A DNA stretch of 64,000 nucleotides from Phycisphaerae bacterium (GTDB lineage: Bacteria; Planctomycetota; Phycisphaerae; SM23-33): contig JAGXKT010000001.1 of assembly GCA_018335035.1 (NCBI GenBank), positions 1 to 64,000 of the forward strand, written 5' to 3'. The translations under genes and the position numbers were made by a program. Below are positions 1 through 64,000 of this stretch, piece by piece; positions within the stretch are counted from its first letter, which is position 1, and every line of letters begins with the position of its first letter. The notes under the pieces were generated by a model. The model did no database searches. It was not told the DNA's origin and was given only the letters and a program-made list of their open reading frames with translations.

Positions 1-37
1 GCGGACCGCCGCCGATGAATTCAAGGCAGCGTGTGGG

Positions 38-820
38 TTAGCGTCTGCGGCGTCGCAGCAGCACGCCCAGCCCGCCGAGGCCCAGAAGCGTCATCGTCGC
101 CGGTTCGGGCACCTGGCTGAAGGTCTGGGTGAACTCGCTGAGGTGGGCGACGCCTGTGGTCAGATCGCCGCCGTTGGCGACGACATCCTTGATGATCCAG
201 ATCTTGGGCACCGGGGCGAACTCGGCCTCGTCAAAGAGGTCCTTGTCGTCGTCGGTCCGGTAGTAGGCAAACTTGTTGGCGACCGGTTCGTTGTCCGGCG
301 AGCCGGGTTGGACTAGAGCAGGATCGGCCACGTAGACGTTTTCCGAGACGCTGACAATCCCGCCGTTGGTCGTGTCCGAGACGGCGTAGGCCGATAGCCC
401 CAAACTGTTGTCGTGAATCAGCCAGCCGTCGCTGAGTTCGGGTTCGATGATCTCGACGCTAAAGTGCAGCGTGGTGTCAGCGATCTCCAGTCCGCCGGCT
501 GACCAGCCGCCATTGAACTGCAGGCCGTATTCCCAGCCGTCGGGCCCGACGCCGGCGTAGCGTATGCCGCGCACGTTGATTGCGTCGGCGCCCGGCGCCA
601 CCGTGCCCTGCGTCTTGGCCGTGGTGACCTCCGAAAACTGGATCAGCTTGTCCCCGACGATGATGCCGTCTTCCAGCATCACCGTATCAACCGTGTAACC
701 GTTCGTTGGGTTGTTATCTGAATTGTCGAAGTCCCACGTAACGGCTGCGGGAGCGACAGAGACAAGACCGAGAACCAAACCGCACGTGACGATAAGCCGA
801 ATCCTTCGACCGATGAGCAT
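38..820 (-). CDS. PEP-CTERM sorting domain-containing secreted protein
   Basis: N-terminal signal peptide (MLIGRRIRLIVTCGLVLGLVSVAPAA) and C-terminal VPEPATMTLLGLGGLGVLLRRRRR PEP-CTERM signal. Confidence 0.93.
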   Translation of the reverse strand: MLIGRRIRLIVTCGLVLGLVSVAPAAVTWDFDNSDNNPTNGYTVDTVMLEDGIIVGDKLIQFSEVTTAKTQGTVAPGADAINVRGIRYAGVGPDGWEYGLQFNGGWSAGGLEIADTTLHFSVEIIEPELSDGWLIHDNSLGLSAYAVSDTTNGGIVSVSENVYVADPALVQPGSPDNEPVANKFAYYRTDDDKDLFDEAEFAPVPKIWIIKDVVANGGDLTTGVAHLSEFTQTFSQVPEPATMTLLGLGGLGVLLRRRRR

Positions 821-928
821 GAGCGCGCCTCTCTTCCTTTGTACCTCTACTGAGCTAATGAAATTGCCCGCCGCACGCGCCTTTGAGCCGATCCGGCGCG
901 CATCGCGGCGTTCCTAAGCTTGAATCAT

Positions 929-956
929 AGTATAGGGGGCAATCGGCATTTGTCAA
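929..956 (-). promoter_or_regulatory. sigma70-like promoter for the 38..820 PEP-CTERM gene
   Basis: Minus strand TTGACA (951-956) - 16 bp - TATACT (929-934), ~110 bp upstream of the start codon. Confidence 0.7.
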
Positions 957-1038
957 GGGCCAGAAGAGTAGTTTTGCCGGCTTTGCGCTAGTTTAACACG
1001 GGTGTGGCCCCTCAGGACGATTTTTGGCGTGTGCCACC

Positions 1039-1073
1039 AAAAAACGGCGGCGGCCCGAAAGCGGACCGCCGCC
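1039..1073 (-). terminator. Rho-independent terminator of the second PEP-CTERM gene
   Basis: Minus strand GGCGGCGGTCCGCTTTCGGGCCGCCGCC hairpin followed by a T-tract (GTTTTTTGG), directly after the stop at 1098. Confidence 0.75.
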
Positions 1074-1097
1074 GAGGAATTCGAAGCAGCGTGCGGC

Positions 1098-2039
1098 TTA
1101 GCGTCTGCGGCGTCGCAGCAGCACGCCCAGCCCGCCGAGTGCCAGGAGGGACATCGTGGCCGGTTCCGGTACGGCGCCCCCGGCGCCGGTCTCGCCCGAG
1201 ATCGCGCCGTACTTGCGATCGAGATCGAAATCCGAGAGCGGATGGTAGTTGGCGCCCGCGATCTGGGGGAACAACTCGTCCTCGTCATCCGGCAGCATGA
1301 ACTTGAAGAACGTCACGGCCGTCAGGTCCTCCGGGCTGTCCACGTCGTCCAGCAAGTCAATCAACTCGTCGGCCGTGTAGCCCATCGCGTGGGTGACCTG
1401 CCCGACGCCCTCGACCAGGTCGGCCGTTTCGTGCCCCGCGCGCGCCAGCAGCGTGACTTTCGAGAACTCAATCTCGAACAGGGGCACCAGGTCGGTTGCG
1501 TCGTTGGGGTAGAGCGCCCCGGCGCCGAGTCCCTGCTGGCCGATGCCGCCGGAGATTCGCAGCAAGCCGACGGGGTCGGTGGCGGACTGGCCTTCCAGAG
1601 AGATTTCGAACTGGTCGCCTGCGGGGTTGGTGTAGGGCCCGTCGGCCGCGTCGAAGCTCATCTCCAATTCGAGCTTCCCGTCCCACTGGCCGGAGTAGAA
1701 CACGGGGTAGAGCCACTGGCTCGCCGTCGGCGGGGTGTTCAACGGCGCCAGGCCGGGCGGCACTTGCGAACTGTTGCCGGCGTAGCTGTAGCTGCCGACG
1801 TTGTGCGTGCCGGCGACCTGCTCACCCCGGTTCAGGTTAGAAGTCAGGCGGATCGTGTCCGGGTTGGCGCCGTTGAATTCGTAGACGGCGCTGGCGACGT
1901 TGCCCGTTTCCGGATCGAGGAAATACGGGACGTGGAACGTAAAGTCGTGGTCCTCAATGCTGACGCTGAGGGGTTCTGCGTGAGCGGCGAACGCCAGAAC
2001 TGCGATCGTCATGCCGATGCACATCGCGAAGCGCTGCAT
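1098..2039 (-). CDS. PEP-CTERM sorting domain-containing secreted protein
   Basis: Starting at MQRFAMCIGMTIAVLAFAAHAEP gives a signal peptide; C-terminus VPEPATMSLLALGGLGVLLRRRRR. Confidence 0.92.
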   Translation of the reverse strand: MQRFAMCIGMTIAVLAFAAHAEPLSVSIEDHDFTFHVPYFLDPETGNVASAVYEFNGANPDTIRLTSNLNRGEQVAGTHNVGSYSYAGNSSQVPPGLAPLNTPPTASQWLYPVFYSGQWDGKLELEMSFDAADGPYTNPAGDQFEISLEGQSATDPVGLLRISGGIGQQGLGAGALYPNDATDLVPLFEIEFSKVTLLARAGHETADLVEGVGQVTHAMGYTADELIDLLDDVDSPEDLTAVTFFKFMLPDDEDELFPQIAGANYHPLSDFDLDRKYGAISGETGAGGAVPEPATMSLLALGGLGVLLRRRRR

Positions 2040-2199
2040 GGTGTATTCTCCTTCATAAGCTATGAACGGCGCGACAGGCGCGACCGTTCCCACCCGTTCT
2101 GCGAGCCCGGGCACGAACGGAGACCCCACGTTGGAGCCAAGCGTCCTCTACTTCTTCCGTACAAGCAAACGTACAAGCAAATCAGCATGCTCACTACAT

Positions 2200-2226
2200 T
2201 AATGCGCCGCATATCGGATTTGTCAA
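2200..2226 (-). promoter_or_regulatory. candidate promoter for the 1098..2039 PEP-CTERM gene
   Basis: Minus strand TTGACA (2221-2226) with AT-rich ATTAAT/TTAATG 17-18 bp downstream; shares TTGACAAAT-CCGAT with the 929-956 promoter. Confidence 0.45.
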
Positions 2227-2315
2227 GCACTTACCGCCTCAAAATGCCGAAATATCGCGCATCCTGCCGTCGCAGCGCCTTTCCCCCGCGGTAGCCAGCC
2301 CGTAGCATACGTGCG

Positions 2316-3380
2316 ATGGTCCGTCCGGAAACACTCGACATTCTCAGCAAACGTCGCCGCGGGCCGATGGCGCTGGTGACCCGCACGCTGCTGCACGCTC
2401 CGGCGTTGGCCTACGCGGCGGCGATGCGGGCCCGTCGGCGTCTGTACCGCTGGGGCGTGTTGCCGAGCCGCCGGGCGCCGCTGCCGGTGATCTGCGTGGG
2501 CAATCTGACCACGGGGGGCACGGGCAAGACGCCCATGGTCGCCTGGGTGGCAGCCCGGCTGCGCGAGGCGGGGCACCGCCCGGCCGTGCTCATACGCGGC
2601 TACAAGCCCGTCGCGGGTCGATCCGACGAGGCCGAGCTGCTCGCCGAGCTGACCGGCGCGCCGGTCGTGACCAACGCCGACCGCCTCGCCGGCGCCGCCG
2701 AGGCCGCCCGCCGCGGCGCGGATGTGGCCGTGATGGACGACGGCTTCCAGCACCGGCGCTTGCGGCGCGACATGGACATTGTCCTGATCGACGCGATGAA
2801 CCCGTTCGGCTACGGGCACTGCCTGCCGCGCGGGTTGCTGCGCGAGCCCGCCTCGGCGCTGATCGACGCCGACGCTGTGGTCATCACGCGCAGCAACGCG
2901 CTGGATGCCGACGCGCTGGGCGCGCTGAAGACGCGCCTGAGCCGCCTCGCCCCGGCCGCGACGATTCACGCCGCCGTGCACAGGCCCACCGCCGTGATCG
3001 ACGGCAACGGCGCCGAGCGCCCGGCGCACGCGATCGAGGGCAAACGCGTGTTGGCGTTCTGCGGACTGGGCAATCCGGACGGATTCTTCGACACGGTCGA
3101 GCGGATGGGCGCGACGGTCGTGGCGCGCCGGCGCTTTGCCGACCACGCCGCCTATCCGCCGCGGCGGCTGGCGGCGTTGCGTGCCGCAGCGGACGCCGCC
3201 GGCGCTGAGCTGCTCGTGACCACCGCTAAGGACGCCGTCAAACTCCCGCATGGCGCGACGGACGCTGAGGCGGCGCCCATCTGGCGGGTGGTCGTGGAGA
3301 TGCATCTCGTCGAGGGCGCCCGCGCGCTGAGCGAGGCGATCGCGGGCGCTCTGCGGGGCGATTCGGCCCAAGTGCCGTAA
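2316..3380 (+). CDS. lpxK: tetraacyldisaccharide 4'-kinase
   Basis: LpxK signature: RRAPLPVICVGNLTTGGTGKTPMV Walker A, MDDGFQHRRLRRDMDIVLID, FADHAAYPPRRL. Confidence 0.93.
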   Translation: MVRPETLDILSKRRRGPMALVTRTLLHAPALAYAAAMRARRRLYRWGVLPSRRAPLPVICVGNLTTGGTGKTPMVAWVAARLREAGHRPAVLIRGYKPVAGRSDEAELLAELTGAPVVTNADRLAGAAEAARRGADVAVMDDGFQHRRLRRDMDIVLIDAMNPFGYGHCLPRGLLREPASALIDADAVVITRSNALDADALGALKTRLSRLAPAATIHAAVHRPTAVIDGNGAERPAHAIEGKRVLAFCGLGNPDGFFDTVERMGATVVARRRFADHAAYPPRRLAALRAAADAAGAELLVTTAKDAVKLPHGATDAEAAPIWRVVVEMHLVEGARALSEAIAGALRGDSAQVP

Positions 3381-3439
3381 AGGTTGCCAAAGACGGACCC
3401 GCCGTGCGGCGGCGTCCGATACAATAGAGGGGAGGACGG

Positions 3440-4588
3440 GTGCACCGCATGCGCGATGAGTTGACGGACATTCTTCACGTGGTGCGGCGGCGGTTTCTGC
3501 GGGCCCGTGCGGCCGAAGCGGCCGCGGTCGGCGCGGCGGTCGCGGCGCTGGCGTCGGTCGGAATCGAGCTGGCATGGCTGGTTGGCGATGCATCCGTCAT
3601 TGCGGGCGGCGCGCTGTGCGGGCTGGCGGCGACGGCGTGCGCCTGGACGGGCTGGTCGGCAAGGCTTCGCCGGCGCATCGGCGCCGAGCGCGTCGTGATG
3701 AACGTTGCCGGGGCGGTTGCCGCCGTTGGTGCGCTGATCGCCTTGGGCGTGCTCGTGTTCGGCCGGGCCGACGCCGTCGATGCGTGGGTCTGGCCGATGA
3801 CGCTCGTACCGGCGACGGCGCTGATCGAGGTGGCGGCGATGGTGGCGCGCGGCGCGGACGTGCGCCGGGCGGCGACGTGGGTTGATCGCCGTGCCGGATT
3901 GTCCGAGCGGCTGAGCACGGCGGCTGAACTGGTGGGGCAACCGGACGAGCCGGCGGCGCAGTGCGTTCGCCGTCAGGCGCTTCAGGCCGCACGCAGTGAC
4001 GCGGCGCAACGCGTGTCCTTCTGGCGACGAACCCGCGCCACAGCCGGTGCGCTGGGATTGGCGATGCTTCTGGCCGCGGCGGTCGCGCTGCTGCCGGCGG
4101 CGGTGCGAGAGGACGGCGATTCCGCGCCACCCGTGGCGAAGCAGCCGCCGCGTACGCCGGAACCGGCGCGTGTGGTTGCGCCCGAGGCGAAGCTCAGCCG
4201 CGAGCGATTCGCGGGCATGTCAGTGGCCGAGCGGCGAGCGCTGGCGCGCGGCCTGCGGCGCCGCGCAGAGGCCGCTCGCGATCCGAAACGCGCTGCGGCA
4301 TTGCGCCAAGCGGCCAAGGCGGCCGAGCGTGGCGACTACGCCGAACTGGTCCGTCAACTCGAACGCGGCGGCGCGGAGGCCGTGCGTCTGTCCTCCGGGA
4401 CACAAGATGCAGCCGGCGACAACGCCGGTTCACCGACGGTCAAGCCCCCGATGACCGTCGACGACGCGCCGGGCGCCAACTGGCAGGCCGCCCGCCGGCG
4501 GGCCGAACGCGCGCTGCGTGGTACGGGAAACGTACCAGAGGAGTATCGCGCCGTCGTCCGCGCCTTTTACCTTGCGTGGCACCGCTAA
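3440..4588 (+). CDS. hypothetical membrane protein with Ala/Arg-rich C-terminal region
   Basis: Intact 382-aa ORF with several hydrophobic helices; no family recognised confidently. Confidence 0.7.
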   Translation: MHRMRDELTDILHVVRRRFLRARAAEAAAVGAAVAALASVGIELAWLVGDASVIAGGALCGLAATACAWTGWSARLRRRIGAERVVMNVAGAVAAVGALIALGVLVFGRADAVDAWVWPMTLVPATALIEVAAMVARGADVRRAATWVDRRAGLSERLSTAAELVGQPDEPAAQCVRRQALQAARSDAAQRVSFWRRTRATAGALGLAMLLAAAVALLPAAVREDGDSAPPVAKQPPRTPEPARVVAPEAKLSRERFAGMSVAERRALARGLRRRAEAARDPKRAAALRQAAKAAERGDYAELVRQLERGGAEAVRLSSGTQDAAGDNAGSPTVKPPMTVDDAPGANWQAARRRAERALRGTGNVPEEYRAVVRAFYLAWHR

Positions 4589-4606
4589 CGGCCGGCGGGC
4601 TTGACG

Positions 4607-5605
4607 CTACTCTTCGTCGCCTTCGTCTTCCGAAACGGGCGACATCGACGACGACATCACCGTCTTCTGCGAGATCGTCATCTTGTGCGGGTTCCCGGAC
4701 GGGTCTCTAACGGACGCCTCGGCAGCCATGTCCTGCGTCATCGACATCTCTACGGCGATTCCGACTTCCGTGTCCACGACGATTTGCCCGTTCTGTGTGC
4801 CCTCAAGTGTCTTGAAGGTTACGCCTTCGGGCGCTTGACCGCCGTCATCGGTCTCGTCGCGCTCAAAGTTGCCCTGGATGTCGACGATCGCCATCGTATG
4901 TCCGTCGCGCTTCTCTATCTCGGCCAGCTGAGCGGTTGTTGAGACGGACATCTTTCCGACGAATGGGGCGGCAACCTCTTGCCGTGCCTCCCAGCTCTCG
5001 CTCACGGCGACGGGCTCGTCGGGCAGCGCTTCCTGCCCCGGCTGCATCATCTTGCGCAGCGCCTCGTTTCCGAATGACTGCTTGAGCTGCGCCATGATCT
5101 GCTTGCCCTGCGGATTGTCGCCGAACTGCTTCTCGTAGGCCTCCCACAACTCGTCCAGTCCCGCGATTTTGACAACCTCGCCGTCGGCGCTGACCGTAAA
5201 CGTCAACGTCGCGTCCAGCAGCGGCCCGAACGCCTTCTTCATCTGCGGGTTTTGCTGCTTCGGGGGATCGGCGCTGTCGTACTTCATAACGACCCGGTTG
5301 CCTTGACGGTTGACCTGTGCGAAGCGCGTGAACGTCAACTGCATTGTCTGTTGCTCGTCCTCGTCCGGCTTTGAGACGTCCATCCGCATCGTCATGGTCG
5401 TCGTGTTGGCGCTGCGCTGGGTTGGTCCGCCCACGATGTCCAGGGTCTGATCAACATCGTTTTTCGCCACCAACTCGTACAGGCCGGGCTTCGGCGCGAT
5501 CTTCAGCGAGACCTTTTCGTCCGCTGCGCCGTCGGCCCCCTCTCCGGTCGCAGTGGACGCAAACGCCAAGGCCGCCAGAAGAATTGTGGTTGTGACGTGT
5601 TTCAT
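4607..5605 (-). CDS. hypothetical secreted protein, paralog of 5656..6612
   Basis: Signal peptide MKHVTTTILLAALAFASTATGEG; shared motifs with neighbour (KYDSADPPKQQNP.../MYDSAGPAADQHP..., FGPLLDATLTFTVSADGEV/LGPLATLRLTVLLNADGRV). Confidence 0.8.
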   Translation of the reverse strand: MKHVTTTILLAALAFASTATGEGADGAADEKVSLKIAPKPGLYELVAKNDVDQTLDIVGGPTQRSANTTTMTMRMDVSKPDEDEQQTMQLTFTRFAQVNRQGNRVVMKYDSADPPKQQNPQMKKAFGPLLDATLTFTVSADGEVVKIAGLDELWEAYEKQFGDNPQGKQIMAQLKQSFGNEALRKMMQPGQEALPDEPVAVSESWEARQEVAAPFVGKMSVSTTAQLAEIEKRDGHTMAIVDIQGNFERDETDDGGQAPEGVTFKTLEGTQNGQIVVDTEVGIAVEMSMTQDMAAEASVRDPSGNPHKMTISQKTVMSSSMSPVSEDEGDEE

Positions 5606-5655
5606 CGTTTCGCTCCTCGTCTCGGGGCTCTGCGGCGACCGACGCGCCGCGCGGG

Positions 5656-6612
5656 TCATTCGTCGCTTGCCCCCGGTTGGGGCGGCTGCGCGGTCGGTGT
5701 GACGGTCACGCGGGTCGAGACCGTCTGGTCGATCCGCATCATGACCGGCCCGCCGGGCGTGTCGGCGACGTAAGCCATGTGTCCTTGTTCTTCGACCTGC
5801 ATCTGACGGGCGATGCTACGGACGGTATCCAGTACGATCCGGCCGGTGAGCGTGGAGTCCAGCGCCTTCAGGGAGGCCGCGTTGGGCACGGGCTCGCCGT
5901 CTCCCTCGGCCGAGCGCGTCCCCTCCAGCGAGATCGCCACCTGGGCACCGTCGACGGTAGCGGCGAATTGCAGATCGGTTCTGACGTCTACGCCGGCCAG
6001 CGGCTCCGTGAAGCGTCGCTGCCAGCGCTGACCGGCGGCGTAGGGGCCGGGGGGCAGCAACTCGGCCGTGCGGTCGAACCATGCGGCGAGCTGTGCGTTG
6101 CTCAATTCAGCGGTCAAGCGGTCCAGCAGGGCGGCATCGCCCAGGTGCCGCTCGGACAACTCGCGCCAGTGGGCGTCCAGTCCGCGGGCACGGGCGACGC
6201 GCCCGTCAGCGTTGAGAAGAACCGTCAGTCGCAGCGTTGCCAGGGGGCCCAGCGCGCGTGCCAAGGCCGGATGTTGATCGGCCGCGGGCCCGGCGCTGTC
6301 GTACATGACCGTCTGATCGTCCATCCGGATCTGTTGGCGAACACGCGTGATTCGCGCCGCGAACAAAAGTTGTCCGTCTTGAGCCGGGCGGATGGTAGCG
6401 GCCAATGTCATCTCATGCTCAAGACGTCGAGGCGGCAAGGGCTCATCGGCCAGGTGGAGTTGCCTGTCCGTGGTTCGCTCGATGCGCACTATATACGCGC
6501 CCGGCTTCCAGACTGGCTTGCCCGCGGCCTGCTGTGCCGCAGCAAAACGCACGCCAACACTGAGGGCCACCGCGACCGTGACAATTCGCAATGAAGCGTT
6601 TCGGCGGCTCAT
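5656..6612 (-). CDS. hypothetical secreted protein, paralog of 4607..5605
   Basis: Signal peptide MSRRNASLRIVTVAVALSVGVRFAAAQQ; clear motif correspondence with the downstream gene. Confidence 0.8.
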   Translation of the reverse strand: MSRRNASLRIVTVAVALSVGVRFAAAQQAAGKPVWKPGAYIVRIERTTDRQLHLADEPLPPRRLEHEMTLAATIRPAQDGQLLFAARITRVRQQIRMDDQTVMYDSAGPAADQHPALARALGPLATLRLTVLLNADGRVARARGLDAHWRELSERHLGDAALLDRLTAELSNAQLAAWFDRTAELLPPGPYAAGQRWQRRFTEPLAGVDVRTDLQFAATVDGAQVAISLEGTRSAEGDGEPVPNAASLKALDSTLTGRIVLDTVRSIARQMQVEEQGHMAYVADTPGGPVMMRIDQTVSTRVTVTPTAQPPQPGASDE

Positions 6613-6737
6613 TGTGTGCGCACTGTAGCCGTCCACCTGGTTGCGGACAAGGGCTTTCCGGCCTGGCGCGAGGCGGTGAAGGGTTTGACATCGCGTGCGT
6701 CAGTGGCGAGAATTCCGCCCTTTCATCGAGCACGCTC

Positions 6738-7706
6738 ATGACACAGTACTGCATTGGCATAGATCTCGGCGGAACGTACATAAAGTTCGTCGCGCTCGAC
6801 GCGATGTACGCTCTGGGCGAGGTGATCGCGCTGCCGACACCGGCGGGCGACGGCGCGGAGGCCGTCGCCGACTGCATCGCCGAGGGCGCGCGGCGGGTGA
6901 TGAACGCTCGGGGCATCGCCGCTGAGGCGGTGCTCGGCGTCGGCATCGGCGCGCCGGGACCGTTGCGCATATCCGAGGGCGTTGTGGTCGCCATGCCGAA
7001 TATCCCCGGCATGAAGGACGCGCCGCTTGCGCAGATGGTGTCCGAGCGGCTTGGTCGACCCGCCGTGTTGGAAAACGACGCCAACGCCGCCGCGCTCGGT
7101 GAATTCCTCTGCGGCGCCGGCGAGAAGGCCCGGCTGATGGTCCTGCTGACGCTGGGTACCGGCGTGGGCAGCGGCGTAATCCTTGACGGACAGGTCTTCC
7201 ACGGCGGCGGCGAGCAGGCGCCGGAACTCGGGCACATGATTATCGTGCCCGACGGCGAGCCCTGCAACTGCGGGCAACGCGGCTGCCTCGAACGGTACTG
7301 CTCGGCGACGTTCATGGCCGCCCGAGCTCGCCGCCAGATCGAGCAAGACGGCTGCGACGGGGAGTTGGCCCGTCGACTGAAAGACACCGGGACGATCGGC
7401 TCAAAGGACGTCGAAGACGCAGCCGCCGCCGGTGACGCGCTGGCTGCTCAGCAGTGGGACGAAATGACGCGCTACCTGGCGCTGGGATGTGTCAACATCT
7501 GCCGCATTTACGACCCGGACGAGATCGTCCTCGCCGGCGGCATGGTCAAGGCGGGCGAGGTACTGCTCAGGCCGGTGCGCGAACACTTCGCGAAACTCAC
7601 CTGGACACTGGCGCCGGTGCGGACGGAAATCACGCTGGCCCAACTGGGCAACGATGCCGGCGCCATCGGTGCCGCCGGCGTGGCGTGGCAGAAGTTCGGT
7701 TCGTAG
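6738..7706 (+). CDS. ROK family sugar kinase (glucokinase-like)
   Basis: IGIDLGGTYIKFVALD, LENDANAAALGEF, TLGTGVGSGVILDG, CNCGQRGCLERYCS ROK zinc motif. Confidence 0.93.
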   Translation: MTQYCIGIDLGGTYIKFVALDAMYALGEVIALPTPAGDGAEAVADCIAEGARRVMNARGIAAEAVLGVGIGAPGPLRISEGVVVAMPNIPGMKDAPLAQMVSERLGRPAVLENDANAAALGEFLCGAGEKARLMVLLTLGTGVGSGVILDGQVFHGGGEQAPELGHMIIVPDGEPCNCGQRGCLERYCSATFMAARARRQIEQDGCDGELARRLKDTGTIGSKDVEDAAAAGDALAAQQWDEMTRYLALGCVNICRIYDPDEIVLAGGMVKAGEVLLRPVREHFAKLTWTLAPVRTEITLAQLGNDAGAIGAAGVAWQKFGS

Positions 7707-7808
7707 TGCCTCAAATGGCCGCAGGGATCAACGGATGCAGGAGACATAGCAAGACAAGCAGGGCCAGTTTACTGCTCAGGAAGGCGATGACGTTGTCTGT
7801 TGCTCTCT

Positions 7809-8120
7809 TTATCTCTCAGTGGTTCTTCCCATACGGTCCCTGCGGGATGTCGCGCGGCGTGACTGCCGCAGGTTCAGTTCGAACCGCCGCCCGCGGAAGA
7901 ACTCGCGCCAGCGCTGGACTGACCGCGTGGGCTTGCTGTCGAGCACGGTGTTCCAGAACCATCGGCCGACGGACGCGGGGAAGCTTCCGCGCCGCGCGCA
8001 CTTGACGGGCACGGGGATGATCTCATCGGGGTGGCGCAAGTAGTACTCGATGAACACTTCGGTCTCTCGGATCATCCTGCGCCGGTAGGCCTGCCAGCTT
8101 TCTCGTTGAGCGTAGTGCAT
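7809..8120 (-). CDS. small basic hypothetical protein
   Basis: 104-aa ORF MHYAQRESWQAYRRRMIRETEVFIEYYLRHPDEIIPVPVK..., no antisense competitor with recognisable content. Confidence 0.5.
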   Translation of the reverse strand: MHYAQRESWQAYRRRMIRETEVFIEYYLRHPDEIIPVPVKCARRGSFPASVGRWFWNTVLDSKPTRSVQRWREFFRGRRFELNLRQSRRATSRRDRMGRTTER

Positions 8121-8175
8121 AAGGCGTGCGGCATTGTACCGCGCTGCGGGGCGGCGACCCAGCCCTTTGGCACGG

Positions 8176-9585
8176 TCAATCGAGCGTGACGGTGTCGCGG
8201 TACTCCGGCACGCTGGCTGACCAGCCGGTCCGCTCGACGAGGTGTTCGCGGAAGTCGGCCGCACTTTCCGGCTCGCCGTGGACGACGAAGGCGTGTCGCG
8301 GCGGGCGGCTGAGCCCGTTGAGCCACTCGAGCAACTCGTCGCGGTCGGCGTGGGCGCTGAAGCCGTGAATCCGCTCGATCTGCGCCCGGACGTCCCACTG
8401 GCGCCCGAGAATCCGGACCTTCTCGGCGCCGTCGAGGATGTGCCGGCCCAGCGTGCCGCGCGCCTGGTAGCCGACGAACAGCACCGTGCTGTCCGGCCGC
8501 TCGATGTTGTGAACCAGATGATGCTTGATCCGTCCTCCGGTGCACATTCCGGACCCGGCGATGACGACGACCGTGCCTTTGATGTGGTTGATCGCCTTGG
8601 ACTGGCTGACGGTACGCGTCATGTGCAGCGTGGGCAGGTCGAACGGTGAATGATTCGCGTTGACCAGCCGGGTCATCTCGCGGTCGAACAACTCCGGGTG
8701 ATTGCGAAACACCTCGGTGATGTGGATCGCCATGGGGCTGTCGAGGAAGGTCGCGAGGTGGGGGATACGATCGGCCAACAGCAGTTCGTTCAGCGCGTAC
8801 AGCAAGTGCTGGGCTCGCTCCAGCGCGAACGAGGGGATGCAGACGTTGCCCCCGGCGGCGTGCGTGCGGTTGATGACGTCGGCCAGGCGGTCGCCGATGT
8901 CCTCGGGGGTCTCGTGCGTGCGGTTGCCGTAGGTGGATTCGACCAGAACGTAGTCGGCGTCGCCGTCGGCCGGCTTCGGGTCCCGCAGGATCGGCATACC
9001 GGGCCGGCCCACGTCGCCGGAGAACAGCACCCGCCGCTGTTGACCGTCCTTCTGCACGCTGAGCGTCACGTTGGTCGAGCCGAACACGTGCCCGGCCTCA
9101 CGGAAGGTCGCGGCCACGTGCTCACCCACGGGAATGGGCGCGTCGTAGTCGACCGGGTCGAAATGCTGGAGGCAGCGTTCGGCGTCCTCCACGGTATACA
9201 GCGGTACGTCCGCATGCGGGCCGCTGCGGCCTTCGGCCTCATGGCGGCGCCGCTTGTACTCGGCGTCTTCCTGCTGGATGTGCGCCGCGTCCAGCAGGAT
9301 ATACCGCGCAATTTCCGCCGTCGCCGGCGAGCAGTAGATGCGCCCCCGAAACCCCTCGCGCACGAGTTTGGGCAGCAGGCCGCAGTGGTCCAGATGCGCG
9401 TGGGTCAGCACGATCGCGTCGATAGATTCCGGCGCGACAACAAAGGGGGCCCAGTTGCGATCGCGCAGGTGCCGCTCCTGGTAGAGCCCGCAGTCCACGA
9501 GTACGCGCGTACCGTTGGCATCGAGCAGATAGCGCGAGCCGGTTACGTTGCTGGCCGCTCCGAGAAACGAAAGCGTTATCTTCAT
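8176..9585 (-). CDS. MBL-fold metallo-hydrolase with beta-CASP / RNA specificity domain
   Basis: MKITLSFLGAASNVTGSRYLLD, VLTHAHLDHCGLLPKLV, VESTYGNRTHE, VVIAGSGMCTGGRIKHHL, IHGFSAHADRDELLEWL. Confidence 0.94.
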   Translation of the reverse strand: MKITLSFLGAASNVTGSRYLLDANGTRVLVDCGLYQERHLRDRNWAPFVVAPESIDAIVLTHAHLDHCGLLPKLVREGFRGRIYCSPATAEIARYILLDAAHIQQEDAEYKRRRHEAEGRSGPHADVPLYTVEDAERCLQHFDPVDYDAPIPVGEHVAATFREAGHVFGSTNVTLSVQKDGQQRRVLFSGDVGRPGMPILRDPKPADGDADYVLVESTYGNRTHETPEDIGDRLADVINRTHAAGGNVCIPSFALERAQHLLYALNELLLADRIPHLATFLDSPMAIHITEVFRNHPELFDREMTRLVNANHSPFDLPTLHMTRTVSQSKAINHIKGTVVVIAGSGMCTGGRIKHHLVHNIERPDSTVLFVGYQARGTLGRHILDGAEKVRILGRQWDVRAQIERIHGFSAHADRDELLEWLNGLSRPPRHAFVVHGEPESAADFREHLVERTGWSASVPEYRDTVTLD

Positions 9586-9725
9586 GCTGCCTCCTGGGTC
9601 CGTGCAGGCATTGTGCCGTGCGACGCGGGTAATGTCGAGCGCCGGATGCCCCAACGACGCTTGAGCGCTTGCGACGAGACTGCTATGCTCCGCGCTTTGG
9701 GAATCCGAGGTGAGGAGACGGCCCC

Positions 9726-10904
9726 GTGAGTCAAGACGAACTGGCCTACGCGTTGATCACGCCGTATAGCTTGCTCAAGAGCCGCACCGGCGGCATCATC
9801 GCGCGTCTGTTGGCGAACGCCAACGCCGACTTCGTCGGCGCGCGGATGTTCATCTTCTCGGACGCCTTCGTGGATGCCTACCAGGAGGTCGTCTGTCCGG
9901 CCGGAACCGATCCGGCGATCTGCGAGGCGTGGCACAAATACGTCGACCAGGCCCTGCGGACCGACAACCCCTGGGGCCGCGTTCCGCGGTGCCTGCTGTT
10001 GCTGTTCCGCGGCCCCAACGCCGTACGCCACGTCAAGGAAGACGTTATCGGGGCATTCACCGAGCAGCCGACGGGCGATACGATCCGGGGCACCTACGGC
10101 GATTTCATCCGCGATGAGTCGGGTCGGATTCACTATTTCGAGCCGGCCGTGCTGACCTGCCCGGATCCCCAACTCAACCACGAACACCTACGGTTGTTTG
10201 CCGACTATGCCGACTCCGACGGCGGCCTGCTGATCGGCCGGTGCAGCTATGATGATCCTAACGTGCAGGTCTCGCTGGTGATGCTCAAGCCGGACAATTT
10301 CGAGCGGCGCAGCCGCCGACCGGGCAACATCATTGACACGTTCTCGCTGACGGGGCTGCGGATCGTCGCGGCGAAGCTGTTTCGCATGACCGTGGCGATG
10401 GGTGAGCAGTTCTACGGGCCGTTGCAGGAGATCTTCGCCGACAAGCTCCGCGGGCAGGTCGCGGCTACCGTGCGGCGCGAACTGGGCGACGCGTTTGATT
10501 TTCCGTTCACGGCTGAGGACGCCGACAAGGTTGCCGACATGCTGGCTGAGCGCAATGCGGCCTGCGAATTCAAGAAGATCGTCGAGTACATGACGGGCCT
10601 CCATCCGGATAGCGTGCCTCCCGAACAGAAAGCCGCGGCGGGAAACGCCAAGTGCCTGGCGCTTCTGTACGAAGGTCCGGACGCCATTGAGAAGATCCGT
10701 ACGGTGCTCGGCTCGACCGATCCGGCCAAGGCCCAGCCGGGAACCGTTCGCAGCGACTTCGGACGCGACCTGATGCGCAACGGCGCGCATGCGTCCGACT
10801 CGCCCGAAAACGCCAAGCGCGAGCGGGGAATCGTCGGATTGCTGGATGGCGAGGAACGCCCCTGCGACATCGCGCGACTCATCAATGACACCCTCGGCCG
10901 GTAG
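9726..10904 (+). CDS. tandem nucleoside-diphosphate-kinase-like protein (two NDK-type halves)
   Basis: Half 1 ALITPYSLLKSRTGGIIARLL...RCLLLLFRGPNAVRHVK...DTIRGTYGDF; half 2 VSLVMLKPDNFERRSRRPGNII...KCLALLYEGPDAIEKIRTVLGSTDPAKAQPGTVRSDFGRDLMRNGAHASDSPENAKRE with NDK catalytic-His motif; GTG start. Confidence 0.8.
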   Translation: MSQDELAYALITPYSLLKSRTGGIIARLLANANADFVGARMFIFSDAFVDAYQEVVCPAGTDPAICEAWHKYVDQALRTDNPWGRVPRCLLLLFRGPNAVRHVKEDVIGAFTEQPTGDTIRGTYGDFIRDESGRIHYFEPAVLTCPDPQLNHEHLRLFADYADSDGGLLIGRCSYDDPNVQVSLVMLKPDNFERRSRRPGNIIDTFSLTGLRIVAAKLFRMTVAMGEQFYGPLQEIFADKLRGQVAATVRRELGDAFDFPFTAEDADKVADMLAERNAACEFKKIVEYMTGLHPDSVPPEQKAAAGNAKCLALLYEGPDAIEKIRTVLGSTDPAKAQPGTVRSDFGRDLMRNGAHASDSPENAKRERGIVGLLDGEERPCDIARLINDTLGR

Positions 10905-10908
10905 TCCC

Positions 10909-11541
10909 ATGGACCTGCAGATCACCTCGTTCGTCACGGCGCCGCTGGAGACCAATACGTACGTCGTGGCTTGCAACGGCACTGCGGCTGCTGTCGATCC
11001 CGGCATGGCGCCCGATGCCGTTGTGGAATACTGTCGCGTCCAGGGCTTCTCGCTTCAGACGGTGCTCATCACGCATGGCCACGGGGATCACATCGCGGGG
11101 GCGGGCGACGTGCTGGCGGCGTTTGCGGGCGCCCGCCTGACCTGCCCGGCCGGCGATGCAGACATGCTCACGGACTCCACGCTGAACCTCTCGGGTCCGT
11201 TCGGTATCGACGTGACGAGTCCCTCGCCCGACGATACGGTCATGCCCGGCGATACCGTTGGCATCGGCGACAGCACGTGGTTGGTTCTGGACACGTCCGG
11301 GCACACGCCGGCAGGCGTGAGCTACTACTGCCGCGATGCCGGCGTCGTGCTGACCGGCGACGCGCTGTTCGCCGGGAGCATTGGGCGCTGTGATATCCCG
11401 CGGGCCAGCGAGATGCGCCTGCTGGGCAACATCCGCGACAACCTCCTGTCGCTGCCCGATGACACGCGGGTGCTGCCCGGGCACGGTCCGGAGACGACGA
11501 TCGGCACTGAGCGCCGGTCCAACCCGTTCCTTAAGTTGTAG
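10909..11541 (+). CDS. MBL-fold metallo-hydrolase (glyoxalase II-like)
   Basis: LETNTYVVAC, LITHGHGDHIAGA, DTSGHTPAGVSYYC, LTGDALFAGSIGRCDI, VLPGHGPETTIGTERRSNPFL. Confidence 0.92.
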   Translation: MDLQITSFVTAPLETNTYVVACNGTAAAVDPGMAPDAVVEYCRVQGFSLQTVLITHGHGDHIAGAGDVLAAFAGARLTCPAGDADMLTDSTLNLSGPFGIDVTSPSPDDTVMPGDTVGIGDSTWLVLDTSGHTPAGVSYYCRDAGVVLTGDALFAGSIGRCDIPRASEMRLLGNIRDNLLSLPDDTRVLPGHGPETTIGTERRSNPFLKL

Positions 11542-11551
11542 ATTTTTGAGA

Positions 11552-11580
11552 TTGGCCCTTCCCGAGGTCTCTGGTACCAT
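11552..11580 (+). promoter_or_regulatory. candidate promoter upstream of rpsA
   Basis: TTGGCC (11552-11557) - 17 bp - TACCAT (11575-11580); gives a ~150-nt 5' leader to rpsA. Confidence 0.35.
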
Positions 11581-11738
11581 ACACGGTTCGCCCGCTTGGT
11601 GTAGCGTACGCCGCGGGCGACAACGGCTGGAGGGTCCAGCCGGCCGGCCGCCGGGTCTGTTCGGGCGGTCGCGGCGCCCGGTTCGCTGTGAGTCGGGGCT
11701 TCGCCGCGGAAACCGACATCGCATAGCCGAGAGCAAGC

Positions 11739-13742
11739 ATGGTAGATCGCAATCTGATTGAGTCCCTGGAGGTCAGCGAAGGGGACATCGAGCAGCAACT
11801 AAACGAGTCGCTGGGCGGCGAAGAGGCCCTCAAGGACGTTCTGGCCGAGAAGCCCACGCCGCAGCCGGGGACGATCCTCAGCGGCCACGTGGTCAACGTT
11901 TACGGCAACGACGTGATTGTCGAGGTGGGGCTCAAGAGCGAGGGGGCCGTGCCCATCGAGGAGTTCGAGGGTGACGAGGTCGAGGTTGGCAGCGAGGTCG
12001 AGGTCTATCTCGAAGAGGTCGAATCCGACAGCGAGTTGATCGTGCTGTCCAAACGCAAGGCGGATCGCATCCGCGGCTGGGAGAACATCCGAAACAACAA
12101 GTCCGAAGGCGACGTCATCGGCGGACGCGTCTCCCGCAAGATCAAGGGCGGTCTGTTGGTGGACATCGGCGTGCCGGCATTTTTGCCGGCCAGCCAGGTT
12201 GACGTCCGCCGCCCCGGCGACATCGGCAACTACATTGGCCGCGATATCGACGCCAAGATCCTGAAGATTGACGAGGATCGCCACAACATCGTCATCTCCC
12301 GGCGCAAACTGATCGAGGAACGTCGCGCCGAGGCCAAGAAGAAGCTTCTGGCCGAGTTGGAAGAAGGCCAGCGCCGCACCGGCGTCGTGAAGAACCTCGC
12401 CGATTTCGGGGCGTTTGTGGACCTCGGCGGCTTGGACGGGCTGTTGCACATCACGGATATGAGTTGGGGCCGCGTCGGCCATCCCAGCGAGATGCTCAGC
12501 GTCGACCAGGAGATCGAGGTGGTCATCCTCAACGTGGACCGCGAGAAGGAAAAGGTCGCCCTGGGGCTGAAGCAGAAGACCCCCAGCCCGTGGGAGGACG
12601 TCGAGCAGCGCTACCCGGTCAATACCAAGCTGACCGGTGAGGTCGTCTCGATCATGTCCTACGGAGCGTTCGTCAAGGTTGAGGAAGGTCTCGAAGGTCT
12701 GGTGCACGTTTCGGAAATGAGCTGGACGCGACGGATCAACAATCCTGCCGAGGTAGTCAACGTCGGCGACCAGGTCGAGGTTGTCGTGCTCGATATCGAC
12801 AAGGAAAAGCAGGAAATCTCCCTCGGCATGAAGCAGGCCGAGACGAACCCCTGGACGCTCGTCAAAGAGAAGTACCCCCCGGGGACGGTCGTGACCGGTA
12901 TCGTGCGGAACATGACCAACTACGGTGCCTTTGTCGAGATCGAAGAAGGTATCGACGGGCTGTTGCACATCTCCGACCTGTCGTGGACCAAGAAGATCGG
13001 CCATCCCTCCGAGATGCTCAATAAGGGTCAGGAGCTTCAGTGTGTCGTTCTGGCCGTCGACGAAGAGAAGATGCGCGTCGCCCTGGGGCTCAAGCAGTTG
13101 ACGGAGGACCCGTGGCTGCGCCAGATTCCCGAGCATTATCTGCCTGGGCAGATCGTCAAGGGTAAGGCATCGAAGATCACGAACTTCGGTGTGTTCGTCG
13201 AGCTGGAGGACGGGCTCGAGGGGCTGCTGCACATCTCCGAACTGGCCGACTACAAAGTTGAGAACCCGCAGGAGGTGGTTACGCCCGGCGACGAGGTGGA
13301 GGTCAAAATCCTTCGCGTCGACAGCGACGAACGCAAGATCGGGTTGTCACTCAAGCGCGCCCAATGGGCCGCGGAAGAGGCCGAGGGCGCCCCGGCTCGC
13401 GGCGAAGAGCCGGTCAAACGCCGCGGCGGGCTCGAGGGCGACAGCGGGCTGCTCGGGGATCTGGGCGACAACTATATCGAGGCGGTCCGCGCCGGCGAGC
13501 AGACCGGCGCTGCGGGCGAGAAGCGCCCCAAGCGCGACGTCGCCGGCGAGGTTGCCCAGCAGCAGGACTCTGAGGACGCGGCGATGGAGGCCCTTAACGC
13601 CGACACCGCGGACGAGGCCGATACCGCCGACGAGCAGGACCAGCAGAACGAGAAGGCGTCCGAGTCCGAGAGCGACGCCGACAACGGCGAGGCACAGGCC
13701 GCTGCGGATGAGTCGCCCGAAAGCGACGAGGAAACGACGTAG
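11739..13742 (+). CDS. rpsA: 30S ribosomal protein S1
   Basis: Six S1-type repeats (e.g. RTGVVKNLADFGAFVDLGGLDGLLHITDMSWGRVGHPSEM) followed by an acidic tail. Confidence 0.93.
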   Translation: MVDRNLIESLEVSEGDIEQQLNESLGGEEALKDVLAEKPTPQPGTILSGHVVNVYGNDVIVEVGLKSEGAVPIEEFEGDEVEVGSEVEVYLEEVESDSELIVLSKRKADRIRGWENIRNNKSEGDVIGGRVSRKIKGGLLVDIGVPAFLPASQVDVRRPGDIGNYIGRDIDAKILKIDEDRHNIVISRRKLIEERRAEAKKKLLAELEEGQRRTGVVKNLADFGAFVDLGGLDGLLHITDMSWGRVGHPSEMLSVDQEIEVVILNVDREKEKVALGLKQKTPSPWEDVEQRYPVNTKLTGEVVSIMSYGAFVKVEEGLEGLVHVSEMSWTRRINNPAEVVNVGDQVEVVVLDIDKEKQEISLGMKQAETNPWTLVKEKYPPGTVVTGIVRNMTNYGAFVEIEEGIDGLLHISDLSWTKKIGHPSEMLNKGQELQCVVLAVDEEKMRVALGLKQLTEDPWLRQIPEHYLPGQIVKGKASKITNFGVFVELEDGLEGLLHISELADYKVENPQEVVTPGDEVEVKILRVDSDERKIGLSLKRAQWAAEEAEGAPARGEEPVKRRGGLEGDSGLLGDLGDNYIEAVRAGEQTGAAGEKRPKRDVAGEVAQQQDSEDAAMEALNADTADEADTADEQDQQNEKASESESDADNGEAQAAADESPESDEETT

Positions 13743-13776
13743 CGGCTGTCACATCGCGTCAGAAGCACATACGAGC

Positions 13777-13818
13777 CCGGCCCGGCGTTGTGAACGTCGG
13801 GCCGGCGTTGTTTGTCGG
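13777..13818 (+). terminator. Rho-independent-like terminator after rpsA
   Basis: 13-bp stem (CCG+GCCCGGCGTT / AACGTCGGGC+CGG, 3-nt loop, one G-U) followed by CGTTGTTTGT. Confidence 0.55.
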
Positions 13819-13997
13819 CCCTCGCCGCCTGAGGTGCGGCCGCTCGTCTGCCGCCCAGTGCTTTTCGCACGTTCATGTTACTTAAGTCGGCCTCCTGTTG
13901 ACCCGAATTCCACTGAGGGCCCGTCGAGGCGTTCTGTGCGCACGGGGGGAGGGTCTCGGCAGATTGCGCCTCACGAGGCAGCAAACAGGAGTAGAGC

Positions 13998-14825
13998 ATG
14001 CGTGCCACGACGTCCCGCGGCGGACTGGGCTGGTATCTTGAGCAGATCAAGTCGACCCCGTTGCTGTCGGCCGAGGAGGAAAAGCAACTCGCCCGACGCG
14101 TGCAGGAGCACGCCGACCCGGTGGCGCGCGAGCGCATGATTCGGTCCAATCTGCGTCTGGTCGTTCGGATCGCAAAGGACTACACCAACGCCGGCATGAC
14201 GCTCAATGATCTGGTCGCCGAAGGTAACCTCGGCCTGATGCGCGCCGTTGAGCAGTTCGATCCGAACGCCGGTGTGCGCTTCAGTACGTACGCGGCCTGG
14301 TGGATCAAACAGAGCATCAAGCGTGCCCTGATCAACGCCGGACAGCCCATTCATATCCCGGCCTATCTGGCGAAGTTGCTTCGAAAGTGGCGGCGGGCCT
14401 CAGCGGAGTTGAACTGCAAACTCGGACGGCCGGCGACCACGGAAGAAATGGCGCGGAAGCTCGGCATCTCCGCCAACAAGGCGCAGATCGTTCGGCAGGG
14501 GCTCACGGCCGTTAACGCTCCCAGCCAGATGGGCGCCGAGGAGACACAAGCGCTGGCCGAAGTGGTCGCCGACGAGCACGTCGCCGCGCCGGACCAGGCG
14601 ATGCTGGAGGCGTCCAACGCGCCGCTGATCCGCTCGCTGCTGGCCCACCTCGAAGCGCGCGAGCAGCAGATTCTGGAGTTGCGGTTCGGTCTGGACGGTC
14701 ACGACGGTCCGCAGCGGACCTACAAGGAGATCGGGGAGATGGTCGGCCTGACGCGCGAGCGCGTTCGTCAACTTGCTCACAAAGCGCTGGAGCAACTTAG
14801 CGCGATCGCCGACGATCTGATGTAA
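13998..14825 (+). CDS. RNA polymerase sigma-70 family factor (RpoD/RpoS-like, no region 1.1)
   Basis: RMIRSNLRLVVRIAKDYTNAGMTLNDLVAEGNLGLMRAVEQFDPNAGVRFSTYAAWWIKQSIKRAL; region 4 YKEIGEMVGLTRERVRQLAHKAL. Confidence 0.95.
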   Translation: MRATTSRGGLGWYLEQIKSTPLLSAEEEKQLARRVQEHADPVARERMIRSNLRLVVRIAKDYTNAGMTLNDLVAEGNLGLMRAVEQFDPNAGVRFSTYAAWWIKQSIKRALINAGQPIHIPAYLAKLLRKWRRASAELNCKLGRPATTEEMARKLGISANKAQIVRQGLTAVNAPSQMGAEETQALAEVVADEHVAAPDQAMLEASNAPLIRSLLAHLEAREQQILELRFGLDGHDGPQRTYKEIGEMVGLTRERVRQLAHKALEQLSAIADDLM

Positions 14826-15019
14826 CCCGCGGCGCATCTTTCCGCAGGGTGCCCGGAGGCGCACGACTGCGCTGAGAACGCCGAGCGAAGACGTCCTATC
14901 GGCTTTGGCTGCGTCGGGGCGCTGCGACGTGTCCTGCTCTTGGTGCCACAGTTGCCTGAAGGCGGACATCGGGGTATCCTGCGCCACTCGTTTCGGACTG
15001 CTGTTGCGAGGATATCCCC

Positions 15020-15859
15020 ATGAACGATGCCCTCTTCGACGTATCGCAGAAGCGTGTGGTCATCACCGGCGCGGCCGGCGTGTTGTGCGGTTCGCTGGCG
15101 CGCGGCCTGGCGCGACGCGGCGCGACCCTCGGCGTGTTGGACATCGCTGACGACGCGGCCGCGACACTGTGCGAGCAGATCCGCGCGGATGACGCCACCC
15201 GGCAGGCCGGTGGCGAGGCCCACCCGTTTCACTGTAACGTCCTGGAGGCCGGGTCCATTGAGACGGCCTACGGTAAGGTGCGCGAGCGCCTCGGAGGCGT
15301 GGACGTGCTCATCAACGGCGCCGGCGGCAACAAGGCCGAGGCCACGTGCGTGCCGCCCGACTCGCTGTTTTTCGACCTGTCCGCCGACGCCATCCGCTGG
15401 GTGTTCGACCTGAACTGCATGGGGACGATTCTGCCCTCACAGGTCTTCGGGCGGCACTTGGCCGAGCAGGGCAGTGGCTGCATCGTCAACGTCAGCTCGA
15501 TGAACGCGTTTCGCCCGCTGACACGGATTGCGGCGTACTCGGCGGCGAAGGCGGCGGTGAGCAATTTCACGCAGTGGCTCAGCACGTACATGGCCCAGAG
15601 CCACAACGCCGCCGTTCGCGTCAATGCCATCGCCCCGGGTTTTTTCCTGACCGAGCAGAACCGCTTCCTGCTGACCAACGAAGACGGCTCGCCGACCGCC
15701 CGCGGGCGGCAGATCATCGACCATACCCCCATGGGCCGCTACGGTCACCCGGACGACCTGCTGGGCACGGTCGTCTGGCTGATCTCCGACGCGGCGAGCT
15801 TCGTCACCGGCATCGTCGTCCCCGTCGACGGCGGGTTCAGCGCGTATTCCGGCGTGTGA
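15020..15859 (+). CDS. SDR family oxidoreductase (possibly D-mannonate/fructuronate oxidoreductase-like)
   Basis: VVITGAAGVLCGSLARGL, NVSSMNAFRPLTRIAAYSAAKAAVSNF, PGFFLTEQNRFLL. Confidence 0.88.
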   Translation: MNDALFDVSQKRVVITGAAGVLCGSLARGLARRGATLGVLDIADDAAATLCEQIRADDATRQAGGEAHPFHCNVLEAGSIETAYGKVRERLGGVDVLINGAGGNKAEATCVPPDSLFFDLSADAIRWVFDLNCMGTILPSQVFGRHLAEQGSGCIVNVSSMNAFRPLTRIAAYSAAKAAVSNFTQWLSTYMAQSHNAAVRVNAIAPGFFLTEQNRFLLTNEDGSPTARGRQIIDHTPMGRYGHPDDLLGTVVWLISDAASFVTGIVVPVDGGFSAYSGV

Positions 15860-15887
15860 GAGCGAGAATCGCAAATCGGAGCATAAG

Positions 15888-16775
15888 ATGAGCGACCACA
15901 TCGAGCAGCTTACGGCCTTCGCCAAGACCAAGGACTTCTTCATCGGGATCGACTCGGACGGCTGCGCGTTCGACACGATGGAGCCGAAGCACAAGGCGTG
16001 CTTCTACCCGATGACGGTGGAGCACTGGGATTTGGCCGGCGTGGCGAAATACGCCCGCGACGTGTGGGATTTCGTCAACCTCTACGGGCAGACGCGCGGG
16101 TGCAACCGGTTTTTGGCGCTGCTCGGCACGTTCGACCATCTCGATGTTTGGGACGAAGTCGCCGAGCGGGGCTTTCGCAGCCCCCCCGTCGAGCCGCTCC
16201 GCCAATGGGTCGAGCAGGAGACCAAGCTGGGAAACCCGGCGCTGGAGGCCAAGGTCGCCGAGACGAACGACCCCGTGCTGACCCGCGCGCTGGGCTGGTC
16301 ACGAGCCATTAACGAACAGGTCGCCCGGACCGTTCACGACGTGCCGCCCTTCCCGCACGTCCGCGAGTGCCTCGAGCGGGTCGCCGGGCGGGCGGACGTG
16401 ATGGTGGTCTCGGCCACGCCCAACGAGGCCCTCGAGCGCGAGTGGGCCGAGCACGACATCGCGCGGTATACCTCGATGATCTGCGGGCAGGAGATGGGCA
16501 AGAAGTCCGAACACCTCCGGTACGGCGCCGGCGGCAAGTATGACGCGGACAAGGTGCTGATGATCGGCGACGCGCCGGGCGACATGAAGGCCGCCAAAGC
16601 CAACGACGCGCTGTTCTATCCCATCATGCCCGGCGACGAGGACGCCTCGTGGCAGCGGTTCGGCGCTGAGGCGGCCGAGCGGTTCTTCGCCGGCGATTAC
16701 GCGGGCGACTACGAGCAGCAGCTCATCGACGCGTTCATGGCGCACCTGCCCGCCGAGCCGCCGTGGAAGCGGTAG
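15888..16775 (+). CDS. HAD family hydrolase
   Basis: FFIGIDSDGCAFDTM, VVSATPNEALEREW, KVLMIGDAPGDMKAAKAN. Confidence 0.85.
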   Translation: MSDHIEQLTAFAKTKDFFIGIDSDGCAFDTMEPKHKACFYPMTVEHWDLAGVAKYARDVWDFVNLYGQTRGCNRFLALLGTFDHLDVWDEVAERGFRSPPVEPLRQWVEQETKLGNPALEAKVAETNDPVLTRALGWSRAINEQVARTVHDVPPFPHVRECLERVAGRADVMVVSATPNEALEREWAEHDIARYTSMICGQEMGKKSEHLRYGAGGKYDADKVLMIGDAPGDMKAAKANDALFYPIMPGDEDASWQRFGAEAAERFFAGDYAGDYEQQLIDAFMAHLPAEPPWKR

Positions 16776-16789
16776 TTGACGGCTCTTTC

Positions 16790-16822
16790 AACGCAAAGAG
16801 CGCGAAGACCGCAGAGAGACGT
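16790..16822. repeat. dispersed intergenic CGCAAAG/CGCAGAG-type repeat copy
   Basis: AACGCAAAGAGCGCGAAGACCGCAGAGAGAC, quasi-periodic, 15 bp after a stop codon. Confidence 0.45.
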
Positions 16823-16915
16823 GAGCGATTTCTGCTGCTCGGTCAACTTGTGATTGGTTTAAGGGACCGGGCGACCCGTTAGACCTTCGACTGGCCGTCC
16901 GACCGGGATCGGTGC

Positions 16916-17593
16916 ATGGCTTCCGATACGAATGACATCACGGTCGCCGTCATCACCGGCGGGCACGCCTACGACGTGGTGAACTTTCACCGGCTGTTCC
17001 GCGCGCTGGCGGGCGTGGACGCGTATATCCAGCCGCTGGATGACTTCGCTGCCTCGCCGCAGCCCGTGCGCGACGCGTACGATGCCGTCGTGCTCTACTT
17101 CATGCCAAGCCGCACGCCGCGGGCGGCCGACGAGCTGGCGTGGTGGCAGGGCGACCATCGGGCCGCCCTGGAGCATCTCGGGCGGCCGGATCAGGGCCTC
17201 GTCGTGCTGCACCACGCGGTGCTGGCCTACAACGACTGGCCGCTGTGGGACGAGGTCGTCGGCATCGAACACCGCCGCAGCGAGCCGTTCGCCTACGAGC
17301 ACGACCAGCGGCTTCGGGTCCACGTGGCCGACGGCGAACACCCGATCACGCGCGGTCTGGACGACTGGGAGATGGTCGACGAGACGTACGTCATGCCCGA
17401 CGCGGGCGCCGGCAGCCGTGTGCTGCTGACCTGCGATCAGTCGCACAGCATCCGCACGCTCGGCTGGACGCGATCGTGGCGGCAGGCCCGCGTGTTCTGC
17501 ACGCCCTGCGGGCACGACAACCAGACCTGGGTGAACGCGAGCTTCCGCGAACTGCTCCGCCGGGGCATTTTCTGGGCGGCCGGGCGGCTGTGA
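16916..17593 (+). CDS. ThuA domain-containing protein
   Basis: VAVITGGHAYDVVNFHRLF, GLVVLHHAVLAYNDWPLWDEVVG, ...RVFCTPCGHDNQTWVNASFRELLRRGIFWAAGR. Confidence 0.88.
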   Translation: MASDTNDITVAVITGGHAYDVVNFHRLFRALAGVDAYIQPLDDFAASPQPVRDAYDAVVLYFMPSRTPRAADELAWWQGDHRAALEHLGRPDQGLVVLHHAVLAYNDWPLWDEVVGIEHRRSEPFAYEHDQRLRVHVADGEHPITRGLDDWEMVDETYVMPDAGAGSRVLLTCDQSHSIRTLGWTRSWRQARVFCTPCGHDNQTWVNASFRELLRRGIFWAAGRL

Positions 17594-17720
17594 CGCCCTC
17601 GGGGAAGGGGCGTCTCGCCCGTGTGCATCGCGCGCGTACGGAGCCGCGACGCCGGCTGCCCGCACCCGAGCCAAGGCCGCATTGGACAATTCCGCTTTGC
17701 CAACGTACCCTTCGCAAAGC

Positions 17721-19064
17721 ATGGGCATCCTACTGGACATCCTTTACGCCGCCGGTCTGGCTGTGCTGAGCCCTGTCTGGGGCTACCGCATGATCCGTCA
17801 TGGGCGTTATCGCGAGGACATCGCCCAGCGTTTCGGCGCCGTGCCGGCTCGCTATGGGCTCCAGCCGACGATCTGGGTCCATGGTGTCAGCTTGGGCGAG
17901 GTCAATGCCGCACGCACGCTGATCGACGCGCTACATGCGCAGTTGCCGGACTACCGGGTGGTCGTCTCGACGACGACCGAGACAGGCATGGCGCAGGCGC
18001 AGAAGCTCTACGCGCCGGATCACATGGTCTTCCGCTGGCCTCTGGACTTTACCTGGGCGGTCGGCCGCGCGCTGAGGCGCATCCGTCCGGAGCTGGTTGT
18101 GCTGATGGAGGGGGAGATCTGGCCGAACTTTCTCGCCGCGTGCAATCGCAGCCGCGTGCCGGTTGTACTGGTCAACGGGCGGATGAGCGCCGACAAGGGC
18201 TACCCGCGGTATCGCCGGCTGGGCCCGCTGGCCGGACGCCTGTTTAACCGCCTCACGGCCGTCGGCGTGCAGCACGAGCGCTACGCCGAGCGGTTCGCCT
18301 CCCTGGGCGCCGCGCCAGAGAAGCTACGCGTGACGGGGATGATGAAGTTCGACACGGCCGAGGTCGTTGACCGCATTGACGGGCAGGACGCTCTGGCCGC
18401 GGCGCTGGGGATCGACGGCGATGAGCCGCTCGTCGTGGCCGGCGGCACGGGCAGCGACGAAGAGGCGCTCGTTCTGGACGCCTTCGCCGAGGTGCTCTCG
18501 CGTCATGAAACGGCACGGCTGGCGCTGGTGCCGCGCAAGCCCGAACGCTTCGATGAGGTCGCCCGTCTGGTGCGCGACCGCAATTTCGCCCTAGCCCGAC
18601 GCCGCGATCACGCCGACGGCGCCGCGTCGCCGCACGGGCGCCCGCCGGTCATCCTGGGCGATACGATGGGCGAACTACGCAAGTTTTACGCCCTGGCCGA
18701 CGCCGTCTTCGTCGGGCGCTCGCTGGTACCCGCTGGCGGCTCGGACATGATCGAGGCGGCCGCGCTGGGAAAAGCCGTCTGCTTCGGCCCCCACACCTTC
18801 AACTTTCCACAGGCCGATGACATGGTCGCGCACGGCTGCGTCCGCGTCACCGACGCCGATGGGTTGGCGCGGCGGCTGTCCGCCTGGCTGGACGACCCGA
18901 CCGCCGCCGCAGCCGCCGGTGCGGCCGCGCGTGAGTACGTACGCTCCCAACAGGGCGCCACCCGCCGCACCGTGGCGATGATATGCGACGTGCTCGGCCG
19001 GGAGCCCGCCGTCGCCGATGGCGCGATGGCCACGCCGCGAATCAGGGAGGACCATGATGCCTGA
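17721..19064 (+). CDS. waaA: 3-deoxy-D-manno-octulosonic acid transferase
   Basis: WVHGVSLGEVNAARTLIDAL, STTTETGMAQAQKLY, ALMEGEIWPNFL-type motif, FVGRSLVPAGGSDMIEAAALGKAVCFGPHTFNF. Confidence 0.94.
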   Translation: MGILLDILYAAGLAVLSPVWGYRMIRHGRYREDIAQRFGAVPARYGLQPTIWVHGVSLGEVNAARTLIDALHAQLPDYRVVVSTTTETGMAQAQKLYAPDHMVFRWPLDFTWAVGRALRRIRPELVVLMEGEIWPNFLAACNRSRVPVVLVNGRMSADKGYPRYRRLGPLAGRLFNRLTAVGVQHERYAERFASLGAAPEKLRVTGMMKFDTAEVVDRIDGQDALAAALGIDGDEPLVVAGGTGSDEEALVLDAFAEVLSRHETARLALVPRKPERFDEVARLVRDRNFALARRRDHADGAASPHGRPPVILGDTMGELRKFYALADAVFVGRSLVPAGGSDMIEAAALGKAVCFGPHTFNFPQADDMVAHGCVRVTDADGLARRLSAWLDDPTAAAAAGAAAREYVRSQQGATRRTVAMICDVLGREPAVADGAMATPRIREDHDA

Positions 19065-20175
19065 CAGAGACGTGCGACAGAGGATTCTTTGCGCTGCGAA
19101 AAGCATTGTCGTCAAAGTTGGCACGAACGGCATCTGTGACGAGGCCGGTCGGCCGGACCGCAAGGCGCTCTCGGCGCTGGTCGCTCAGGTGGCCGCACTG
19201 CGCAACGACGGCGTGACGGTCACGCTGGTCGCCAGCGGCGCCATCGGCGCCGGCGTCGGCGAGTTGGGCTGGCCCGCCCGGCCGAAGGCGATGCCGGACC
19301 TCCAGGCCGCCGCCGCCGTCGGGCAGGGGCAGCTCATGCGCCAGTTTCACGACGCCTTTGCCCGCCGGCAGTTGCGCGTGGGGCAGGTGCTCGTGACGCG
19401 GGACGACTTCGAGGATCGCACGCGGTATCTCAACATTCGCAACACGCTGCGGGCGCTCGACGCGGCCGGCGTCGTGCCCATCATCAACGAGAACGACACC
19501 GTCGCCGTTGACGAAATCCGCTTCGGCGAGAACGACGTGCTGGCCGCGCTCGTCGCCAGCGTCACGGACACCGACGCGCTGATCCTGCTGACCAGCACTG
19601 CCGGCGTGATCGGACGCGACGGCGAGGTGCTCGATGTGATCGAGAAGGTCGACGAAGGCGCCCTCGCACTGGATAACGGCGCCCGCAGCGCGCGCGGCTC
19701 GGGTGGCATGACCACCAAGCTCCAGGCCGCCGGCATGGTCACCCGCGCCGGCGAGGTCGCCGTCATCGCCGATGCCCGCCAGCCGAAGATCCTCCATCGC
19801 GTTCTCGCCGGCGAGCGGGTCGGAACGGTGGTGCTTCCGGCGCGGCGGCGGATGTCCAGCCGCCGGCGGTGGATCGGCCAGGCGTCGCGCCCGACCGGCA
19901 AGATCGTTGTGGATTCCGGCGCCGCGGCCGCCCTGAGCCGTCGCGGCAAGAGTTTGCTCCCGTCCGGCATTACCGGGTTGGTCGGTCGGTTCGCCAAGGG
20001 CGCGACGGTCGCCGTGCTCGACCCCGACGGGCGCGAGATCGCTCGCGGACTGACGAACTACTCGGCCGAGCAGATCGAGCACATTCGCGGGCTTAAGACG
20101 TCGCAGATCGCCGTCGCGCTGGGCGACAAGCCCTACGACGAGGTCATCCACCGCGACAACCTGATGCTGCGGTAA
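19054..20175 (+). CDS. proB: glutamate 5-kinase (with PUA domain)
   Basis: SIVVKVGTNGICD, LVASGAIGAGVGELG, INENDTVAVDEIRFGENDVLAALVA, C-terminal PUA region GITGLVGRFAKGATVAVLDPDGREIARGLTNYSAEQI. Confidence 0.95.
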   Translation: MMPDRDVRQRILCAAKSIVVKVGTNGICDEAGRPDRKALSALVAQVAALRNDGVTVTLVASGAIGAGVGELGWPARPKAMPDLQAAAAVGQGQLMRQFHDAFARRQLRVGQVLVTRDDFEDRTRYLNIRNTLRALDAAGVVPIINENDTVAVDEIRFGENDVLAALVASVTDTDALILLTSTAGVIGRDGEVLDVIEKVDEGALALDNGARSARGSGGMTTKLQAAGMVTRAGEVAVIADARQPKILHRVLAGERVGTVVLPARRRMSSRRRWIGQASRPTGKIVVDSGAAAALSRRGKSLLPSGITGLVGRFAKGATVAVLDPDGREIARGLTNYSAEQIEHIRGLKTSQIAVALGDKPYDEVIHRDNLMLR

Positions 20176-20180
20176 TTCGT

Positions 20181-20214
20181 TTACCACAGACGGCACGGAG
20201 GACACCGAGGGAGA
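20181..20214 (+). repeat. dispersed CCACAGAG/CACGGAG intergenic repeat, left copy
   Basis: TTACCACAGACGGCACGGAGGACACCGAGGGAGA, 6 bp after the proB stop. Confidence 0.5.
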
Positions 20215-20342
20215 CGAACTTCCTGTGCTTCCGGCGAGCCGTCCATCCGTAACGAGGCGCCCAAGTGCGAGGTGCGCTCCGGCCTTTTGGTGGCATCATT
20301 GAGGCAATGTGTCTTCGCTTGCTGGATGCTCAGACATGGATT

Positions 20343-20373
20343 TGCTTGCCTTCTCCGTGCGCTCTGTGGTTAG
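20343..20373 (-). repeat. dispersed CCACAGAG/CACGGAG intergenic repeat, right (inverted) copy
   Basis: Minus strand CTAACCACAGAGCGCACGGAGAAGGCAA, ~10 bp after the comEC stop. Confidence 0.5.
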
Positions 20374-20382
20374 AAAAGGACG

Positions 20383-22947
20383 TCACCGCATGGAGCGCAC
20401 GCGAATGCCGCCGGCGCCGAAGCGCGTGGCGACCCACCCGTCGCGGGCCGTGTGGTAGTAGCGATAGTGCGTTCGCAGGCGGCTGTAAAACGCCCGCCGG
20501 TCCGGCGCCACGCCGGGTGGCACATGCGTCTCGTGCGAGCCGCTGATGAGCACCACCTCCGGGGCGACCGCCTCGACGAACACCGGCAGCGTCTGGGCCC
20601 AGCCGCCGTGGTGGGGAACCACCAGCACGTCGCAGCGCAGCTTGCCGCGCAGCGCCGCGTCGTCCAGCAGTGCCTGTTGCCCGACCGGTCCCAGGTCGCC
20701 CGTCAGAAGCACGCGTCGCCCGTCGCACGTAATCCGCAGCACCAGCGACGTCTCGTTGGCGTCGGCGGCCAGCTCGCCCGAGCGCCCCCGGCGCGGCCAG
20801 AGCACCTCGACGCGCGTCCGCGTATCGAGGTCCAGCCGGTCGCCGGCGGCGAGGCGGCGGACGTCCACGCCGGCGGCGTCCAGTTGGCGGAGGAACTCGC
20901 CGGCGGCCGGGCCTTCGGCGCGGTCGCCGTCGCCTCCGAGCCCGAAGTACGCGTTGAGATAGACGCGCTCGACGCGCGCGTCTGCGCGCTCGCCGAAGCC
21001 GGGAACGAGCGGCGCGAGGGCGTTGAAGTGGTCCGTGTTGGCGTGGCTGACGATTGCTATACGCGGCGCGGGCAGGCGCTGGTCGCGCAGGAAGGGCAGC
21101 AGCGTCGCGCGCCCGGCGTCGTAGCCGCTTTGCGTTCCGGCGTCTAACAGGATTGTTTGCCCGTCGGGCGTGTGCAGGACGGCACACTGACCGGCGCCGA
21201 CGTGGAGCAGGTGCAGTTCGGCCGCCGGCGGCGTCGCGGCGGGGCGTTGCGTCCAGGCCGTCACGCCCGCCAGCAGGATCACGCCCGCTATTGCCCACGC
21301 CCGACCTCGCGGCAACCGGCGATGCGACGCGACCAGCACGATGACGGCGAAGACGCCGACGACCCAGACCGCCGGGACTGGCCGTAGCGGCAGCGACGCG
21401 CCGGGCAGGCGCTCGATTAGGCCCACGGCGCCGGCCAGCACGTCGGCCGCCGCGGCAGCGATGCGCCCAACGGCGTAGGCGAGGTTCGGCATCGGCCAGG
21501 CCAGTGCCAGCGAGAGGTAGCCGGGAACGAGCACGGCCGCGACGAGTGGCAGCAGCACAATGCTCAGCAGGGGCGCATAGGGACTGAACAGGCCGAAGTG
21601 ATATGCCACCAGCGGTGCCGCCACGAGATACGCCGTCAGCGACACGGCCACCAGGTCCATCAATCGATCGGCGACGGTGTAGTGCATCCAGCGCGCGACG
21701 CGCTGGTCGCCGCGAAAGACCAGTAGCCCGCGCCGCTGCAGGAATCGCCCGAACAACGCACCGCGCATGGGGCGATACAACAGGATAATCCCTGTGACGA
21801 TGGCGAAGCTCAACTGGAAGCCCGCGCGGAACAGGCGCATTGGATCAAGCACCAGCAGCACAATGGCCGCCAGCGCCAGGGCGTTGAGCACGCTGAGGCG
21901 CCGACGCAGGAGCACGGCGGCGCAGAGCGACGCGCCCATGATCGCCGACCGCAGCAGCGGCGCCCGCGGCGTGGCGAGCAGCACGTACACGGTCAGCACG
22001 ACGAGCACGGCAACCGCGGCGCGCCGCGGCGGCAGGGCGGCCAGGCGGCACAGGACGTAGATGAAGCCGAGGAAGATGCCCAGGTGCAGCCCGGAGATGC
22101 TCAGCAGGTGGGCAACGCCGACGCGGCGCATCGTGCGGCTCATCGACGCCAGTGCCCCCGAGCGCTCACCGACGACCAGCGCGGTCAGGATCGGCCTGCT
22201 GCGTTGGTCGCCACAGTCGGCCAGGTGCTGCCGTGCCGCGGCTCGCACGTGCCAGATCGCGCGGGCGACGGGCGATTGGGTCGCGCCGGCGCAAATCGTG
22301 ACGCCGTCGGCGCCCGGGACGCTCAGATGCGTGTGGAGGCCGCGGTTTCGGTCTACGCTCGCCCAGTCGCGGGCGCCGGGGTTCGCCGGCGGGCGGGGAC
22401 GCCGTAGCCAGCCGGCCAACTCAACGCGCTGTCCGGCCGCAAGGCGCCACGCCGGCTCGCGAACCCGGACGCGGACCTTCCCGCTGACAGCTCGCCATCG
22501 GTCACTCGTGCGAATTGCCGTCGCACGCAGCACGAAGCTCGTCTGCTTGCTCGGGCGGTAGCCGAAAGCCACGTCCTTACCCGGTGCCTGGATCGCCGGC
22601 GCGGTCACGATGGTGCCGCGCAACGTGCTCAGTTGCGACGCGCCGCGGGGCGTGTAGGTGACGACGCTATCCGCCGCGACGTGTCGGGCCCGCAGATCGG
22701 CCAGCAGGGCGCCGCCGGTCGCGACGGCAACCAACAGGCAACCCGCGGCCAAGGCGTCAAAACGCCCGGCCGCCAGCGCCGCGACCGCGGCGAGACTGGC
22801 CGCTCCGGCAGCGACGCCCCACGCCGTTGCCGGTAGCGCCAGGTAGCACCCCGCCGCGATCCCGCAGGCCAGCGCTATCGCGACCGGCACCAACGGCGCG
22901 CGAATCAACTGCCGTGGTCGTAGGTGCCCCGTACCCGATGTGTCCAT
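20383..22947 (-). CDS. comEC: ComEC/Rec2 family competence protein
   Basis: HLLSISGLHLGIFLGF, multiple TM helices, C-terminal MBL domain (LHLLHVGAGQCAVLHTPDGQTILLDAG, VSHANTDHFNAL). Confidence 0.94.
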   Translation of the reverse strand: MDTSGTGHLRPRQLIRAPLVPVAIALACGIAAGCYLALPATAWGVAAGAASLAAVAALAAGRFDALAAGCLLVAVATGGALLADLRARHVAADSVVTYTPRGASQLSTLRGTIVTAPAIQAPGKDVAFGYRPSKQTSFVLRATAIRTSDRWRAVSGKVRVRVREPAWRLAAGQRVELAGWLRRPRPPANPGARDWASVDRNRGLHTHLSVPGADGVTICAGATQSPVARAIWHVRAAARQHLADCGDQRSRPILTALVVGERSGALASMSRTMRRVGVAHLLSISGLHLGIFLGFIYVLCRLAALPPRRAAVAVLVVLTVYVLLATPRAPLLRSAIMGASLCAAVLLRRRLSVLNALALAAIVLLVLDPMRLFRAGFQLSFAIVTGIILLYRPMRGALFGRFLQRRGLLVFRGDQRVARWMHYTVADRLMDLVAVSLTAYLVAAPLVAYHFGLFSPYAPLLSIVLLPLVAAVLVPGYLSLALAWPMPNLAYAVGRIAAAAADVLAGAVGLIERLPGASLPLRPVPAVWVVGVFAVIVLVASHRRLPRGRAWAIAGVILLAGVTAWTQRPAATPPAAELHLLHVGAGQCAVLHTPDGQTILLDAGTQSGYDAGRATLLPFLRDQRLPAPRIAIVSHANTDHFNALAPLVPGFGERADARVERVYLNAYFGLGGDGDRAEGPAAGEFLRQLDAAGVDVRRLAAGDRLDLDTRTRVEVLWPRRGRSGELAADANETSLVLRITCDGRRVLLTGDLGPVGQQALLDDAALRGKLRCDVLVVPHHGGWAQTLPVFVEAVAPEVVLISGSHETHVPPGVAPDRRAFYSRLRTHYRYYHTARDGWVATRFGAGGIRVRSMR

Positions 22948-23058
22948 GGCGGGATTCTACGCGCCGCTAGAGCGCCCGTCGAGTGTTACCCACAACGCGC
23001 CATGGTGGTACCAACCGCAGAGGAATCCTCAGCAGTTCCTCTGCGCCGCAGGCCGGCG

Positions 23059-24078
23059 CTACAGTTCACGTCCGACGGCGTCGGCGATGTGGCGCAGCAC
23101 GCCCGTCAAATCACGCAGCGCCGCGGGCGTCAGCGATTGCGCGCCGTCGGACAGCGCGTGCTCCGGGTCCGGGTGGCATTCCACGAGCAGCCCGTCGGCG
23201 CCGGCGGCGATCGCCGCCTTGCACATCGCCGGCACCATGTAGGCGTGCCCCGTTCCGTGAGACGGATCGATCACGACGGGCAGGTGCGTCTTGTCGTTGA
23301 GTTCCGGAATGCTCGCCAGCGGAAGCGTGTTGCGGACGTGCGTCTCGAACGTGCGGATGCCCCGCTCGCAGAGGATGACCTGCTTGTTGCCCGCGTTGAT
23401 GATGTACTCGGCCGCCAGGAGAAACTCCTCCAGCGTCGCGCTCATGCCGCGCTTGAGCAGGACGGGCTTGCCGGTTTCGCCGACGGCCTCGAGCAGGGGA
23501 TAGTGCTGCATGTTCCGCGCGCCGATCTGGAGCACGTCGGCGTATTCGGCGACGGCATCGATCTGCTCAAGGCCGATGACCTCGGTGACGACCGTCAGGC
23601 CGGTCCGCTCGCGTGCCTCGGCGAGCAGTTGGAGCCCCTCGACGCCAAGCCCCTGGAAGCTGTACGGGCTGGTGCGCGGCTTGTAGGCCCCGCCGCGGAG
23701 GCCCACGGCGCCGGCGGCCTTGACGGCGTCGGCGGCGCGGAGGAGCTGCTCGCGACTCTCGACGGCGCAGGGCCCGGCGATGATGCCGACCTTGCGCCCG
23801 CCTATCGGGAACCCGGCCGGTCCGATGGCGATCTGCGACCGCTCCCGCTTGACCTCCGTGGAGGCCATCTTGTACGGCGCGAGGATCGGCACGATGCGTT
23901 CGACGCCGGGGGCGGTCTCGATCGCGCCCTTGTCGACGGCGCGCTTGTCGCCGATGCAGGCGACAACGGTCCGGTCGCTGCCGTAGATGGGATGGTCCTT
24001 GAGCCCGTAGTCCCGCACCAGATCGATCACGTGTTGGACCTGCTCGTCCGTCGCGCCGGGTTTCATCACGACAATCAT
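23059..24078 (-). CDS. aroF: 3-deoxy-7-phosphoheptulonate synthase (AroF/KDPG-like family with N-terminal regulatory domain)
   Basis: [19 protein letters not shown]..., [51 protein letters not shown]. Confidence 0.95.
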
Positions 24079-24365
24079 GGGTCGGCGTCCTCGTTCGTTG
24101 GTGGGGCGGGCTTGGCGGCGGGATCAGTGGCGCTCGGCGCGCGCGGCTCGGCGGGCGGCGCTTCCAAGGCGTCGGGTGCCTGTTGCGGCCGGACGACCTC
24201 CGCGGGCGGAACCTTGCCTGCCTCGGGCGCCGTTGCGTCATGTACGTGTGTCTCCGTGTCGCCCGAGAGCCAATACACGAAGCCCGCCGCCGGCAAAAGG
24301 ACCCGCCCCGCCGGCGGGAACAGGAGCGTGCCCACAAGAACGATGCCCGTGCCGAAACTGGTCAT
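24075..24365 (-). CDS. small hypothetical membrane protein with Pro/Ala-rich tail
   Basis: [35 protein letters not shown]...; 4-bp ATGA overlap with aroF supports expression. Confidence 0.6.
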
Positions 24366-24396
24366 TGTGCTGTTCCTTTCCGCCTGCGCCGTTGTG

Positions 24397-25686
24397 TCAT
24401 TCGGCGCCGGCACGCGCCGGCGGCTCAATGCGTTCCAGTCCACCCATGTACGGCCGCAGCGCGGGCGGAACCGTCACTGACCCGTCGGCGTTCTGGTAGA
24501 TCTCCAGAAGCGGAATCAGGATTCGCGGGCTGGCGACAACGGTATTGTTCAGCGTGTGGCAGTGGTGCAGTGCGCCGTCGGCGTCGCGGTAGCGCAGATT
24601 CAGCCGCCGGGCCTGGAAGTCGCCGAACCGGCTGGCCGAGTGCGTCTCGCCGTAGCCGTCGCGCGAGGGCATCCACGTCTCGATGTCGAACTTCTGGACC
24701 TGCCCGAGCCCCAGGTCGCCCGTGCAGACGTTCACCACACGATAGGGCAGCTCCAGCGCCTGCATCACGTCCTCGGCGTTGGCGAGGATCTCCCCGTGGA
24801 ACTGCTTCGACGCCTCGTCGTCGGCCTCGGCGACGATGACCTGCTCGACCTTGTCGAAGTAGTGAATGCGGTACAGCCCACGGGTGTCCTTCCCGGCCGC
24901 CCCGGCCTCGCGACGGAAACACGTGCTCACGGCGCAGTACTTCTTCGGAAGTTCGTCCGCATCGAGGATTTCGTCGCCGTGGTAGGCCGTCAGGGACACC
25001 TCGCTGGTGCCCACGAGGGCCTGGTCGTCCCGCTCGCAGAGGTAGGCCTCGTCGCGGCCGATGGGGAAGTAACCGGTCCCGTACATGACCGCCTCGTTGA
25101 CCAGGATGGGGACGTTGAGCAGCGTGTAGCCCTTGGCGGTCATGCGATCCTGGGCCAGGCGGATCACGGCGTAGTGGAGCATCGCGCCGGCGCCTTTGAG
25201 AATGTAGTTCCGGCTGCCGGCGAGCTTGACGCCGCGGGGGATGTCGATGATGTCCAGCGCCTCGCCGAGCGCGACGTGGTCGGCCGGGGCGAACTCGAGG
25301 TCCGGTGGCTCGCCCTCGCGCCGCAGCTCGACGTTTTCGCTCTCGTCGGCGCCGACGGGCACATCGGGGGCGGGAATCTTCGGCACGCGGAGCATCAACT
25401 CGTTGACCTGCGGCTCAAGCTGCTGGATCTGCTTGTCCAGTTCCTTGAGGCGGCCTTTGAGTTCGGCCATGCGGGCGATGGCGGCCTGTTTTGTGTCGCC
25501 TTTTAGCTTGGCGATTTCCTTTCCCGAACGGTTCTGTTCGGTGCGGATCTCCTGAAGCTCGCGTTGGGCGTCGAGCAGCTGCTTGTCGGCATCCAGTAAC
25601 GCGTCGATGTCGACGTCGATGTTCTTGAGGCGCGCGGCTTCGGCGTAGCGTTCGGGCGTGGCGCGGATCTGTTTGATATCGATCAT
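24397..25686 (-). CDS. serS: serine--tRNA ligase
   Basis: MIDIKQIRATPERYAEAARLKN, TCFRREAGAAGKDTRGLYRIHYFDKVEQV, SASRFGDFQARRLNLRYRD, NNTVVASPRILIPLLEIYQNADGSVTVPPALRPYMGG. Confidence 0.96.
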   Translation of the reverse strand: MIDIKQIRATPERYAEAARLKNIDVDIDALLDADKQLLDAQRELQEIRTEQNRSGKEIAKLKGDTKQAAIARMAELKGRLKELDKQIQQLEPQVNELMLRVPKIPAPDVPVGADESENVELRREGEPPDLEFAPADHVALGEALDIIDIPRGVKLAGSRNYILKGAGAMLHYAVIRLAQDRMTAKGYTLLNVPILVNEAVMYGTGYFPIGRDEAYLCERDDQALVGTSEVSLTAYHGDEILDADELPKKYCAVSTCFRREAGAAGKDTRGLYRIHYFDKVEQVIVAEADDEASKQFHGEILANAEDVMQALELPYRVVNVCTGDLGLGQVQKFDIETWMPSRDGYGETHSASRFGDFQARRLNLRYRDADGALHHCHTLNNTVVASPRILIPLLEIYQNADGSVTVPPALRPYMGGLERIEPPARAGAE

Positions 25687-25842
25687 CGTGGCATCCGTTC
25701 GTGTTGCACGGGCTCGGGCAAGAGGGGGACGATACGGCATTCACGCCGCGCAGGCAAGGCCGGGATGTCTTCGGGACGGGCCTGCGGGTTTCGGCCGGCA
25801 TGGCATGGCGATTTCAGCCACGGTTTACAAGACGTTTTTTGT

Positions 25843-25872
25843 TTGACTGTTGTCTGCGGTCTTTTGTAATCT
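25843..25872 (+). promoter_or_regulatory. candidate sigma70 promoter for the nusA leader/ncRNA
   Basis: TTGACT (25843-25848) - 18 bp - TAATCT (25867-25872), + strand. Confidence 0.55.
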
Positions 25873-25879
25873 GCTGAAC

Positions 25880-26191
25880 GGTAACGTATTGAATGCCCGT
25901 CGGGCGGGTCCGCCAGAGGCGGATTACGCCGCCTGTCGGGCGGTTTGTGTATTCGGACGTGTACGAATAGGCCGGGAGTCGCAACGGTGATGCAGCGCCT
26001 GCATCAGGATTGTGCCGGTGTTTGCCGCTAGAGGCATGCTGGCTGCGTGTCGCACATGGACCGGGTTGGGACCGGGTCCGCCCGGAGCGTTCCGGGGCGG
26101 CACACCGACTCGTGCTGCAAGCATCGGTCGGTGAGCCGTCTGGCAACGTCGGCGGCACGAGGCGAAGTGGGCGCAGCGACCCACTTTTTTT
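25880..26191 (+). ncRNA. candidate structured leader RNA / ncRNA upstream of nusA
   Basis: Hairpins CCGCC-AGA-GGCGG, TATTCG-gacgtgta-CGAATA, TGATGCAG-CGC-CTGCATCA (25988-26006), CCGGG-tccg-CCCGG, then intrinsic terminator; bounded by promoter at 25843. Confidence 0.45.
26165..26191 (+). terminator. intrinsic terminator / attenuator in nusA leader
   Basis: AAGTGGG-CGCAGCGA-CCCACTT followed by a T7 run, 75 nt upstream of the nusA start. Confidence 0.75.
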
Positions 26192-26265
26192 GTGGCCTCG
26201 GACAGACAATCTGGCATACCGGCGGGCGCCTGTTGCGAGCGGCCGGCGGGCATGGTGAGAAGGCG

Positions 26266-27717
26266 ATGAATCAGGACCTGCTACGTTTGGTGGACGGTCT
26301 GGCGCGGGACAAGAACATCGACCGCGAGACCGTACTGGAGGACCTCGAGGCGGCGGTGTACTCCGCCATTCGCAAATCGCACGTCGATACTGAGGACATT
26401 ACGGTTCGCATCGATCGTCAGTCGGGCGAGATGACGGCTACGGTCGACGGTAAGACGATGAGCATTAGGGACTTGGGGCGGATTGCGGCCCAGACGGCCA
26501 AGCAGGTCATCATTCAGCGGATTCGCGAGGCCGAGCGCGACAGCATCTACGAGGAGTTCGTGGAACGTCGCGGCGAGATCGTCACGGGCGTCGTCGCCCG
26601 GCGTGAGAGCGGCGCGCTGATCGCGGAGTTGGGGCGGACGGACGCGATCCTCCCGCGAAGCGAGCAGATTCCCGGCGATTCCCACGAGAAAGGCGACCGC
26701 GTCCGCGCGATGGTGCTGGACGCGCGCGAGCAGCCCGGGCAGGTTCGCGTCGTCCTGAGTCGTTCGCACCCGGACTTCATCCGGGCGCTGTTCGAATTGG
26801 AGGTGCCCGAGGTCGCTGAGGGTGTTATCGAGCTCAAGGCGCTGGCACGCGAGGCGGGCTACCGCACGAAGGTCGCGGTCGACAGTCTGGATACGAAGGT
26901 CGACGCCGTCGGCGCATGCGTGGGCATCCGGGGCAGCCGCATCCGCAACATCGTTGACGAGCTCGGCGGCGAGAAAATCGACATCGTCCGCTGGAACGAT
27001 TCATCGAAGGTTCTGATCGCCAATGCGTTGAAACCGGCCGAGGTCGCCGAGATCGCCCTGTGCTTCGAGTTGGGGCGGGCGACGGTGGTGGTCAATGACG
27101 ATCAGTTGTCCTTGGCGATCGGCAAGCGCGGTCAGAACGTGCGCCTCGCGGCGCGCCTGACCGGTTGGGATATCGACATCCTCACGCCGGCGGAGTTCAA
27201 CCAGGCGCTGGACGTGCTGGAGAAGGCCCTGCGCGACGTCGAGGGAGTGGATTCGACAGTGGTCGACCAGGTCGTGGCGATGGGAATGGTCAGTGTTCTG
27301 GACGTCGAGGAAGTCGGTCCGGTGCCGCTGGTCAACGAACTTCAACTGGACGAACAGACCGCCCAGCGGATTGTGCTGCGCTGCGCGGAAGAGGCCAAAC
27401 GCGTCGCCGAGGAGCAGGCCAAGGCGCAGGAAGAGAAGCGCCGTTTGGCCGAACAAGAGAGCGACGAAGCGTCGGCGACGCCCGTGACGAGCGGGCAGGG
27501 CGCCACGGCGGACGAGGCATCCACCGAAACGTCGGAAACCCCGCCTGGCGAGGCGGATGCTCCGGAGCCGCCGAGCGATTCGGCACCGGCGCCCCAGACG
27601 TCCGAAGTGCCGGAGCAGCCCGAGTCGTCGCAACCGGCCGGGCCTGCAGCGTCGCAGACATCCGAGGCATCGCAGGGCGAGCCGCCGTCCGACGGCGACA
27701 AGCAGACAGCAGTGTAA
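26266..27717 (+). CDS. nusA: transcription termination/antitermination factor NusA
   Basis: NusA N-domain, S1 (EIVTGVVARRESGALIAELGRTDAILPRSEQIPGD), KH (VGACVGIRGSRIRNIVDELGGEKIDIVRW, LAIGKRGQNVRLAARLTGWDIDI); acidic/Pro-rich C-tail. Confidence 0.96.
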   Translation: MNQDLLRLVDGLARDKNIDRETVLEDLEAAVYSAIRKSHVDTEDITVRIDRQSGEMTATVDGKTMSIRDLGRIAAQTAKQVIIQRIREAERDSIYEEFVERRGEIVTGVVARRESGALIAELGRTDAILPRSEQIPGDSHEKGDRVRAMVLDAREQPGQVRVVLSRSHPDFIRALFELEVPEVAEGVIELKALAREAGYRTKVAVDSLDTKVDAVGACVGIRGSRIRNIVDELGGEKIDIVRWNDSSKVLIANALKPAEVAEIALCFELGRATVVVNDDQLSLAIGKRGQNVRLAARLTGWDIDILTPAEFNQALDVLEKALRDVEGVDSTVVDQVVAMGMVSVLDVEEVGPVPLVNELQLDEQTAQRIVLRCAEEAKRVAEEQAKAQEEKRRLAEQESDEASATPVTSGQGATADEASTETSETPPGEADAPEPPSDSAPAPQTSEVPEQPESSQPAGPAASQTSEASQGEPPSDGDKQTAV

Positions 27718-27774
27718 CCGGCGCCGGTCCGGCGCCGTTCAAGCAGTTGCAGCGGAAGCTGCCGGGAGGCCGTT

Positions 27775-30453
27775 TTGGCGAAACGCGTATTTGAGTTGGC
27801 CCGTGAAATCGGCGTGACGAGCAAGACCGTGCTCGAGAAGTGCCGCGCCGAGGGGCTGGACATCAAGAACCACATGTCGACCGTCTCGGCCGGTCTGGAA
27901 GCGACGCTGCGCGAATGGTTCAGCGAGGCGGTTGAAGGCACCGCCGTTGAGACGAGCGAGCATGTGGATCTGGAGCGGGCGCGGAAGGAGGCGGCGCGCC
28001 AGCGTCGCCGTCGCAAGAAGCGCGCTGCCGAAGAGGCCGCTGAGAATCCGCCTGAGCCCGCCGAGGCCGAGCTGCAGCAGACGCCGGAAGCCGAGCCGGC
28101 TGCCGAACCCTCCGAGCCGCCCGCCGGTGAGCCGGAGTCGCCAGTCGAAGCCGCCGTCGCCGAAGCGCCCGAAGCGCCCGAAGCGCCGCCCGATGAAGAC
28201 GAAGTGACCAGCGAGGCCGAATCGGCCGAGGTCGAATCCGACGAGCGCCCGGTCGAAGCCCCGCCGGCCGAGGAAGGCGAGCAGCCGGAAGAAGAACCGG
28301 AAGCCAATGAGTCGGTCATGCCCGCCGGGCCGAAAGTCGTGCCCAAGCCCGCGACATTGCAGGGCCCGCGCGTGGTTCGGATGGAGCGCCCGGAATCGAC
28401 GCCTGCGCCGCGGCGCCGCACGCCTCCGCCGCGCGGCCCGCGCGTCGTGCCGTCTGGGGAGCCGGATCGCACGCGGCGCGGCCGCGAGGACGACCAGCGG
28501 CGCAAACGTAAGCGTCGCAGCCCGCGCCGGCGCAGCGGCGGACGCAGCGCCGACAGCGGGGAGAAGCTCAAGGAATGGCGCAATCAGGATCTGATGGAGC
28601 GCCAGGAGCGCCTGGCGGCCGCCAGCGGAGGCCTACGGCGCCACCGAACTCGTGTCGGCAACAAGGGCGGAAGCGGCGGACCTGCCGTCCAGGCCGGAAC
28701 AGTCGAAATCGAAGAGCCGATTACGGTCAAAAGTTTGTCAGCCGCGACGGGGCTCAAGGCCGGGCTTATCATCAAGAAACTGATGGCCGAAGGGATCATG
28801 GCGACGGTCAACCAAGGCGTGGATCGTGCTCTGGCCGAGAGCGTCGCCGCCGAATACGACATCGAGTTGGTCGTCAAGGAGGCCAAGACGGCCGAGCAGG
28901 AGTTGATGGAGCGCATCGACCGGCGCGAGAAGGGCGCCACCGAGGCGCGGCCGCCGGTCGTGACGTTCCTGGGCCACGTGGACCACGGCAAGACCTCGCT
29001 GCTGGATTACATCCGCAAGACGGGTGTCGCCGGGGGCGAGGCCGGGGGTATCACCCAGCACATCGGCGCTTCGCGCTACGAGTTGGAAGGCGGGCGCCGT
29101 GTGGTGTTTCTGGACACGCCGGGCCATGAGGCCTTCACGGCGATGCGGGCCCGCGGCGCAAACATGACCGACGTGGTGGTGCTGGTCGTGGCCGCCGATG
29201 ACGGGGTCATGCCGCAGACGATCGAGGCGATCAGTCATGCGAAGGCGGCCCAGGTGCCGATCGTTGTGGCGTTGAACAAGATCGACGTTCCCAACGCCAA
29301 CCCCCAGCGGGCGCTGGCGCAGCTTGCCGAGCAAGGGCTCCAACCGCGCGAGTGGGGCGGCGATACCGAGGTGATCCAGACGAGCGCCGAGACCGGGGCG
29401 GGCATCGACACGCTCGTCGAGACGCTCTCGCTGGAAGCGGAGTTGTTGGAGCTTGCTGCCGAGACTGGCGCTCCGGCCGGCGGGTTTGTCATCGAGGCGG
29501 AGGTCGATCCCGGCCGTGGCGTACTGGCCCGGCTGCTGGTGCGCAACGGCACCCTGCGCACGGGCGACGTATTGCTGGCCGGAGGCGGCTACGGGCGCGT
29601 GCGGCAAATGATCGACGACCGCGGCAAGCAGGTCGAGGAGGCGGGCCCCTCGACGGCGGTGGAGGTTGCCGGGCTGGACGAGGTCCCCGATGCGGGCGAT
29701 CGATTCTATGCGGTTGCATCCCAAGACGAGGCCCGCGCCGTCGCAGAGGACCGCCGCCAGCGCAGCAGGGCCGAATCCCTGGCAGCCAACCGGGTCAGCG
29801 TCGAGTCGCTTCTGGCGCAGATGGGCGGCGAGGAGACGCAGGAACTGAAGCTCGTCGTCAAGGCGGACGTTCAGGGCTCGGTCGAGGCGCTTGTCGCTTC
29901 GCTGGAGAAGCTGGCGACCGACGAGGCGCCCTTGAGCGTGCTCCATGCGGGCGTCGGCGGCGTGACCACGGGCGATGTGACGCTGGCCGAAGCGTCCGGC
30001 GCGCTGATTATCGCGTTCAGCGTTGTCGCCGGCGCCCCGGCGCGGCAGTTGGCCGATGAGAAGGATGTGGACATCCGCCAGTACCGGGTGATCTACGATG
30101 TAATCGAGGATGTGCGGCGGGCCCTGGCTGAGGGGTTGGCGCCGGAGATTCGCACCGAGACCCTGGGCCGGGCCGAGGTCCGAGAGGTGTTCAAGGTCTC
30201 GCGCGTGGGCACGGTGGCCGGCTGCTTCGTCCACGACGGCGTGGCGGCGCGCAACGCGAAGGTGCGCGTGACGCGGAACGACGTTATCGTCGTCGACGAG
30301 CGGGACGTGGCGTCTCTCAAGCGTTTCAAGGACGATGCCCGCGAAGTCCGCGCGGGCATGGAATGCGGCGTCCGGATCGCGGGCTTCGACGACGTCAAAG
30401 AAGGCGACATGCTGGAGTTCTACCGGCAGGTCGAAGTCGCCCGGACGCTGTAA
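27775..30453 (+). CDS. infB: translation initiation factor IF-2
   Basis: TTG start; [82 protein letters not shown]. Confidence 0.96.
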
Positions 30454-30542
30454 CGAGACGACACCGCAGCGCGTGGCTGTGTGACGTGACCCGCCTGACG
30501 GGCGGGGCGGCTTGCCGCCCGGACGGGCGCAAGGACGCGACA

Positions 30543-30830
30543 ATGGCGACCATAGCAGGGCTGGTTCACCTGCGACTGCACGTGCACCAGGCCAACAGTC
30601 TGAAGGACAAGCGGCGAATCGTCAAAAGCTTCAAGACGCGCCTGTCCAACGCCTTCAACGTCAGCGTCGCCGAAGTGGACGGACTGGACAGCCACCGCAC
30701 CGTGGTTCTGGCCGTGGCCATGGTGGGAAACGACAAACGCTACGTGGAGGGTTCCCTCCAGCGAATCGTCAATGTAGCGGCCGACGAGCGCGATATGGTC
30801 CTGGCGGACCACGAGATCGCGTGGCTGTGA
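30543..30830 (+). CDS. DUF503 domain-containing protein
   Basis: VHLRLHVHQANSLKDKRRIVKSFKTRLSNAFNVSVAEVDGLDSHRTVVLAVAMV; typical infB-DUF503-rbfA context. Confidence 0.9.
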   Translation: MATIAGLVHLRLHVHQANSLKDKRRIVKSFKTRLSNAFNVSVAEVDGLDSHRTVVLAVAMVGNDKRYVEGSLQRIVNVAADERDMVLADHEIAWL

Positions 30831-30838
30831 TTGCAGCG

Positions 30839-31246
30839 ATGAGCCGACGCACGGAACGCCTCAACAGTTTGATCCGTCAGGTGATCGGGGAGTTGATGCT
30901 CTCGAAGCTGTCGGATCCGCGGATCGACCCGGCACGAACTGCCGTGACACGCGTCGAGGTGCCGGAAGACCTGCTGACCGCCAAGGTGTACGTGTCCGTC
31001 ATGGGCAGCGAGAGCGAGCAGCGAACGACGATCCGCGCTTTGCGGCACGCGGCCGGGCATATTCAGGAACTAATGCGGCGACAGGTTCGGCTGCGGCATA
31101 CGCCGGTGCTCCGGTTCGAGCCGGACGAGCAATACAAGAAGACACTCGAGACGCTGGCGAAGATCGACGAGGCAATGAAAGACGTTCGACGCAGGCAGCC
31201 GCACGACGCCGACGACGAACCGCCGCAAGGTGGACGGGACGGGTGA
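30839..31246 (+). CDS. rbfA: 30S ribosome-binding factor A
   Basis: RTERLNSLIRQVIGELMLSKLSDPRIDPARTAVTRVEVPEDLLTAKVYVSVMG, RHTPVLRFEPDEQYKKTLETLAKIDEAM. Confidence 0.94.
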   Translation: MSRRTERLNSLIRQVIGELMLSKLSDPRIDPARTAVTRVEVPEDLLTAKVYVSVMGSESEQRTTIRALRHAAGHIQELMRRQVRLRHTPVLRFEPDEQYKKTLETLAKIDEAMKDVRRRQPHDADDEPPQGGRDG

Positions 31247-32295
31247 TGAAGAACGCTACGGCATATCGCAAGAAGCTCAAATCGCTTTTGAAGCCCTTGC
31301 CGAAGGACGCGGGCCTTCCGGCTGCGGATGAACGCGAAGAGCCCATCCGGGTGTTCGTTCGAGCGGTCCTGGAGGCCGATGCGGCGGACAAACACGCGAA
31401 TAAGGCCGTGGTCGCGCTCGAAGAGGAGTTCGTGGACTACAACGATATGCGCGTCGCGCTGCCCCGAGAGCTGATCGAGTGTATCGGGAAGGACTACCCC
31501 GACGCGCGGGCCAGGGCCGAGCACATTCATGCCGTGTTGACCAACATCTTCCAACGGTTCAATCTCGTCTCATTGGATGCGGTGGCCGATCTGCCCAAAA
31601 CGGAACTGCGACGCCGCCTTCGGGAACTTGGCATGACGCCATATGAAGAGGGCGTCGTCTCCGCGTTGTCGTTCGGCATGGCGACGATACCGACCGACGA
31701 AACGCTCGCCGAATGCCTTGCGATGGACGGCTACGTCGAAGCGGGCAGTGACAGCGACGAGGTGCAGAAGTTCCTGGAGAGGAGCGTAGCCGCCAAGAAC
31801 ATGCCGGGCGCCCATCAAGTGCTCCGTGGCTACGTGCGCAAGCGTGCCAAGCCCCTCGCTCAGAAGCGCAAAAGAGAAGCCGAAGCCGCCCGCGCCGAGG
31901 CCGAGCGCCAAGCTGCTGAGGCCGAAGAAGCTCGCAAGGAGGCGGAAGCGAAAGAGGCCAAGAAGGCCAAGAAGACGAAGAAGGCGAAGAAGACAAAGAG
32001 GGCCAAGAAGGCGAAGAAAGCTACGAAGGCGAAGAAGGCCGCGAAGCGGACGAAAAAGACCGCCAAGCGCAGAACCAGAACCGGTGCGAAGACGTCCAAG
32101 AAGACGGCGCGAAAGACATCGAAAAGAGCATCCGTCGCCACGCACAAGCGCACGAAGGGCGGGAGAAGGTCGTCGAAAAAGGCGAAGAAGAAGGCGACGA
32201 AGAGGGCATCGAAGAAGTCCTCCTCGAAGTCGTCGCGACGTGCGAAGTCTCGCGGGGGCAAGAAGACAGGCGGCAAGGGCGGCCGAAAGAGCTAG
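31243..32295 (+). CDS. hypothetical protein: possible degenerate HhH-GPD/EndoIII-like N-domain plus Lys/Arg/Ala/Ser histone-H1-like tail
   Basis: Start overlaps rbfA stop (GTGATGA); globular N-half ~190 aa, then KKAKKTKKAKKTKRAKKAKKATKAKKAAKRTKK...GGKKTGGKGGRKS. Confidence 0.8.
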   Translation: MMKNATAYRKKLKSLLKPLPKDAGLPAADEREEPIRVFVRAVLEADAADKHANKAVVALEEEFVDYNDMRVALPRELIECIGKDYPDARARAEHIHAVLTNIFQRFNLVSLDAVADLPKTELRRRLRELGMTPYEEGVVSALSFGMATIPTDETLAECLAMDGYVEAGSDSDEVQKFLERSVAAKNMPGAHQVLRGYVRKRAKPLAQKRKREAEAARAEAERQAAEAEEARKEAEAKEAKKAKKTKKAKKTKRAKKAKKATKAKKAAKRTKKTAKRRTRTGAKTSKKTARKTSKRASVATHKRTKGGRRSSKKAKKKATKRASKKSSSKSSRRAKSRGGKKTGGKGGRKS

Positions 32296-32353
32296 TCCGG
32301 TCGGCGGTGCGCTTTCGGGCGGACCGACGGCGCCGGTGAGATAAGGAAGCTTC

Positions 32354-33250
32354 ATGGTTCACAAATCGCGAGAAGACAAACTGGTTCTCGGCATTCCCAA
32401 GGGCTCGTTGCAGGAAGCCACGGTCGACCTTTTTGATCGTGCGGGCTATCGCATTACGGTGTCGTCTCGCAGCTATTACCCGACGATCGATGACGACGAG
32501 ATCGACGCGATCATCCTGCGCCCGCAGGAGATGAGCCGCTTCGTCGAGGCCGGCACGATCGATGTGGGCCTGACCGGTCACGACTGGATCTGCGAGAACG
32601 ACTCGGACGTGGCCGAGGTCGCCGAGTTGGTATACGCCAAGCAGCGGCTGGCGCCCGTGCGGTGGGTGCTGGCCGTTCCGGAAGACAGCCCCGTCCGCGA
32701 CCCGTCGGACCTGGCCGGCGGAATGGTCTCGACGGAACTGGTCAACGTGACCCGCCAGTATTTCGCCGACAAGGGCGTCGACGTGGAAGTGGAGTTCAGC
32801 CACGGCGCGACGGAGGTCAAGGCGAACCTGGGCGAACTCTATGACGCGATCGTGGACGTGACGGAGACGGGCAGTTCGCTGCGCGCCAACCGCCTGCGCG
32901 TCGTAGATACCGTCCTGGCGTCCTCGACCCGCCTGGTCGCCAACCGCGACGCGATGCAGAATGATTGGAAACGCGGCAAGATCGAGAACATCGCCCTGTT
33001 GCTGACGGCCGCCATTCAGGCGAGGGAAAAGGTCGGGCTCAAGCTCAACGTCCCCCGCGCGAAGCTTGACGAGGTGGCCGACGTACTGCCGGCCGAGAAG
33101 AGCCCGACCGTCTCCGACCTCGCCGACCGCGACTGGGTGGCTGTGGAGGTCATTCTCGATGAGGCCGTCGAACGCGAGTTGATCCCGCAGCTCAAACGCG
33201 CCGGGGCGACGGGCATCATTACCTATCCGCTCAACAAGGTCATTCCCTGA
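32354..33250 (+). CDS. hisG: ATP phosphoribosyltransferase (long form)
   Basis: LVLGIPKGSLQEATVDLF, DVGLTGHDWI, DAIVDVTETGSSLRANRLRVVDTVLAS, C-terminal GATGIITYPLNKVIP. Confidence 0.96.
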   Translation: MVHKSREDKLVLGIPKGSLQEATVDLFDRAGYRITVSSRSYYPTIDDDEIDAIILRPQEMSRFVEAGTIDVGLTGHDWICENDSDVAEVAELVYAKQRLAPVRWVLAVPEDSPVRDPSDLAGGMVSTELVNVTRQYFADKGVDVEVEFSHGATEVKANLGELYDAIVDVTETGSSLRANRLRVVDTVLASSTRLVANRDAMQNDWKRGKIENIALLLTAAIQAREKVGLKLNVPRAKLDEVADVLPAEKSPTVSDLADRDWVAVEVILDEAVERELIPQLKRAGATGIITYPLNKVIP

Positions 33251-33275
33251 GGTCGGCGCATTGGAGACGAGGCCC

Positions 33276-36200
33276 ATGGCAGCGCCGCGACGGCAGAGAG
33301 GTGCTTCGACGGAGCCGACCGCACGCCACACACGGCGCTGCGCCACCGGGGCGCTCGTGCTGACGGCGGCGCTGTGCTGCACCTTGTGCGGTTCGTGCGC
33401 GCCGCCGGGCACGCCGAGCGGCCCATCGGCCACGACGCGGCCGGCGAGCCGACCGGCGACGCAACCGGCGCCACTTCCGCCTGAGGCGCGTGTGGCGCTT
33501 GCAGATCTGACGCCGGACATCGCCGCCCCCGTGCGGGCACCGGCCGATGTCGAGCTTCCCGAGCGTGCGAGCGAACTGACGCAGCGGGGAGAGAAGCTGC
33601 TGGCTGAGGGCGATTACGACGCCGCCCGGCGTGTGCTGGAGCGCGCCGTCGGCTTCGCGCCGGATCACCCCCGCATCCGCCACGCGCTGGGGTTGGCCTA
33701 CGCCGGCCTGGACAACGCCGGAAAAGCCGCTGCCAATCTGCGGCGCAGCACGTCCGCGGCGCCGGACGACCTGCCAGGGCAGGTCATCCTCGGCTGGGCG
33801 GCGCTGTCGGAGGACAAGACCGATGAGGCGCTACGGCACTTTCGCACGGCCCGCAAATGCTCAGGGTTCGAGCCCGGAAACCCGTGGGCGGCCGAGGCGC
33901 TGTTGGGACTGACGCACGCCCTGGCCGAGACGGGTCGCTGGCAGGCGGCACTGGATGCTGCCGCAACGCTGAACGTGTGGATCGACCAGCACGGACGAGC
34001 GTATATCGACCGCGAGCGACTTGAATCGCTGGTGCTCGCCCCAGCTCAGTTGATGCGTCTGCGCGGCGGCTTGCTGTTGCGCCTGCGCCGATACGAGGAG
34101 GCGGCGGAGGTGTTGGAGCGGGCCTTCGGGCGGGATCGTCTGGACGAGCGAACGCAACGCATGCTGACGGCGGCGCTTGTGAAGATGGAGGCCTACGAGC
34201 GGGCTGAGGCGCTGTTGAGCGAGCTGGCCTCGGAACCGGCCCAGCGCGGGCAGGTCGCCGCGCTGACGGCACAGGTCTGTCGCGCCGCCGGGGATGCCGC
34301 CGTTGCCCGGCGCATCTGGCAAGCATACCGGCGTGCCAACCCCACCAAGCTGGATGCATCTTTGGCTGCGGCGCTGGCCGAAACGGCCGTGGAGGTCGGC
34401 GGGCACGGCGAGGCGATGGCGATTCTGCGCGGCGTGGCCGAGGAAATGCCCGCCAGCGCGCGCATCGCGCAATCCTTGGCGCGGCTGTACGCCGAGAAAG
34501 GCGAGATCAAACGGGGGCTGGAGGTGCTGGTCGCGGCGCTGGCCGGCGGTGCCGAGAACGCCGATCGCATCGCCCAGGCGGCTCGCGAGGTGGCGGTGCA
34601 CGCCCGTAGCGGGCTGCCGCGACGGCTGATCGATTGGGCTGCGGCCGACGAGCGGGCACCGGCCGCGGCATACTACATCGCCGGCGTAGTCGCCTGGCAG
34701 GCGGGCAAGCCCTACCTTGCGGCAACGACGTTCGACAAAGCCGCGGCGGCACAGGCGGACTTCCTGCCGGCATACGAGGCCTGGGTGGACGTGCTGCTGG
34801 CGACGGAGCGGTACGACCAGACGCGCACCGTGCTGAAGCGCCTGCGCGACGCCCTCGGTGACGAAGCGGTCTTCACGCATTTTCTGGAAGGCAAGGCCCT
34901 GCTGGCGTCGCGCAAGTGCCGATCTGCCGAGGCCGCGCTGAATCGCGCGCTTCAGATCAACGCCCGCCATACGCCGTCTTTGCTTCTGCTGGCGTGGGCG
35001 ATGGAGCGACAGGGGCGCAGCGACGAGGCCAGCGGCCGCCTGATGCAGGAGCTGCGCCAGCGTCCGGAGGACGCGGCGCTCATGCGAGGACTGTTCAGGC
35101 GGCTTCTGGAGCGAGGCGGCACAGACAGCGCGCTGAAGCTGCTCAGCGTATTGCGGAAGTCGAGTGCGCCTCAAGCAGTCGTCGCCGAGATGACGGCCGC
35201 GGTGTATTTGCGTCGTGGCGCCATCGAGCAGGCGGTCGAGGCCATTGAGCACTTTGCCGCCGCCGGCGGCGATGCGCGCGATCAGGCCGTGCTCGAACTG
35301 TGGGCGAGAGCCAACCCGACGCATTGGTTGGTTGCCAAGGACGAGTGGGTGCTGCTGCGGCGTGGTCTCGGCGAGTTGCTGGACGCAAGGCCTGCCGATC
35401 GGCGGGGGGGGCGCCTGTTGACCACGTTGCTGTTGCTCGGGGGACAGTTCGAGCAGGCCGCCGACGTTATGGAGCGGCTTCACCGCCGCTGCCCGGAAGA
35501 CCTGTACATCGAGCGGCGATACGTCACGGCGCTGGCGGCAGCCGAGCGATATGAGCAGGTGGTGCGCCATGCCGAGGGTTTGCTTTCCGAAAACGCGCAA
35601 AACATGTGGGCGCTGGAGCAGGCACTGGGGGCCCTGGACGAACTGAAGCGCACCGACCGCGCCGTTGCGTTGGTCCGCAGTGTGATCGAGCGAGCCGACA
35701 GCGAGGCAGTGCGCAACGAGTGCCGAATGCGCCTGTTGGGCGTTTATGAACAGGCCGAGCGTCCCCAAGAGGCCCTGGAGGCCGTTGAGGAGTGGTTGCC
35801 AACGGCTACGCAGAATCTTGGCCGCGCGCTGCGCGCGATGCGGCTCGTTCTGCTGGTCGAGGCGGGGCGATACGACGATGCACAGGCCGCCGCCGACGAC
35901 TGGCAGAAGACGGGCAGGAGCGACGGGCGAGTGGCGTGGCACATCCTCGCCGATGCGCTCATTGAGGCCGAGCAGTACGACCGCGCCGTCGCGCTGCTGC
36001 GCGAGCGGATCGAGAAGACGGACCGCGAGGAGGACAAGGACGTACTCTCGCAGAAGTTGCTGCTGGCGCTGGGGGCGGCGGGGCATTTCAACGAGGCCGA
36101 CGCCCTCGCCGAAACGTGGTTCACCGACCAACGGTACGCCCGCCAGCCGCGTGAGCTTCTGGTGGCGGCGTACGTCCAGGGGGACAAGCCCGACGAGGCG

Positions 36201-36926
36201 TTGGCGCATGTGGACGCCTGGTTGGAGACACTGTCCGGCCCGGCGCCCGAGACGCGCCCCGCCGGCCGGGACGAGTTGCGCGCGTCCCTGCGTGTTCTGG
36301 CGACACGCCTTCTGGTGATGCAGCATCGCTACGCCGAGGCCGCCGCCCGAGCCGAGCAGTATCTGGCCGACGATGCCGACCAGGTGGACTTGTGGGTTCT
36401 GCGGTCGACGGCCTTGGGCGAGTTGGGCAAGGTCGATCCGGGCATGTCGGCCTTGGAGAAGGCCTACGAGCTGGACGCAGATGACGCGATGCTGAACAAC
36501 AACCTCGGGTACTACTACGCCGACCGCGGCGTGAAGCTGGACAGGGCCGAGGCGATGATTCGAAAGGCCTTGGCGGCCCGACCGGATGAGGCGTCGTTTC
36601 AGGATTCGCTGGGGTGGGCACTCTACAAGCAGGGCAAGCTCCGTCCGTCCGGGAGAATCTTCTATGCCCTGATTGCCTCCGGACGCGGCGGGGATCATCC
36701 GGTGATGCTGGACCACGCCGGTGACGTGTACTACCGGCTTGGGTGGCGCCAGCGGGCGGAACGCATGTGGCGCCGCGCGGTAGAAGCCGCTGACGACGAG
36801 GACGAGCCCATGCGCGAGGTGCGTGTGACGCGGGAGGCGGCCGGACGCAAGCTTGAGGCATTACGGGCGGGACGCCCCGTCGAAGTGGCCCCGCTCGGCG
36901 AGGGTATCGAGACGCGGGCCGACTGA
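33276..36926 (+). CDS. large tetratricopeptide-repeat protein, probably secreted or lipoprotein
   Basis: Export-like N-terminus (ALVLTAALCCTLCGSC) and many TPR units, e.g. AARRVLERAVGFAPDHPRIRHALGLAYAGL. Confidence 0.85.
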   Translation: MAAPRRQRGASTEPTARHTRRCATGALVLTAALCCTLCGSCAPPGTPSGPSATTRPASRPATQPAPLPPEARVALADLTPDIAAPVRAPADVELPERASELTQRGEKLLAEGDYDAARRVLERAVGFAPDHPRIRHALGLAYAGLDNAGKAAANLRRSTSAAPDDLPGQVILGWAALSEDKTDEALRHFRTARKCSGFEPGNPWAAEALLGLTHALAETGRWQAALDAAATLNVWIDQHGRAYIDRERLESLVLAPAQLMRLRGGLLLRLRRYEEAAEVLERAFGRDRLDERTQRMLTAALVKMEAYERAEALLSELASEPAQRGQVAALTAQVCRAAGDAAVARRIWQAYRRANPTKLDASLAAALAETAVEVGGHGEAMAILRGVAEEMPASARIAQSLARLYAEKGEIKRGLEVLVAALAGGAENADRIAQAAREVAVHARSGLPRRLIDWAAADERAPAAAYYIAGVVAWQAGKPYLAATTFDKAAAAQADFLPAYEAWVDVLLATERYDQTRTVLKRLRDALGDEAVFTHFLEGKALLASRKCRSAEAALNRALQINARHTPSLLLLAWAMERQGRSDEASGRLMQELRQRPEDAALMRGLFRRLLERGGTDSALKLLSVLRKSSAPQAVVAEMTAAVYLRRGAIEQAVEAIEHFAAAGGDARDQAVLELWARANPTHWLVAKDEWVLLRRGLGELLDARPADRRGGRLLTTLLLLGGQFEQAADVMERLHRRCPEDLYIERRYVTALAAAERYEQVVRHAEGLLSENAQNMWALEQALGALDELKRTDRAVALVRSVIERADSEAVRNECRMRLLGVYEQAERPQEALEAVEEWLPTATQNLGRALRAMRLVLLVEAGRYDDAQAAADDWQKTGRSDGRVAWHILADALIEAEQYDRAVALLRERIEKTDREEDKDVLSQKLLLALGAAGHFNEADALAETWFTDQRYARQPRELLVAAYVQGDKPDEALAHVDAWLETLSGPAPETRPAGRDELRASLRVLATRLLVMQHRYAEAAARAEQYLADDADQVDLWVLRSTALGELGKVDPGMSALEKAYELDADDAMLNNNLGYYYADRGVKLDRAEAMIRKALAARPDEASFQDSLGWALYKQGKLRPSGRIFYALIASGRGGDHPVMLDHAGDVYYRLGWRQRAERMWRRAVEAADDEDEPMREVRVTREAAGRKLEALRAGRPVEVAPLGEGIETRAD

Positions 36927-36955
36927 CTCCCGGCCGACAGCAACGGAGCACGACG

Positions 36956-37702
36956 ATGGCAGGGCATTCCCACTGGGCACGGATCAAGCGGCAGAAGGCC
37001 GCTAACGACGCCAAACGCGGGCGTGCGTGGAGCAAGTTGGCGCGGCGGATCATCGTCGCTGCGCGTAGCGGCGGCGATCCCGAGGACAACCTGACGCTGC
37101 GATATGCTATCGACGACGCCAAGGCGGCCAACATGCCCAAGGATACCATCGACCGGGCCATCAAGAAGGGCACGGGCGAACTGGGCGGCGCCGAATACGA
37201 ACAGGTGATCTACGAGGGCTACGGGCCCGGCGGGGTGGCGTTTCTGGTCGACTGCCTGACCGACAATCGCAATCGCACCGGTGCGGAGGTTCGCAAGATC
37301 TTCGAGCGCGCCGGCGGGCAACTTGGCGCCACCAACTGCGTCGCGTGGATGTTCGCTCAGAAGGGAACGTTTCTCGTATCGTCCGAGGTGACCGACGAAG
37401 ACACGCTCATGGAGATTGCTCTCGAGGCCGGCGCCGATGACATCCAGCGCGATGGGGACTTCTTCGAGATCACTTGCGACGTCAGCGCCTACGGCAGCGT
37501 CAAGGACGTCCTGGCCGAACGCGAGATTCCAGTGGACTCGTCCGAACTGGCGATGGTGCCCAATAACACCGTCGAGGCCGCGGGCGACAAGGCCCGCCAC
37601 ATCGTGACGCTTATGGAGGCCTTTGAGGATCACGACGACGTGCAGAACGTCTATACGAACGCGGATATCGCTGACGACGTGCTCGCCGAGGCCGGCGGGT
37701 AA
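36956..37702 (+). CDS. YebC/PmpR family transcriptional/translational regulator
   Basis: MAGHSHWARIKRQKAANDAKRGRAWSKLARRIIVAARSGGDPEDNLTLRYAIDDAKAANMPKDTIDRAIKKGTGE. Confidence 0.96.
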   Translation: MAGHSHWARIKRQKAANDAKRGRAWSKLARRIIVAARSGGDPEDNLTLRYAIDDAKAANMPKDTIDRAIKKGTGELGGAEYEQVIYEGYGPGGVAFLVDCLTDNRNRTGAEVRKIFERAGGQLGATNCVAWMFAQKGTFLVSSEVTDEDTLMEIALEAGADDIQRDGDFFEITCDVSAYGSVKDVLAEREIPVDSSELAMVPNNTVEAAGDKARHIVTLMEAFEDHDDVQNVYTNADIADDVLAEAGG

Positions 37703-37789
37703 GCGGGAAACTGACGACTGGCGAGAGCAGAACGGCGAAAGGCATGGCGCGGCGCATTCGTCATTCAAGTCTCTGCGTGTGAGCTTTCG

Positions 37790-38911
37790 TTACTTGAGTT
37801 TCAACTCGACACCGTCGGCCTTCCACTTCTCAAGCAGTTTGTTGAACTGCGCCAGCGTCTCGGTCAGTTGTTTCGAGGCGGTTACGAGGTTTTCGTATAG
37901 TTCCGTGTCGTGAAGCATTTTGCCGGCCGTGCCTTCGCCGCGATCGAGCCGCGCCGCCGAGCGCTGAAGCGTCTCGACGAGCGTGCTGATCTTCTCAGCG
38001 CTTGCGATGAGTTTCTGCATCAGCTTGTGCGAATCGCTGCGGACGGAGCCGACCATCTCGCGGGCATCTTCCGAGAACGTCTGGAGCTGCTTCAGTGAGG
38101 CGACGGCGTGTTGCGAGGCGCGGTCGAGATTGTCGAGCGTACGGCTCATCTTCTCCCGGGACTCCGGGTCGCCGAACAGCCCGTCCAGCCCGTCGAGTAT
38201 GCGGCTGATCTTCGCCATGGGGGTCCGGGGGGCGGGTCGTGTCGTTGTCGCGGCCGGTGCGGTCGCCGGAGACGTCGAGGGGGCGGCCTCGCCCGTCGCG
38301 AAAAGCGCGTTGATGTTCTCGGCCAGGCGCGTCAATTCGCGTAGAGCCGGTCCGGCGTCGTCGGCGAGTTGCCCGAGCTTGGCCGCGGCGTCCATCGCCG
38401 GACGGGCGTCGGACAGGAAGCTCTCAATGCGCCGTCCGACGTCGCGTGCCTCCTGGGCTAAGTTCGTCGCTTCGTGCTTTGCGCGGATCGTCACGGCACG
38501 ATCTGTCGGAAGGAGTTCATACGGTTGTCCGGTCGTCTCGTTGATCAGCGCTTTGCCATCGGCTTGCAGGGCGACGTAGGGCTGGCCGGACAGGCCCTGC
38601 GTGTACATGTGGGCCTGTGTGTTTCCGGGCAGGCGAATGTTCCCGTCGATCCGCGCGGTCATCGTCACGCCCGCGCCGGGTTTGCCCGGCTGGGCGAAGC
38701 GCACGTCGGTGATCTGGCCGATCTGCATGCCCGACATGTGCACGGCATCACCGGCGCGAACGCCGCCGCTGTGATCGAAGCGGATATGAATCACGTAACC
38801 GGTCTGGAACACTTGCGGCAGCCCGGTGAACATCACCACAAGCACGCCCAGAAGGACCAAAGCCAGAACCACCGTCAGGCCAACGATTACGTTTCGGGTG
38901 CGCTCCTGCAT
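37790..38911 (-). CDS. MlaD/MCE family protein
   Basis: TM anchor then MCE domain YVIHIRFDHSGGVRAGDAVHMSGMQIGQITDVRF; coiled-coil C-terminal region. Confidence 0.9.
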   Translation of the reverse strand: MQERTRNVIVGLTVVLALVLLGVLVVMFTGLPQVFQTGYVIHIRFDHSGGVRAGDAVHMSGMQIGQITDVRFAQPGKPGAGVTMTARIDGNIRLPGNTQAHMYTQGLSGQPYVALQADGKALINETTGQPYELLPTDRAVTIRAKHEATNLAQEARDVGRRIESFLSDARPAMDAAAKLGQLADDAGPALRELTRLAENINALFATGEAAPSTSPATAPAATTTRPAPRTPMAKISRILDGLDGLFGDPESREKMSRTLDNLDRASQHAVASLKQLQTFSEDAREMVGSVRSDSHKLMQKLIASAEKISTLVETLQRSAARLDRGEGTAGKMLHDTELYENLVTASKQLTETLAQFNKLLEKWKADGVELKLK

Positions 38912-39723
38912 CAGCCGCTCTCCTGTCCGGCGGGGGACATCCGTCCCAGCGGGCCGGTCTCGATCCGGGCCAGTTCATCGGGGCTGGCTCGGCCCTGGAC
39001 GAATCGGGCCACTACCTCGTTGTCCACGCGGTCCAGCTTCTCTGCGGATGTGTCGGCGATGAAGTGCCCGTTGTAGAGCATCAACACGCGGTCACCGACG
39101 CGCCGCGCCGAGTGCAGGTCATGCGTGACGACGACGGCCGTGGCGTCCAGCGCCGCTTTCAGCCGCAGGATCAACTCGTTGATCAGGTCCGCGCGAATCG
39201 GATCCAATCCGGTCGTCGGCTCATCATAGAAGATCACGTCAGGGCCGATGGCGATCGCCCGCGCCAGGGCGACGCGCTTCTTCTCCCCGCCGGACAAATC
39301 CTCCGGCCAGCGGTCTTGGAAGCCGTCCAGCCCGACCAGCGCCAACACGTGTTGGCAGCGGCGGCGCCGCTCCTCCGCTGTGCCGACTTCGTGCTCGATC
39401 AGCGGGAAGCATACGTTCGCGCCCACAGTCAGCGAATCGAACAATGCCGCTCCCTGAAAGAGAAACCCCATCCGCCGGCGCAGGACGGCAAGCTCTCGAC
39501 CCTTCATGGCGGAGATGGGGCGTCCGGCGAACTGCACCGTGCCGCTATCCGGGCGGATCAGCCCGGCCATGTGCTTGAGCAGCACGCTCTTGCCGCAGCC
39601 CGAGGGACCGATCACAACCGTCGTCTGTCCGGCGTGGACGTCGAGGTCCACGCCGCGCAGTACGGACGTGGTGTCGAAGGTCTTGTGCACATCGCGGAGG
39701 CGGATGATCGGTTCGGTATCCAC
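38911..39723 (-). CDS. ABC transporter ATP-binding protein, MlaF-like
   Basis: VVIGPSGCGKSVLLKHMAGLIRPDSGTV, FLFQGAALFDSLTVGANVCFPL, LSGGEKKRVALARAIAIGPDVIFYDEPTTGLDPI. Confidence 0.93.
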   Translation of the reverse strand: MDTEPIIRLRDVHKTFDTTSVLRGVDLDVHAGQTTVVIGPSGCGKSVLLKHMAGLIRPDSGTVQFAGRPISAMKGRELAVLRRRMGFLFQGAALFDSLTVGANVCFPLIEHEVGTAEERRRRCQHVLALVGLDGFQDRWPEDLSGGEKKRVALARAIAIGPDVIFYDEPTTGLDPIRADLINELILRLKAALDATAVVVTHDLHSARRVGDRVLMLYNGHFIADTSAEKLDRVDNEVVARFVQGRASPDELARIETGPLGRMSPAGQESG

Positions 39724-39745
39724 GGTTCGGCTCGCAGTGCACGGT

Positions 39746-40219
39746 TTACCGTTCGGAATCGGACGTGTCCAGCATTCGTACCATCGCGGTTTCGTCGCAG
39801 GCGTCGAATTTGGGACACGCGATGCATTCGCGCCAGACTTTCTCCGGCAGCGCGTCGCGCTCCATCGGCTCGAAGCCCATTTGTGCGAAGAATGCCACCT
39901 CGTACGTCAAGGCAAACAGCTTGTCCACGCCCAGTGCGCGGGCGTCGGCGACGGCGGCCGATACCAGCGCGCGTCCCACACCGCGCCCGCGGTCCTTTGT
40001 CGCCACGGCCAGCGATTTTATCTCCGCCAGGTCGGACCAGAACACGTGCGTCGCCACGCAGCCGATGACGCGGCCGTCCTGCTCGGCGACGTGGAAGTCC
40101 CGCAGCGATGTATAGACGCTTTCGAGCGAGCGGTGTAGCATCAGGCCGCGTTCGGCGTATTCGTTGATCAGCTCACAGATCGCGGGTCCGTCGACAATCA
40201 TGGCACGTCGAATTCGCAT
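39746..40219 (-). CDS. GNAT N-acetyltransferase (ArgA-like)
   Basis: MRIRRAMIVDGPAICELINEYAERGLMLHRSLESVY, DRGRGVGRALVSAAVADARALGVDKLFALTYEVAFFAQMGFEPM. Confidence 0.9.
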   Translation of the reverse strand: MRIRRAMIVDGPAICELINEYAERGLMLHRSLESVYTSLRDFHVAEQDGRVIGCVATHVFWSDLAEIKSLAVATKDRGRGVGRALVSAAVADARALGVDKLFALTYEVAFFAQMGFEPMERDALPEKVWRECIACPKFDACDETAMVRMLDTSDSER

Positions 40220-40325
40220 AGCGCCATTGTAACGCTGCGGCGCTGCGCCGCCAGCCGGGTTGTCCGCCGACTGATGCCCGGTGGGCATACAATGAACTAC
40301 GTGTGTCACTCGGAGCGAGAAAGAG

Positions 40326-41855
40326 ATGGCTCAATTGACCCCCGGTCTGGACGCTGCCGTTGCCGAGCCGCCGAAGTCCCCGCCGTGTGTGATCGTGCTG
40401 TTCGGCATCACAGGCGACCTGGCGGCGCGGAAGATCGTCCCGGCCCTGTACAACCTCGCACGGCAGGGCCTTCTGGATGAGCGTACGGCCGTGCTGGGCG
40501 TGGGACGGCGCGAGATCACATCCGAGCAATTGCGGCAGCGTTTGGGTGAGGCCCTGCGCGCCGGGTCGGGCAAGCGGCCGGTCGACGAGAAGGTCTGGTC
40601 CGACTTGTCCGAACGCATAGAGTACGTGATCGCCCACGCCGATCGGGCCGACCAGTACGACGAACTTGCCGAGCGCGTCGCTGAGCTGGATGCCGACATC
40701 GGCGCCGGCGGCAACCGTCTGCATTATGTGGCTACGAGCCCGGAAGCGTTTGACGCCGTAGTCGAGAACATCGGCCAGGCGGGCATGCACCGCCCCGGCG
40801 CCGAGGGCGCTTTCGCGCGGCTCGTCGTGGAGAAGCCCTTCGGGTCGGATCTTTCCAGCGCCCAGGCGCTCAACGCGACCATCGCTGAGCGATTCGACGA
40901 GCGAGACGTGTTTCGCATCGACCACTACTTGGGCAAGGAGACGGTGCAGAACATCCTTGTGCTGCGGTTTGCCAATGCCGTGTTCGACCCTCTACTGAAC
41001 AACCGGTTCGTGGAGCGGGTGGAGATCACGACGGCCGAGGGCGAGGGAATGGAAGGCCGGCGCGGGCGCTACTACGACCGTACGGGCGCGCTGCGGGACA
41101 TGGTACAGAACCACATGCTGCAACTTCTGGCGCTGGTGACGATGGAACGGCCCGAGTGCATCGGTTGCGAGCCGGTTCGCGACCGGAAGGTCGAGCTGCT
41201 ACGCGCCGTCCGGCCGCCGACGGGACAGGACGTGGCCGCGCGGACCGTCCGCGGGCAGTACGAGGCGGGTGACGGCGCCTGCGACTATCGCGAGGAGGAG
41301 GGCGTTGCGCCCGATTCGCAGACCGAGACGTACGCGGCCGTGCGCTTGGGTATCGACAACGACCGTTGGCGAGGCGTGGGCTTCTACCTGCGGACGGGCA
41401 AACGCCTGGCGCGCAAGGCCGCTCACATCGTTGTGGTCTTCCGTCGGGAAGCGTCAGGACCTTTCACGGATGAGGCCTGCGACCTGCGCTCGCCGAATCG
41501 GCTGGTGATCCGGCTGTACCCCGACGAGGGCATTTCGCTTGTATTCGATGCGAAAGTCCCCGGGATGCGCCCGTTGTTGCGTCCGGTGCGGATGGACTTC
41601 CCGTATGAGGCGGCGTTCGACGGGGGCTCGCCGGAGGCCTACGAGCACTTGTTGCTGGATGCCTTGCGCGGTGAGCCGCTGAGTTTCATTCGAAGTGACG
41701 AGGTCGAGGCCGCGTGGCGGATAATTGACCCGATCAAAATTCAATGGAACAAGACCGGATTGCCGACGTTGAATAGGTATGCCTCCGGCTCCTGGGGGCC
41801 GGCCGAGTCCGATGGGTTACTCGGCGATGCATATACGCACTGGCAAAGTCCGTGA
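40326..41855 (+). CDS. zwf: glucose-6-phosphate 1-dehydrogenase
   Basis: FGITGDLAARKIVPALYNLARQGLL, VEKPFGSDLSSAQALN, FRIDHYLGKETVQNILVLRFANAVFDPLLN. Confidence 0.97.
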   Translation: MAQLTPGLDAAVAEPPKSPPCVIVLFGITGDLAARKIVPALYNLARQGLLDERTAVLGVGRREITSEQLRQRLGEALRAGSGKRPVDEKVWSDLSERIEYVIAHADRADQYDELAERVAELDADIGAGGNRLHYVATSPEAFDAVVENIGQAGMHRPGAEGAFARLVVEKPFGSDLSSAQALNATIAERFDERDVFRIDHYLGKETVQNILVLRFANAVFDPLLNNRFVERVEITTAEGEGMEGRRGRYYDRTGALRDMVQNHMLQLLALVTMERPECIGCEPVRDRKVELLRAVRPPTGQDVAARTVRGQYEAGDGACDYREEEGVAPDSQTETYAAVRLGIDNDRWRGVGFYLRTGKRLARKAAHIVVVFRREASGPFTDEACDLRSPNRLVIRLYPDEGISLVFDAKVPGMRPLLRPVRMDFPYEAAFDGGSPEAYEHLLLDALRGEPLSFIRSDEVEAAWRIIDPIKIQWNKTGLPTLNRYASGSWGPAESDGLLGDAYTHWQSP

Positions 41856-41897
41856 GGCCTAAGGGCACGTTGCGACGGGTTACTGTTCGGGCCGAAG

Positions 41898-42677
41898 ATG
41901 ATGAGCGACGAGCGAACAAGTCGACAGGTCGTAATCAAACCCTCGGCCGACGGGGCATGCAAATACGTGGCTGATTTGCTGTGTGGCATCCTTCGCGACG
42001 CCGTCGAGCAGCGCGGCGCGTGTTGGCTGGCGCTGGCCGGCGGCACGACGCCGCGGTCGCTGTATCGCACGCTGGCCGACCGCGCTCTTGCCGAAGACCT
42101 GCCCTGGTCGCGGGCGGAGTTCTTCTTCACCGATGAGCGAGACGTACCGCACGACGACGTAGACAGCAATTACGGCATGGCCCAGCGCCTGCTTCTGGAC
42201 CATGTGCCGGTTCCCGGCCATCAGGTCCACCCGATGCCGGCTGACGCGCCTGACCTGGCTGCCGCGGCGGCCGAGTACGAACAGACCCTGCGGCGGCATG
42301 TCCCCCCCGGACCCAACGGGCTACCGCAGTTCGATGTTGTGTTGTTGGGCATGGGTGCCGACGGGCACGTGGCGAGCTTGTTTCCCGACCTCAACGTGCT
42401 CAACGAACGCGAGCGGCTCGTGGCGGCGGATTTCATCCCGCAACTCGGTCGCAATCGCATGACCCTGACGTTCCCCGTCATCAATGCGGCGCGGAACGTG
42501 ATTCTGCTGGTCACGGGCGAAGATAAGGCCGACGCCGTGGCGGGTGTGCTCAGCGATGATGCCCTGAGCCGCCGGCGTTTCCCGGCCTCGGGGGTAGGCC
42601 CGGTCGGCGGGGGGCTCTACGTCGCCGTCGACGCACCGGCGGCGCGCAAGGCGAACTTGCGTGGGCAGACGGCGTAA
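41898..42677 (+). CDS. pgl: 6-phosphogluconolactonase
   Basis: LALAGGTTPRSLYRTLADRAL, WSRAEFFFTDERDVPHDDVDSNYGMAQRLLLDHV, LGMGADGHVASLFP. Confidence 0.95.
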   Translation: MMSDERTSRQVVIKPSADGACKYVADLLCGILRDAVEQRGACWLALAGGTTPRSLYRTLADRALAEDLPWSRAEFFFTDERDVPHDDVDSNYGMAQRLLLDHVPVPGHQVHPMPADAPDLAAAAAEYEQTLRRHVPPGPNGLPQFDVVLLGMGADGHVASLFPDLNVLNERERLVAADFIPQLGRNRMTLTFPVINAARNVILLVTGEDKADAVAGVLSDDALSRRRFPASGVGPVGGGLYVAVDAPAARKANLRGQTA

Positions 42678-42715
42678 CGGCGGGCTGGGACCCGCCGCAC
42701 TTCAGCGAAGCGGTC

Positions 42716-43114
42716 TCAGGCCGAGGCCGCAACCTGCCGGCGATGGGGACGCGTTCCGGAGGCGGCGTTTTCCATGGCGGCCAGGATCGCGTCGGGAAGG
42801 TCGTCGCGGTGAAGCAGGGGTTTGAGCAGCAATTCGTCGCCGCCGCGCTGCCAGGCGCGCCAGGCGCGATCGTAGCGGTCCATCTGCTCGGTCAGGAGGA
42901 CGGCCGGGCGGCTCGGCAACGCGGCGATCCGTTCCAAAATGCCCGAGGCGGTCAACTCGGCCGAGACGATTATCAAGTCCGGCTGCCAGTGATCGATACG
43001 CTCCAGCGCCGCCCAGGGACTGGGCTGATGGACCACGTTGTGGGCGTGGGACTCGAGATGACGCGTTGCCTGGTCGGCGAAACGCCCGTCCGGATCGGCA
43101 ATGAGTACCTTCAT
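42716..43114 (-). CDS. stand-alone receiver-like protein (pseudo-receiver; phosphoacceptor Asp replaced)
   Basis: MKVLIADPDGRFADQATRHLESHAHNVVHQPSPWAALERIDHWQPDLIIVSAELTASG...LLTEQ...ELLLKPL receiver pattern. Confidence 0.7.
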   Translation of the reverse strand: MKVLIADPDGRFADQATRHLESHAHNVVHQPSPWAALERIDHWQPDLIIVSAELTASGILERIAALPSRPAVLLTEQMDRYDRAWRAWQRGGDELLLKPLLHRDDLPDAILAAMENAASGTRPHRRQVAASA

Positions 43115-43322
43115 GGTGCTGCCTTTTCGCCACATGCCGACCCGCCCGATACGAGCCGACCCTCCCCACACGTACTCTATCGGCACGATGCGACGGCGAA
43201 GTGAGCCCGAATTTCCGGTGAATGCCGCAGTCGGCAACCCGCGTGACGCGGCGCAACCGTCAGGCGAAGCCGGATAGCTGCGAGCCGGTGGTCGCGGCGG
43301 GCAATCCACGCCTGCCGTCGTG

Positions 43323-44429
43323 TCAGATTGCGATCATGCGTTGCAGGGCGGTTCGGGCGTCGTCGGCGACGTCGTCGGCCACGCGGATGACGTGGATCGG
43401 CTCGCCGGCGGCGATGGCGTCCAGCGTCCACAGCAGGTGCGGCAGGTCGATGCGCGCCATCTGCACGCACGTGGCGCGACCGGCCGACAGCACGCGAATC
43501 GACTGGTCCGGATGCTCGCGTGCGAGGCGCTCGACCATGTTGCTCTCGGTGCCGATGACCCAGCGGCTGCCGGGCGCCGCCTCGCCGACGGCCGCGCGGA
43601 TCTGCTCGGTGCTGCCGGCGCGGTCGGCCGCGTCCACCACGGCGCGCGGGCACTCGGGATGGACCATGATCGTCGCCTCGGGCTCGTCCTGGCGGGCGCG
43701 CTCGACGTCGTCCCGGGTGAAAAGCTGGTGAACGTAGCAGTGGCCCTGCCACAGTACGAACGTCGCTCGCTCGACGTCTTCGGCGCTGAGCCCGCCGCCG
43801 GGCTGATGGGGGTCGTAAGTCGCCAGGTCGGCCTCGTCGTAGCCCATCGCCGCGGCCGTGTTCCGCGCCAGGTGCTGGTCCGGGACGGCGAAGACCTTCC
43901 GCCCGCCGGCGCCGCCGTCGGGCGCCGGGCGCAGGGCCCAGTCGAACACTTTCCGCACGTTGGAGGAGGTGCAGCAGGCCCCGCCAGCCCGACCGGTGAG
44001 GGCCTTGATCGCCGCGGTCGAGTTGACGTACGCCACGGGCACGATCGGCGCGTCGGTCATCGCGCGCAATTCGTCCAGCGCCGCGGCCACATCGGCGTAC
44101 TCGGCCATGTCCGCCATCGCGCAGCCCGCCGCGAGGTTCGGCAGGCAGACCCTCTGGTGCGGGGCGGAGAGGATCTCGGCCGACTCGGCCATGAAGTGCA
44201 CGCCGCAGAAGACGATGAACTCGGCGTCGGCCTGCTCGGCGGCCTGGCGGGAAAGCTTCAGGGAGTCTCCGGTGAAATCGGCGAACTGGAACACCTCGTC
44301 TCGCTGGTAGTGATGCCCGAGGATCACGAGCCGGTTGCCCAACTCGCGTTTGCGGAGCGCGATGCGCTGGGTCAGCGTCTGGTGGTCGGCGGCTGCATAC
44401 TCGGCGGGAATCTGATCCGTCTCAGCCAT
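43323..44429 (-). CDS. nadA: quinolinate synthase
   Basis: VILGHHYQRDEVFQFADFTGDSLKLSRQA, IVFCGVHFMAESAEILSAPHQRVCLPNLAAGCAMADMA, HPECPRAVVDAAD. Confidence 0.96.
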   Translation of the reverse strand: MAETDQIPAEYAAADHQTLTQRIALRKRELGNRLVILGHHYQRDEVFQFADFTGDSLKLSRQAAEQADAEFIVFCGVHFMAESAEILSAPHQRVCLPNLAAGCAMADMAEYADVAAALDELRAMTDAPIVPVAYVNSTAAIKALTGRAGGACCTSSNVRKVFDWALRPAPDGGAGGRKVFAVPDQHLARNTAAAMGYDEADLATYDPHQPGGGLSAEDVERATFVLWQGHCYVHQLFTRDDVERARQDEPEATIMVHPECPRAVVDAADRAGSTEQIRAAVGEAAPGSRWVIGTESNMVERLAREHPDQSIRVLSAGRATCVQMARIDLPHLLWTLDAIAAGEPIHVIRVADDVADDARTALQRMIAI

Positions 44430-46122
44430 CGTTGGCGTTCTCTGTCTCGTCGCGGTCCATTGTAGCGGCGTCCTGTGGCGGCACCGGGGCCGGCGCCCGT
44501 CTGCGAAGCTCGCCCAATTCCGCGCACCGCATTAGCACGGCGGCCAGCAGGTAGGCGGCCGCTCCGGCGACGATCGCTCCGGCGACGACGACGGCCGATG
44601 CGATCCACGCCGGGCCCAGTGCGGCGGCCAGCGCCTTCCCCGGCCCGGCTAGCCCATGGCGTGCGGCAATGACGGCCGCGGCCATGACAGCCGTTGCCAG
44701 GGCGGTCCGTACGGTGGCGGCGATGATCCGCCGCAGCCCCAGTCGTCCCCAGCGGTGGCGCAGGCGCCACGTCAGCAGTCCGGCGGTGGTTGCGGCGGTC
44801 GCCGCCGTGGCTACACCGATCCCGGCTGCGCCGAGCGGGAAGATCAGCACAATGACCAACAGCATATTGCACACCGCCAGTGTGCCTGTGACGAGCAGCG
44901 GCGTGCGGGTGTCCTGCTGGGCGTAGTAGGCGCGCAGCAGGATGTGATTGGCGAAGTAGGCGGGCATCGCCAGGCAGTACATCCGCAGGATCGCCGCCGG
45001 GCGTGTCGCGTCGGTGAACTGCCCGTGTCGGTAGATGAGCGTTACGATCGGCTCGGCCAGTAGAATCAGCCCCACGCCGGCCGGCACGCCGAGAAAAATG
45101 CTCAGCCGCAGCGCCCTGTTCGTGGCGCCGCGGAGCCCGTCCAGGTCGTTCCGCGCCGCATAGCGGCTCAGCAGGGGGAAGATCGCCGTCGCCAGCGACA
45201 GCGCCAGAATGCCCAGCGGGAACATGTACAGGCGTGTCGCGGCGTACAGGCAGGTGACCACGCCGGGCTGTAGCGGGCGGCGGATCGACCAGCCGAACAG
45301 TTCGAGCATGGGCTCGCCGGGCGTGGCCGTCATCCACCAGGCATACAGCCGGTCGAACAGCGCGCTGAACTGCAGAATGCCCAGCGGGATCATCATCGGC
45401 AGCATGAGCCGCGCGATCCGTCGCACCGGCGCCAGCACGGGACGCAGCCGCATCGCCGCCGACAAGCCCGTCCGGCGCAGCAGCCACGCCACGCCGGCCA
45501 GTTGAACGGCGCCGCCGATCACGACGGCCAGCGCCAGGAGCGTCAGTTGCCGCTCGCCCTGCCCGGGCAGGAGGGTATGGGCCGCCGCGGCCGCGGCGAT
45601 TAGAAAGATGTTCAGTACGACCGGCGCGAAGGCGGGATAGCTGAACCGCCCCTTGCACTGCAGCGCCGCCGAGCCCAGCGCCAACAGGCAGATCGTGAAC
45701 ATGAACGGCAGCATCACCGCCACCAGCCGCAGCAGCAGGGCGGTGTCCCACCGGGCGGCGCCGAGGGCGAGCCAGCCGAGAATCGCCAGCTCGCCGACGA
45801 CGACCAATCCGCCGAGCAGCAGCGCCAGCAGCCCGGCCGTGTTCGCCAGCACGAGACGGGCCTTGTCCCAGCCGTCCGCTTCAGCAACATCGGTGAACAC
45901 GGGCACGAACGCGGCCGAGAGGGCCCCCTCGCCGAACAGCCGCCGCAGAAGATTCGGGATGGCGAACGCCGTCCAGAACGCGTCGGTGGCGCGGGTCGCG
46001 CCGAGGGCGACGATGGCGATGTCGCGGGACATCCCCAGCAGGCGCGACAGGACGGTCAGCCCGGCGACCCGCCTGGCCGCGCCGAAGAACCGCTCCCGCT
46101 CGTGATGGGCCTCGTCGCTCAT
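44422..46122 (-). CDS. murJ: murein biosynthesis integral membrane protein MurJ
   Basis: GLTVLSRLLGMSRDIAIVALGATRATDAFWTAFAIPNLLRRLFGEGALSAAFVPVF. Confidence 0.95.
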   Translation of the reverse strand: MSDEAHHERERFFGAARRVAGLTVLSRLLGMSRDIAIVALGATRATDAFWTAFAIPNLLRRLFGEGALSAAFVPVFTDVAEADGWDKARLVLANTAGLLALLLGGLVVVGELAILGWLALGAARWDTALLLRLVAVMLPFMFTICLLALGSAALQCKGRFSYPAFAPVVLNIFLIAAAAAAHTLLPGQGERQLTLLALAVVIGGAVQLAGVAWLLRRTGLSAAMRLRPVLAPVRRIARLMLPMMIPLGILQFSALFDRLYAWWMTATPGEPMLELFGWSIRRPLQPGVVTCLYAATRLYMFPLGILALSLATAIFPLLSRYAARNDLDGLRGATNRALRLSIFLGVPAGVGLILLAEPIVTLIYRHGQFTDATRPAAILRMYCLAMPAYFANHILLRAYYAQQDTRTPLLVTGTLAVCNMLLVIVLIFPLGAAGIGVATAATAATTAGLLTWRLRHRWGRLGLRRIIAATVRTALATAVMAAAVIAARHGLAGPGKALAAALGPAWIASAVVVAGAIVAGAAAYLLAAVLMRCAELGELRRRAPAPVPPQDAATMDRDETENANDG

Positions 46123-46148
46123 GGGGTGCGATTATGCCGTAACCAACG

Positions 46149-46178
46149 GCAAAGCACGAAGCTCGAAATTCGAAATGC
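46149..46178. repeat. dispersed intergenic repeat resembling GCACGAA..CTCGAAATTCGAAAT-type repeats
   Basis: GCAAAGCACGAAGCTCGAAATTCGAAATGCG just upstream of the murJ start. Confidence 0.35.
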
Positions 46179-46268
46179 GTCGATACGTGCGGCCGGCCGG
46201 GCAACGGTCGGCTGTCGCATTTTCCGTTGCGCCTTGACCGGTTGGCGGGTTGCGCCTACCATAACACA

Positions 46269-46407
46269 TGCATTGAGAGTGCGCGAGGGTTCTGGCCCGA
46301 TGACCGCACGGCAACCTGCCCCGGCGGCACGTCCGCGCCGGGGGAAGGTGCCGCAGCCAGCCCCGTCCGGCGGAGCGAACTCCGCAGGGCGTGCAGGGAC
46401 CGATGCG
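46269..46407 (+). ncRNA. SAM-I/SAM-IV-clan S-adenosylmethionine riboswitch
   Basis: P1 TGCATTG/CGATGCG; P2 GTGCG (46279-83)/CGCAC (46305-09); CTGGCCCGATGA core; P3 GGCAACC...GGTGCC with CCCCGGCG/CGCCGGGG extension; pseudoknot CTGG (46292-95)/CCAG (46357-60); P4 GCGGAG-CGAA-CTCCGC; followed by metY. Confidence 0.88.
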
Positions 46408-46512
46408 GCCCGGAAGGGCAAACCGTTCCCTGAGTCCAGACGCGCAGGGCGCTTCTGCGCGCCGCGCGCCATCTCTCAATGCCGCAAGCGACGCGGTCGA
46501 AAGGAATAACTC

Positions 46513-47820
46513 ATGACGAACGATTATCGCCTGGCCACCAAGGCCCTGCACGCCGGGTACGACCCGCCGACGCCCTCGCGTCCGGCGGCCGTGCCCGTCT
46601 ACGCCACCAGCAGCTATCTCTTCGACGATACCCAGCACGCGGCCGACCTGTTCGCGCTGCGCCGCTTCGGCGACATCTACTCCCGCCTGGGCAACCCCAC
46701 GGTCGACGTGCTGGAGAAGCGTCTGGCCGCACTGGACGGCGGACTGGCGGGGGTGGGGTTCGCTTCCGGGATGGCCGCCATCCACGCGACCGTCATGACG
46801 CTCGCCTCGGCGGGCGAGAACATCGTCACTTCGCGGAGCTTGTACGGCGGCACGTGGACGCTGTTTTCGCAGACGCTCGCCAGGCAGGGCATCGAGGCCC
46901 GCTCGTTCGACCCGCTCGAACCGCAGCGGATCGCGGAGCTGGCTGACGCAAACACGCGGCTGGTCTACGTCGAGACCATCGGCAACCCGAAGAACGATGT
47001 GCCGGACTTCGAGCGGATCGCCGCGACTGCCCGCGAACTGGGTCTGCCGCTGGTCGTGGACAACACCGTCGCCACGCCCGCGCTGTTTCGCCCGCTGGAC
47101 CACGGTGCGGACATCGTGGTCTACTCGACCACGAAGTTCCTCGGCGGTCACGGTGTACACGTTGGCGGAGCGGTCGTCGACGGGGCCACGTTCGACTGGA
47201 CCGCGGCACCGGATCGCTGGGCGCAGTTCTGCCGTCCGGACGAGGCCTATCACGGAGTCGTCTTCACCGAGGCGCTGCGCGACGTGGGTAACGTCGCCTT
47301 CGCCGTACACATGCGAACCCACTGGCTGCGCGATGCCGGGGCGTGCATGAGCCCGTATGCGGCGCACCTGTTCCTGCTCGGGCTGGAGACGCTGCACGTC
47401 CGTATGCCGCGGCACTGCGCCAACGCACAGGGCCTGGCCGAATGGCTTGCCGAGCACCCGAATGTCGAATGGGTCAACTACCCCGGCCTGGACGATCACC
47501 CTTGCCGTGCCAACGCGCGGAAGTACCTGCCCGACGGGGCCGGGGCGATCATCGGCTTCGGCATTCGCGGCGGGCGGGACGCCGGCGAGCGCTTCATCAA
47601 CTGCGTGCGCCTGGCGCGGCACCTGGCCAACATCGGCGACGCCAAGACGCTGGTGATCCATCCGGCGTCGACGACGCATCAGCAGCTCACCGACGACGAG
47701 CAGCGAGCGGCCGGCGTCTCGCCGGAGTACATCCGCCTGTCGGTGGGCATCGAGGACATCGAGGACATCCGTGCCGATCTCGACCAGGCCCTGCGGGCGG
47801 CGGGAGAATCGATCCAATGA
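46513..47820 (+). CDS. metY: O-acetylhomoserine aminocarboxypropyltransferase (PLP-dependent Cys/Met metabolism family)
   Basis: LATKALHAGYDPPTPSRPAAVPVYATSSYLFDDTQHAADLF, YSRLGNPTVDVLEKRLAALDGGL, DIVVYSTTKFLGGHGVHVGGAVVDG. Confidence 0.94.
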   Translation: MTNDYRLATKALHAGYDPPTPSRPAAVPVYATSSYLFDDTQHAADLFALRRFGDIYSRLGNPTVDVLEKRLAALDGGLAGVGFASGMAAIHATVMTLASAGENIVTSRSLYGGTWTLFSQTLARQGIEARSFDPLEPQRIAELADANTRLVYVETIGNPKNDVPDFERIAATARELGLPLVVDNTVATPALFRPLDHGADIVVYSTTKFLGGHGVHVGGAVVDGATFDWTAAPDRWAQFCRPDEAYHGVVFTEALRDVGNVAFAVHMRTHWLRDAGACMSPYAAHLFLLGLETLHVRMPRHCANAQGLAEWLAEHPNVEWVNYPGLDDHPCRANARKYLPDGAGAIIGFGIRGGRDAGERFINCVRLARHLANIGDAKTLVIHPASTTHQQLTDDEQRAAGVSPEYIRLSVGIEDIEDIRADLDQALRAAGESIQ

Positions 47821-49607
47821 CCGACGCCTTTGGTGACAGCAGCGACGCCGTCCGGTCGGCCCGGCCGCTGGTTCACGCACAGCGCGTGACGTTCGACGGC
47901 CCGTGGGAGCTGGAACTCGGCGGCACACTCGACGAGGTCACGGTCGTCTATGAGACCTACGGCGAGCTGACGACCGCCCGCGATAATGCCGTGCTGGTCT
48001 GCCACGCGCTGAGCGGCGACTCGCACGTCGCGCGCCATGACGCGGACGACGATCCGGGTTGGTGGGATATCGTCGTCGGTCCGGGCAAGCCGATCGACAC
48101 GGACCGCTATTTCGTGATCTGTCCGAACGTGCTGGGCGGTTGTCGGGGCACGACCGGGCCCAGCGAAGTCAACCCGCGCAGCGGTAGGCCTTTCGGGCGG
48201 GATTTCCCGTCCATTACGATCGCCGACATGGTCGCGGTCCAGCGGCGGCTGGTGACCGAGTTGGGCATCGAGACGCTGCTCGCCGTTGTCGGCGGATCGA
48301 TGGGCGGGCTGATGGTGCTTGAATGGGCGCGGCGATATCCCGACGCGGCGCGCGGGCTGGTGCCGCTGGGCACGGCGGCGCGCCTCTCGAGCCAGGCGCT
48401 GGCGTTCGATGTCGTCGCGCGAAACGCGATCCTCCACGACCCGGACTTCCACGCCGGGCAGTATTATGGGCAGGCGAGTAAGCCGAACACCGGCTTGGCC
48501 ATCGCGCGGATGATCGGGCACATCACCTACCTGTCGCGCGAGGCGATGGCCGAGAAATTCGGCGCCGACCGCCTCAGCCCGCGGGAGGTGTCGGCGGAAT
48601 TCGAGAAGACGTTTTCCGTCGGTTCGTACCTGGGTTACCAGGGCACGAAGTTCGTGGAACGCTTCGACGCCAACAGCTACATCACGCTGTCGATGGCGAT
48701 GGACCTGTTCGACCTGGGCGGCTCGTCGTGGCAGCTTGCGTCCGTCTTCAAGCCGTGCGACGCGCGCTGGCTCGTCGTGAGCTTCTCCAGCGACTGGCTG
48801 TTCCCGCCGGAGCAGTCACGGCAGATCGTCGACGCCCTGGCCGGAACGAACAAGCCCGTCAGCTACTGCAACGTGGAAAGTTCGTGCGGACACGACGCAC
48901 TGCTGCTGCCGCACGACGTGGACATGTACGGCGGGCTGATACGCGGTTTCTTGGCGAACCTCGATGGTCTCGACGACGCCGATGACGGCGAGCACGCGCC
49001 CACGGGCATCTTCCGAAAGCACCGCCTGGACTATGACCGCATGCTGGAGCTGATTCCGCTGTCGGCCAGCGTGTTGGACCTCGGCTGCGGAGAAGGCGAG
49101 CTCCTGCGGTTGCTGACGGACCGTGATTGCGCGCGCGTTTGCGGTGTAGACGCCGACCAGCACGCCGTGCGCACCTGCGTGGGACGCGGGCTGGACGTGA
49201 TTCACGCGGACCTCAACGAGGGCCTGCCCGAGTTCGCCGACCGTCAGTTCGATTACGTCGTGCTGTCCCGCACGCTCCAGGCGGTTCGCGACGTCGAGCG
49301 GATCGTCGACGAGATGCTCCGCGTCGGACGCCGCTGCGTGGTGACGTTTCCGAATTTCGCCTATCACAAGCTGCGGCGGATGCTCGCCGAGAAGGGCCGG
49401 GCGCCGCAAAGCACCGGCCAGCTTCCCCACGCGTGGTACGAAACGCCCAACATCCGGTTTTTCAGCATCGCCGACTTTGAGCAGTTCTGCGCCGACAAGA
49501 ACATCACCGTCCAGCGGCGGATCACGCTGGATACCGAAGCCGGCCGTGAGGTCAACGACGAACCCAACCGGAACGCCGACCTCGCAATCTTCGTCGTGAG
49601 CCGGTAA
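47817..49607 (+). CDS. metX-metW: fused homoserine O-acetyltransferase (MetX) - methionine biosynthesis methyltransferase-like protein (MetW)
   Basis: N-half VLVCHALSGDSHVARH, NVLGGCRGTTGPSEVNP, VVGGSMGGLMVLEWA; C-half YDRMLELIPLSASVLDLGCGEGELLRLLTDR...YVVLSRTLQAVRDVERIVDEMLRVGRRCVVTFPNFAYHKLR; ATGA overlap with metY. Confidence 0.93.
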   Translation: MTDAFGDSSDAVRSARPLVHAQRVTFDGPWELELGGTLDEVTVVYETYGELTTARDNAVLVCHALSGDSHVARHDADDDPGWWDIVVGPGKPIDTDRYFVICPNVLGGCRGTTGPSEVNPRSGRPFGRDFPSITIADMVAVQRRLVTELGIETLLAVVGGSMGGLMVLEWARRYPDAARGLVPLGTAARLSSQALAFDVVARNAILHDPDFHAGQYYGQASKPNTGLAIARMIGHITYLSREAMAEKFGADRLSPREVSAEFEKTFSVGSYLGYQGTKFVERFDANSYITLSMAMDLFDLGGSSWQLASVFKPCDARWLVVSFSSDWLFPPEQSRQIVDALAGTNKPVSYCNVESSCGHDALLLPHDVDMYGGLIRGFLANLDGLDDADDGEHAPTGIFRKHRLDYDRMLELIPLSASVLDLGCGEGELLRLLTDRDCARVCGVDADQHAVRTCVGRGLDVIHADLNEGLPEFADRQFDYVVLSRTLQAVRDVERIVDEMLRVGRRCVVTFPNFAYHKLRRMLAEKGRAPQSTGQLPHAWYETPNIRFFSIADFEQFCADKNITVQRRITLDTEAGREVNDEPNRNADLAIFVVSR

Positions 49608-49618
49608 CCCGGCCGCGT

Positions 49619-50377
49619 TCATTCTCGCGGAGGTTTCGCACGGCGACGCAGGCCGTACTTGAGGATGCACCAGATCGCCTTCAACCCGTCGCGCCAGCCG
49701 ATCTTCTTACCGGCCGCGTGCGTCCGCGGGTCGTAGCTGATCGGCACCTCGTGGATCCGGATGCCGCGTTTGCTGAGCTTGGCCGTGACCTCCGGCTCGA
49801 AGCCGAACCGGTTCTGCTCCAGAAGGACCGACTGGATTACCTCCCGGCGGAAGACCTTGTAGCAGGTCTCCATGTCCGTCAGCGTCGCCCCGGTCGTCAG
49901 GTTGGATAACCCCGTGAGGAATCGATTGGCTAGGTAGTTCTTGATGTAGCCCCGGCCCGAGCTTCTGACGGCGAAGCGGCTGCCATAGACGACGTCCGCC
50001 TGTCCGGTCGCCAGCGGCGCCAGCAGACGGGGATAATCGTTCGGGTCATATTCCAGGTCGGCGTCCTGGATAATGACGACGTCACCCTCGGCCGCGGCGA
50101 AGCCCGTGCGAAGCGCCGCGCCCTTTCCGGCGTTTTGTTCGTGGAAGACAACCTTGAAGGCCGTGCCGTTTTCGGCGGGCGGGGACTCCTCCAGCTCGCG
50201 AAGCTGCTCGCGCGTCCCGTCGGTCGAGCCGTCATCGACCAGGACGAGTTGCCGGTTCCAGCCATGCAAGTCTACGGCCAGCACGCGATCCATCAGATTG
50301 CGCCAGGTGTCGCGTTCGTTGTAGACGGGAATCACGACCGACAGTGTCCGGTGTGTCTTCGACGCGCAAGGGCTCAT
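49619..50377 (-). CDS. glycosyltransferase family 2 (polyprenol-phosphate sugar transferase-like)
   Basis: [69 protein letters not shown]. Confidence 0.93.
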
Positions 50378-51465
50378 GGCGTCAAGGGCTCTGTAACGTC
50401 GCCGGCGACTGGCGCGATCGTCAGGGGGAAGCATTGCATGGTTTCATGGGTTTCGGTGATGTGCTTCATGGCTGCCATGCGGTCTTCACAGCTTCGCGCG
50501 ACGAACTGCGCTGTACCGTCGCCCTGGCTGCCGACGCCCTTGCCGCCGTAGATGTGCCCGGCCAGCACATCGTCATTCAGCAATTCGTGCAGCAGCGGGC
50601 TGCTGAGTTCATAGGTCGAGTGGGGGGCGACCTTCTCGTCGAAGGTGCCCTGGGCCTCTGTCATCAATTTCCCGAGCCCCTCGGCGTCGCCGGCGCCGAC
50701 CGTGCGGTAGGCCGTGCGGACGATTCGTTCGTTATCGGCCCCGAGTGCCTCCTGGAGGGGCCGGCTTGTCAGGTACGCTCCCTGAAGATCGCCGAGAATG
50801 CGGACGGTATCCTTGCGCCCGGCGAGATCCACAATGAACATGGGAATTTCGCCACCGGGGCTGACCGGCTCGACGCGGATGTCGTCGGCCTTGGCGAACG
50901 TCAGCAGCACGGGCGTCTTGCCGTAGATGCACGCCTGGTCCATTCGCCCGCACTGGCTGCCGGTGAGCTTCTCGCCGAGGTATGCCAGTTCCATCAACTC
51001 ATGAGGAAACAGCCCCAGCTTGTAGACGGCGTCGAACGCCCGCGCGACCAGAATGCACACGGCAGCCGAACTGGACACGCCCTTGCGGAGCGGCAGATCC
51101 ATAGACGTGATCTGCAGGTTCAGTCCGCCAGGGCTCCTGGGATGTTGCATCATCTGATGCGCTACGCCGGCGCAGTAGCGGAAGAACTCCTCACGATCGT
51201 GTGCGGCTGACAGCAGCACGTCGCTGTCCCAGTGGCATTCCATGCGGCGGGCTCGCCCGGTGGGGCGTCCGTTCTCGTCCGGTATCTGCGATTCGACGAC
51301 GAAATTGTCGGCGGGCCGCGCCGTTGCTGTTAGCCCCTGGTCTGTTCCGACAATCAGGCAGAAGCCCCGGTGCAGCCCGAACTCCGCCGCCCAGTCGCTG
51401 TGCTCGCCGAACAGGCACAGCCGCCCCGGCACGAACAAATCGACCGATTCATTTGGTTCGCTCAT
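50374..51465 (-). CDS. GHMP kinase (galactokinase-like)
   Basis: [56 protein letters not shown]-terminal [16 protein letters not shown]-type motif ([18 protein letters not shown]). Confidence 0.9.
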
Positions 51466-51539
51466 GGTGATGTCTCCCGGTGGGCTTCTTGTATACGACG
51501 CAGGACTCGCAATGTCCAGCCCCGCCCGCGCCCTAGAAT

Positions 51540-52163
51540 GTGGTGATGAATGCCAGAGGACACATTCCGATCCCGGTTGTTGTCGCCGGCGCCGCCATAC
51601 TGCTGCTGGCCCACGCCGGGTGCGAACGCCAGAGGAGCCGAGGGATGCGGACCGACGAACAGGCCAACGCCGCCCACGACAAAGCCGTACGCAATGCCGT
51701 CAACGGTCGTTACCAGCGAGCGACCTTTGCGGCCGGGTGCTTCTGGGGCGTTGAGCAGACGTTTCGGGGTGTCGACGGCGTGGTTTCGACGGCCGTGGGG
51801 TACAGCGGCGGGACGGCGGAAGACCCGAGTTACAAACAGGTCTGCGCCGGCGGGACGGGCCACGCCGAGGCGGTCGAGGTGGTCTACGACCCCCGACAGA
51901 TCAGTTACGGGGAGCTTCTCGAGGTATTCTGGGGCGCCCATGATCCGACGCAGCACAACCGCCAGGGCCCGGACGTCGGGGCGCAGTACCGCTCGGCGAT
52001 CTTCTACCACGACGACGCCCAGCGTGCTGCGGCCGAGGCATCACGCGAGCGGCTCGAGCAATGCCTCGGTCGGGCGGTGGCCACGGAAATCGCGCCGGCC
52101 GAGACCTTCTGGCGGGCCGAGGCGTATCACCAGAGGTACCTGGCAAAGCAACGCGGCGAGTAA
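51540..52163 (+). CDS. msrA: peptide-methionine (S)-S-oxide reductase MsrA with export signal
   Basis: [58 protein letters not shown]-terminal hydrophobic segment [16 protein letters not shown]. Confidence 0.94.
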
Positions 52164-52327
52164 CTTATCGATCCAGTGGTCTTACGCAAGTCCTTAGCGG
52201 TCATGCTGGCTGCATGCGCCCATGGCTGTCTCGGCTGCATCGAAAATGCTACGGCATTGCCTGCTTCGCCTTCGGGGCGGCGACCAATCCGTCGGCGGCT
52301 GATTACGACATGCCCCCGAGAGACTGC

Positions 52328-53173
52328 TCAGGGCGCCGCTTCGAGAATGCGCAGCACGTAAATGGGGCCGGTTCGCATGTGATGTGTGAGCGTGTCGGGC
52401 AGCGCGTGGACCAATGCCGCGGAGGTCAGCCCCATCGACAGGGCGACGGCATACAAGTTGGGCTTCCGCAGATAGACCCACGTCCAGATCAGCGCGCCAC
52501 TGCCTGTGGCAACCATCGCCACGGGGTTGGGCCAGTGGATCAGTGCGAACAGGCCGGCGGCGGCGACGACGACTTGCGCATGGCTGCGAGAAAGACGGTG
52601 CAAACGGGGGACCAGGAAGAACTGGAACAAGCCCATTTGCGCAATGCCGTATAGCGGATACGTGACGGCGGAGATCGCTACGGCCGTCGGGCGGACGGGC
52701 GTTTCCATCGCGATGCCGATTGCGATAAGGCCAAGAATGAGCGCACCTGTCGGCAATGCGAGCAGGCGCGTCGCGGCCGGGAAATTGCGTCCGGTGAGCC
52801 CCAGCCGCCCCACGTGCCGCCGCTGACGCCAGACGAACGTGACGCACAGGACAATCAGGGCGGCAGGGATGGCCCAGTCGCCCCAGTTCCGCTCGTCGGG
52901 ATGGGCGGGCAATGCCAGCCATTCGTAGGCGAAGAACACCGGAAACGTAACGAGAAGTTCGCCCAGCGCGCGGCGAGCGGCGGCACGCTTCAACGCGCGG
53001 CGCGCGCAGAACGCTCCCGCGACGGCCAGCGCGGCGGATGCCGCAGCCAGGGCGGGCCAGCTTGTCGGCGGCGCCGCCCACAGGCCCGGCGAGTCCGGCA
53101 GCTGCGTTCCGTAGCGAACGGACGTGGCCGCCAGGACGATCGCGACGTTCACCAACAGGTAGGCCAGGGGCAT
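52328..53173 (-). CDS. CPBP/Abi-like integral membrane protein, motif 1 degenerate
   Basis: Multiple TM helices; GLFALIHWPNPVAMVATGSGALIWTWVYLRKPNLYAVALSMGLTSAAL similar to CPBP motifs 2-3. Confidence 0.7.
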   Translation of the reverse strand: MPLAYLLVNVAIVLAATSVRYGTQLPDSPGLWAAPPTSWPALAAASAALAVAGAFCARRALKRAAARRALGELLVTFPVFFAYEWLALPAHPDERNWGDWAIPAALIVLCVTFVWRQRRHVGRLGLTGRNFPAATRLLALPTGALILGLIAIGIAMETPVRPTAVAISAVTYPLYGIAQMGLFQFFLVPRLHRLSRSHAQVVVAAAGLFALIHWPNPVAMVATGSGALIWTWVYLRKPNLYAVALSMGLTSAALVHALPDTLTHHMRTGPIYVLRILEAAP

Positions 53174-53334
53174 GGTTCTCTCCGAATGCGACGCCAGTAT
53201 CTCCGCGAGACGGCACAGTCGCAATCCCGATGCGCCACGGCTGCTGTGACGCATAGAATAGCGCAGGCGCGAGATGCCCGTGGCAGGGCGAAGCGGGACG
53301 GCAATTGAGACCGCGCCGGTTAGGAGAGATCGCA

Positions 53335-53667
53335 ATGAGTTCACACTTGGCGCAGAAGCAATGCACCCCTTGCGAGGGGGGCACGCCGCCGCTGGAACAC
53401 GACGACATCATGGAATTGAAGCAGAACCTTGGCGGCGGATGGGAGGTCGTCGACGATCATCACCTCCACAGACGCTACACGTTCGACGATTTCGGCGGGG
53501 CGCTGGCGTTTACCAACACGATCGGCGAGATCGCCGAGCAGCAGGGCCATCATCCAGACATCACGTTGACTTATGGCAAGGTGGACGTGACGCTCTGCAC
53601 GCATAAGATTGATGGGCTGACAGAAAGCGATTTCATTCTGGCGGCAAAGATTGACCAGGCGCAGTAG
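53335..53667 (+). CDS. 4a-hydroxytetrahydrobiopterin dehydratase (pterin-4a-carbinolamine dehydratase)
   Basis: RRYTFDDFGGALAFTNTIGEIAEQQGHHPDITLTYGKVDVTLCTHKIDGLTESDFILAAKID. Confidence 0.93.
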   Translation: MSSHLAQKQCTPCEGGTPPLEHDDIMELKQNLGGGWEVVDDHHLHRRYTFDDFGGALAFTNTIGEIAEQQGHHPDITLTYGKVDVTLCTHKIDGLTESDFILAAKIDQAQ

Positions 53668-53823
53668 CGCATGCGTCGAGTCCGGTATCGGGTGGTGGGC
53701 ATCGAGGCCTGTGACATGCGTGACGGCGCTGCACGTGCCGACAATGCCCGTGGCAGCGGCGCGGGCGCTGCGCTATAGTGTTCACGCGCGCTGGACGTCA
53801 GGATGCCGCGCGGGAGACCCCCC

Positions 53824-54576
53824 ATGGACGGAGACGTCTTGCCGTTAGCAAACAAGACGGCGCTGGTTACCGGCGCGGCGCGACGTATCGGGCGGGCCAC
53901 GGCGCTGGCGCTGGCCGAGGCGGGCGCAGACGTCGTTGTGCATTACAACCGCTCGGCCGCGGCTGCCGAGCGGACCGCCGCCGAGGTGCGCGACGCCGGG
54001 CGCAAAGCGTGGACGATCGCGTGCGACCTGTCGGAGCCGGCCGATGCGGCGGAGTTGATGAGCCGCGTGCGGGATGAGGCCGGGGCAGTGGACGTCCTCG
54101 TCAACAACGCATCGGTATTCGAGGCCGACGGGATCATCTCGACCGGAGTGGCGGAGATCGAGGCGAGCATCCGCCTGCACGCGGAGGCGCCGCTGCTGCT
54201 GGCGCGCGGTCTGGCCGGGCAGGGGCGCGACGGGCACGTGGTGAATGTACTTGACACACGCGTGGTGGACTACGACCGCGCACACGCGTCGTATCATCTG
54301 GGCAAACGGATGCTACTGACGCTGACGCGGATGCTGGCGGTGGAGTTGGCGCCGCGTGTGGCGGTCAATGCCGTCGCGCCGGGGGCGATCCTGCCGCCGG
54401 CGGGTGCCGACGAGGCGTATCTGGCCACGCTGGCCGAGGCCAACCCGTTGCGGCGCATCGGTAGCGTTGCGGCCGTTACCGACGCGATCCGCTTCCTACT
54501 GGGCAGTGATTTCATCACGGGACAGGTTGTCTACGTTGACGGCGGCAGACATATGATGGGGCGTATGTATGAATAG
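53824..54576 (+). CDS. SDR family oxidoreductase, FolM/pteridine-reductase-like
   Basis: TALVTGAARRIGRATALALAEAGADVVVHYNRS, LVNNASVFEADGI, YHLGKRMLLTLTRMLAVELAPRVAVNAVAPGAILPP; sits inside a pterin cluster. Confidence 0.88.
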   Translation: MDGDVLPLANKTALVTGAARRIGRATALALAEAGADVVVHYNRSAAAAERTAAEVRDAGRKAWTIACDLSEPADAAELMSRVRDEAGAVDVLVNNASVFEADGIISTGVAEIEASIRLHAEAPLLLARGLAGQGRDGHVVNVLDTRVVDYDRAHASYHLGKRMLLTLTRMLAVELAPRVAVNAVAPGAILPPAGADEAYLATLAEANPLRRIGSVAAVTDAIRFLLGSDFITGQVVYVDGGRHMMGRMYE

Positions 54577-54949
54577 CAGAGAACGTGACCGCATCCACAT
54601 CCGCGATCTGCGGCTGCGTTGCGTCATCGGCGTCAATCCCGAGGAACGCCGCGTCAGGCAGGACGTGGTGGTCGATATCACGTTGCATGCCGACCTGCGG
54701 CAGGCGGGGCAGTCTGATCGCATGTCCGACACCGTTGACTACAAGGCGATCAAACTGGCCGTTGTGGACCTCGTTGAGGCCTCGCAGTGTCACCTGGTCG
54801 AGCGACTTGCTGAGCAGATCGCCCAATTGTGTCTCGAGCGCCCGCGGGTTCGTCGCGTTCGAGTTCTCGTCGAGAAGCCCGGCGCCCTGCGCTACGCGCG
54901 GACGGTCGGCGTCGAGATTGTTCGCGGCGGTGAGGGCGATGAGCTCTGA
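54569..54949 (+). CDS. folB: dihydroneopterin aldolase
   Basis: IHIRDLRLRCVIGVNPEERRVRQDVVVDITLHADL, DTVDYKAIKLAVVDLVEASQCHLVERLAEQIAQLCL. Confidence 0.94.
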   Translation: MNSRERDRIHIRDLRLRCVIGVNPEERRVRQDVVVDITLHADLRQAGQSDRMSDTVDYKAIKLAVVDLVEASQCHLVERLAEQIAQLCLERPRVRRVRVLVEKPGALRYARTVGVEIVRGGEGDEL

Positions 54950-55481
54950 CGGCGCAGGCGCGGAGGCGTTTGTCGCCGTCGGCTCGAACGTTGCGCCGTG
55001 GCGGAATGTCCCGATTGCCCTGAAGCTGCTTGAGCAACGGACGACCGTGACCGCCAGTTCGACGTTCTACCGTACCGCACCGATCGGTCCGCCGGGCCAG
55101 CCGCCGTTCGTCAACGGCGTCTGGCGGCTCTTCGCGGCCGATGTCGATACCGCGCGGCGACACCTTCAGGAGGTCGAGCGGGCCTGCGGGCGGCTTCGGA
55201 CGCGCAATAGGTATGCGCCGCGCCCGATTGATCTGGATCTAGTGCTGTTTGGCGATCTGGTGGCCGATCAGCCGGATTTGAAGCTTCCGCACGATGATTT
55301 ATGGCGTCCGTTCGTGGGTGTGTGCGTCCTGGAGCTGGTGCCGGAACTGCGCGTGCCGGGCCTCGGCCGCCGGCTGCGCGACGTGCTCGGCGAGCGACAC
55401 GGCAAAACGGTCGCGGCGATGACGCCGTCGCAGATCGATCAACCTCTCACCGATGCCGTCCACAGGATCCTTGCCGGCTGA
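54939..55481 (+). CDS. folK: 2-amino-4-hydroxy-6-hydroxymethyldihydropteridine diphosphokinase
   Basis: AFVAVGSNVAPWRNVPIAL, STFYRTAPIGPPGQPPFVNGVW, RYAPRPIDLDLVLFGD, LPHDDLWRPFVGVCVLELVPEL. Confidence 0.94.
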   Translation: MSSDGAGAEAFVAVGSNVAPWRNVPIALKLLEQRTTVTASSTFYRTAPIGPPGQPPFVNGVWRLFAADVDTARRHLQEVERACGRLRTRNRYAPRPIDLDLVLFGDLVADQPDLKLPHDDLWRPFVGVCVLELVPELRVPGLGRRLRDVLGERHGKTVAAMTPSQIDQPLTDAVHRILAG

Positions 55482-55579
55482 GTGCCGCCGCGGGCAGTTT
55501 TCTTTGCAAAATCTCGGCACGCGCGTTGCCTCCGCCGGACGGGGGGCTATGGTGAGCGGCAGGTCTGCGAGGTTCGGTC

Positions 55580-57247
55580 GTGCTGGGCAAGAGGAAATCT
55601 TACGACGAGCTTCCCGCTCTGAGCGTTCGCCGCGCCGAGTTGCGGGTGTCGCTGCGCCATGTGACGCTGGGCTGGCTGCTGTGCATTGTCTTCATCGTCT
55701 TCTGCCTGCAGGCCAGCCATCGCATCGTCTTCTTCCGCATGGTGGGCTTCACGGATTTTCACTTCGGTTTGCTCGGGGCGTTGCTGTTCCTTCCGCGTCT
55801 TGGGCAGTTTGTCGCGACGGTGCTCGTCGAGCGCACCGGCCTGCGGAAGTACCTGTTCATTCATTCGCTGTTGATCTCTCGTCTGTTGTGGCTTGCGATC
55901 GCGGCCGTGCCCTTGGTGATACCGGTGCCCTCGGGCTCGGCCGTGACGGCGCTTCTGGTGATCTTCGGCGTCAGCCAGTTGTTCCAGGCACTCGGCGAGC
56001 CGGCGTGGATGACGTGGATGGGCGACTTGATCCCGCGACGGATTCGCGGGCGCTTTCTCGCCACGCGCGAGCGGTTGGGCACGATCGTGCGCCTTGCGGC
56101 GTTCACGGGCGTCGGGTTGCTGGTCGACACGGTGACGGCGCAGGGCCTTCCGGAGACTGCCGGCGCTCAGCCAACGCTTCTGTGGGTGCTCTGTACGATC
56201 CTCGCCGTAGGGGGGCTGTTCGGCGCGGGCGACATCCTGATGTTCCGGCGCATTCGCGAGATTCGCCGTTCCAGCGACGAGACGTTCGAGCCGCGCGTGC
56301 TGCAGTTCGATCTGCCGCCGCGGCGGGCGGGTCCGGTGGCCGCGGTCGGGCGGGGTATGCGGTGGCTGGGCAAGGCCGGCGGGGAGTTGCTGGTTGAACC
56401 GTTGCGGGACCCGTATTTCCGCCGATTCGCGCTGTACGCCGCCGCGGGAATCGCCCTGCCGATGTCCGTCGGGGCGTTCGTGATGATCAACGCGCTGGAG
56501 AATCTGGGCTACAGCACGTTTGGCGCGAACGTGTTGTTCATCGGCGTCGGCGGGTTGTCGGGGATCGCCACGGCCCGGCTGTGGGGGCGAGCGATCGACC
56601 GCTGGGGACGCCGCCCCGTGCTGTTCCTCGCGAGTGCCGGGACGATATGTTCGGCGATGCCGTGGTTCTTTGTGACGCACCAAACGCCTGCGCCCGCACC
56701 GCTGGTTGCGGGGCTCAACGTTGCCGGCGGCTGGCTGGGCGAGCTATTCGGCGTACCCGGCTGGCAGCCGGTCGGGCCCGACGTGCCGCTGGGCGCCTAT
56801 CTAGGCGGCGCGCTGGCGTGCACGATCGGCGGGACGTGTTGGGCGGGCGTGCATCTGGCACGGCACGGCATGGTGTTGGGCTTTGCGGACGGGCCCGGGC
56901 GTAGCCGTTACGTTGCGGCCATGAGCGTCCTGTTCGGTATCGGCGGGACAGTAGGCGGGCTGGCCGCCGGTGGGATCGCCTCGGCGCTGAAGGGCTATGA
57001 CGTCACGCTCGGCCCGTTCTACTGGCGCAACTGGCACGCCGTGCTCGTGATGTCGGTTCTGGCACGGCTGGTGGCGCTGGCGATCGTCGCGCGCATGCCG
57101 GACCCCGGCGCGCGCCCGCTGCGTCAGATGGTCCGCAGCATCCGTGCCCAGGTTCGCAGCGGCATTGCCAACGGGTTGTTCTATCCGTGGCGGGTGGTGA
57201 TCGGCCGGCCGCGCAACGCCCGTCGCGGGCGGCGCCGACGGCGCTGA
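55580..57247 (+). CDS. MFS transporter
   Basis: ~12 hydrophobic segments; ARLWGRAIDRWGRRPVLFLASAG MFS loop motif; GTG start. Confidence 0.82.
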   Translation: MLGKRKSYDELPALSVRRAELRVSLRHVTLGWLLCIVFIVFCLQASHRIVFFRMVGFTDFHFGLLGALLFLPRLGQFVATVLVERTGLRKYLFIHSLLISRLLWLAIAAVPLVIPVPSGSAVTALLVIFGVSQLFQALGEPAWMTWMGDLIPRRIRGRFLATRERLGTIVRLAAFTGVGLLVDTVTAQGLPETAGAQPTLLWVLCTILAVGGLFGAGDILMFRRIREIRRSSDETFEPRVLQFDLPPRRAGPVAAVGRGMRWLGKAGGELLVEPLRDPYFRRFALYAAAGIALPMSVGAFVMINALENLGYSTFGANVLFIGVGGLSGIATARLWGRAIDRWGRRPVLFLASAGTICSAMPWFFVTHQTPAPAPLVAGLNVAGGWLGELFGVPGWQPVGPDVPLGAYLGGALACTIGGTCWAGVHLARHGMVLGFADGPGRSRYVAAMSVLFGIGGTVGGLAAGGIASALKGYDVTLGPFYWRNWHAVLVMSVLARLVALAIVARMPDPGARPLRQMVRSIRAQVRSGIANGLFYPWRVVIGRPRNARRGRRRRR

Positions 57248-57287
57248 CGGGCGATTTGGCGTTTCGCCCGTTGTGGTGGCGCGTACA

Positions 57288-57902
57288 ATGGCGGCCGTGT
57301 CGCACGAGATCGAGGCCAAGTTCGACGTCGATGACTTCCGTGCGGTTCGCCGGGTGCTCCGGCAGGCGGCCGCGCGCTATATCGCCACTGTGGTTCAGAC
57401 GGACACGTATTACGATACGTCGACCGGAATGTTGCGCGGGCGCAACTGCGGGCTTCGGATTCGCGAGGTTCACTGTTTGCGGCGGGGCGATGCGCCCGTG
57501 GACACGCGCCCTGTGCTGACGGCCAAGGGACCGCCCCGGCTGCCGGCGTCCTCCCGCGACCGTTCAAGCGGCGTCCGACGGGCCAAGGTGCGCCGCGAAT
57601 TGCAAACCCACTTGGACGATCCCGAGGCCGTGTGCGAGTTGTTCGAGGCGATGGGCTTGCGACGGACCATGACGGTTCAGAAGCGGCGGGCGACGTATCG
57701 CCTGCGGCGGTGCATGATCGAGCTGGACGAACTGCCCGTCATCGGACGCTACGTTGAGATCGAGGCGCCGAGCGAACGCAAGCTGGACGCCATGCGCCGG
57801 CGACTGAATCTGCCGGGTGAGCCGATCACCGACCACTATCTGAACCTGTTGGCACGTGCAGCCAACGATTCGAGACGTCGGACTTTCCTGCTCGAGAGCT
57901 AG
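57288..57902 (+). CDS. CYTH domain-containing protein (class IV adenylate cyclase/thiamine-triphosphatase-like)
   Basis: HEIEAKFDVDD (ExExK), TDTYYDTSTGMLRGRNCGLRIRE, VQKRRATYRLRRCMIELDELPVIGRYVEIEAPSE. Confidence 0.9.
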   Translation: MAAVSHEIEAKFDVDDFRAVRRVLRQAAARYIATVVQTDTYYDTSTGMLRGRNCGLRIREVHCLRRGDAPVDTRPVLTAKGPPRLPASSRDRSSGVRRAKVRRELQTHLDDPEAVCELFEAMGLRRTMTVQKRRATYRLRRCMIELDELPVIGRYVEIEAPSERKLDAMRRRLNLPGEPITDHYLNLLARAANDSRRRTFLLES

Positions 57903-58059
57903 AGCAGCTTAACTTTTTCTGAAACGTTCGGCCTGCTTGCGGCGTCGCCATGCTTCGTCCCCCTGGCCGTACGGCCTGAGGCATCGGCTGCTTCGGCGTC
58001 CTTGCCTGGCTCGTCCTCGGCGACGGCCGATCCGCTACATAAAAAGTTAAACTGCTCTA
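57900..58059. mobile_element. MITE-like non-autonomous element with 19-bp TIRs and TA ends
   Basis: Left TIR TAGAGCAGCTTAACTTTTT (57900-57918); right TIR AAAAAGTTAAACTGCTCTA (58041-58059); 18/19 inverted match; no ORF inside. Confidence 0.75.
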
Positions 58060-58213
58060 ATCGCGTTGCACGTCTCACGGCGCGAACGTATAAAAAGCCC
58101 CTCACGGAGAACCCGACGCGTTCGGGTCGCGTACAAGCGGTAAACAAGCCCCGTTGGCGTGTGGCGGGTGTGCTCGCCGGCCGCGACGGGCGGCGTGCAT
58201 TTCGGAGCGGCAG

Positions 58214-60193
58214 ATGGCTCACGACATTTTGAAGGACTCAGTCGCCAAGCAGACCGGGCGCGCGAGCGTGTTGATTGTCGGCATCCTGTTCGGCGGGGTG
58301 CTGGTGGTGGCGTCGTACGTCGCCCGGCTGGTCTTCGCCGATCAGACGGTCACCGGCGACGGGCGCAGCTTCAACTTCTACAGCGACGTGCTTGCGCTGG
58401 CCGGGGCGGTGTTGCTGGCGGCGCCCATCGTCATCCACGCCGCGAAGGGGCTCTTTCACGGGCACATGCACATGGACGAGTTGGTCGCCCTGGCGATTGT
58501 GGCGGCGATCGCGGCGATGGACTACCAGACGGCCGGCGTCGTGGCGTTCTTCCTGTTGCTGGCGAACCTGATTGAGCAGCGAACGGCGCTGGGAGCTCGC
58601 GCGAGCATCGAGTCACTGGTCCGCCTGGCGCCGAAGAAGGCCCACCGCGTTGAGTCCGACGGCCGCGAAGCGCTCGTCGACCCGCGCGAGTTGCGGCCCG
58701 GCGAGACGGTGCGCGTCCGCCCGGGGGATAACATTCCGGCCGACGGGGAGATCCTTTCCGGCCAGACGACGGTCAACCAGGCCAACGTCACCGGCGAGTC
58801 GATTCCGGTGGACAAGACAGCGGGCGATGAGGTTTTTGCCGGGACCAGCAATGTCTCCGGCGCCGTGGACGTCCGCGTGACCCGTGCGGGCGAGGATACC
58901 ACCCTTGGCAAGGTACGTAAGCTGATCCTTCGTGCGGAGCAGACCCGCATCCCGATCATGCGTCTTATCGACCGCTATGCGGGCTTCTACACGCCGACGA
59001 TCCTGATTCTGGCCGGCGCCGTGCTGTTCTTCACGCGCGACATGGAGCGAACCGTCACGATGCTCGTGGTCGCTTGCCCTTGTGCGCTGATCCTGGCTGT
59101 GCCGACGGCGATGGTCGCGGCGCTGTCGTGTGCGGCCCGGCTGGGCATTCTCGTCAAAGACGTCTCGAACCTGGAACAGGCGCGCAACCTGACGGCCATC
59201 GTGTTAGACAAGACCGGCACGCTGACCACCGGCGAACTGTCCGTTACCCGAATGATGCCTGCTGAGGGCATCGATGGTGCCGAGTTGCTCCGCGTCGGCG
59301 CCTCGGCCGAGCACCGCTCCAGGCATCCTGTCGCCACGGCCGTTGTCGCCGTCGCCGAGAGGGCCAAGGTGATGCTCGACGACCCGGAGCAGTTCGAGGA
59401 AATCTCCGGACGCGGCGTCCGCGCGCGGCTGGACGGGCAGGAGGTTCTGGTCGGTCGACGTAGTTGGCTGGAGGCCGAAGGCGTGGACTTCGCGACGATG
59501 GCCGACGAGAAGTACGCCGAGCCGGAGGGTATCAGCACGCTGTACGTGGCGCAGGGTCGGCGGCTTCTGGGCTGGATCGGCCTGGAGGACCGTACCCGCG
59601 ACGAGGCGCGGCAGGCGATGGGCGAGTTGGAGCAACTGGGTCTGCGGGAGCGCGTCATGGTCACGGGTGACCGCTGGTCCGTCGCACGCCGTGTCGCTCG
59701 CGAGATGGGTTGCACGGAGGTCCAGGCCGAGGTCCTGCCCGCCGACAAGCTCGAACTCGTCGGCGCGCTGCGCGAGCAGGGGCACCGCGTGGCCGTCGTG
59801 GGCGACGGCGTCAACGACGCTCCCGCGCTGGCGGCCGGCGACCTGTCCATCGCCATGGGTGCGGCCGGCAGCGACGTGGCGATCAACTCCGCGACCATCG
59901 CTCTGCTGAACAACGACCTGAGGCGTCTGCCCTTCCTGTTGCGTCTGAGCCGACGGACGGTGCAGGTGATCCATCAGAACCTGCTGTTTGGTGTCGTATT
60001 CATCGTGGCTTTTGAGATTCTCGCGGCGCTGGGGCTCTTGCCGCCGGTGGTGGGGGCTGTGCTGCATACGCTGGCGGCGACGTTCGTGATCTTCAACAGC
60101 GCGCGGATCGTTCGCTTCGGCGAGGAACTGCACGAGGAACCCGAGCAGCGGCGACGGTTTAATCCCCGCGTCGAGCCCGTCGCGGCGGCATGA
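58214..60193 (+). CDS. heavy-metal-translocating P-type (P1B) ATPase
   Basis: VVACPCALILAVPTAMVAALS, VLDKTGTLTTGELSVT, EHRSRHPVATAVV, VGDGVNDAPALAAGDLSIAMGAAGSDVAI; no N-terminal HMA domain. Confidence 0.95.
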   Translation: MAHDILKDSVAKQTGRASVLIVGILFGGVLVVASYVARLVFADQTVTGDGRSFNFYSDVLALAGAVLLAAPIVIHAAKGLFHGHMHMDELVALAIVAAIAAMDYQTAGVVAFFLLLANLIEQRTALGARASIESLVRLAPKKAHRVESDGREALVDPRELRPGETVRVRPGDNIPADGEILSGQTTVNQANVTGESIPVDKTAGDEVFAGTSNVSGAVDVRVTRAGEDTTLGKVRKLILRAEQTRIPIMRLIDRYAGFYTPTILILAGAVLFFTRDMERTVTMLVVACPCALILAVPTAMVAALSCAARLGILVKDVSNLEQARNLTAIVLDKTGTLTTGELSVTRMMPAEGIDGAELLRVGASAEHRSRHPVATAVVAVAERAKVMLDDPEQFEEISGRGVRARLDGQEVLVGRRSWLEAEGVDFATMADEKYAEPEGISTLYVAQGRRLLGWIGLEDRTRDEARQAMGELEQLGLRERVMVTGDRWSVARRVAREMGCTEVQAEVLPADKLELVGALREQGHRVAVVGDGVNDAPALAAGDLSIAMGAAGSDVAINSATIALLNNDLRRLPFLLRLSRRTVQVIHQNLLFGVVFIVAFEILAALGLLPPVVGAVLHTLAATFVIFNSARIVRFGEELHEEPEQRRRFNPRVEPVAAA

Positions 60194-60379
60194 CGGCGAC
60201 GGCCTGCGGATTGTACGAAAAGAACGAGCGGCGAAAGGCCTGGCTCATAGGTTGGATGCGTGAGACGGCACATGGATGAGCATATGACGACGGCATGGGA
60301 TTGCGGAGCATGCATCGCAGTGGGCCAAGGGGGCAAGCGGCTCGTGCGTTCTCAGCGCTCGTTGCGTTGAGGGCTGATG

Positions 60380-61783
60380 TCAGCCGGTGAAGAAATGACG
60401 ACGCGTCTTAGGCAACACAATCAGAGCCACGATACCTGCGGCGATCAGCGCCACGGTCAATGTGTCGGTCGCACTGAGCCCGTGGCGAACCGTCTCGGCG
60501 GCGGGGTCAGGCAGTACGAGCCCCGTCGCGGCCGTGGCGAGAATCGCCGCCGACAGCGCAAGGACCAGCCAGTAGGCCCAGCGCGCCCCGTGGGAGAAGT
60601 GCCCCCACAGCATCCAGGCGGCAGGGGCGACGACCAACGCTGCCGCCCACGAGGGCCCCAGCAGGGGCAGGAAGGTCGGGTTGATCATCTTCCACAGTCC
60701 GGACAGCGCGCCTTCCAACCCCAGCAGTGCCGTGACGATTGCGGCGATGCGGCCGACGCCGCCCAGCAGGCCGACCGGACCCGGCAACGTGGTGGCCGAG
60801 TCCTGGGCCTCCAGTGGGCGACGCTGAAACAGCGCCATGCCGATGGTCAGAACGGCTGCGATGTACAGCCCGGCGTAAGCGGCCGCCAGGGCTACGAACC
60901 GCCCCGGAATCGCTCGGTCAGTGCTCAGCGCGTCAAGCGGATAGAAGTAGGTCAGGTTCGCCAGTACCCCCCCGGCCAGGCGTGGCAAGACGAGCCGATG
61001 GGCCCAGCGCTCGGCCAGGAACGGGTACATCGACCCCAGCACCAACGCCGCCAAGCAGATCAAGAGGGTCATTACCTGTCCGCCCCGCGTGCTGGCCGCG
61101 ACGGCGACGGCGACAAGTATGATGACCGCCAGCCAGATCAGCAGCAGCCCCAGAAGTATCTGCGGGTCGATGCCCTCGCCGAAGGGGATGACCTGCCAGC
61201 CCTTCCCGACGAAGCCGACGACACCCACGACCAGCGACAACAGCACCGCTGCGATGGCGACACTGACGGATGTGAACGTCCAGTTGAACAGCAGGTTGCC
61301 GCCCACGGAAACCAGCAGCGAGATAACGAACGCCGCGATGCCGAGGACGATGACGGGCCAGTCGTAGGGATCGCTGGCGGCCGACATCACACGATGGCGA
61401 ACTGTCAGCAGGAACACCAGCGCACAGACGTAGAACGCGACTGTGACGGCGGCGGCGACGCCGGCGAACTTGCCGATCACGAACAGGCCGCGCGGAACGG
61501 GCTTTGCGATGACAGTCAGCGCGGTCCGGCTGTCGATTTCGCGCGACAGCACGCCGGAGGCGCTGAATGCCGCGACCAGAAGCCCGGACAGCAGCAGCGC
61601 GCTGAGATTAAGGTTCACGAGCATCTTCTGGTCGGTGTCGTGATAATCGATGCCCATGGTCCAGCCGGCCAGGAAGATGTTCAGGACCAGCACGGCGAAC
61701 GTCACGGCGATCAGTACGGTGAAGACCGGCTGGCGGACTGTCTGCACGAACGTGTTACGGAAAATGGCCCAGAATCTCGTCAT
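60380..61783 (-). CDS. ABC-2-type transporter permease / multi-TM membrane protein
   Basis: MTRFWAIFRNTFVQTVRQPVFTVLIAVTFAVLV...SREIDSRTALTVIAKPVPRGLFVIGKFAGVA; ABC-2 permease-like N-terminus, multiple TMs. Confidence 0.78.
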   Translation of the reverse strand: MTRFWAIFRNTFVQTVRQPVFTVLIAVTFAVLVLNIFLAGWTMGIDYHDTDQKMLVNLNLSALLLSGLLVAAFSASGVLSREIDSRTALTVIAKPVPRGLFVIGKFAGVAAAVTVAFYVCALVFLLTVRHRVMSAASDPYDWPVIVLGIAAFVISLLVSVGGNLLFNWTFTSVSVAIAAVLLSLVVGVVGFVGKGWQVIPFGEGIDPQILLGLLLIWLAVIILVAVAVAASTRGGQVMTLLICLAALVLGSMYPFLAERWAHRLVLPRLAGGVLANLTYFYPLDALSTDRAIPGRFVALAAAYAGLYIAAVLTIGMALFQRRPLEAQDSATTLPGPVGLLGGVGRIAAIVTALLGLEGALSGLWKMINPTFLPLLGPSWAAALVVAPAAWMLWGHFSHGARWAYWLVLALSAAILATAATGLVLPDPAAETVRHGLSATDTLTVALIAAGIVALIVLPKTRRHFFTG

Positions 61784-61936
61784 TGTTTGTCCAGTGGCAA
61801 CGGCGCCGGACGGAACGTAAGCGGCGATGCGGCGCTGCCGGTATCATACTTCTCTACGCCGCGTCGGCGAAGGATGTTTCCGCCGGCGCAAGCCCATAGG
61901 CCCGGCGCATCGATGCGTCCGGGCGAGGTCTGATGC

Positions 61937-64000
61937 ATGGAACCCCTTCGACGCGGTAAAAACGTAGCGCTTGCCGGGGCGGGCTTCCAGGTCGTCCTGA
62001 GCGTGTTGATGCTGCTGCTGTGGTTGTGGATCGGCTCGCTGACGGCGATGTCTGCGATGGGACTGTTGGTCGTTGGTGCCGGTGTGTGGCTGATGGCGGC
62101 CGTTCTGATGTATTGCCGCCAACTCGAATCTCGCGAAGAGGTCGAGTTGGACGAATTGGCGGCCGGACGCGGCGAAAGCGTTTTTGCCGGCGACGAGACG
62201 GACCGCCCCGCGGCCGAACGGCGGCGCTGGTTCGACAAATGGGTTTCCCCCGCATTCACCCTTCTGTGGGCGATCTTGCACGCGTTGATCGCTGTTGTGG
62301 TGATCCGCTCGCTGATCGGTCGCGAGGCGGCGAATGTCACCGATCCGCTGCCGGGAGTCGTCTTTCTGGCCGTGGCGTCCTTCGCCGCGTTTCTCTTCGG
62401 GCGCTACGTTATCGGCATGAGCCGTGACCGGCGCTGGCATCTGTTGCGTGCGCCGGCCAGCTACCTGCTGGGTAACGTCATCGTGATGGTAACGACGATG
62501 GCCGCCCTCGCCGCATCGCACTGGGCCTACGCCGAGTTGGACAGGTACCTCGCTTTCGTGGCGCCGGCGCTTCAGGTGCTGCTGGCGGTCGAGTTGGCGC
62601 TCAACTTCGTGCTGGATCGCTACCGGCCGCGCGTGCCGGGGCAGGAGCAACGGCCCAGCTTCGACTCGCGCCTGTTGAACATCGCGGCCGAGCCGGACAA
62701 GATCGGGCATTCGCTCGCCGAGGCGCTGAATTACCAGTTCGGGTTCGAGGTCTCCGGTACATGGTTCTATCAGCTTCTCCAGCGGGCGTTCGTGCCGCTG
62801 CTGCTGTCGGGCGTGGCTGTGCTGGTCGCCGTCAGCTCCGTGGTCATCGTCCCTGCCGGCGAGGTCGGCATCGTCAAGCGCTGGGGACGGCTGGATCGGC
62901 AGAAGCGCACTCTGAACCCGGGCGTGCACATGAAGTGGTTCTGGCCGGTCGAGACGGTGCAGCGCCTCGAGACGGCGAAGCTGCAAGACATCCAGCTTGG
63001 GACGGGCGCGCCACGGACGGCAGAAGACCGGGAGAAAATGGTCGTCAAGGGCGTTGAGCTGTACCTCTGGACGGAAGAGCACGGGCGACGAAAAGAGCGG
63101 GATTTCCTCCTGGCCGCCAGCCCGAAGCAAGGGGAGCGACAGGACGAGCAGCACGGTGTGACGATCATCAAGCTTGTCGTATCCGTGAAGTATAGAATTG
63201 TGAAACCCTATGCCTATGCCTACGGGTTCGTCGATGCTCACGGGCTGCTGGAGTCCATCGCGTATCGCGAAATGACACACTACGCCTCGCGGGCGACGCT
63301 GGATGAGCCGGTCGGCGCCGGCGAGGCGAATCGCCCGGAGGCCATTATGACCTACGGGCGGGCCCGCGCCGCTGATGCACTGCAGCATCGGATTCAAGAC
63401 GCCGTGGACGCGTTGGACATGGGCGTGGCGATCGAGCGCGTTCAGATTATCTCCGCTCACCCGCCGAAGGAAGTGGCCCCGGCCTTCGAGAAGGTTCTTC
63501 AGGCGGAGCGCGGGCGCGAGCAGCAACGCTATCAGGCCCAGGCCGACGCAAATCGTACGCTGTCAGCCGCGGCCGGAAGGCCACAGCTGGCTCTGGAGTT
63601 GGCACATCAGATTCGCACCGTGACGGATTTGGAGGGCCTGAGCGTTGTGCGGAACCAGCCGAAGCAGTTCGCCGCGCGGCTCCAGACGTATATTGCGCAG
63701 GTGACCGAGGAGATCGCGCAGCTGGACAAGGAGATCGCGTATCGTCGGCAGCGCGGCCGCGTCGGCGAAGGCATCGAGGGCAAGCGGGATCTTCGCAAGC
63801 AATACGATGAGTACAAGCAGTTTCTCGATGGCATTGCGGATCCTCAAACGTTCGATTTCAACGCGGAGATCGCCGATCGCCGCGCGACGGCCGAGGCGAT
63901 GCTCGCCACGGCCGGCGGCGAGCTGGTGCAGATCATCGAAGAGGCAAAGGTGTACCGTTGGACCAAGGAGCTGACCGTTCGCTCGCAGGTGGACGAGATC
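61937..64000 (+). CDS. SPFH/HflK-like membrane protein with extended multi-TM N-terminus (incomplete, runs off window)
   Basis: Open frame to the window edge; SSVVIVPAGEVGIVKRWGRLDRQKRTLNPGVHMKWFWPVETVQRLETAKLQDIQLG SPFH pattern; ~280 aa of mostly hydrophobic N-terminal sequence. Confidence 0.85.
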   Translation, partial: MEPLRRGKNVALAGAGFQVVLSVLMLLLWLWIGSLTAMSAMGLLVVGAGVWLMAAVLMYCRQLESREEVELDELAAGRGESVFAGDETDRPAAERRRWFDKWVSPAFTLLWAILHALIAVVVIRSLIGREAANVTDPLPGVVFLAVASFAAFLFGRYVIGMSRDRRWHLLRAPASYLLGNVIVMVTTMAALAASHWAYAELDRYLAFVAPALQVLLAVELALNFVLDRYRPRVPGQEQRPSFDSRLLNIAAEPDKIGHSLAEALNYQFGFEVSGTWFYQLLQRAFVPLLLSGVAVLVAVSSVVIVPAGEVGIVKRWGRLDRQKRTLNPGVHMKWFWPVETVQRLETAKLQDIQLGTGAPRTAEDREKMVVKGVELYLWTEEHGRRKERDFLLAASPKQGERQDEQHGVTIIKLVVSVKYRIVKPYAYAYGFVDAHGLLESIAYREMTHYASRATLDEPVGAGEANRPEAIMTYGRARAADALQHRIQDAVDALDMGVAIERVQIISAHPPKEVAPAFEKVLQAERGREQQRYQAQADANRTLSAAAGRPQLALELAHQIRTVTDLEGLSVVRNQPKQFAARLQTYIAQVTEEIAQLDKEIAYRRQRGRVGEGIEGKRDLRKQYDEYKQFLDGIADPQTFDFNAEIADRRATAEAMLATAGGELVQIIEEAKVYRWTKELTVRSQVDEI

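Follow-up and report, generated by a model that had tools for sequence, protein, structure and literature searches.

The RNAs closest to the one described here belong to the SAM riboswitch clan: SAM-I (the S-box; Rfam RF00162), SAM-IV (RF00634) and the SAM-I/IV variant (RF01725). By cryo-EM, SAM-IV consists of P1, P2a, P2b, PK-1 and P3, followed after P1 by P5 and a PK-2 strand, and is without P4; SAM-I/IV RNAs have P4 and are without PK-1 (PMC6890682). The SAM-I riboswitch of Xanthomonas campestris, which has been tested experimentally, also senses uncharged initiator tRNA (PMC7270179). Among the papers searched, we found nothing relevant on SAM-I riboswitches of Planctomycetota.

Here we describe a leader RNA encoded in a 64,000-nucleotide stretch of a Phycisphaerae genome (the window, to which all positions refer). 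It is a SAM-I riboswitch of a familiar kind with an ordinary function and, judging from the sequence, it very probably controls a metY-metXW operon. It and its relatives form a SAM-I variant with P5, a conserved extra hairpin that the standard class model leaves out. It resembles SAM-I in its P1, its P2 with internal loop, PK-1, the P3 core GGCAACC/AAGGUGCC, P4 and its place upstream of methionine genes; it differs in that P1 has only 5-6 bp, that a P5 hairpin begins one nucleotide further on and is followed by AA, and that P3 and P4 carry inserts. With SAM-IV it has in common the SAM core, PK-1 and a short P1 followed by a P5 hairpin, but it has the P4 that SAM-IV is without, while PK-2, which SAM-IV has (PMC6890682), is unsupported and the class model does not match. 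With SAM-I/IV it shares the SAM core and P4, but it has both PK-1 and the P2 internal loop, which that class lacks, and again the class model does not match. Like the X. campestris riboswitch (PMC7270179) it lies upstream of a met operon, and the translational platform of that system has a counterpart in the window which is only predicted.

Results

The Rfam SAM model RF00162 aligned from end to end at the locus (model 1-108 of 108; 37.6 bits, E 5.3e-7 in the 501 nt searched), and over the whole genome it gave E 7.1e-7 at this locus, the sole significant match there. A preliminary description of the sequence had recognised a SAM-clan riboswitch, with the core GGCAACC...GGUGCC, P1, P2, an extended P3 and a CUGG/CCAG pseudoknot; all of these are present where it placed them and, with such an E value, lie far beyond chance, so that the Rfam SAM search that it proposed is significant, though below the gathering cut-off. 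That cut-off, 44.4 bits for RF00162, is a search threshold and not a structural feature; because the window match falls under it, a default Rfam scan of the window reported nothing. As far as the alignment shows, the shortfall is due to the long P3 and P4 inserts. The ligand core, the P2 internal loop, PK-1 and P4 are all intact in the window aptamer, and relatives with the same core exceed 44.4 bits; default Rfam cut-offs overlook functional-looking SAM-I riboswitches that have long inserts. The minimum-energy fold is ordinary for GC-rich sequence (z -0.49 for the aptamer, z -2.0 for the whole leader), and on the former value folding energy was dropped as evidence for the aptamer; that evidence is homology. 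The features of the locus are collected in Table 1.

Table 1. Features of the metY-metXW leader and operon, in window coordinates.
Feature	Position	Strand	Basis
sigma70-like promoter, TTGACC-17 nt-TACCAT	46234..46262	+	1 found against a shuffle mean of 0.0
SAM-I aptamer	46267..46409	+	RF00162 match, model 1-108
P1	46270-46275 GCAUUG with 46401-46406 CGAUGC	+	sequence; alignment helix 1
P2: GUGCG 46279-46283 / CGCAC 46305-46309, plus GGG/CCC	46279..46309	+	RF00162 match, covariation
Kink-turn-side AGAG and loop CUGG of P2	within 46279..46309	+	
PK-1 pseudoknot	CUGG 46292-46295 with CCAG 46357-46360	+	covariation in relatives
P3	46310..46352	+	SAM core GGCAACC...AAGGUGCC; extended tip CCCCGGCG/CGCCGGGG
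P4 base CCC/GGG	46361-46363/46396-46398 (P4 46361..46398)	+	as in relatives with CCC-GAAA-GGG
Hairpin inserted in P4, including GCGGAG-CGAA-CUCCGC 46370-46385	about 46364-46391	+	
P5, GCCC-GGAA-GGGC, one nucleotide 3′ of P1	46408..46419	+	fixed register; covariation in relatives
Conserved AA directly 3′ of P5	46420..46421	+	conservation in relatives
Candidate switch element CGUUCCCUGAGU	46424..46435	+	predicted from folding only; not conserved
Putative anti-P1 element; CUCUCAAUGC 46473-46482 is the perfect 10-bp complement of GCAUUGAGAG 46270-46279	46463..46482	+	
metY Shine-Dalgarno sequence, AAAGGA	46500..46505	+	sequence
metY, O-acetylhomoserine aminocarboxypropyltransferase, 435 aa	46513..47820	+	TIGR01326
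metX-metW fusion, 596 aa	47817..49607	+	start overlaps metY stop (ATGA)

Covariation supports the helices: taken together, 95.9% of cells are paired (89.9% in shuffles) and 56 are doubly changed (16.9 in shuffles). In the alignment of the order, PK-1, which joins the P2 loop to J3/4, has 99.1% of its cells paired, with compensatory change in two pairs, and its pairing is kept in relatives through G-C to A-U and C-G to A-U changes; the P4 base CCC/GGG, situated between P3 and the P1 3′ strand, is paired in 92.6% of cells. The GCGGAG-CGAA-CUCCGC hairpin, previously taken for P4, is present and does pair, but it is an insert in P4, and inserts of a similar kind occur in four relatives (L010, L021, L025 and L026). 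The strands of the P3 helix in the window are 46319-46326 and 46336-46343. P3 length varies freely among the relatives, which removes the extended P3 as the sign of SAM-IV that it had been thought to be.

The elements listed in the preliminary description are thus there, but the list had missed two more, namely the hairpin that follows P1 and a complement of P1 close to metY. In the order P1 is short (5-6 bp) and is followed, after one nucleotide, by a strongly covarying P5 hairpin and by an AA that is nearly invariant. P5 begins at a fixed offset of 6 from the P1 3′ strand GAUGYG, with AA after it: at this offset 23 of the 27 loci of the order carry a helix of 4 bp or more that runs up to AA, against only 0-4 of 27 at the eleven other offsets in the range 2-13. 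Each of the five P5 pairs shows changes on both sides in the trimmed alignment (A1), where 92.5% of cells are paired, and RNAalifold recovers the helix unprompted. The combined p of 2e-20 for P5 is not a true probability: the scan picks the 3′ arm for each sequence by its best pairing beside AA, the alignment was made from sequences with loops already trimmed, and these sequences are related to one another.

Outside the order P5-AA is sporadic and not universal. Class-mates with a classic P1 (UUAUC/GAUAA) are without P5 (offset 6 in 2 of 28, against 0-2 at other offsets). The arrangement recurs with quite different pairs in other Planctomycetota families (L127 GCCCGC/GCGGGC, L132 GCCU/AGGC, L155 GCUU/AAGC, L165 ACCGG/CCGGU, L166 GGCGGUUC/GAACCGUC) and in Chloroflexota (L179 CCGCGG/CCGCGG, L182 GCUC/GAGC, L183 UCGCUU/AAGCGA, L193 UCACGGC/GCCGUGA). 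In a pooled scan offset 6 leads in other Planctomycetota (5/19, with L155 misanchored) and in Chloroflexota (5/15), frequencies that are biased upward because these loci were found with a P5-containing model; it is empty in the Bacillota sampled (0/14). Nearly all loci found with the P5 model outside the order also match RF00162 above cut-off.

Within the order, sampled as the 38 genomes in our collection, 26 have a SAM-I match, which is above cut-off in 24; the other 12, including all four of genus g22, have none at E up to 0.1. In the class sample 85 of 299 genomes have SAM-I above cut-off. Two further Planctomycetota SAM-I matches just below cut-off (L143 1501-1616 and L146 1501-1612) are apparently without P4, the PK-1 3′ strand running almost directly into the P1 3′ strand; they score as SAM-I, not SAM-IV.

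At each locus of the order with a gene traced, that gene is metY or metX and lies downstream of the aptamer, mostly at 100-250 nt and at up to about 450 nt; in the window the distance to metY is 104 nt, close to the 105 nt first estimated. Transcription from the window promoter is expected to start at about 46268-46270, the 5′ strand of P1. Most loci of the order likewise have a TTGAC-type promoter right before the aptamer, with the expected start at the P1 5′ strand, and relatives keep the TTGAC and a -10-like element at the same distance. The downstream genes bear out their first naming as metY and a metX-metW fusion: the O-acetylhomoserine sulfhydrylase encoded by metY is full-length (TIGR01326, 609.6 bits; cut-off 495.1), and the metY TGA overlaps the ATG of the fusion, in which both parts are complete, MetX (NF001209, 480 bits) as well as MetW (TIGR02081, 227.3 bits). 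Several relatives' matches pass the MetX/MetW border (residue 403) before the locus ends, and for this reason the fusion is probably shared with them; among the papers searched, nothing relevant on MetX-MetW fusions was found. The gene context (metY, metX-metW) points to an RNA that would bind SAM and repress sulfur-metabolism genes.

The window leader has no terminator-like site, in line with the lack of an obvious T-tract reported before. In six relatives (L010, L012, L021, L022, L023 and L030) a terminator, hairpin plus U-tract, lies between aptamer and gene. The expression platform is therefore variable within the order, whereas P5 is retained; terminators of this kind are present at many SAM-I loci in other families of the class as well. 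In the window the perfect complement of the P1 5′ strand and J1/2 sits 17 nt before the Shine-Dalgarno sequence, where it can sequester the P1 5′ strand, and 46463-46469 can carry the pairing on into the P2 5′ strand. A 10-bp complement was reached in 37 of 20000 dinucleotide shuffles of the window, and the whole duplex has z -3.4. This anti-P1 pairing is strong in the window (10 bp), L006 (9 bp) and L014 (8 bp); across the order it is not significant (combined p 0.15), and as an order-wide feature it was rejected.

The candidate switch element has two possible partners, the 3′ strands of P4 and P1 (46394-46402) and the start-codon region (46509-46522). When the aptamer and P1 are forced to form, it pairs over the start codon, including ACUCA, in a fold about 8 kcal/mol less stable than the unconstrained one, a gap which ligand binding could cover. 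Modelled accessibility of the start region in the window falls from 0.67 to 0.59. The average change across 21 relatives, -0.048, is not clearly different from the -0.021 of shuffled controls, and start occlusion was rejected as a general mechanism on these values. The translational platform proposed at the outset thus stays plausible, with no terminator in the leader, but the modelling lends it little.

Discussion

We assign the RNA to SAM-I and not to SAM-IV because RF00162 matches it and neither the SAM-IV nor the SAM-I/IV model does, and because its relatives in the order share the core, PK-1, P4 and the promoter at P1. The preliminary description had leaned towards a SAM-IV-like or intermediate form, and one feature does point toward SAM-IV; it is not the long P3 but the P5 hairpin after a short P1, where SAM-IV has its own P5 (PMC6890682). 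That the RNA is a SAM-IV or SAM-I/IV-variant riboswitch nevertheless appears very improbable. At E up to 10, RF00634 has no match at the locus and RF01725 none in the genome; P4, absent from SAM-IV, and PK-1, absent from SAM-I/IV (PMC6890682), are both present. PK-2, between the P3 apical loop and the strand after P5, pairs no better than permuted partners from other species (p 0.27 for Watson-Crick pairs, 0.22 with GU pairs) and was rejected on this test; duplex energies with the whole of P3 gave p 0.03-0.04, which is not robust and is not confirmed by the permutations. Membership of SAM-IV was therefore rejected (no RF00634 match, P4 present, PK-2 unsupported), as was membership of the SAM-I/IV variant (no RF01725 match, PK-1 and the P2 internal loop present); with the PK-2 test negative, P5 is one SAM-IV-like feature and not a mark of membership. 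One part of the SAM clan has, side by side, features by which SAM-I and SAM-IV have until now been told apart. A score of 37.6 bits against a cut-off of 44.4 might also suggest a decayed, non-functional SAM-I leader, a reading that we find scarcely credible, as the core, PK-1 and P5 are intact, the deficit comes from the lengths of the P3 and P4 inserts, and a covariance model of the clade gives 79.8 bits (E 2.8e-16), the window being itself among that model's 27 training sequences.

Granted a SAM-I riboswitch, the P5-AA element may be read in two ways. It could be a working part of the aptamer in a distinct, widespread SAM-I subtype of Planctomycetota and Chloroflexota with PK-1, P4 and P5-AA, a reading that is possible but on the unlikely side; or it could be a spacer hairpin of the expression platform, separating P1 from the switch elements and not belonging to the folded aptamer, which we regard as a serious possibility short of an even chance. 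The spacer fits with P5 lying outside P1, and with the platforms of other SAM-I riboswitches, which also contain hairpins, numbered P5-P7 (PMC7270179); yet a spacer would need neither a fixed register to P1, which P5 keeps across terminator and non-terminator platforms alike, nor the near-invariant AA. Were the subtype reading true, SAM-IV-type RNAs could have had this architecture as their starting point, with P4 lost and PK-2 gained, and if P5-AA helps SAM binding it would offer a natural experiment on swaps of peripheral helices around a fixed ligand pocket. The terminators of the six relatives and of many SAM-I loci in the class bear on the output as well, since the same aptamer might in the window act through transcription termination, Rho-dependent or at a non-canonical terminator. 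This we consider doubtful: the leader has no terminator-like site and, being GC-rich and strongly structured, would probably make a poor loading site for Rho.

We therefore return to a SAM-I riboswitch whose output, there being no intrinsic terminator in the window, is most likely at translation initiation, a view that we hold with moderate confidence. The metY-metXW mRNA would begin with the riboswitch. Under abundant SAM the ligand would bind the conserved core and P1 would close, P5 probably stacking beneath it, and expression of the operon would be turned down; in this SAM-bound fold 46424-46435 would probably occlude the start region 46509-46522, the exact pairing between the two being modelled and put forward tentatively. 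When SAM is scarce, the P1 5′ strand and J1/2 would pair with 46473-46482 instead, and the operon would be expressed.

The window is in this respect unlike the usual S-box arrangement, as seen at two classic SAM-I loci of the class (L107 and L112), where the terminator 5′ arm repeats the P1 5′ strand (CUUCUUAUC). A different arrangement was noticed in three of the terminator-bearing relatives (L012, L021 and L030), in which the P4 tetraloop and 3′ strand, GCAAGG, are complementary to the terminator loop CCUUGC; a fourth, L010, has by eye a compensating change in this pairing, which from its sequence might be an antiterminator that uses P4 rather than P1.
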